From the IMG/VR virus record IMGVR_UViG_3300031687_000102, positions 1-23,516 of that record: DNA of 23,516 nucleotides; one strand, 5' to 3'. Shown piece after piece: positions 1 through 23,516 of the stretch (the stretch's first letter is position 1; each line of letters opens with the position of its first letter). The notes under the pieces are model-generated. The model had not been told where the DNA came from. It saw only the letters and a list, made by a program, of their open reading frames with translations, and did no database searches. Source of the DNA: a virus. Both the position numbers and the translations under genes were made by a program.

Positions 1-110
1 GCGCCCTCTGACGTTTGCCATTCTTCTCCAAATAAGGTGAAGAATTGCTCATCAATGTCAAAAGCAAACAATGCTACCTGGAAGTCTCTGATATCGCGAT
101 TAAAGATCAC
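1..110 (-). CDS. Start of an unknown gene (partial, GTG start)
   Basis: An open frame leaves the window on the minus strand. I place the start at a GTG (complement of 108-110) because GGGGAG lies 7 nt upstream, inside the end of the helicase gene. The 36 visible residues begin MIFNRDIRDFQVALFAFDID and include EQFFTLFGEEWQTSEG. The frame overlaps the helicase stop by 11 nt, so the two are probably translationally coupled, and a replication-related role is a guess from position only. I do not recognise the family. The rest of the gene is outside the window. Confidence 0.6.
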   Translation of the reverse strand, partial: MIFNRDIRDFQVALFAFDIDEQFFTLFGEEWQTSEG

Positions 111-1461
111 TATACTTCTCCCCTGTTGTCATTTGCTCTTTTAATTCTGCACGTTCATCAGGATCCATTGCTGTTCCTGGTCCAATCTTCAAGGTTTCCC
201 AATCAATATCGGATATAAACGATTGCATCTCACCACTTCTCATCTTATTACACTTAAACTTAATTGCGTTCTCTTCCTTACCCCAATGTTCTAAAGTATA
301 CGAGGCATCTACTGCATCTTCGATACCTTTCGAGAATCTTACTTCTCCTTTAGGGTTCGTTTGGAAAGCGGATATGACTAGTACCTCTTGGTCTTGGGCA
401 AGTGCCTTCAATCCTTTAGATATCTCAATCTGTTCAGTCCATTCGTACTGTCCAGAGCGAGATGGAGCATTGTGTCGGCGTACTTGGTTTAGATAATCTA
501 CGATTACCATACCCAGGTCGGGATACTCTATTTTCTTTTGCCTAACTGTGCTAATAATCTTAGCAAGTGTAAGCGAAGGATCGTAGAATACATCTAACTG
601 AGCCGTTTTCTTTAAATCACACTTTCGAGTTAGTGCATAATGGAACTTATCAAAATCTTGGGAAACATTCCAGTCCGCTAGAACTTCACTGCCTCCTTCA
701 AATCTATCTGCCCACCATTCACCAATCTTCTTCCACTCTTTCTCATAGAGATTTCTCTTTATGAGTCTGCCTAGTGGAACACCCGTGGCCATACTACACA
801 TTCTTTGCAGAATAGGTCGCTGGTCCATCTCGATAGTAAAGTAAAGCACGGAACGTCCTCGTTGTTGGGCATTGACAGCCATATTACAACATGCGAAGGA
901 TTTTCCGTGACCTCGTTGCGCTCCCACAATGACCAAATCTTTGGGAGAGAATTGATAGCTAAGGTCATAGTCTTGGTTTAACCCTAAGCCTAAGTACTTA
1001 GCTAAGTCTTCATCAGAATCGAACAATTCGACTGATTCCATAGAATCGGAATCGTCTGCCGTATTAACTCGATCTTGAACTTGTACGACCATCTCTTGGA
1101 GATAGTCTATGTTTTCTTTAGCGTCTGCGACGCTGATTGTCTCGTCTAAATATGATTCAATCTTGGAAAGGATTTCACTTTGCGTGAAGGAATCCTTTAG
1201 ATATTCTAGTAGCTCGTGCGCTGGGGTATCTGTAACCACAGCCTCTATCGCAAAAATTTTCTCTTGTAATTCCCTAGAACGTATCTCATACTTTAAATCT
1301 TCAAAAGTAGGTAAAGCATGAAACTTGTGGACGTGTTTATCCACAACCTTCCATAGCTTTTGATAGTCGCCTTCAGGTAAATAATGTTGCTGTAGTCGAT
1401 TCCAAGTGTCGAAATCTCCTTGCGATAAAAGTTGTTTTAGTAATGCACTTTCTACTGTCAT
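100..1461 (-). CDS. Replicative DNA helicase, DnaB/gp41-like
   Basis: This is a RecA-fold hexameric helicase of 453 residues that would unwind DNA at the phage replication fork. The N-terminal ~140 residues are helical, as in the DnaB primase-interacting domain. The motor domain shows Walker A GAQRGHGKS (residues 180-188), the H1a glutamate in FTIEMD (E211), Walker B MVIVDYL (D322), the sensor glutamine in ISAFQTN (Q367) and a basic arginine-finger-like stretch KCNKMRSG near 404-410. I chose the ATG at 1461 because GGGAGA lies just upstream; an in-frame TTG four codons earlier has no such site. A terminator hairpin sits directly upstream, so expression probably needs readthrough from the ligase/HTH transcript. 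The length is near that of T4 gp41 and DnaB. A recombinase is less likely because of the long helical N-terminus. Confidence 0.93.
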   Translation of the reverse strand: MTVESALLKQLLSQGDFDTWNRLQQHYLPEGDYQKLWKVVDKHVHKFHALPTFEDLKYEIRSRELQEKIFAIEAVVTDTPAHELLEYLKDSFTQSEILSKIESYLDETISVADAKENIDYLQEMVVQVQDRVNTADDSDSMESVELFDSDEDLAKYLGLGLNQDYDLSYQFSPKDLVIVGAQRGHGKSFACCNMAVNAQQRGRSVLYFTIEMDQRPILQRMCSMATGVPLGRLIKRNLYEKEWKKIGEWWADRFEGGSEVLADWNVSQDFDKFHYALTRKCDLKKTAQLDVFYDPSLTLAKIISTVRQKKIEYPDLGMVIVDYLNQVRRHNAPSRSGQYEWTEQIEISKGLKALAQDQEVLVISAFQTNPKGEVRFSKGIEDAVDASYTLEHWGKEENAIKFKCNKMRSGEMQSFISDIDWETLKIGPGTAMDPDERAELKEQMTTGEKYSDL

Positions 1462-1472
1462 AGTCTCTCCCA

Positions 1473-1502
1473 AGAAAAATCAAGGGGAGCGAACCCCCCT
1501 TG
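1473..1502 (-). terminator. Intrinsic terminator between the HTH gene and the helicase
   Basis: On the minus strand CAAGGGG and CCCCTTG pair (7 bp, 8-nt loop), followed by ATTTTTCTT. The helicase ribosome binding site GGGAGA begins within a few bases of the T-run. No promoter is visible between the hairpin and the helicase, so termination here is presumably partial. Confidence 0.8.
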
Positions 1503-1525
1503 AAATCTTGACAATTAAAAGTTAT

Positions 1526-2248
1526 TTAAGAAGTAACTCTGTCTTTTCTAGCTGATCCGTCGTAGTCTGCGCAAACAAGTCCACGTCTTGTAAGCATGGT
1601 TTTAACACCCCTTACAGTTTTACCGATGTCTCCAGCGATTGACTCTACAGTCATGCCGTTGATATCCATGTCAGCTAAAGGATCGGCTTTGCCTGAACCC
1701 TTAGTTTCTTTTTGCTTAGGTATAGCGTTTATTTCGCCAGCTCTAAGTAAAGATAGTGCTTTTCCTCTGATTGAGTTAACACTTTTTCCAAGAGATTCTG
1801 CAATCTCTTCGATGAACGCACCATCGTTGACCATAGTCACGAAAGTTCCTTCTTCAGACTCGTTATAAGTCTTTACTGATTCAACTTTAGGGGCAGGTTT
1901 AACGTGCTCGGTAAGTTGCATAGAAAGGATTTTGCCTTGAATAGACTTTGCACTAAAGTGCGCCCCTTCAAAGTTTGCAGCGATTTCTGCGTATGTGTAA
2001 GAACCTGTATTATCAGTCACAAATGCTGATAAGGTAGCCTCTTGTGCGTCACTAAAGGATTTAGTGTTGCTAGATGATGCTAATTCTACGTCGTATCCCA
2101 TCTTTCTAAGTTTAGAACTTACGCTTCTTACAGAAGTCTCTAAATTCTCAGCAGCGTTAGCTACTGTTACTTGTGATACTGGGCTTTCAGAGCCGACGAA
2201 GCTCTCTAAAGATGAAGTTCTTTCATCTGTCCATTTTGGTAATGCCAT
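1526..2248 (-). CDS. Multi-repeat GcrA/Myb-like HTH DNA-binding protein
   Basis: This 240-residue protein appears to be built from repeated helix-turn-helix units. Unit 1 (5-55) opens KWTDER and ends SVSSKLRKMG. Unit 2 (64-116) opens SFSDAQE and ends SIQGKILSM. Unit 3 (127-176) opens TYNESEE, contains IAESLGKSVNSIRGK and ends near LLRAG. Unit 4 (196-225) keeps only the HTH core, VESIAGDIGKTVRGVKTML. A lysine-rich linker (179-188) precedes unit 4. The pattern aromatic-S/T-D/E, then IA..LG.S..SIRGK, resembles GcrA or SANT/Myb domains, so it probably binds DNA as a transcription or replication factor. CGGAG lies 8 nt before the ATG. It follows the ligase B-like gene by 2 nt and ends at an intrinsic terminator. 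Its target is unknown, and the family link is by eye only. Confidence 0.75.
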   Translation of the reverse strand: MALPKWTDERTSSLESFVGSESPVSQVTVANAAENLETSVRSVSSKLRKMGYDVELASSSNTKSFSDAQEATLSAFVTDNTGSYTYAEIAANFEGAHFSAKSIQGKILSMQLTEHVKPAPKVESVKTYNESEEGTFVTMVNDGAFIEEIAESLGKSVNSIRGKALSLLRAGEINAIPKQKETKGSGKADPLADMDINGMTVESIAGDIGKTVRGVKTMLTRRGLVCADYDGSARKDRVTS

Positions 2249-2250
2249 TT

Positions 2251-3006
2251 TTATTCTCCGATTAAATCTAAAATGTTGTTTATTATAATGACTCCGCGGT
2301 CTTGCGCAGCCTGTGTTTTTGCCGACTCAACTCCTGACTCATTTATAAGATGAGTACAGTCCTTAGTCAGACTATTTTTTACGGCAAAGCCGTGTTGTTC
2401 CAGAACTTCCGCCGCATGAGCCTTGCTGGGATATGAATTGAGCCTACCTGAAATACACACAGTTCCTGTTAATTCTCTCTTTACTACTCTCGTAGCGGAG
2501 AAAGAAAAGGGAAGGTTCTGATTATACTTATTAGGGTAAAATTCTGATTCTAGCCATTGCATTAGGTTGCTTGTAGCCTTCGGGCCGATACCCGCTTCAG
2601 TACAACTTTTCTCTGAGATTTCTTCGAGTGAAGAAATTGTCTCGCATAATTTTTGAGAAGCTGACCGACCGAAAAGTGGAATTGAGAAAGCTGGCAATAA
2701 AGTTTGCAAATCTACTGATTTTGACTTCTCAATCTCATTTGCTAGTTTTACTGCCATTTTCTCTGAGCCTAGTCTTAAGGAAATATCCTCAACGGTTAGC
2801 TCATACAATTCTGGATAGTCTCCGATTTCCAACTTACTAATGCAAGCTGGTCCGAATCCTTTTATTTTGAGTAACTTACCGAAATGTTCCAATTTCTTAG
2901 ACCACTGCGCGGGACACATCTTGTTAAAGCAGTATAGTAGTTCATTAACGAACTCTACATTACCTTCACAGGAAGGACAACTAGCAGGTGGTAAAATTTG
3001 TGTCAT
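2251..3006 (-). CDS. NAD+-dependent DNA ligase, C-terminal part (Zn finger, HhH, BRCT)
   Basis: This 251-residue protein matches the C-terminal half of bacterial LigA as a separate gene. It has a four-cysteine zinc finger (C10, C13, C26, C31, ending CPAQ), then helix-hairpin-helix repeats (about 45-160, including KIKGFGPACISKLEIG and EAGIGPKATSNLMQW), and a BRCT domain (about 178-251, with GTVCISGRL and a KDCTHLI core). It has no adenylation domain, which lies in the gene at 7073-8017. The two products presumably act together to seal nicks. A consensus promoter lies 36 bp upstream, and the HTH repeat gene follows. Phage T5 is recalled to encode a comparable two-subunit NAD+ ligase; physical association here is inferred. 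Confidence 0.88.
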   Translation of the reverse strand: MTQILPPASCPSCEGNVEFVNELLYCFNKMCPAQWSKKLEHFGKLLKIKGFGPACISKLEIGDYPELYELTVEDISLRLGSEKMAVKLANEIEKSKSVDLQTLLPAFSIPLFGRSASQKLCETISSLEEISEKSCTEAGIGPKATSNLMQWLESEFYPNKYNQNLPFSFSATRVVKRELTGTVCISGRLNSYPSKAHAAEVLEQHGFAVKNSLTKDCTHLINESGVESAKTQAAQDRGVIIINNILDLIGE

Positions 3007-3041
3007 TTCGATTTGTTTCTCTTTTCTTATTTATATTGTAT

Positions 3042-3081
3042 ATTATAGAGGAAATTTAACCTCTTGTCAAGAACTATTTTT
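3042..3081 (-). promoter_or_regulatory. Promoter P1 (ligase B-like gene)
   Basis: Minus-strand TTGACA (3065-3070), a 17-bp spacer and TATAAT (3042-3047), with AAAATAGTTC directly upstream of the -35. The spacer holds an imperfect inverted repeat (AGAGG...CCTCT) that could be an operator. It shares the spacer end ATTTCCTC with promoter P4. The predicted leader is about 28 nt. Confidence 0.88.
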
Positions 3082-3087
3082 TTATTC

Positions 3088-3219
3088 CTAACTTTCTTCA
3101 TCAAGTTCAAAAATTTCATCATCTTCGTAGACATAAGTGTCTGGAGTATAATTTCTCCTTAACTGCCATTCGAACCATAACGTTTTTATCTTCTTAACTA
3201 TCTTTTGTAAAAAATTCAT
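3088..3219 (-). CDS. Small protein, basic N-terminus and acidic tail
   Basis: This 43-residue frame begins MNFLQKIVKKIKTLWFEW and ends in an acidic stretch, YEDDEIFELDEES. It overlaps the end of the SGNH gene by 26 nt and stops 7 bp before the A-run of promoter P1, so it neatly fills the gap. The first 18 residues could form an amphipathic helix. There is no strong ribosome binding site, so translation would depend on coupling to the upstream gene. I recognise no family; it could be a chance frame. Confidence 0.5.
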   Translation of the reverse strand: MNFLQKIVKKIKTLWFEWQLRRNYTPDTYVYEDDEIFELDEES

Positions 3220-4135
3220 TTGTTTCTATATCTCTTATAATGCGCTCTGCCATCATCGCATGGGCGGCTTCTAATGGGTGGTCTTTTGCTCCGATTGGCT
3301 TTCCATTATTGCATGCCATATCGTAAAATCCCTGTGACTCTAGAAAAGGTAGTTCTGTAACTATTTGTTTTCTATTCATGTCTAGAGACTCCCACCAGTT
3401 GTTAGTGTTCTCGTATACTTCCCAATCTAAGATTGGTAGTAAAGGTCTGTACTGACCATGAGAGAATAAGTAATGTAGCTGATGTATACCCTGGGCTTCT
3501 AGGAAATATTTGACTGAGAGCATATTCCCAATCGTTAATCTTAGATTCATATGAGCATTTCTAATTACTTTTAGGTATTCTTCTAGGTGTACCTTATCAC
3601 CTGCCACTAGTTGGTTATCCACATAGGGTATGCTCTGAGGCAATGCTTTTAGACTTTTTGGGTCTAATAAGAATTTTGCCCAAGTTCCGATCGTCCAACT
3701 CCAATCAGAGGTTATCTGTGACTTCCTTAGTATTTCATGCCTGTTTATACCAGACCACATACATACTACTAATTGAGGTTTACCGTCTTTATAGGGCTGT
3801 CTTGTTGATTGTATAGTTTGCTGATACTTTCCCTTACTAACGTTGTCCGCCTCAAAATAGCGTTGGTGGAAGTTCCCCTTCTGTGCTAGGGGCTTATTGG
3901 GGTACTCATGCATAATCGCCTTTTGGTTCCTAATGCTAGTACTGTGATGTAACTTGTTTCCTAGAACTGCATTAAATACTGTTCTTTGGATAAAGTCATT
4001 ACCTGCCCCTATCTTTCCTTCGTTCCATTCGTGCATCCCTAGTTCTCTAGCTACTAGATTGCTGAACCGACTAACCAATTTGTCCTTTAGTTCCATGCCA
4101 TTAGTGAAACTACAGCCTGCGAATAATATACTCAA
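3194..4135 (-). CDS. SGNH/GDSL-like hydrolase or acyltransferase
   Basis: The 313-residue product opens with block I of an SGNH fold, ILFAGCSFTNG, where the serine follows GC as in many marine phage proteins of this type. A GAGNDF segment near residue 43 could carry the oxyanion-hole residues, and a C-terminal KDHPLEAAH near 280-290 could supply the catalytic Asp/His. SGNH enzymes remove or transfer acyl groups, usually on glycans. The start is a TTG that overlaps the carbamoyltransferase stop (TTGA); later ATGs would delete block I. Sitting after a carbamoyltransferase and a 2OG oxygenase, it probably belongs to a small-molecule or glycan modification set. The substrate cannot be read from the sequence. 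Confidence 0.65.
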   Translation of the reverse strand: MSILFAGCSFTNGMELKDKLVSRFSNLVARELGMHEWNEGKIGAGNDFIQRTVFNAVLGNKLHHSTSIRNQKAIMHEYPNKPLAQKGNFHQRYFEADNVSKGKYQQTIQSTRQPYKDGKPQLVVCMWSGINRHEILRKSQITSDWSWTIGTWAKFLLDPKSLKALPQSIPYVDNQLVAGDKVHLEEYLKVIRNAHMNLRLTIGNMLSVKYFLEAQGIHQLHYLFSHGQYRPLLPILDWEVYENTNNWWESLDMNRKQIVTELPFLESQGFYDMACNNGKPIGAKDHPLEAAHAMMAERIIRDIETNEFFTKDS

Positions 4136-5517
4136 AATACTTTAACTCCATACATTTTCTGGAAGTCAAGAGCATCTTTCCATGTGTCTACAATAGGTTG
4201 TCCTTTTATATTAAGACTAGTATTTAACAACATTGGTACTCCTGTTTTTTCGTAATATTCCTCAAGAATTGGTCTGAGTATGCTTGTACTGTCGGGCTTA
4301 ACAAGTTGTACCCTGGCACTACCATCTACATGGGTCACGCTAGAATAGTCATGTTTAGCTTGAGCAGTATACTGCATATACTCATTCATCTGTCCATCAA
4401 AATAATCGGTTGAGAACTCTGACAGGATTGCTGGAGCGAAGGGTCTAAAGTTTTGTCGCCTTTTAATGCGATTGACTGTAGATTTAATATCATAACGAAC
4501 GTCACCAAGCAAACTCCTGTTGCCCAATGCACGCGGTCCAAATTCTGCCTTTCCATTTGCGACCCCTGCTATTTTATTTTTTACTATATGTTCTGCTATT
4601 ACTCGTGGATTCGGATAAGCATCTATGTCCGTGCCACAGAATATATTGAAATCACACTTGCGTTTAGCATAACCTAATGCCGCACCTAAACTACTACCAG
4701 CATCGCCAGGGTTAGGATAAATCCAAACATTGTCGAAGTGTTGATGTAGTATCTTACTATTAGCTACGCAGTTAAGTGCGACCCCACCTGCATAGCACAA
4801 ATTCTTTCCCCAGCCGGCAGCTAAGCCTACATACTTTGAAACCTCATGTTCAATATGTAACTGGGCACTTGCGGCAATATCCTCTGGGGAACTGCCTTTA
4901 AAATCTTCTAAGGCAAACCCTTTATGCCAATTTGCCCAATCGTTGAAACAATACTTCATGTCAACACTAGGCTCTCCATATGCCGCCATCCCCATAGTTA
5001 TATACTCATCTTCGTTTGGCTTCAAACCAATACGCTTCGTAATAGCACTATAGAACAGGCCGAGGCTTGTTGGATATAATTTTTCATAAACTTTTTTCAA
5101 TCTTTTTGAAATAGGATCTACCGTCCAAATACTGATAGTGTCCCACTCTCCAATCGCATCGATCACGAGACATACTACATCCTTATCAAAAGGTGATGTG
5201 TAATACGCTCCTGCTGCGTGGCTTTCGTGATGTTTTAAGTGATAATCACAACTATCGAAAATTGTTGTCGACACAGGAGATTGACCAAACTTGGCTCGTC
5301 TTCTGTTCTTCAATGGTACGTCCTCATGGAAAACCGATACGTCTGCGGGAACATCACGCATAATCTTTGGGTTGGTTTTGTCGTTCTTCTTTCTTGTTAT
5401 TCTCTCGGCATGTTTAGCCCATATAACAGTCGCATTACAACTCGTATCGTCAGGCACAGAGACTAATGATACACTAGCATCATGGAAGCCTTCTGATATT
5501 CCTTTAATTAACGGCAT
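4132..5517 (-). CDS. NodU/CmcH-family O-carbamoyltransferase
   Basis: Enzymes of this family make carbamoyl-adenylate from carbamoyl phosphate and ATP and transfer the carbamoyl group to a hydroxyl. The 461-residue protein has the Kae1-like metal site HHESHA (96-101), a glycine-rich nucleotide-binding stretch AGGVALNCVANSKI (243-256) and the C-terminal family signature GKAEFGPRALGNRSLLGD (322-339). It is shorter than the usual ~550-600 residues. I use the ATG at 5517 (MPLIKG), with AAAGGG upstream; an earlier in-frame TTG gives six extra residues. It overlaps the upstream 2OG oxygenase by 10 nt and the downstream SGNH gene by 4 nt. Substrates could be sugars, small molecules, or hydroxymethylated bases in DNA, since phage members of this family have been reported to act on 5-hydroxymethylcytosine. 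Confidence 0.9.
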   Translation of the reverse strand: MPLIKGISEGFHDASVSLVSVPDDTSCNATVIWAKHAERITRKKNDKTNPKIMRDVPADVSVFHEDVPLKNRRRAKFGQSPVSTTIFDSCDYHLKHHESHAAGAYYTSPFDKDVVCLVIDAIGEWDTISIWTVDPISKRLKKVYEKLYPTSLGLFYSAITKRIGLKPNEDEYITMGMAAYGEPSVDMKYCFNDWANWHKGFALEDFKGSSPEDIAASAQLHIEHEVSKYVGLAAGWGKNLCYAGGVALNCVANSKILHQHFDNVWIYPNPGDAGSSLGAALGYAKRKCDFNIFCGTDIDAYPNPRVIAEHIVKNKIAGVANGKAEFGPRALGNRSLLGDVRYDIKSTVNRIKRRQNFRPFAPAILSEFSTDYFDGQMNEYMQYTAQAKHDYSSVTHVDGSARVQLVKPDSTSILRPILEEYYEKTGVPMLLNTSLNIKGQPIVDTWKDALDFQKMYGVKVF

Positions 5518-6119
5518 CTGTTGCCCTTTCTCCAATAAGTTAAATTGTACTTAGTTCCTTTCGTAACTATAGCGCCTCGATGTAGCTGTGCTGAAGGGAA
5601 TATGATTGCGGTACCCGCTCTGGGTTGCCACTTACCTATACCTTCGAGTTCAAACTCACCACCGTCGAAGTCGTCATTCAAAAAGATACTTACACTAATT
5701 CTATTAGCAAGTGTCCTTTTGAATAAATCTTCTACCGATTCATCCTCGTCTCTGTGCCAGCTGAGCTCATAGCCCTTGTGGTACTCATTCATAAATACGT
5801 TACTCTTTTCGTCTAATTCAAAATTGTAGGTAGCTTTGTTAAATTCAAGAATAGCATCATCCAGTTTCTGCCAGGAAGCTGATAGAGGTTCTGCCCGATA
5901 CATCAAATTGTAACTGTCGGTGAAGGTTGCAATGTTTCGTTTTTGCACTCCTGTTTTCCAACCATTGTATGTACCCGCTGGGACTTGAGTTAAGTTCCAC
6001 TCCTGCGCTGCCTCTATAGTTCTCTCGCACCATTCTTTACCCCAGAAATCTTCTAGTATAGCAAAGTGTGTAAATCCTACTTTATTTATTCGCATCAACG
6101 GGGAACTTTGGTAAGTCAT
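5508..6119 (-). CDS. Fe(II)/2-oxoglutarate dioxygenase, prolyl-4-hydroxylase-like
   Basis: This 203-residue double-stranded beta-helix oxygenase has an iron-binding HxD in LSWHRDED (H122, D124), the distal histidine in AQLHRGA (H180) and a basic 2OG-binding residue at K190 or R197. FLNDDFDGGEFEL (146-158) is typical of the P4H-type core. Such enzymes hydroxylate a substrate at the cost of O2 and 2-oxoglutarate. It is coupled to the carbamoyltransferase by a 10-nt overlap, so its hydroxylated product may be the carbamoyl acceptor; that is inference. The start is uncertain: the ATG at 6119 has no clear ribosome binding site, and a second ATG at 6095 (MRINK) is equally possible and would reduce overlap with the preceding small frame. 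Confidence 0.85.
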   Translation of the reverse strand: MTYQSSPLMRINKVGFTHFAILEDFWGKEWCERTIEAAQEWNLTQVPAGTYNGWKTGVQKRNIATFTDSYNLMYRAEPLSASWQKLDDAILEFNKATYNFELDEKSNVFMNEYHKGYELSWHRDEDESVEDLFKRTLANRISVSIFLNDDFDGGEFELEGIGKWQPRAGTAIIFPSAQLHRGAIVTKGTKYNLTYWRKGNRCR

Positions 6120-6234
6120 CGAATCTATAAAACATTTTGTTTACGTAGTGCCAGTACCAACCTGTGAATCTATGTTTATCTGCTGCTTTTTGAGATATTG
6201 CGTATCTATGTCCGTTCTTTGTTATTGTTTTCAT
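6082..6234 (-). CDS. Small hypothetical protein, 50 residues
   Basis: A frame beginning MKTITKNGHRYAISQKAADK starts at an ATGA junction with the GIY-YIG-like gene and fills the gap before the 2OG oxygenase, overlapping its start by 14 or 38 nt depending on which start is used. It is rich in aromatic and basic residues (FTGWYWHYVNKMFYRF). The tight junction and lack of other coding in this gap support it. I recognise no family. Confidence 0.6.
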   Translation of the reverse strand: MKTITKNGHRYAISQKAADKHRFTGWYWHYVNKMFYRFDDLPKFPVDANK

Positions 6235-6605
6235 TTGTTCCATTTTTTAGGAAAGTCCTCTAGTATCTTGCTCGTAATCTGGAAACATTCTGTATGTCCG
6301 CCAAACTTGTGAGCTGGTTTAAGTTTATCACTTAAAAACTTTGCATGTAGGTGTTGTTCCATACAGAATACTTCGTATAATGTAGACGCCCAAGTGCGCT
6401 GAATTCTTAAGTCATAACCTTGAAATCCTCGACTTCGTTTTAAGACGTGTCGCCAGTCTTTGCCAGATGCTATTCCAACTTTAATTACTTCTCTCTCCCA
6501 TGTTGTCTTATTTACTAGGATAACTCCATATAAAACACCATCTCTTTCTTTTTCTAGTGGGTAGTTTGCAAAGTAGGTTTCACTATACTTACCTACGGCT
6601 GCCAT
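6231..6605 (-). CDS. GIY-YIG-like (T5orf172-type) nuclease-fold protein
   Basis: The 124-residue product has the layout of the T5orf172/MUG113 branch of the GIY-YIG fold: a YGVILVNKTT strand (about 24-33) in place of GIY, then IKVGIASGKDW (about 39-49) in place of YIG, and a C-terminal KFGGHTECFQI (about 98-108) with a possible catalytic glutamate. Members cut DNA or occur as accessory domains of phage proteins. I chose the ATG at 6605 because GGAGA lies 7 nt upstream and it overlaps the upstream stop by 13 nt; a longer frame to 6743 would run deep into the upstream membrane-protein gene. The arginine of the classic active site is not obvious, so activity is uncertain. Confidence 0.65.
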   Translation of the reverse strand: MAAVGKYSETYFANYPLEKERDGVLYGVILVNKTTWEREVIKVGIASGKDWRHVLKRSRGFQGYDLRIQRTWASTLYEVFCMEQHLHAKFLSDKLKPAHKFGGHTECFQITSKILEDFPKKWNK

Positions 6606-6928
6606 GCAAAGTCTCCAAATACTATCTTGAGAATACCTGTAATCAGTATAGTACAAGCGGCTGAGTTTAATATTATCAAGGCTCTGTCCTTCCACATAAT
6701 ACCAACTCCCAACCAACCTGCAGAGCCAATTGCTGAGAGGCATAGGTCAAAAAATGGTAATACTTGTGCGCCTCGCAAACACATTGCGACAATCACAATA
6801 CCACTACTAATCCACTTAAGCCACCAACTCCAGTCGTATCCAAACTCTCCGTCGTTGTATAATCTCTTCCATCTAAGGAACTGCTTTTCAGTGGGTAGAT
6901 TGTTGTTGCTCAAGTCCTCTCCACTCAT
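6593..6928 (-). CDS. Small multi-pass membrane protein
   Basis: The 111-residue protein has a polar N-terminus of about 30 residues and then three hydrophobic segments: about 37-53 (WISSGIVIVAMCL), 57-78 (VLPFFDLCLSAIGSAGWLGV) and 84-103 (LIILNSAACTILITGIL). Trp and charged residues border the helices. Similar small proteins with a WKDR..IILN segment occur in marine phages, from memory, without known function. It overlaps its neighbours at both ends (41 nt upstream, 13 nt downstream), so it is firmly in the ligase operon. A role in remodelling the host inner membrane is possible but nothing in the sequence defines it. Confidence 0.75.
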   Translation of the reverse strand: MSGEDLSNNNLPTEKQFLRWKRLYNDGEFGYDWSWWLKWISSGIVIVAMCLRGAQVLPFFDLCLSAIGSAGWLGVGIMWKDRALIILNSAACTILITGILKIVFGDFAWQP

Positions 6929-7076
6929 CTAATAAATCCTCAAAGTAATCCGCATCTTCCATTTCTTCAATCATATCCCTAAAGAACTCAATGTCTGGAA
7001 TCTTATGACCGAAAGGTATTTTTGTAACATACACTCTGTATGCCTGTTCTAATTGTGTTTCTAAGTATAAAATCAA
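6888..7076 (-). CDS. Small acidic hypothetical protein (TTG start)
   Basis: This 62-residue protein starts at a TTG that overlaps the ligase stop codon (TTGA). The TTG is supported by GAGGAG six bases upstream, within the end of the ligase gene; the only later ATG would leave a short stub. The middle is strongly acidic (DIEFFRDMIEEMEDADYFED) and probably helical. No family is recognised. Its acidity and its place directly after the ligase catalytic gene would allow a role as an inhibitor or adaptor, but that is speculation. Confidence 0.65.
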   Translation of the reverse strand: MILYLETQLEQAYRVYVTKIPFGHKIPDIEFFRDMIEEMEDADYFEDLLDEWRGLEQQQSTH

Positions 7077-8017
7077 TCTACTCTCCTCACTATTTTGGGA
7101 ATTATCTCCCCACTTCTAATAACTTCTACACTACAACCAATCTCTAGCATCATCTCGTCAATGAAACCAATGTTGTGTAAGGTAGCCCTCGAGATGTTAG
7201 CGCCGTTGATGTTGATAGGTTCTAGTATGCCAATAGGAGCAATTACTCCTGACTTACCAGTATTCCACTCTACATCTAGTAGTTTTGTAACTACTCCAGC
7301 CTCTCTAGTCTTATAAGCATAAGCTCCCCTAGGGTGGTGTGAAGTAAATCCATACTTGTCGAAAGCACTATATCTGTCTACTCGGAATACAACTCCATCG
7401 TTTGGGAACTCATTCCAGTCAGACTCAGATATAACTTTAAACCAATTCTTAAGTAAGTTCATATCCTCTAACCATCGAGCCCCTAAGGGATTCTGTAGTC
7501 CATATGCAATAAAGGTTATGTCTCTCTTTTTAAACTCTGCTACATCTTTGAGATTGAGTGCACCTGCCGCATAGTTCCTAGAGTTAGGAATTTCTTTGGG
7601 GGCTACTACTTCTCCTGTAATCTGTCTAACACCTGAGAACAGTTGTTTGTCTAGTACTGGTGGTACTATATGTCTCATTTTATCACTAATGTCAAGACCA
7701 GCTTTGCCGTCACCTCTAGTTAGGGCTTGATGGAAGAAACCATCTACATAAGTTAAAGAGACAGCTGCGCCGTCAAGCTTAGTAGTAGTAACTACAGCAT
7801 CTTTGCCATAATCTGGAGCTTTATCTTCGTTTGCGAAGACTTTTTGGAGTGAATACATTGGGAAGGGGTGCTTATAACGACTGTCAGTAGCTGAACCCAC
7901 ATCATCTGTATTTATATTGTCTACAAGGCGGTCGTATACTTCATCTGGAATCAAAGGGCGTCCATTGAAATATGCATCGCGGCACTTGCCTAAAAATGTT
8001 CTTATATCTTTATTCAT
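7073..8017 (-). CDS. NAD+-dependent DNA ligase, catalytic part (adenylation + OB)
   Basis: This 314-residue protein corresponds to the N-terminal half of LigA. It has a reduced Ia-like region (PLIPDEVYDRL, 21-31), the adenylated lysine in TTTKLDG (K80), TRGDGKAGLD, and an OB-fold segment with EWNTGKSGVIAPI. It ends at EIIPKIVRRVD, exactly where a full ligase would continue into the zinc finger found in the gene at 2251-3006. Nick sealing probably needs both products. The ATG at 8017 lies 7 nt after the -10 of promoter P2, so the mRNA should have no leader. A longer frame from a TTG at 8053 is only the translated -35 box and is rejected. Confidence 0.88.
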   Translation of the reverse strand: MNKDIRTFLGKCRDAYFNGRPLIPDEVYDRLVDNINTDDVGSATDSRYKHPFPMYSLQKVFANEDKAPDYGKDAVVTTTKLDGAAVSLTYVDGFFHQALTRGDGKAGLDISDKMRHIVPPVLDKQLFSGVRQITGEVVAPKEIPNSRNYAAGALNLKDVAEFKKRDITFIAYGLQNPLGARWLEDMNLLKNWFKVISESDWNEFPNDGVVFRVDRYSAFDKYGFTSHHPRGAYAYKTREAGVVTKLLDVEWNTGKSGVIAPIGILEPININGANISRATLHNIGFIDEMMLEIGCSVEVIRSGEIIPKIVRRVD

Positions 8018-8024
8018 ATTATAT

Positions 8025-8064
8025 ATTATACTTGGATTTTGGGTTGATGTCAAGAACTATTTTT
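8025..8064 (-). promoter_or_regulatory. Promoter P2 (ligase operon), predicted leaderless
   Basis: TTGACA (8048-8053), 17 bp and TATAAT (8025-8030), with AAAAATAGTTC next to the -35. The A-run begins 2 nt after the 3' end of tRNA-Arg. Only 7 nt separate the -10 from the ligase ATG, so transcription should begin at or one base before the A of the start codon. Confidence 0.9.
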
Positions 8065-8065
8065 C

Positions 8066-8142
8066 TGGTGTCCCACGCAAGACTTGAACTTGCAACCTAC
8101 GGCTTAGAAGGCCGTTGCTCTATCCAGTTGAGCTAGCAGGAC
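8066..8142 (-). tRNA. tRNA-Arg (TCT)
   Basis: A full cloverleaf with acceptor GTCCTGC / GTGGGAC, D-arm AGCTCAACTGGATAGAGC, anticodon loop CTTCTAA, T-loop GTTCAAG and templated CCA at 8066-8068. It reads AGA, a common arginine codon in AT-rich phage genes. It is separated from tRNA-His by an 80-nt gap that holds a hairpin. Confidence 0.95.
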
Positions 8143-8165
8143 TATTAAGAGAATTGTATAAATTT

Positions 8166-8200
8166 GTTTCATAAAATGTACATTGTAAACTTTATGAAAC
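8166..8200. repeat. Perfect 10-bp inverted repeat between tRNA-His and tRNA-Arg
   Basis: GTTTCATAAA (8166-8175) and TTTATGAAAC (8191-8200) pair around a 15-nt loop that contains the palindrome AATGTACATT at its edge. No T-run follows on the minus strand, so it is not a standard terminator. It may guide processing of the tRNA transcript or be the scar of a lost tRNA. Confidence 0.7.
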
Positions 8201-8222
8201 ATATCTCATGAATTATCAAAAT

Positions 8223-8298
8223 TGGGGTGAGCAATGGGGGTCGAACCCACAACCACTGGCTCCACAAGCCAGGGCTCTACCATTGAGCTATACTCACC
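8223..8298 (-). tRNA. tRNA-His (GTG)
   Basis: The anticodon stem-loop is CTGGC TTGTGGA GCCAG. The 5' end supplies the extra G(-1) opposite C73, the identity mark of tRNA-His. Acceptor pairs G1-C72 to A7-T66 are intact (one G-T), the T-loop is GTTCGAC, and CCA is templated. Confidence 0.95.
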
Positions 8299-8299
8299 A

Positions 8300-8374
8300 T
8301 GGCGGTCTGTAAGGGAATCGAACCCTTATATCAGGATAGACAATCCCGCATAATAACCATTATATTAACAAACC
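8300..8374 (-). tRNA. tRNA-Asp (GTC)
   Basis: Acceptor GGTTTGT / ACAGACC with discriminator G73 and templated CCA; anticodon loop TTGTCTA; T-loop GTTCGAT. The D-arm is unusually AT-rich. One base separates it from tRNA-His, implying a joint precursor. Confidence 0.92.
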
Positions 8375-8382
8375 ATTAAATT

Positions 8383-8457
8383 TGGTACCCCGCAGGAGAC
8401 TTGAACTCCTATTACTAGGATGAAAACCTAGTGTCCTAACCTTTAGACGAACGGGGC
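8383..8457 (-). tRNA. tRNA-Glu (TTC)
   Basis: Acceptor GCCCCGT / GCGGGGT (G1-T72 wobble), anticodon loop TTTTCAT between CTAGG and CCTAG, T-loop GTTCAAG, templated CCA. An 8-nt spacer separates it from tRNA-Asp. Confidence 0.94.
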
Positions 8458-8465
8458 ATTTCAGT

Positions 8466-8556
8466 TGGCGGAAGATGAAGGATTCGAACCTTCGATGGGG
8501 GTGAACCCCATACTCCCTTAGCAGGGGAGCGCTTTAGACCACTCAGCCAATCTTCC
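8466..8556 (-). tRNA. tRNA-Ser (GCT)
   Basis: A class II tRNA of 91 nt with acceptor GGAAGAT / ATCTTCC, discriminator G, templated CCA, anticodon loop CTGCTAA between CTCCC and GGGAG, and a long variable arm. Its first base is the last base of the TAG stop of the upstream gene, so processing of the tRNA 5' end would cut that mRNA at its stop codon. Confidence 0.95.
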
Positions 8557-9125
8557 TATCTTGTTATTCTAGACTCGTAACTGGCTTCGTCTTCGTCCCA
8601 CCAGTAGGGTTTGTCTCTGTACTTCCACTCGGCAAAGGTTGCTTTGTCTTTGTGGTAGAATCTTCTATAGGCTTCGACAACATTATCTCCTTTGAGTTCA
8701 TCGGGCATAGCGGTGGCAAAAGGTGTGAGCCCGGTGCGTGGTAGCTCGATGTCTGGTAATTTAAGTATGACCTCGGACAAGCTTTTATGTGTCTTGCCGT
8801 AACGGTAGGTATATTCTTCTCCGAGGGCAAGGCTGTATACGTAAAGCCATTCATAATTATCAAGACTGGTACGAGCCCAGATGCTACAAGGGTGATTATA
8901 CATAGTAGGCAGGTAGGGGAAATCCCTTGGCTCATTTTGCTTCTGAGTAGAGACTTTAGCCCACTCGTCTGATGTAAGTTTTTGGGGTGCGTATCCCACA
9001 TATTTTGTAATCCAATGTGTTGTACATAGCATCTGTGCAGCTTCTAGCGGCATCTTAACTATGTGCTTGTCTACATGTGCTTCTGCACACGCGTCTATGT
9101 TTTCGTCTAGTATAAAAATATTCAT
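8556..9125 (-). CDS. Conserved phage protein with DKHxVKM motif, unknown function
   Basis: The 189-residue protein has the N-terminal pattern CAEAHVDKHIVKMPLEAAQM (13-32), then NHPCSIWART, a YTYRYGKTHKS segment and PFATAMPDELK, and ends in aromatic residues (KYRDKPYWW). Proteins of this shape are widespread in marine phages and some bacteria, from memory, and lack a settled function; conserved His, Lys and Glu suggest an enzyme. The ATG at 9125 lies 7 nt after the -10 of P3, predicting a leaderless message. The stop overlaps the first base of tRNA-Ser, so this mRNA and the tRNA precursor are one transcript. Confidence 0.85.
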   Translation of the reverse strand: MNIFILDENIDACAEAHVDKHIVKMPLEAAQMLCTTHWITKYVGYAPQKLTSDEWAKVSTQKQNEPRDFPYLPTMYNHPCSIWARTSLDNYEWLYVYSLALGEEYTYRYGKTHKSLSEVILKLPDIELPRTGLTPFATAMPDELKGDNVVEAYRRFYHKDKATFAEWKYRDKPYWWDEDEASYESRITR

Positions 9126-9132
9126 TACGACT

Positions 9133-9170
9133 ATTATACTAAGTTTTTGAGGCTATGTCAAGTACTTTTT
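9133..9170 (-). promoter_or_regulatory. Promoter P3 (DKH-motif gene and tRNAs), predicted leaderless
   Basis: TTGACA (9156-9161), 17 bp, TATAAT (9133-9138). The -35 and its upstream AAAAAGTAC lie inside the last codons of the SGNH gene (KKYLT stop), which may explain why ATAGTTC is altered to AAGTAC here. Seven nt separate the -10 from the ATG. Confidence 0.85.
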
Positions 9171-9908
9171 AAGATATGCTGCAAATTCTTTATGACCTGT
9201 CTCGTTTCTGTGGTAGAAACCATTATAATCGCCAAAGTCATGCAGTCCTTTAGGAATTGCTTTGCTCTCTACTTCTTCATACGTTTCTAGACACATGCTA
9301 TTATATAGTGCAGCTTTGGGGATAGTAATATTATGAATGTCTTTTATACTTCTATCGAACATATCGAAGTGATTTATAAAGGTGTACTCTATTCTTTTTT
9401 TGTCTAGGAAGTCCATGATACCCCTTACACCTAATGCCCAGGTACAGGCGTACTGTATGTCTGTCATCTGACTGGAGTTGCCATCTAAGTCTTCGTATCT
9501 GTAGTCAAAGTTACCCATCTCGTCTAATCTATATGTCCGTGTGGGTCTGCATACCGCTATAAATACTCTATCGTAGTTAGTAAGCAGTCCTTTGTGGTAG
9601 TCCTGTATTAAACGTAAGTACAAGTAATCGTAGCTTACAGCAGGGAATGCGTTTAATCTTGACTTAGGGAATAGTAGGAAGGGATAGCTTTCTGGCAATC
9701 TGCGGTTAACAAAGTGTATTACAGACTGATTAGTAGCTCTAGCCATTTTCTTGTTCCACATGACTATAGCTCCATGCAAGCCAAATTGGTGAATTAAATC
9801 TTGTTTTTCGCGGTATGTGTTACGCCCGAGAATTCGGTCGTGGTCGGCTTCGTACCCTTGCATATGGCTGTCGCCATAGAAGTGTACTGGTCTACGAGTA
9901 GAGGTCAT
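9153..9908 (-). CDS. SGNH/GDSL-like hydrolase
   Basis: The 251-residue product starts with SGNH block I, VHFYGDSHMQGYE (8-20), and ends with HRNETGHKEFAAYLKKYL, where NETGH fits the C-terminal block with the catalytic histidine. A buried strand RVFIAVCRPTRTYRL near 114-128 fits the middle of the fold. It probably acts as an esterase or acyltransferase, perhaps on host or virion glycans. It overlaps the PC4-like gene by 17 nt, and promoter P3 overlaps its 3' end. It is clearly different in sequence from the second SGNH protein at 3194-4135. Confidence 0.7.
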   Translation of the reverse strand: MTSTRRPVHFYGDSHMQGYEADHDRILGRNTYREKQDLIHQFGLHGAIVMWNKKMARATNQSVIHFVNRRLPESYPFLLFPKSRLNAFPAVSYDYLYLRLIQDYHKGLLTNYDRVFIAVCRPTRTYRLDEMGNFDYRYEDLDGNSSQMTDIQYACTWALGVRGIMDFLDKKRIEYTFINHFDMFDRSIKDIHNITIPKAALYNSMCLETYEEVESKAIPKGLHDFGDYNGFYHRNETGHKEFAAYLKKYLT

Positions 9909-10194
9909 CGAGTGTTACTTTAAAGTAAGTCTCTAGTATTCCCTTTACTTCGGAGAGTGATAATATTTCAACTAACCCTTCAAACAATGCTCTACTATTC
10001 TCAAAGTCAAGCACCATGCTAACTCCTTCCCTAGTAGGCTTCCACGTTTCGTCAAAGTCTAGGTAGTATTTTCTGATTGATAAGTACTCCACTTCTCTGA
10101 ATGTGTTTATGCTGAGGTATACCTTCTCGTGTTTAGCCTCGTTATAATGTATCAGCTTCTCATAGAGAGCTGGTGCTTCATGTAGTTCTATCAT
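9892..10194 (-). CDS. PC4/p15-like single-stranded nucleic-acid-binding protein
   Basis: The 100-residue protein carries a stretch resembling the PC4 transcriptional coactivator core: FREVEYLSIRKYYLDFDETW (32-51), followed by KPTREGVSMVLDFEN and a helix RALFEGLVEIL. PC4-type proteins bind single-stranded DNA as dimers and act in transcription or replication. It overlaps the gene before it by 17 nt and the SGNH gene after it by 17 nt. The assignment rests on the order of strands and the R-x-x-EYL-x-IR and PT-x-x-G patterns, so it needs a profile search. Confidence 0.6.
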   Translation of the reverse strand: MIELHEAPALYEKLIHYNEAKHEKVYLSINTFREVEYLSIRKYYLDFDETWKPTREGVSMVLDFENSRALFEGLVEILSLSEVKGILETYFKVTLDDLYS

Positions 10195-10450
10195 TTTTGA
10201 GTATCGCTGATAAGGGAACTATAGAGGTCACATTTCCTGGGGTTAATAATCTGTATGAATCGGTATCCCAACAAAACAGTAAGACCTGTCCTGTGGTTGG
10301 TTTTGCTCGATTCCTCTTAGATTGTATATATTTGTTGTCAAAGTCAAGGGTACAGACGTTATACTTTAGTCTACGACTGTTCTGGCTCCTGTATGTTATT
10401 ATCGCATCGCCGCACTTGTCGACTTGCTGGATAAATTCATCTATCTTCAT
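10178..10450 (-). CDS. Hypothetical protein, 90 residues
   Basis: The protein opens MKIDEFIQQVDKCGDAII and has a basic centre (QSKRNRAKPTTGQ) followed by hydrophobic strands (VLLFCWDTDSYRLL, NVTSIVPLSAIL). It looks like a small beta-rich fold. AAAGGAA precedes the ATG and the end overlaps the PC4-like gene by 17 nt. It is the first gene after the terminator at 10525-10558, and I see no good promoter, so expression may depend on readthrough. No family is recognised. Confidence 0.75.
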   Translation of the reverse strand: MKIDEFIQQVDKCGDAIITYRSQNSRRLKYNVCTLDFDNKYIQSKRNRAKPTTGQVLLFCWDTDSYRLLTPGNVTSIVPLSAILKNDRTT

Positions 10451-10524
10451 GAGTTCCTTTTGGGTTATAATTGTATTCTACCAAGAGTCCCATTCCTAAA
10501 ACTGTGAGGTTGTTTCTACAGATA

Positions 10525-10558
10525 CAAAAATACGCTAGGTAACTAATGCTACCTAGCG
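10525..10558 (-). terminator. Intrinsic terminator after the HTH gene
   Basis: A perfect 9-bp stem, CGCTAGGTA / TACCTAGCG (10533-10541, 10550-10558), with an 8-nt loop. On the minus strand it is followed by TATTTTTGT, so it ends the transcript of the gene at 10575-11063. Confidence 0.88.
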
Positions 10559-10574
10559 GTATCTCTATCTAAAG

Positions 10575-11063
10575 TTAACCTGCTGTATTTACTTTGTTAA
10601 TTAACTCAGCGAAGTAGTTTGCAGCCTTACCTGTCAACTTACTTATGATAGCAGCGTCAGCTTCCATACCAGCATCTGATATAGCATCTGAACACGCTTG
10701 CTGAGCGTCGGCAACAGAAACTCTGCCACCACCTGTACTTCCACCACTTTTCGTAGCTTTAGCCGCAGGAGTTTTCTTAACATAAACACCAGCTTTTGTT
10801 AGTATCATTCTGACACCATTTGGGCTCTCACCTAATTCGGTCGCTATTCCACTAACTATTTCCATACTGTTTTCTGGTGTAGGTTCTTCTGCAGTATACA
10901 TCTCTACTGCCTGAGCTTTTGCTTCATCTGTCCAAGCCATTTTTCGTCTCCGTTTATTTTGTTTGCCAAACTTCTTCTCGTATTCTTCCAAAGTCTGTGT
11001 ATTTTTGTAGCCAGGGCACCAGCCCGTAGCATCTAACATCTGATTGTAAAATCTATCGCTCAT
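10575..11063 (-). CDS. HTH DNA-binding protein with possible internal start
   Basis: The 162-residue frame has an N-terminal segment (1-41, with GWCPGYKNTQTLEEYEKKF and a basic NKRRRK), then a GcrA/Myb-like unit (43-95) opening AWTDEAKAQ and ending NGVRMILTKAG, a lysine/glycine linker, and a helical C-terminus (115-160). An internal ATG at 10940 has CGGAGACGAAAA directly upstream, nearly the same site as that before the multi-repeat HTH gene, and would give a 121-residue protein starting right at the HTH unit. Both forms may be made. It is a one-gene unit between promoter P4 and an intrinsic terminator, which suits a regulator or abundant nucleoid protein. Confidence 0.75.
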   Translation of the reverse strand: MSDRFYNQMLDATGWCPGYKNTQTLEEYEKKFGKQNKRRRKMAWTDEAKAQAVEMYTAEEPTPENSMEIVSGIATELGESPNGVRMILTKAGVYVKKTPAAKATKSGGSTGGGRVSVADAQQACSDAISDAGMEADAAIISKLTGKAANYFAELINKVNTAG

Positions 11064-11090
11064 ACACTTCTTTTTCCAATTTATAAGTAT

Positions 11091-11130
11091 ATTATAGAGG
11101 AAATGTAGTGCGATGTCAAGAACTATTTTT
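11091..11130 (-). promoter_or_regulatory. Promoter P4 (HTH gene)
   Basis: TTGACA (11114-11119), 17 bp, TATAAT (11091-11096), with AAAAATAGTTC adjoining the -35 and touching the stop codon of the upstream gene. The leader is about 20 nt and has GGAAAAAG before the ATG at 11063. Confidence 0.9.
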
Positions 11131-11489
11131 TAAAACCTATACCCGTAGGTGTCAAGGTCTTGCTGAACTATAGGGCTAATAATATTCAGCAGGTTAGTGC
11201 CATACCATCTCTTATAGTCGGTGGAATACTTTTTGTAGAGCAATTCCATACTCTTTTTGTCAGGGGTTATACCTAACGCTTTGAAGTCTGCTTCCCACGT
11301 CTCTAAGCATACAACAGCATGACAGTCTTTATAGACGTCACTTTGCAACTGTATATTAGTACGTCTTACCCAATCTTCTAAGCCAATCCAGTCCCAGCTT
11401 TCTCGGTAGAGCGTTATAACCCTTTCGTAAGGATTTCTAACGACTCCAATAGTACAGTCATCTACTTCTATGCAAATACTTTGTTTCAA
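11130..11489 (-). CDS. Sulfotransferase-like protein (short)
   Basis: The 119-residue protein contains GVVRNPYERVITLYRESWDW (15-34), closely resembling the 3'-phosphate-binding segment of PAPS-dependent sulfotransferases (RNPY-x-R), and a later YKKYSTDYKRWYG, resembling the Sulfotransfer_2 C-terminal Y..D...F pattern. The N-terminal 5'-phosphosulfate loop seen in full enzymes is missing, and the protein is about half the usual length. It could be a minimal enzyme, a degenerate one, or a binding protein. It is the last gene of its block, overlapping the gene before it by 32 nt, with promoter P4 immediately downstream. Confidence 0.5.
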   Translation of the reverse strand: MKQSICIEVDDCTIGVVRNPYERVITLYRESWDWIGLEDWVRRTNIQLQSDVYKDCHAVVCLETWEADFKALGITPDKKSMELLYKKYSTDYKRWYGTNLLNIISPIVQQDLDTYGYRF

Positions 11490-11640
11490 GTCTTAACTCC
11501 CGAGCTAAAGCCTTTGCATCGTCTACCAAGTAAGGTAGCCTCGAAGGATCTCTAGTATCTATTTTAATTAACTTATCTAGCAATGCTATTAGCTTAAGGT
11601 TGCATTCGGTAATTTTGTGGTCAGGTCCGTAGTCGTTCAT
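11458..11640 (-). CDS. Small helical hypothetical protein
   Basis: The 60-residue product (MNDYGPDHKITECNLKLIAL...) is mostly amphipathic helix, with two predicted helices around KLIALLDKLIKI and VDDAKALARELRLE. It starts at a TAATG junction with the previous gene and runs 32 nt into the next. No family is recognised. Confidence 0.65.
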   Translation of the reverse strand: MNDYGPDHKITECNLKLIALLDKLIKIDTRDPSRLPYLVDDAKALARELRLETKYLHRSR

Positions 11641-11840
11641 TAGCTTTTAAATTGTCCAAGGGCATCAAGTTTTTCTTGTGCCGCTGCCAGCTTTTCTAGC
11701 TGTACATCAATAGATTCCAATATTTCTGGGTGTTCCCCAATCCCTATGGGATTTCGCATATAAATTTCAATATTCGCGGCACATTCTGCAATGACGCCTT
11801 GATATTTCATCTTTAATGCTGCTAGTATAATAGCTCTCAT
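11640..11840 (-). CDS. Small helical hypothetical protein
   Basis: The 66-residue product begins MRAIILAALKMKYQGVIAEC and continues as long helices ending LEKLAAAQEKLDALGQFKS, so a coiled coil is likely. It starts at an ATGA overlap with the membrane-protein gene and ends at a TAATG junction, which supports translation. No family is recognised. Confidence 0.7.
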   Translation of the reverse strand: MRAIILAALKMKYQGVIAECAANIEIYMRNPIGIGEHPEILESIDVQLEKLAAAQEKLDALGQFKS

Positions 11841-12106
11841 TCTTGCTCCTGTAATAATTGTTGCACGTAAATTCGTACAAAGTTATCCCTATATCGGTCG
11901 GACAAGACTGGGAATATCATTATGGGAGCAGTAATAAAACTACCTGCTCCAAATATTAACCAAGCTGCTGGCCACCACCTTATAGTGTTATTGTGAGGCT
12001 CCATTCTTTGTAGTACCGCCATGCTGGGATACCAAATTCTGTATTGCGCTAGTATCCATGTGGTGACCCACATTGCCATAAAAACGTTGCTAGATGTTAA
12101 CTCCAT
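11837..12106 (-). CDS. Small membrane protein, two helices
   Basis: The 89-residue protein has hydrophobic segments at about 7-24 (NVFMAMWVTTWILAQY) and 45-67 (WPAAWLIFGAGSFITAPIMIF), and an amphipathic C-terminus ending VQQLLQEQE. It overlaps the HTH-type gene before it by 17 nt and the small helical gene after it by 4 nt. Two helices of this kind could fit a holin, but nothing in its surroundings links it to lysis. Confidence 0.7.
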   Translation of the reverse strand: MELTSSNVFMAMWVTTWILAQYRIWYPSMAVLQRMEPHNNTIRWWPAAWLIFGAGSFITAPIMIFPVLSDRYRDNFVRIYVQQLLQEQE

Positions 12107-12791
12107 ATTGCTCCAAGTGCTTTAAACTCCCGATATCGTAGGCGACGGAAAAGGAGTTATGCCCCATTTTCGTTCCATCTAGCCAAGGGAATAAAGTCTT
12201 TGAAGTATCACAAGGAGTTAGAACATATAATTGATATCCTTTAGCTCCATACTTTTCTTCATAGTTGCAAGCGTTGAGTCCAGGTTTAGTAGCTTGATAC
12301 GCTAGAGTATGCTCTCGTTGAACGATAGCAATTCCATTGTCTCTTGCACTCCACACCTTTTCTCCTTCCTCAAAGGAATCACTTACGCACTCTTCGGGCA
12401 ACATGATATCTGCTGTTCTACTAAAGCCTGCTGGTAACTTTGATGGTATACCAACTCTTTCTACGATAGCTTTTACAAATGCATTAGACCTGTATAATCT
12501 AGTAGATATCTCAGATATGTTTTCACCACCTAAGTACATCTCGATTACAGACTTAATCTCATCTCTTGTTGCGCCTTTGCCTCTATTCTGGCTTCTACGT
12601 TTCTCTCTAAATTCCCAAACATCAGTATGCTCATCTATGATTTTCTGAAGTCGGGTCGTGTTATACCTTATATTCAGAATCTCGCAAGCTTCCTTCTTTG
12701 TTATAGGAGTTTCGTCACTTAGTAACTCAATTACTTTCCTAATGTTCTCATCTGTTAAATTCTCATGAGATTTCTTTTTAACTGTTGCCAT
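12090..12791 (-). CDS. HTH protein with conserved C-terminal domain
   Basis: The 233-residue protein has two HTH-like units at its N-terminus: 12-55 (LTDENIRKVIELL...KEACEILNI) and 73-115 (GATRDEIKSVIEMYLGGEN, ISEISTRLYRSNAFVKAIV). A basic linker (62-72) joins them. The C-terminal half (about 145-233) is a separate domain containing EKVWSARDNGIAIVQREHTL and a GYQLYVLTPCDTSKTLFPWL segment that I cannot name. The second HTH resembles the GcrA/Myb-like modules elsewhere in the window. The ATG overlaps the DUF3310-like gene stop by one base. A DNA-binding regulator is the simplest reading. Confidence 0.65.
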   Translation of the reverse strand: MATVKKKSHENLTDENIRKVIELLSDETPITKKEACEILNIRYNTTRLQKIIDEHTDVWEFREKRRSQNRGKGATRDEIKSVIEMYLGGENISEISTRLYRSNAFVKAIVERVGIPSKLPAGFSRTADIMLPEECVSDSFEEGEKVWSARDNGIAIVQREHTLAYQATKPGLNACNYEEKYGAKGYQLYVLTPCDTSKTLFPWLDGTKMGHNSFSVAYDIGSLKHLEQYGVNI

Positions 12792-13135
12792 TATATTTCT
12801 CTATTATGACTATAAGGGGTAGAGTCGACTGGTGAGCCGTATTCTTCTCCATCTAGTACTCGTGTGTGTTTCTTGCCGTAAAGCATGATGGCATAATGAA
12901 TAACTTTAAGTAAGTCAGCAGGGTTATGCCCTTCCTTCTTACCATATCTCTGGGCATATTTCATTATATTCCCAATACAAAAACCTTCACCGTGATCACT
13001 ATCGAATATGAACTCAGTTGCCTGAATCTTTCCACTAGCGTAGTGCTGGTCATAAGTTGTATCTATGTACTGCCCTAAGGCTGTCAATACTACATCTTCG
13101 TTAAATTTGTACTCTATCTTATCTGCTTTCGCCAT
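12791..13135 (-). CDS. DUF3310-like (SaV-like) protein
   Basis: The 114-residue protein carries the DUF3310-type core FCIGNIMKYAQRYGKKEGHN (52-71) followed by PADLLKVIHYAIMLYG, matching the family's GN..KY..R...K...DL.K pattern. Proteins of this family are widespread in phages, are sometimes labelled nucleotide kinases, and have no proven function. It overlaps the upstream oxygenase by 17 nt and the downstream HTH gene by one base. The acidic FDSDHGEG before the core is a variant of the usual QPIE segment. Confidence 0.7.
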   Translation of the reverse strand: MAKADKIEYKFNEDVVLTALGQYIDTTYDQHYASGKIQATEFIFDSDHGEGFCIGNIMKYAQRYGKKEGHNPADLLKVIHYAIMLYGKKHTRVLDGEEYGSPVDSTPYSHNREI

Positions 13136-13775
13136 ACCAAAATCCTATTTGTGTTAATCGAGCAGTCTCAAAGGTGTCTCCGAAACCTGCATCTTCGGGA
13201 GCGTGTAGCATACTTGCTTCATACATAATACAACGATTGTAACGATTACTGACTACTGTATGGGGTTTCCATGCAGGATCAAGCGCTAGTGGAGTATCCC
13301 AATAATTACCTTGAATTGCAGGATAATATTTACTTGGTACTCTATTCTTCTTTTGTATATCGTATACTGAACCATCGTGTTCAAATAATATAGTTCCACT
13401 CCGAGGAACAGGGTTTGGATTTAAGTAAATAACTAGGGCGTACATAGTACCGCCTTCATCTGGTAATTGGGAAGCATCTGAATGTACCCAACTAAACCTA
13501 TTATTTTTCTCAGCAAAGCCTAAGTTAAAGGCCTGGTGGCTTCTATGGAATTTATTAACTCGTTCCCCAACTATTGATTGTAGTTTGTTTCTAAGGAATA
13601 CGTGGTTACTATGCCACTCAACTTCTTTCTGACTTTCCCTTCCTCGTAAGTTACGCCAGCCAGGAAAGTTACGTTTTTTCGTCTGTCTGTCTATTCCTTC
13701 CTGAAAGTTTAACTTCAAGGCTTTTGCCCTGATTTCGTCTGGGTTAGGGTAAAAGTCGTCTATCACCCATATCAT
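13119..13775 (-). CDS. Fe(II)/2OG oxygenase, DUF6445-like
   Basis: The 218-residue protein opens with MIWVIDDFYPNPDEIRAKAL, typical of the DUF6445 branch of 2OG-like oxygenases. The iron ligands are likely H98 and D100 (SWVHSDAS) and H191 (SMLHAPEDAGFG), with R206 binding 2-oxoglutarate (ARLTQIGFW). Family members occur in phages and in natural-product clusters, and the substrate is unknown. The start codon follows the previous stop by one base. It sits among small genes and a DUF3310-like gene, so its role cannot be narrowed from context. Confidence 0.8.
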   Translation of the reverse strand: MIWVIDDFYPNPDEIRAKALKLNFQEGIDRQTKKRNFPGWRNLRGRESQKEVEWHSNHVFLRNKLQSIVGERVNKFHRSHQAFNLGFAEKNNRFSWVHSDASQLPDEGGTMYALVIYLNPNPVPRSGTILFEHDGSVYDIQKKNRVPSKYYPAIQGNYWDTPLALDPAWKPHTVVSNRYNRCIMYEASMLHAPEDAGFGDTFETARLTQIGFWYGESR

Positions 13776-13776
13776 T

Positions 13777-13992
13777 CTATCCGCCTTTTGCTAACTCATC
13801 AATTACGTCAAGTCCACCTTCTATCTTAGCTAGGTATTCTTTCTGTCTCTGAAGTTGTCCTTCAAGCACAGTTATCTGTTGTTCAATTTCTACCTGTTGC
13901 TGTATAAGGTTATTCTTCAATACTTGTGAGTGTGTTAATGTATCCATATTTTCTCCAAGCACACCAATTAAATCTTCTAAACCTTGTACCAT
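13777..13992 (-). CDS. Coiled-coil protein, 71 residues
   Basis: After a short N-terminal helix, residues 25-60 (LKNNLIQQQVEIEQQITVLE onward to LAKIEGG) form an obvious heptad-rich coiled coil with many Gln and Glu. The start overlaps the stop of the preceding gene by one base (TGATG-type junction), and the next gene begins one base after its stop. A structural or scaffolding role is possible; no family is recognised. Confidence 0.75.
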   Translation of the reverse strand: MVQGLEDLIGVLGENMDTLTHSQVLKNNLIQQQVEIEQQITVLEGQLQRQKEYLAKIEGGLDVIDELAKGG

Positions 13993-14219
13993 CAGTCATC
14001 TCCATTGAGTCTGTAGGCGTTTAAAAGCTGTGTGCTACCGTTTTTCTTAATCATTCGTAAATTTCTGCGAAGATGAGACTTATCCTTAGCCTTGTTTAAC
14101 CATGCTAATTTCTTATCGTCGTCCCAATCTGCTGGCATAGTTACTCTCATACCATCAATTTCGTACGCACGAACGCCTTCTTCTTCTACAATGTTCTCTC
14201 TAATGGTCTCTTTTGCCAT
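13992..14219 (-). CDS. Hypothetical protein, 75 residues
   Basis: The product begins MAKETIRENIVEEEGVRAYE, has VTMPADWDDDKKLAWLNKAK (27-46) and a basic RRNLRMIKK segment. It is the first gene after the structured leader at 14223-14428, with AGGAGAAG 5-8 nt before the ATG, so its translation may be controlled by that leader. I do not recognise the family. Confidence 0.75.
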   Translation of the reverse strand: MAKETIRENIVEEEGVRAYEIDGMRVTMPADWDDDKKLAWLNKAKDKSHLRRNLRMIKKNGSTQLLNAYRLNGDD

Positions 14220-14222
14220 TAT

Positions 14223-14470
14223 GCTTCTCCTAAAAGAAAGAAACTGACACTCAATCCTCTAGGAACCCGCGATGGGAGCCTTGGCGAGGCAGGTACATAT
14301 GGGTAAGTCATTAGCCTTATACTGTTTTTAGTGTGTTACTAACTTATTTAGCGTTTACACGCAAAGTATATATTAAAGCTGTGTATTCCTACTCTTCTGT
14401 TCACTTGTCCTGAGTGTCAGTCTCTTAAACTGCTTAAGCTATAATTTTATTTATAACTTTATTTTTTTAT
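14223..14470 (-). ncRNA. Structured 5' leader or non-coding RNA
   Basis: About 250 nt without a gene follow promoter P5. On the RNA, GAGACTGACACTCA (complement of 14411-14424) pairs with TGAGTGTCAGTTTC (complement of 14239-14252) as an unbroken 14-bp stem with one G-U, enclosing about 158 nt. Inside are short hairpins: GCGT-gtaa-ACGC, TTAGT-aacac-ACTAA, TAAG...CTTA, AGGC...GCCT and CCC...GGG. A further hairpin CTTAA...TTAAG precedes the stem. The closing stem ends about 10 nt before the ribosome binding site of the next gene. It does not match tmRNA, 6S, RNase P or a riboswitch I know. It could be a cis-regulator or a processed small RNA. Confidence 0.65.
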
Positions 14471-14477
14471 TATGTAT

Positions 14478-14517
14478 ATTATACACAATATTTAAAGTTC
14501 TGTCAAGAACTATTTTT
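14478..14517 (-). promoter_or_regulatory. Promoter P5 (structured leader and small-gene block)
   Basis: TTGACA (14501-14506), 17 bp, TATAAT (14478-14483), with AAAAATAGTTC abutting the -35. It lies just after the holin-like gene. The predicted start is near 14471, giving a leader of about 250 nt, the longest in the window. Confidence 0.9.
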
Positions 14518-14532
14518 GGTTTCGTATAGGTA

Positions 14533-14910
14533 CTACTTGCTGTTTATCTTATCTTTCGCTGTTCCAGCGTATAATCCAAACCAAGCTGCACCAGCTCCTA
14601 CCACAATCGAGATAAGTCCTGATTGCTCCAATGTAGGTACTGCCAATTCCATGAACCAAAAAGTACAATAGTATAACAAATACATATAAACTGATAGGAA
14701 TAGTCGGGGGAATATTCTCCATGAGTCTATCATTTGTGAAAACCATATTGCTTTCTGCCAAGGATTATCTGGCTCTTTATCATTCTCAAGTTGTCTGATA
14801 TTTTCTTTTAATTCTCCAATCTCAGATACCATCGCCATGAATTTGTTAAGGTCAATCTCGACTTCGTTCCTAGACATATCGCCTGAGAACTGTTCACTAG
14901 GTTGTGCCAT
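14533..14910 (-). CDS. Holin candidate, two membrane helices
   Basis: The 125-residue protein has a polar, helical N-terminus (about 1-60, with a coiled-coil-like EIGELKENIRQLEND) and two hydrophobic segments: about 69-90 (LFLSVYMYLLYYCTFWFM) and 99-115 (GLISIVVGAGAAWFGLY), followed by a charged tail AKDKINSK. The GAGAAWFGLYAGT end resembles holin-like proteins of marine phages, from memory. It lies in the same block as the lysozyme and spanin genes but about 3.4 kb further on, so the lysis genes are not contiguous. It overlaps the cupin-type oxygenase gene by 14 nt. Other membrane roles remain possible. Confidence 0.6.
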   Translation of the reverse strand: MAQPSEQFSGDMSRNEVEIDLNKFMAMVSEIGELKENIRQLENDKEPDNPWQKAIWFSQMIDSWRIFPRLFLSVYMYLLYYCTFWFMELAVPTLEQSGLISIVVGAGAAWFGLYAGTAKDKINSK

Positions 14911-15598
14911 TTATATCTCCAATCCAGTCCAACCATTCTTCCCTCCATGTACCCTTCTTATGTGTGGAAGGAGGGTTGAAATGAAAAGAGATTGATATTC
15001 GTGGTCCTAGGGTTTCTACCCTGTGGTACAGTTTAGGTGGTAGGAACAGTAAGTCCCCTTCACTTAAATCTATACATTTATTAACTGTTGCTTGCTCGGG
15101 CTTACATTCGTACTCATATTCATTATATATGTACCAACGAACTGTCCCCCTTACATGAAACAGGAAGTTTTCGGTAGTATCAGCATGTATTGGAAAACAT
15201 CTTGCGTCCTTTTTACTAGACATATAAATGTTTGCCTGCCCTCTACCATAGTATTCTTCAAAGTCACGGCACTGGTTCCACATACTTTTGTTCAAAAACT
15301 CACTTAGTGAGAGAACAAATGACGAACCTTCCCACCATTTCTTGAAGACATCTTTCTTTTGTAACTTAAATCTTTCTTTCTTATGACAGTACTTCCTACC
15401 AGTCTTATAATCAATTATTTGTAACTGAGGCATTCTGTCATGACCGCTTAGTCCATAAGAGTTTAGATAATTATCTGCTTCTTTCCAACTAAAGTAATCT
15501 TTAAAGATTGGCTCTTCACTTTTTACAACGAACCATTGATCGGTTCTAATTTTTTTAAATTCCTCTAAAGGCATCTGTACTAACTTTTCTAGCTTCAT
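14897..15598 (-). CDS. JmjC/cupin-type Fe(II)/2OG oxygenase
   Basis: The 233-residue protein has a C-terminal cupin core. The metal-binding motif is FPIHADTTENFLFHVRG (H138, D140), followed by the G-x-GDLLFLPPKLYHRVETLG element (D182, H192) and a final strand ISISFHFNPP. This is the layout of JmjC/Cupin_4 hydroxylases, which act on proteins such as ribosomal proteins, or on small molecules. The N-terminal 110 residues are helical and basic, with KKERFKLQKKDVFKKWW. It is coupled at both ends (4-nt overlap upstream, 14 nt downstream). The substrate is not deducible. Confidence 0.75.
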   Translation of the reverse strand: MKLEKLVQMPLEEFKKIRTDQWFVVKSEEPIFKDYFSWKEADNYLNSYGLSGHDRMPQLQIIDYKTGRKYCHKKERFKLQKKDVFKKWWEGSSFVLSLSEFLNKSMWNQCRDFEEYYGRGQANIYMSSKKDARCFPIHADTTENFLFHVRGTVRWYIYNEYEYECKPEQATVNKCIDLSEGDLLFLPPKLYHRVETLGPRISISFHFNPPSTHKKGTWREEWLDWIGDINGTT

Positions 15599-15777
15599 TC
15601 AAATATTCCTATTGCGAACTGTATTGTAGCAAAAGCTAATAGCATAGCTCCGAATACACAGGCTTGAATTATTGTTGCCCAGAAGATTTGTTTCATAGGG
15701 TGTACTTCTACTATCTTCTCCATCCATTCCTCTGAGGGTGATAGATTTACAACTTGTAGTATCTTCTTTTCTATCAT
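15595..15777 (-). CDS. Small single-pass membrane protein
   Basis: The 60-residue protein has a soluble N-terminus (MIEKKILQVVNLSPSEEWME) and one hydrophobic helix near 31-57 (IFWATIIQACVFGAMLLAFA onward to IGIF). It overlaps the oxygenase genes on both sides by 4 nt (ATGA type). Its size and position suggest a membrane anchor or a small lysis accessory, but no family is recognised. Confidence 0.7.
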   Translation of the reverse strand: MIEKKILQVVNLSPSEEWMEKIVEVHPMKQIFWATIIQACVFGAMLLAFATIQFAIGIFE

Positions 15778-16340
15778 GTCTCTAGCAAACTATCTTTGTC
15801 CAGAAACCATACTACTAAAGAATCTCTGTACCCTTCAAATACTGGTAACACTTGGTGTTCTACATTTGGTTGAAATAGTAGCACCTGTCTCTTTGCTAGT
15901 TTAACTACTGTCTTTTGACCTACCATTTCGACTTCGCCAGGTATAACTCTATTTGGTAATTTAAACTCCATATCCCCACCTTCGTACTCGCTAGGGTCGT
16001 TTAACAAGCAGGACATACTTAGCTTTCTGTATCCTCTACCTGAACCATCAGTATGCCACTTATAAAAGTGTCCTCTGCCGTATCTAGCAATTTGTAAAAT
16101 TTCTGGAGTATAGTTTGGATAACCATTGTCGTTTATGAACTCTTCCATTAGCATTATGCCTTTGGGCTGTGCTGCCCCTTCCTTTTTTGCTCTCTGAATA
16201 TATCGGCACTCAGTCTTTCTAAACTCAGGGTCTAGCCCTCTTGCTGTGTACCCCTCCATCGCTAGGTGAGTATCAAATGTACCCCTACATATATCGAATA
16301 GCTCCTGAGGTAATGGAGCGTCTAACTTTTCAAACATCAT
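15774..16340 (-). CDS. Fe(II)/2OG dioxygenase, prolyl-4-hydroxylase-like
   Basis: The 188-residue enzyme shows the full motif set: YGRGHFYKWHTDGS (H96, D98), LNDPSEYEGGDMEF, and VEHQVLPVFEGYRDSLVVWF (H162, R172 for 2-oxoglutarate). It resembles PKHD-type hydroxylases such as PiuC. It would hydroxylate a peptide or small molecule; the GT8-like gene directly upstream (4-nt overlap) could glycosylate a hydroxylated residue, although that pairing is inference. The only oddity is its MM start, where either Met could be used. Confidence 0.88.
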   Translation of the reverse strand: MMFEKLDAPLPQELFDICRGTFDTHLAMEGYTARGLDPEFRKTECRYIQRAKKEGAAQPKGIMLMEEFINDNGYPNYTPEILQIARYGRGHFYKWHTDGSGRGYRKLSMSCLLNDPSEYEGGDMEFKLPNRVIPGEVEMVGQKTVVKLAKRQVLLFQPNVEHQVLPVFEGYRDSLVVWFLDKDSLLET

Positions 16341-17122
16341 AGTAAATCTACTAAATCTTGTACCTTATACTGGAAATCCCATAGTTTATTAACTATATCC
16401 TCGCGTCTGTAGGTTGCTTTTGCGTGGCAGGAATACTTTGGATGCCATGGCTGAGAGGATAAAGAAGTAAAATGGACGTGCCATATTTGGTCTAAATCAT
16501 ACGATTCCTGGTCACCTCTATCTTTGGCAGGTCCGTCAGTAACATACCCATCAAAGCTGTTCCATCTACTATCAATTCGCTTGATAATAGTGTCTTCGGC
16601 TTTAACCCTATCTGGTGAGTGTACTGCCTTAGCAAATACATTCTTATAACCCCATTCAGTTGCTGCAATTACATCACAAGGTTCAATATACTTTCGTGCT
16701 TGTTGATTGTCAAATACAATAACAGAGTCACTAAACCAACCTCTTTCTAGGTCAGTTCCTTTGTGTATCTTAGGATTCATATTGAGTGTGTCCCAGACCA
16801 TTCCAAAAGCACAACCATCAAGGTTAGTGTCCCATAACATGCCTATGTCTCTGAGATTCATTTGGTCTACGTCCATGTAGATTGCTCGTCCTGTAAAGTT
16901 GCACATCTCTGGGATTGCATACCGAAAACAAGTAAAGGGTGTTCCCCAACCATTCGTATTCCAGTCTTTAAACATACTGGGTCTCAAGAAGGTTATGTCT
17001 AATTTTCGGTCGGTATTCTGATGCAGGGAGTACACCAAAATTCTTTCTATCCATTTGTCTTCATACTCTGAAGTACCAACGAATATTCTTACTATATCTT
17101 CATCTATTGTTGTACCTTTCAT
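16337..17122 (-). CDS. GT8-like glycosyltransferase
   Basis: The 261-residue protein begins with a Rossmann-type strand, VRIFVGTSEYED, and has the DxD metal and nucleotide-sugar site in RAIYMDVDQ (D84, D86), preceded by TPFTCFRYAIPEM as in family 8 glycosyltransferases. A C-terminal IWHVHFTSLSSQPWHPKY supplies conserved His and Trp residues. It would transfer a sugar from UDP- or GDP-sugar to an unknown acceptor, perhaps a virion protein, host glycan or DNA base. It overlaps the oxygenase after it and the unknown gene before it by 4 nt each, so these are co-translated. Confidence 0.75.
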   Translation of the reverse strand: MKGTTIDEDIVRIFVGTSEYEDKWIERILVYSLHQNTDRKLDITFLRPSMFKDWNTNGWGTPFTCFRYAIPEMCNFTGRAIYMDVDQMNLRDIGMLWDTNLDGCAFGMVWDTLNMNPKIHKGTDLERGWFSDSVIVFDNQQARKYIEPCDVIAATEWGYKNVFAKAVHSPDRVKAEDTIIKRIDSRWNSFDGYVTDGPAKDRGDQESYDLDQIWHVHFTSLSSQPWHPKYSCHAKATYRREDIVNKLWDFQYKVQDLVDLL

Positions 17123-17706
17123 ACTTTCTCTCCGATTACTTTTTCGTATTGACTTAATAGATCTTCTGAAAGCTTCTTACTAGCATCTACTTTGTAGTAA
17201 AAGAATAGTGTTCCTTCTTTGGGGTAGTAGTTCATGATTCTACCTCCTGGAAATAGTGGCTTCTCTTGCTCTGCTACTGTGAATCCAAAGCTATCTGAGT
17301 CTTTCCAATTCATCAATTCAGGACTATGTAACCACATAGCTCGTTGCGCTGATTTCCTATTCTGTTCTAGCTCTTTTCCACTTCGAATTGCCGCGTAAGC
17401 TCCATGAGATTCTAGCGTAATTATGCCTGAGTCTGTTGGTAAGGGTTGTACTACTGAGTATTTATTACACTTGACTAGTGTTAAGGTCGAAATCACAGCG
17501 TCTTCTAGACCTGTGTGTTTTCGTAATTCTTTGAACATTCGCTCCTGATACCTTTTACTAAAGAAAGGGAAAGAGGAGCGATATGCTATGTTTGGTGTTA
17601 GACTGTAGAAAGTATATGAATCTGCGTGGATAAATCTCCAGTCTGTTTCTGGATTCATATATTTAAGGGCTTCGTCTGCTAAGTCATTAAAAAGTTGGTA
17701 GTTCAT
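17119..17706 (-). CDS. Hypothetical protein, 195 residues
   Basis: No family is recognised. The sequence is mixed alpha/beta with many aromatics (DSYTFYSLTPNIAYRSSFPF near 29-48, and GTLFFYYKVD near the end) and strands ISTLTLVKCNKYSVV and SGIITLESHGAYAAI. No signal peptide or membrane helix is visible. It overlaps the GT8-like gene by 4 nt and starts 4 nt after the previous gene, without a clear ribosome binding site, so it probably depends on coupling. It may take part in the same modification step as its glycosyltransferase neighbour. Confidence 0.75.
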   Translation of the reverse strand: MNYQLFNDLADEALKYMNPETDWRFIHADSYTFYSLTPNIAYRSSFPFFSKRYQERMFKELRKHTGLEDAVISTLTLVKCNKYSVVQPLPTDSGIITLESHGAYAAIRSGKELEQNRKSAQRAMWLHSPELMNWKDSDSFGFTVAEQEKPLFPGGRIMNYYPKEGTLFFYYKVDASKKLSEDLLSQYEKVIGEKV

Positions 17707-17710
17707 TCAT

Positions 17711-18364
17711 TTAGTACGTGGTAATAAGTTTAAGGGCAGCATCAACATCATGTTGGTACTTCTCAGGGATACTCAAATCTATGACAACTCGGGGGCGGCT
17801 TCCTGTATTGCAATCTGCAAACCAAGTATCGCCCTCTTTTCCATGATGACCGCTTATACATGTCCAGTTTCCTGCACCTGTAGAATGACTCTGGTCTTTT
17901 ACAGTTGTTTGTCTTTTTCCTTCAACTTCTATCGAATAACCACTACCACCATTATAAATAAATCTAATGTAGCATCTTGGTTTATTTTTAGAGTTGCTCC
18001 ACCCTGTGAATCCCCATCTGGGTGGCATTACAGTTAAGGTATCGTAATACCACTGCTTATTTTGCTGATAATTGTCTGCGTCCATGCCGTTCTGAAAGTA
18101 TTTTAGGAAGAAGAATTTTTCAGTCCTAAGTCTTTTCTTAAACGACCCGCCTCTCAGACCCACAATATTACCAGTATAATCTTGGTAATTGTGTGACTTA
18201 GGATAGCCGACAAAACTTGCGTCTGCCATGTGTACTTTAAGTGTTTTAAAGGTTAAGTCAGCTTTAGGCTGGGCTTCCCATGTGTGTGGCATTTGTATTA
18301 AGATTGTTGCAAAAGAGTCTAACTTCTGCAATATCTTAATGTTTTTAATTGGTATTTGTTTCAT
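17711..18364 (-). CDS. Hypothetical protein, 217 residues
   Basis: No family is recognised. The protein is rich in Gly, Trp and Tyr, with GGSFKKRLRTEKFFFLKYF (72-90), YIRFIYNGGSGYSIEVEGK and a His/Cys-containing stretch NWTCISGHHGKEGDTWFADC (166-185). A C-terminal helix (YQHDVDAALKLI) closes it. The start overlaps the o-spanin gene end by 20 nt. The beta-rich, glycine-rich make-up would suit a binding domain or virion protein, but nothing proves this. Confidence 0.75.
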   Translation of the reverse strand: MKQIPIKNIKILQKLDSFATILIQMPHTWEAQPKADLTFKTLKVHMADASFVGYPKSHNYQDYTGNIVGLRGGSFKKRLRTEKFFFLKYFQNGMDADNYQQNKQWYYDTLTVMPPRWGFTGWSNSKNKPRCYIRFIYNGGSGYSIEVEGKRQTTVKDQSHSTGAGNWTCISGHHGKEGDTWFADCNTGSRPRVVIDLSIPEKYQHDVDAALKLITTY

Positions 18365-18734
18365 TTTTCAAAGCTTCTGGGTCTGTTACCTTTTCATAGT
18401 AAACTACGACCTCTTTGAGTTCAGTTATATATCGCTTAAGTTCTTGCATATTATAACTCATCAACTCGTAATCAGGGATAGACATAGCCACGAATACTAT
18501 CTGGCCATGCTCCTTAGTCAACCTGTCGTGAAACTCTAATATATTCTTATCTGAAACAACGTACCACATAGGCTCTTTCAAGTCTATTGCTCTAGGCATT
18601 ATGGGTTGTGTTATAACCCTATCCATAGGTTTTGCTGTTACTTCAATTTGTTTTGGACTTAGTAGACTGCAACTCGACACCATCATCGAGAGAGTCAATA
18701 GTCCTACTAATTGCTTCGATTGATTCAAATACAT
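18345..18734 (-). CDS. Outer-membrane spanin subunit (Rz1-like lipoprotein)
   Basis: The 129-residue protein has an N-terminal lipoprotein signal, GLLTLSMMVSSC, with the lipidated cysteine at C22, and then a proline-containing periplasmic part. Its start lies inside the i-spanin gene in another frame (92-nt overlap), the classic nested Rz/Rz1 arrangement; AAGGGAAC precedes the ATG. With the Rz-like partner it would fuse inner and outer membranes at lysis. Rz1 proteins are usually shorter and more proline-rich, so the C-terminal 60 residues, which are charged and helical, are an extension. Confidence 0.7.
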   Translation of the reverse strand: MYLNQSKQLVGLLTLSMMVSSCSLLSPKQIEVTAKPMDRVITQPIMPRAIDLKEPMWYVVSDKNILEFHDRLTKEHGQIVFVAMSIPDYELMSYNMQELKRYITELKEVVVYYEKVTDPEALKNETNTN

Positions 18735-19047
18735 TTTTAGTTCCCTTGTTGATTCTAGGCTCTAGCATACCCGGCTTTGCCGCTGCTAGTTTGGTTAAAT
18801 TATGACGTTTAAATATATCTAAATATCTATTCATCTCCATCTGTGTTGCTTGGGACTTAGCCTGAAGTTCCCCGAGCGACTTTGTTTGTAATGCAAAATC
18901 ATTCTGCATTGTCTCTATCGCAAGTTCTTGCGTTTGTACAGCACCTTCCAGCGCTGAATTGTTAGCTGTTAAGACCTGGTTGGCGGTATATAAATACCAA
19001 CTTCCTAGACTTAATACTACTATTACTCCTATCAATAATTGATTCAT
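18643..19047 (-). CDS. Inner-membrane spanin subunit (Rz-like)
   Basis: The 134-residue protein has an N-terminal membrane anchor (LLIGVIVVLSLGSWYLYTA, 4-22) followed by a long Gln/Glu-rich coiled coil (about 23-80: LTANNSALEGAVQTQELAIE and onward). This is the type II topology of i-spanins, with the coil in the periplasm. It overlaps the lipoprotein gene and lies two genes after the lysozyme, so it belongs to the lysis set. Confidence 0.78.
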   Translation of the reverse strand: MNQLLIGVIVVLSLGSWYLYTANQVLTANNSALEGAVQTQELAIETMQNDFALQTKSLGELQAKSQATQMEMNRYLDIFKRHNLTKLAAAKPGMLEPRINKGTKNVFESIEAISRTIDSLDDGVELQSTKSKTN

Positions 19048-19328
19048 AATTGTTCTATCCTGTAGTTCAACCCATCAGCGCCTCTTATTTCTATAAGGTC
19101 GCCATCATCATTGTAAAATTTGAGGAAATTGGGTTGTCTTTTCACAAACTTTTTAACTATATAAGTTCTATCGTCTGCATCGCCAAATGTTTGGTTATAA
19201 CTAACTACTAGAGTATATCTCGGAAACATTGCATACTTAAGCCAATAATACAACCATTTTACTACTTTCCAAATAGGAAGGTAAACTTTTGACAGATAGT
19301 TGTTAATTTGCTTGAAGAAGGCTTTCAT
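19044..19328 (-). CDS. Small basic protein with amphipathic membrane segment
   Basis: The 94-residue product lies between the lysozyme and spanin genes, overlapping each by 4 nt. Its N-terminus (YLPIWKVVKWLYYWLKYAMF, 16-35) is hydrophobic, aromatic and basic and could insert into or lie on the membrane. The rest is a polar beta-type domain (YTLVVSYNQTFGDADD..., EIRGADGLNYRIEQL). Its position suggests a role in lysis control, perhaps as a holin-like or antiholin-like factor, but no family is recognised. Confidence 0.7.
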   Translation of the reverse strand: MKAFFKQINNYLSKVYLPIWKVVKWLYYWLKYAMFPRYTLVVSYNQTFGDADDRTYIVKKFVKRQPNFLKFYNDDGDLIEIRGADGLNYRIEQL

Positions 19329-19750
19329 AAGGCAAATAAATCAGCCTCAGCCTGTCTTCGTCTGGTCAGTCCTTCTAGGACTTTTCCGCCTGCTTTGTTC
19401 CATCTTAGCATTTGTGCTGGCACGCCTGCATAATCACCTGAGTTTAGTACTTTCAAAAGTGTACTTGCGTTCAAGTTCCCGCTACCTAAATTGTATACCC
19501 ATGATACCATTGCATCAAATTGGTTTTGTGTTAGGTCTACTTTGACTGCATTGTTGATATAGTTTTCATACTCTACCATTTCTTCAATTAACATTCTGTT
19601 AGCTGTAAGCGCAGTTATTTCATCGCCTTCTGAGACGCCTTTAATGTGACCATAGCCAATAGTCCATACACCTGCTGGACATTTATATGCCTTTAATTCA
19701 AGCCCTTCAAAGTGCTTGATTAAGTCTTGTCCTGTGTCGCTTAATTTCAT
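19325..19750 (-). CDS. Endolysin, phage-type lysozyme (GH24)
   Basis: The 141-residue muramidase cleaves the N-acetylmuramic acid-N-acetylglucosamine bond of peptidoglycan. Catalytic residues follow the E-x8-C-x5-T version of the T4-type triad: E15 (FEG), C24 (YKCPAG) and T30 (WTIGYGH); a cysteine replaces the usual aspartate, as in many phage endolysins. The C-terminal GLTRRRQAEADLF is typical of the family. It has no signal or anchor sequence, so release needs a holin. AGGA lies upstream of the ATG; the gene follows Hsp20 after a short GC-rich hairpin. Confidence 0.95.
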   Translation of the reverse strand: MKLSDTGQDLIKHFEGLELKAYKCPAGVWTIGYGHIKGVSEGDEITALTANRMLIEEMVEYENYINNAVKVDLTQNQFDAMVSWVYNLGSGNLNASTLLKVLNSGDYAGVPAQMLRWNKAGGKVLEGLTRRRQAEADLFAL

Positions 19751-19782
19751 AATTTATTATCCTTTTTTTCTGTGGAGGAATA

Positions 19783-19799
19783 GGGGAGACTAGCTCCCC
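19783..19799 (-). terminator. Weak hairpin between Hsp20 and lysozyme genes
   Basis: GGGGAG / CTCCCC with a 5-nt loop lies just after the Hsp20 stop. No T-run follows on the minus strand, so it is a poor intrinsic terminator and more likely slows RNase decay or tunes readthrough into the lysis genes. Confidence 0.4.
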
Positions 19800-19807
19800 C
19801 ATAAGTT

Positions 19808-20191
19808 TTAGTCGATATCGAACTGAACCTCGTTGCTCTCGTCTTTCGTGATATTGACTGTAAGGAGTCCATCTTTTAATTTGATGGAATCTACCTTTAG
19901 GTCGGAATTGAGGACGAATGTCTTGTCAAATGACTTTGCACTCAGTCCTTGATGAATGAATGTATCACCCCCTGCTGTTGAGACTCCTATTACGCGTAGT
20001 TCGTTGTCTTTCTGAACTACTGATAATTGTTTCTTACTCCAACCAGGCACAGCGATTTCAAGTTTGAATCCACTTTTGCCCTCCACTATGTTATATCTGG
20101 GATAGTTGCTGTCCATTTGGTCGAACCAAGCTGGGTTATGCCCTAACCAGAAGTTTTTAAGTATTTCTCTGTGTAGTGTGTTTGCTACCAT
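19808..20191 (-). CDS. Hsp20-family small heat-shock protein
   Basis: The 127-residue chaperone has an alpha-crystallin domain from about 33 to 117: YNIVEGKSGFKLEIAVPGWS, ELRVIGVST, and the closing KLKDGLLTVNI with the conserved G-L-L. A short N-terminus rich in Trp/Phe and a C-terminal VQFDID (IXI-like) are typical oligomerisation elements. Small heat-shock proteins hold unfolding proteins; cyanophages and other marine phages often carry one, possibly for virion assembly. It is first in its operon and follows a structured 83-nt leader with GGAG before the ATG. Confidence 0.93.
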   Translation of the reverse strand: MVANTLHREILKNFWLGHNPAWFDQMDSNYPRYNIVEGKSGFKLEIAVPGWSKKQLSVVQKDNELRVIGVSTAGGDTFIHQGLSAKSFDKTFVLNSDLKVDSIKLKDGLLTVNITKDESNEVQFDID

Positions 20192-20205
20192 TGTTTTTCT
20201 CCATT

Positions 20206-20273
20206 GTGCCTTTCGGTCACGCTTACTGCCCTTTCGGTACAGTTGTTTTTTATTTCATAAGCTTTTTAGCTTA
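20206..20273 (-). promoter_or_regulatory. Structured leader of the Hsp20 mRNA
   Basis: The predicted RNA begins near 20274 with a hairpin at its very 5' end (TAAGCT-AAAA-AGCTTA, 20258-20273). Two hairpins with GAAA loops follow: CTGtaCC-GAAA-GGgCAG (20226-20242) and GTGaCC-GAAA-GGCAC (20206-20220). The last ends about 8 nt before the ribosome binding site. A 5'-terminal hairpin usually slows decay; the pair could also respond to temperature. Confidence 0.55.
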
Positions 20274-20280
20274 CATGATA

Positions 20281-20319
20281 ATTATAACAAATTTTAAGAT
20301 TGATGTCAAGAACTATTTT
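20281..20319 (-). promoter_or_regulatory. Promoter P6 (Hsp20/lysis block)
   Basis: TTGACA (20304-20309), 17 bp, TATAAT's complement at 20281-20286, with AAAATAGTTC next to the -35, touching the stop codon of the small membrane-protein gene. It drives Hsp20, lysis genes and the following modification genes. Confidence 0.9.
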
Positions 20320-20465
20320 CAATCATCATAATCTATCTTGCCCTGTTCACGCAAATAATCTAAGGTATCTGAAATACCTATTCGTTTTCCTACTGAATAA
20401 AAGATGCCGCTTAGGCATACTGCGACTACGAGCCATTGCAACTCGTTAAAACCGAATAATTCCAT
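20319..20465 (-). CDS. Small single-pass membrane protein, 48 residues
   Basis: A frame of MELFGFNELQWLVVAVCLSG and onward has one hydrophobic helix (11-26, ending FYSVG) and a soluble acidic end (DYLREQGKIDYDD). AGGA lies 8 nt before the ATG, inside the end of the upstream gene, and the stop touches promoter P6, so it exactly fills the gap. No family is recognised. Confidence 0.75.
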   Translation of the reverse strand: MELFGFNELQWLVVAVCLSGIFYSVGKRIGISDTLDYLREQGKIDYDD

Positions 20466-20466
20466 A

Positions 20467-20754
20467 CTATTTTCCTATGTGTTTAATATCTGATGGAGGG
20501 ATAACTTGATAAGCTCCCTTGTTATAAGCTGGAGCTACGGTGTACTTCTTACTTGCTTCTACCTTCCAAGAATTATCTACTGGGGCTGAATACTTACTCG
20601 TTTTACAACTAGGATATTCTTTCTTAGTCTCGACAACTGGTTGTGGCGTTTTGGTCGCTTGCATACTGTTATGTTTTGCTACCCTTTTCTTCCACGCATT
20701 TGTTTTCCTTTTTCTTCCGCTAGGTGAATAGCGCATAGAACCTTGTACTATCAT
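20467..20754 (-). CDS. Basic hypothetical protein, 95 residues
   Basis: The product has a basic N-terminus (MRYSPSGRKRKTNAWKKR after five extra residues) and a low-complexity, Lys/Ser/Tyr-rich remainder without hydrophobic segments. Similar SPSGRKRK-type proteins occur in marine phages, from memory, with unknown function. GGAG lies 10 nt before the ATG at 20754. It might bind nucleic acid or a ribosome through its basic end. It is the first gene under promoter P7, opposite the HTH-bS21 pair. Confidence 0.7.
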   Translation of the reverse strand: MIVQGSMRYSPSGRKRKTNAWKKRVAKHNSMQATKTPQPVVETKKEYPSCKTSKYSAPVDNSWKVEASKKYTVAPAYNKGAYQVIPPSDIKHIGK

Positions 20755-20790
20755 TCTGTTTTCTCTCCTTACTTTTTTATTTATAGATAT

Positions 20791-20830
20791 ATTATACTAC
20801 TATTTTATGCGCGCAGTCAAGATATTTTGG
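20791..20830 (-). promoter_or_regulatory. Promoter P7 (variant)
   Basis: TTGACT (20815-20820), an 18-bp spacer and TATAAT (20791-20796). The upstream sequence is CCAAAATATC and lacks ATAGTTC. It lies back to back with promoter P8, the two -35 boxes being 30 bp apart. Confidence 0.7.
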
Positions 20831-20840
20831 AAGTTAATTG

Positions 20841-20879
20841 AAAATAGTTCTTGACTTTTGTTTCAAGATTTAGTATAAT
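20841..20879 (+). promoter_or_regulatory. Promoter P8 (HTH-bS21 pair), predicted leaderless
   Basis: TTGACT (20851-20856), 17 bp, TATAAT (20874-20879), with AAAATAGTTC adjoining the -35. Six bases separate the -10 from the ATG at 20886, so transcription should begin on the start codon. Confidence 0.9.
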
Positions 20880-20885
20880 AACTAT

Positions 20886-21059
20886 ATGAGAACTTGGACT
20901 AACGAAGAAATAAAGTTATTGCGCAAAGCATATAACAACAAACCTATAACTGCACTCGCAGCTGAACTCGGCCGCACCGAACAATCTATTCGCAGTAAAG
21001 TACACATCATGCGAAGAAAAGGTTTCTCATTCGATAAGGTAACAGATGCCAAGTATTAA
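20886..21059 (+). CDS. Small GcrA/Myb-like HTH protein
   Basis: The 57-residue protein is essentially one HTH unit: [15 protein letters not shown] (2-16), then [20 protein letters not shown] (24-43), with a short tail. The WT-x-EE start and SIRSKVH recognition helix resemble the N-terminus of GcrA and SANT/Myb domains. It is the simplest copy of the module repeated in the HTH proteins at 1526 and 10575. The mRNA should be leaderless. The gene overlaps the bS21 gene by 14 nt, so the two are made together. It may regulate phage promoters, including its own divergent pair; no target is proven. Confidence 0.85.
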
Positions 21060-21270
21060 GTCTGACAATATGCCATTTGAGAGAGCATTAAGAATGTTCC
21101 GTAGAAAATGTGATAATGCTGGAATTGTACAAGAGGTAAGAAAAAGAGAGTTTTTCGAGAAACCTACAGCCAAACGAAAACGCATGAAAGCTGCCGCGAA
21201 GAAGAGACAGGAAAAAATTACATCTCAAAACAACAGCTATACTAAGCGCAGACCAAGACATTTGATGTAA
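21046..21270 (+). CDS. rpsU: Ribosomal protein bS21, phage-encoded
   Basis: The 74-residue protein aligns along most of its length with bacterial bS21 by eye: [20 protein letters not shown], then [20 protein letters not shown] and a basic [14 protein letters not shown]. The tail ([13 protein letters not shown]) differs from E. coli bS21, which has 71 residues. bS21 sits on the 30S platform next to the 3' end of 16S rRNA and affects initiation, and viral copies are known from marine phages. It overlaps the HTH gene by 14 nt and lies on the strand opposite to all other genes here. It could replace host bS21 in ribosomes during infection. Confidence 0.93.
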
Positions 21271-21402
21271 ACCATAGGTCATATTACTACTTAACAGTTC
21301 AATTTCTCCTAAATTTACAGTCCTCATCAAAGATTTAATGTATTTTCTAGTACCAGAAACTTACTCCAACCCCTTAAGCGATATACCTTCGAAAAACACA
21401 TC
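21271..21402. other. Gene-free stretch after bS21
   Basis: Together with 21403-21805 this makes about 535 bases without a convincing gene. In this first part I see no promoter, no terminator with a T-run for the bS21 transcript, and only chance frames. The next parts hold a promoter, a candidate RNA and a terminator. Confidence 0.6.
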
Positions 21403-21431
21403 TTGCATTATTTTAAAAAGTATGGTAAAAT
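21403..21431 (+). promoter_or_regulatory. Possible plus-strand promoter for a small RNA
   Basis: TTGCAT (21403-21408), 17 bp, TAAAAT (21426-21431) with the extended -10 TG at 21423-21424. It lacks the AAAATAGTTC element, so it is a different promoter type. No gene follows, only the foldable stretch below. Confidence 0.55.
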
Positions 21432-21437
21432 ATACTT

Positions 21438-21590
21438 ATAATTTAGAAATGCAATCTAAACAAACCACGAACTACTCCTCCTCTCCCAATCTCAGAATAT
21501 AGAATTGAGAGCGTCGAAGGAGCGACAGCGGGGGAGACGCGATATTCAAATCTGATAAATTCTGGAGTAAAGCAGGGAGTCAACTGTGTT
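21438..21590 (+). ncRNA. Candidate structured non-coding RNA
   Basis: The plus-strand RNA can form a 5' hairpin TTTAGA/TCTAAA (21442-21460); an outer stem TACTCC/GGAGTA (21473-21478, 21564-21569); stem CTCTCCC/GGGGGAG (21481-21487, 21530-21536); and inside it two hairpins, TCTCA/TGAGA (21490-21510) and GCGTCG/CGAC-a-GC (21511-21529). The loop of the first, GAATAT (21495-21500), is complementary to ATATTC (21542-21547), allowing a pseudoknot. It contains no gene of useful size and matches no RNA family I know. The remaining 21591-21731 shows nothing clear. Confidence 0.5.
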
Positions 21591-21731
21591 AATTACTTTC
21601 AATCAAGAAAACCAAATAGAGCGTCATCTAAATCTAAACCCGCTAAAGAAATCCCATACTCAATACAATTACTAAAAATCCCTTAATATTTCATACAACT
21701 TCGTCCAATTGAAAATTTTTTAATTCATAAT

Positions 21732-21758
21732 AAAAAGCCCTCAAACAGAAGGCTCTTT
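21732..21758 (-). terminator. Intrinsic terminator after the HTH/small-protein pair
   Basis: On the minus strand AAAGAGCCTTC pairs with GAGGGCTTTTT (11 bp with two G-U) around TGTTT, followed by ATTATG. On the plus strand the same stem has two C-A mismatches, so it mainly stops the minus-strand transcript. Confidence 0.85.
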
Positions 21759-21805
21759 GTTTATATAAAATTTGGTCTAAATTATACTTAATTTCTCCCC
21801 TAGCA

Positions 21806-22015
21806 TCAAACTCCCATCAGTTTTCTACTGAGTTTTCCTACTCCTAGCTTCTCCAGATCTTGGTCTTGAAGCATACGTATCTCTTTTGTATCAATCAAAT
21901 CTCTAGTACCATCAGGAAACTTTAATCTCGCTTTCACACCCGTAGGGGTATCAACTAATCCAAGGACTTGAGCATAATTTCCTTTTAATCCAAACTCTCC
22001 TTTACATATTCTCAT
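21806..22015 (-). CDS. Small basic protein, possible SH3-like fold
   Basis: The 69-residue protein starts at an ATGA overlap with the HTH gene. The strand pattern NYAQVLGLVDTPTGVKARLK, then FPDGTRDLIDTKEIRML, looks like a small SH3/KOW-type barrel, followed by a basic helix (EKLGVGKLSRKLMG). Such folds often bind nucleic acid or proteins. The terminator at 21732-21758 closes the operon. No family is recognised. Confidence 0.7.
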   Translation of the reverse strand: MRICKGEFGLKGNYAQVLGLVDTPTGVKARLKFPDGTRDLIDTKEIRMLQDQDLEKLGVGKLSRKLMGV

Positions 22016-22350
22016 TTGAAATCCTCTGGTCTTAGGTTAATTATGAGTGTTTCTTCTAGGAGTTTTAACGAACTCTTGGGTGATTTCTCTAAACCCGCTA
22101 GGGCTTGATAATCTACTGCTAGAATACCTGCAACACTCTCTACTAACTCTTGTTTGGTAACTGGCTTTTCACCCGCTTTGGTTAAGTACTCGGTTTTCTG
22201 GTATACTCCTTCTCTGGATAGTTTACCTATTACCGATTTTATACTCTTATCTAATTCTTTTGCTAATTGTTCTACTGTTTCTCTAGTGGGATTAGCATTA
22301 TATCTGCTTTTCATTAGCTCCACCATATCTATTGTGTAATTTATAGCCAT
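22012..22350 (-). CDS. HTH DNA-binding protein
   Basis: The 112-residue protein has an N-terminal module of the GcrA/Myb-like kind: YTIDMVELMKSRYNANPTRE (5-24), then VEQLAKELDKSIKSVIGKLS (26-45), REGVY. The C-terminal half (about 62-112) is a separate helical domain, VTKQELVESVAGILAVDYQA with LKLLEETL near the end, as in small phage DNA-binding proteins of marine podoviruses. GAGGAG lies before the ATG and the upstream small gene overlaps by 10 nt. It may coat or regulate phage DNA. Confidence 0.75.
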   Translation of the reverse strand: MAINYTIDMVELMKSRYNANPTRETVEQLAKELDKSIKSVIGKLSREGVYQKTEYLTKAGEKPVTKQELVESVAGILAVDYQALAGLEKSPKSSLKLLEETLIINLRPEDFK

Positions 22351-22499
22351 AAGTCCTCCTCTATTTTATCGACTTCTTGTTTAACTCTGTAAGTGCTTAT
22401 GCCCCATAGTTCTGCTACTACTTCTACGGCTTCATCTTCTCCGAAATCGGATACTGCTTTCCACCATTGCTCAGCCATTACTTCTTTTCTTGTTTTCAT
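22341..22499 (-). CDS. Small acidic hypothetical protein, 52 residues
   Basis: A frame starting MKTRKEVMAEQWWKAVSDFG shares one base with the stop of the upstream gene (TAATG) and overlaps the HTH gene start by 10 nt. It continues EDEAVEVVAELWGISTYRVK and could hold a single HTH-like turn (AELWGISTYRVKQEV). The tight junctions on both sides support it as a real gene. Confidence 0.72.
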   Translation of the reverse strand: MKTRKEVMAEQWWKAVSDFGEDEAVEVVAELWGISTYRVKQEVDKIEEDLWL

Positions 22500-22768
22500 T
22501 AGTTATGCCTTCTCCAGCTATCTAATAGTTTCTGACCAGTAACTCTTTCACCAAAGAGTATCTCCTGTCCATCATGTGTTATTCTTACTATCAGTCCTGA
22601 GTTGTATTGGGTATCTACAACCCCTTTTCCATCAGCAGTATCTTGAGGTCTATTGTCATACCACATTGAAGGTAAACTATGTGCATGAAGAGATCTAACT
22701 CCTAATGCCCATACTTCAGCTTCTAGTATGTCCCTCTGTCTTTGTACTGCATCAGAATACTGACTCAC
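22499..22768 (-). CDS. Hypothetical protein, 89 residues
   Basis: The product has a helical N-terminus (QYSDAVQRQRDILEAEVWAL), a central loop (MWYDNRPQDTADGKGVVDT) and a beta-rich end (GLIVRITHDGQEILFGERVT). No catalytic pattern is clear. It overlaps the membrane-protein gene before it by 4 nt and the small acidic gene after it by one base. Family unknown. Confidence 0.75.
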   Translation of the reverse strand: MSQYSDAVQRQRDILEAEVWALGVRSLHAHSLPSMWYDNRPQDTADGKGVVDTQYNSGLIVRITHDGQEILFGERVTGQKLLDSWRRHN

Positions 22769-22989
22769 TTGAAAAACCTAAAATTTGCACCCTTTTTGAT
22801 TATCTTTTCGTATAATCTGTTCCAATTTCTTACTACTACCATTTCCCAGCGTTCCCAGATCCAATCTAGTTGGTCTGTATCTTTGTACCATTTCGTTATC
22901 ATACTGACTGCAAGCACCCAGATAAACAATGAAAAGATATAGTTAAATGTGTAGTAAGGAAATAGAACTATGTCGTTTAATAACTCCAT
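22765..22989 (-). CDS. Small membrane protein, 74 residues
   Basis: One long hydrophobic stretch near 6-31 (IVLFPYYTFNYIFSLFIWVL, AVSMI) is followed by a soluble helix rich in Trp and charged residues (DWIWERWEMVVVRNWNRL) and a basic end. It is joined to the mazG-like gene by a one-base overlap and to the next gene by ATGA. Function unknown; a membrane anchor for neighbouring proteins is possible. Confidence 0.75.
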   Translation of the reverse strand: MELLNDIVLFPYYTFNYIFSLFIWVLAVSMITKWYKDTDQLDWIWERWEMVVVRNWNRLYEKIIKKGANFRFFK

Positions 22990-23390
22990 TATATATCTCC
23001 TACTTCGCGGGTCTCTGACCTCGCCACTTCAAAGCCATTTGGATACCTGGCTTCTAACTTTTTAATATTCTCGTCCATTACTTCGTCAGGAGTATAATCT
23101 AATGCTATACAACCCTGAATCCAATACCAAAGGATGTCGCCGAGCTCTCGTTTCATGTGGAATCGTTCAGCTTCTGTAAGAGGTTTACCTTGAAAGATAC
23201 ACTTCTTAATAATTTCTGTAAATTCACCACTCTCTGCTAACATTCCTATAGCAGAGGTTAGAACACGGGGAACATTTACAAGTCCCTCCGCTTCTAGTTT
23301 GGAAGTTGAGTTTATAAAACTCATAAAGTTGGTCGACTCTCTACTTGTTGTAGTATCGACAAACTTTGCATAATCATTTATTTTACTCAT
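22989..23390 (-). CDS. mazG: MazG-like nucleotide pyrophosphohydrolase
   Basis: The 133-residue all-helical protein has the MazG-type metal site: LAESGEFTEIIKK (about 51-63) supplies the first acidic helix and KRELGDILWYW (80-90) the E-x-x-D pair, with a helix pair and ARYPNGFEVARS at the end. MazG enzymes hydrolyse NTPs or dNTPs to the monophosphate and pyrophosphate; phage forms are thought to sanitise or recycle the nucleotide pool or to alter (p)ppGpp signalling. AGGAAG lies upstream of the ATG, within the end of the preceding gene. Confidence 0.82.
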   Translation of the reverse strand: MSKINDYAKFVDTTTSRESTNFMSFINSTSKLEAEGLVNVPRVLTSAIGMLAESGEFTEIIKKCIFQGKPLTEAERFHMKRELGDILWYWIQGCIALDYTPDEVMDENIKKLEARYPNGFEVARSETREVGDI

Positions 23391-23397
23391 CGTTTTT

Positions 23398-23516
23398 CTA
23401 CTTCCTGTATAAATTCAAGCCAAGGAATGCTTCGCCTGATGCTATCGCTAGCTTTTGATTCCCAGAGCTTGAGGCTATAATGGTTGATTTACCACTAGCA
23501 CTTTTTCCAAACTCCA
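23398..23516 (-). CDS. C-terminal end of an unknown gene (partial)
   Basis: Only the last 38 residues are visible, ending in FLGLNLYRK and a TAG stop 7 nt before the mazG-like ATG. They include EFGKSASGKSTIIASSSG, which fits the letters of a P-loop (G-x4-GKST), but a P-loop so near a C-terminus would be unusual and the Ser/Ala/Gly-rich make-up also suits a structural protein. The family cannot be told from this piece. Confidence 0.65.
   Translation of the reverse strand, partial: EFGKSASGKSTIIASSSGNQKLAIASGEAFLGLNLYRK

Follow-up and report, generated by a model that had tools for sequence, protein, structure and literature searches.

A candidate family of cis-acting structured leader RNAs in T5-related marine phages

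The leader of a small phage operon is best read as a member of a new family of structured leader RNAs, proposed to act in cis in T5-related marine phages. It lies on the minus strand of a viral sequence of 23,516 nucleotides, the whole stretch of DNA analyzed here and called the window below. Comparison with homologues shows structural selection on the RNA, its fold being maintained via compensatory mutations, and this conservation of structure is the decisive evidence for the leader. The homologues share a common architecture: a closing stem (P1), an arm (P1b-P2-P3) with P4, a probable pseudoknot, at its tip, the hairpin P5, and unpaired motifs that are conserved in sequence. The family is well supported and absent from Rfam, and the RNA is probably a built-in switch for the gene cluster downstream.

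The order on the minus strand is a promoter (14506-14478), a 250-nt leader (read from 14471 to 14220) and the ATG at 14219 of a gene for a 75-aa protein. The sequence-only reading had placed the leader after a promoter, and by direct reading this is a flawless sigma-70 promoter, TTGACA-N17-TATAAT, matching 12/12 consensus bases. Identical hexamers and the 17-nt spacer were present in 15/15 examined leaders of groups 1 and 2 (defined below). The interval from promoter to P1 holds an AU-rich 5' hairpin (P0, 14459-14436, 9 bp in the window), which likewise occupies the equivalent position in 15/15 group 1-2 leaders examined, with varying stem sequences. The Shine-Dalgarno sequence of the 75-aa gene, AGGAG, is read directly at 14231-14227. 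The minus strand of the window carries four further 12/12 sigma-70 promoters with 17-nt spacers (20309-20281, 11119-11091, 9161-9133, and 8053-8025); their distances to the start codon are too short for a similar leader, with the exception of about 90 nt at 20309.

P1 is defined by pairing, fold, and covariation. Its core joins GAGACUGACACUCA (14424-14411) to UGAGUGUCAGUUUC (14253-14240) over 14 bp including one G.U, and the stem can lengthen to 16 bp (14426-14411 with 14253-14238). The arms enclose 157 nt, and P1 ends 6 nt from the Shine-Dalgarno sequence, so that the earlier description of two segments pairing over 14 bp around about 158 nt, close to the ribosome binding site, holds. We folded the stem-enclosed stretch of 194 nt and obtained -52.4 kcal/mol for the minus strand, compared with -39.5 +/- 3.8 for 200 shuffled sequences, none of which folded as well (z -3.36). 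The plus strand folds more weakly (z -1.6), and an RNA from that strand was rejected for this reason. The same earlier description counted five or more small hairpins within the stem; the comparative structure instead has one long arm (P1b-P2-P3-P4) and hairpin P5.

Relatives were gathered in IMG/VR through homologues of the 75-aa protein, present at 47 loci, and then with a DNA pattern built on the best-conserved stretch. The RNA, about 160-190 nt long, occurs on about 40 IMG/VR contigs in 26 distinct versions, which fall into three deep groups and one outlier. Group 1 (the window, L003, L006, L008, L009, L012, L023, L029, L030, L034, L041, and L147) has the order promoter, P0 hairpin, RNA, gene. 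Group 2 (L013, L014, L043, and L046) has the same order, with a gene that lacks a Shine-Dalgarno sequence; in L013, L043, and L046 the start codon follows P1 by 12-14 nt, with a U-rich stretch between. In group 3 (L015, L026, L157, L161-L165, and L174) an ORF of about 50 aa with a CxC...C motif stands between promoter and RNA, and its stop codon touches P1. In L163 and L174, one or two genes separate the 75-aa gene from the RNA, a lipoprotein-like ORF and an IscU-like gene named from its sequence by eye. The outlier, L055, was found by our model R2 (E 9e-6) directly before a diverged copy of the 75-aa gene. Model R1 finds groups 2 and 3 at E 5e-14 to 7e-5. These home-made covariance models, built from part of the groups, recover members outside their own set; their E-values are rough. 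Every example occupies a single niche, as a rule with 12-20 nt separating it from the next start codon, and the small operon that follows is always the same one, headed by the 75-aa protein gene.

Several side observations concern these loci. The upstream ORF, 45-50 aa with a CxCG...C motif, was located in the promoter-RNA interval at L015:1024-1176, L157:2174-2326, L161:2163-2309, L162:2129-2281, and L055:3440-3577. The promoter before it is consensus-perfect in group 3 and L055, and the ORF stop codon abuts P1 or comes very close to it, which would place the P1 5' arm beneath a terminating ribosome. The IscU-like gene (iron-sulphur scaffold, by eye) lies at L174:1901-2287 and L166:128-514, followed by a small lipoprotein-like ORF, in one phage lineage. 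The records L168-L173 hold distant, shorter relatives of the 75-aa gene, in which our model found no RNA; they lie downstream of a gene resembling, by eye, window 8556-9125.

Among 50 related phage records, convincing RNAs occur only alongside the 75-aa gene (G000, G007, and G008). The model matched nothing in four annotated phages, which is weak evidence because these phages also have no relative of the 75-aa protein. BLASTN of the leader against phage isolates gave chance matches only, mostly AT-rich, and a viral scan with a long-range DNA pattern returned the known niche together with chance matches (L179, L182, L184, and L188) that the model rejected. The weak model matches L088 and L085 look like coding sequence and were rejected as well. 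Absence from bacterial genomes is judged solely from the search of genome contigs with the 75-aa protein.

Covariation in relatives was the refutation check proposed with the first reading, and it is strong. A MAFFT alignment of the 12 group 1 RNAs, fitted to no structure, was analyzed with RNAalifold, which returned P1, P1b, P2, P3, P5, and the GUGU/ACAC helix, with compensatory changes in 19 of 35 pairs. The named structure scored a covariation of 0.510 on this unfitted alignment, against 0.238 for shuffled and at most 0.163 for slid structures. Across 25 distinct RNAs from all three groups, compensatory two-sided changes affect 29 of the 39 pairs, 89.6% of cells are paired, and covariation reaches 0.571 (0.194 shuffled, at most 0.166 slid), in an alignment that leans towards the model because it was fitted to the model structure. 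We also used a tree-aware null in which Fitch substitutions were re-dealt along a FastTree tree in 400 simulations, a simplified test that is R-scape-like and not R-scape itself. Here 16/39 structure pairs reached E<=0.05, the top ten of 13,366 column pairs all lay within the structure, and so did the top five column pairs of the unfitted alignment. A functionless chance fold or compositional artefact is therefore extremely improbable: the leader is AT-rich and some fold strength is expected by chance, but the compensatory changes stand far above the shuffled, slid, and tree-aware nulls. Covariation supports the earlier suggestion of a regulator or a processed RNA.

Inside P1, the 5' arm is followed by an unpaired conserved junction strand, GGACAAGUGA (14410-14401), whose AAGUGA is almost invariant in the alignments. 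The short helix P1b, proposed by RNAalifold, pairs ACA (14400-14398) with UGU (14297-14295); its variants ACA/UGU, ACG/CGU, ACU/AGU, and ACU/GGU give E=0.0001 in the tree-aware test. P2 (GUAGG, 14392-14388, with CUUAC, 14307-14303) and P3 (AGCUUU, 14380-14375, with AAGGCU, 14318-14313) are both supported by covariation. The arm is capped by P4 (14365-14333), the most conserved sequence of the RNA (GUGURAACGCUANNNAAGUNANUAACAC). Within it, helix S2 (GUGU, 14360-14357, with ACAC, 14336-14333) shows a GC to CG double change at pair 95-118 in 7 of 25 RNAs (E=0.0005), and it crosses S1 (14365-14361 with 14352-14347; AGC/GCU and longer variants). For S1 the model alignment gives no significant covariation. 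This helix was recognized solely by inspecting variants, so an H-type pseudoknot is probable here but unproven. The 3' strand of P1b continues into the conserved junction strand ACCUG, the two together spanning 14297-14290 (alignments, RNAalifold). Hairpin P5 (CCUC...GAGG, 14289-14256) is supported by alignments, RNAalifold, and covariation. Three stretches are conserved without being paired: AAGUGA, the ACCUG strand, and the P4 strand RAACGC...AGUNANUAA.

P5 carries in the window an inserted stem-loop, GGCUCCCAUCGCGGGUUCC (14280-14262), that only some relatives share. The insert is almost identical in four RNAs (window, L008, L029, and L147) and has no counterpart in close relatives, a distribution like that of a mobile or exchanged hairpin. 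Two further pairings were considered and dropped: sequestration of the Shine-Dalgarno sequence by the P1 5' arm is possible by eye in L006 and not in the window, L003, or L009, and pairing of an upstream GCAG with a junction CUGC is not conserved in L003, L023, and L012.

That no known class would be recognized in this leader also stood. Rfam 15 found the five tRNAs of the window at the gathering cut-off and nothing else, with families such as riboswitches, 6S, tmRNA, RNase P, group I introns, ribozymes, phi29 pRNA, manA, wcaG, PhotoRC, and GOLLD covered and the family gathering cut-off as criterion. In the leader itself, cmscan gave three chance matches at E<=10, far under the cut-off, and at seven loci carrying other members, including divergent relatives, it gave at E<=5 a tRNA and one chance match elsewhere. 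ARAGORN found no tRNA-like domain in the leader and located only the five tRNAs at 8066-8556. For uncultured T5-related marine phages, the literature search yielded nothing on an RNA of this type. The family offers a defined target for a ligand or partner search, about 190 nt long with a ready model and 26 variants.

The 3' end bears on how the RNA might work. A U-tract, UUUCUUUU (14239-14232), abuts P1, and the outermost P1 pairs overlap it. Of 25 members, 24 have such a tract after P1, L055 being the one without; the U content past P1 is 5.8 per 10 nt in the 25 members versus 2.4 at a similar position before 36 other window genes. The tract is retained even with a longer distance to the next start codon, as in L163 and L174. 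The P1 3' arm can in addition form a local hairpin of 5-7 bp flush with the U-tract in most of group 1 and most listed members of group 3, with L009 (weak) and L163 (absent) as exceptions. Its mean score over all members is 9.9 versus 6.9 in shuffles, and no shuffle set reaches it, an excess that may be partly due to purine/pyrimidine ordering.

We lean modestly towards a new leader RNA family that would act in cis, in the manner of an attenuator, on an early-type operon starting with the 75-aa protein. P1 with its adjoining U-tract would then be a conditional transcription terminator, and in groups 1 and 3 the small local hairpin from the P1 3' arm would compete with it. Folding of the junction/P4 core might be helped or blocked by some protein or small molecule, or in group 3 the input might come from a ribosome finishing the upstream ORF; core folding would decide whether RNA polymerase enters the operon. 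Regulation in cis of any sort is moderately likely. The RNA lies between the flawless host-type promoter and the operon, and it keeps this niche even though group 3 has acquired an ORF upstream of it and L163 and L174 have acquired genes downstream of it; the position is therefore a property of the leader and not of one gene. That the RNA persists at the operon head through such turnover of its neighbors is an argument that it is important in its own right. Tight spacing to the start codon is, however, unremarkable in compact phage genomes. The attenuation step in particular is a tentative proposal, the leading guess because U-tract and local hairpin together have the anatomy of a conditional terminator. 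Against it, a 160-nt loop is atypical for a terminator stem, group 2 (L013, L043, and L046) and L055 have no notable competing hairpin, and U-rich sequence upstream of a start codon could be a site for ribosomal protein S1.

Other readings share parts of this evidence. The RNA could be a translational operator, bound by the basic 75-aa protein or another phage factor that hinders or aids ribosome binding. Ribosomal-protein leaders and T4 gp32 are examples of such operators, and the T4 gene 32 leader also bears a pseudoknot. The distance from the end of P1 to the start codon is 12-20 nt in almost every member, the 75-aa gene is the constant neighbor, and its product has a conserved basic stretch, LRRNLKMIKK. 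Yet the Shine-Dalgarno sequence lies outside P1 and is missing from group 2 genes, the distant gene copies in L168-L173 come without the RNA, other genes separate the two in L163 and L174, and the protein has no structure or RNA-binding match, which makes this reading rather unlikely. For T4 gene 32, autogenous repression is described in PMC535899. The likeness is a structured leader, with a pseudoknot that is probable here, before a phage gene; structure and gene differ, and binding of the 75-aa protein to the leader is only putative.

Quite unlikely, too, is a stand-alone, trans-acting stable RNA of about 160-250 nt that would arise where transcription terminates at the U-tract or the transcript is processed at P1, with the mRNA a read-through by-product. 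Paired 5' and 3' ends, a consensus-perfect promoter close upstream, and a U-tract kept though the downstream gene differs would suit it, but the RNA is always tied to the same operon, never appears apart from it in the 50 related phage records or the four annotated phages, and in group 3 is separated from the promoter by an ORF. An improbable reading, by analogy, is a cis-acting antiterminator that would bind RNA polymerase as nascent RNA and confer resistance to downstream terminators. Its precedent, the HK022 putRNA, has 73 nt in two stem-loops, binds the zinc-binding domain of the RNA polymerase beta' subunit, suppresses terminators, and needs no protein (PMC9378689). Like putL/putR, untranslated cis-acting folded RNAs shortly past an early phage promoter (PMC9378689), our RNA is promoter-proximal and precedes an early-type operon. 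The leader, in contrast, has 160-190 nt, a closing stem, a three-way junction, and a probable pseudoknot, not two stem-loops of about 73 nt, and no dense terminator array was seen in the operon.

Returning to the attenuator-type leader, a special form of it is possible rather than probable: a ligand- or protein-sensing phage riboregulator, whose junction and pseudoknot would form the aptamer and whose closing stem would double as conditional terminator. If so, T5-related marine phages would gate an early operon by host state. As in riboswitches, a conserved structured domain lies in an mRNA leader, and the leader resembles orphan riboswitch candidates in its conserved unpaired nucleotides within a multi-helix junction and pseudoknot and in its terminator-like 3' end before an operon; it differs in being limited to one phage lineage and in downstream genes that give no metabolic hint. 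T4-like cyanophages carry the manA and wcaG RNAs (RF01745 and RF01761) close to host-metabolism genes, and PhotoRC-II (RF01717) precedes psbA-type genes (PMC2864571). These too are structured candidate cis-regulatory RNAs from marine metagenomes and phages found through covariation (PMC2864571), whereas our leader has no covariance-model match to them and precedes an orphan gene in T5-related phages.

The first gene after the RNA (13992-14219, minus strand) has no assigned function. Its 75-aa product matched no family in Pfam, PHROG, or PDB and has no relative among phage isolates or genome contigs, and its AlphaFold model is poor (pLDDT 55.8) and inadequate for a fold search; the RNA gives a handle on this otherwise featureless protein. 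A DnaB-type helicase, a D2-like protein, and a split NAD ligase in the window point to a T5-related phage. The window also shows, at 2251-3006, 7073-8053, 4132-5535, and 8066-8556, the split NAD-dependent DNA ligase, a carbamoyltransferase, and the five tRNAs.
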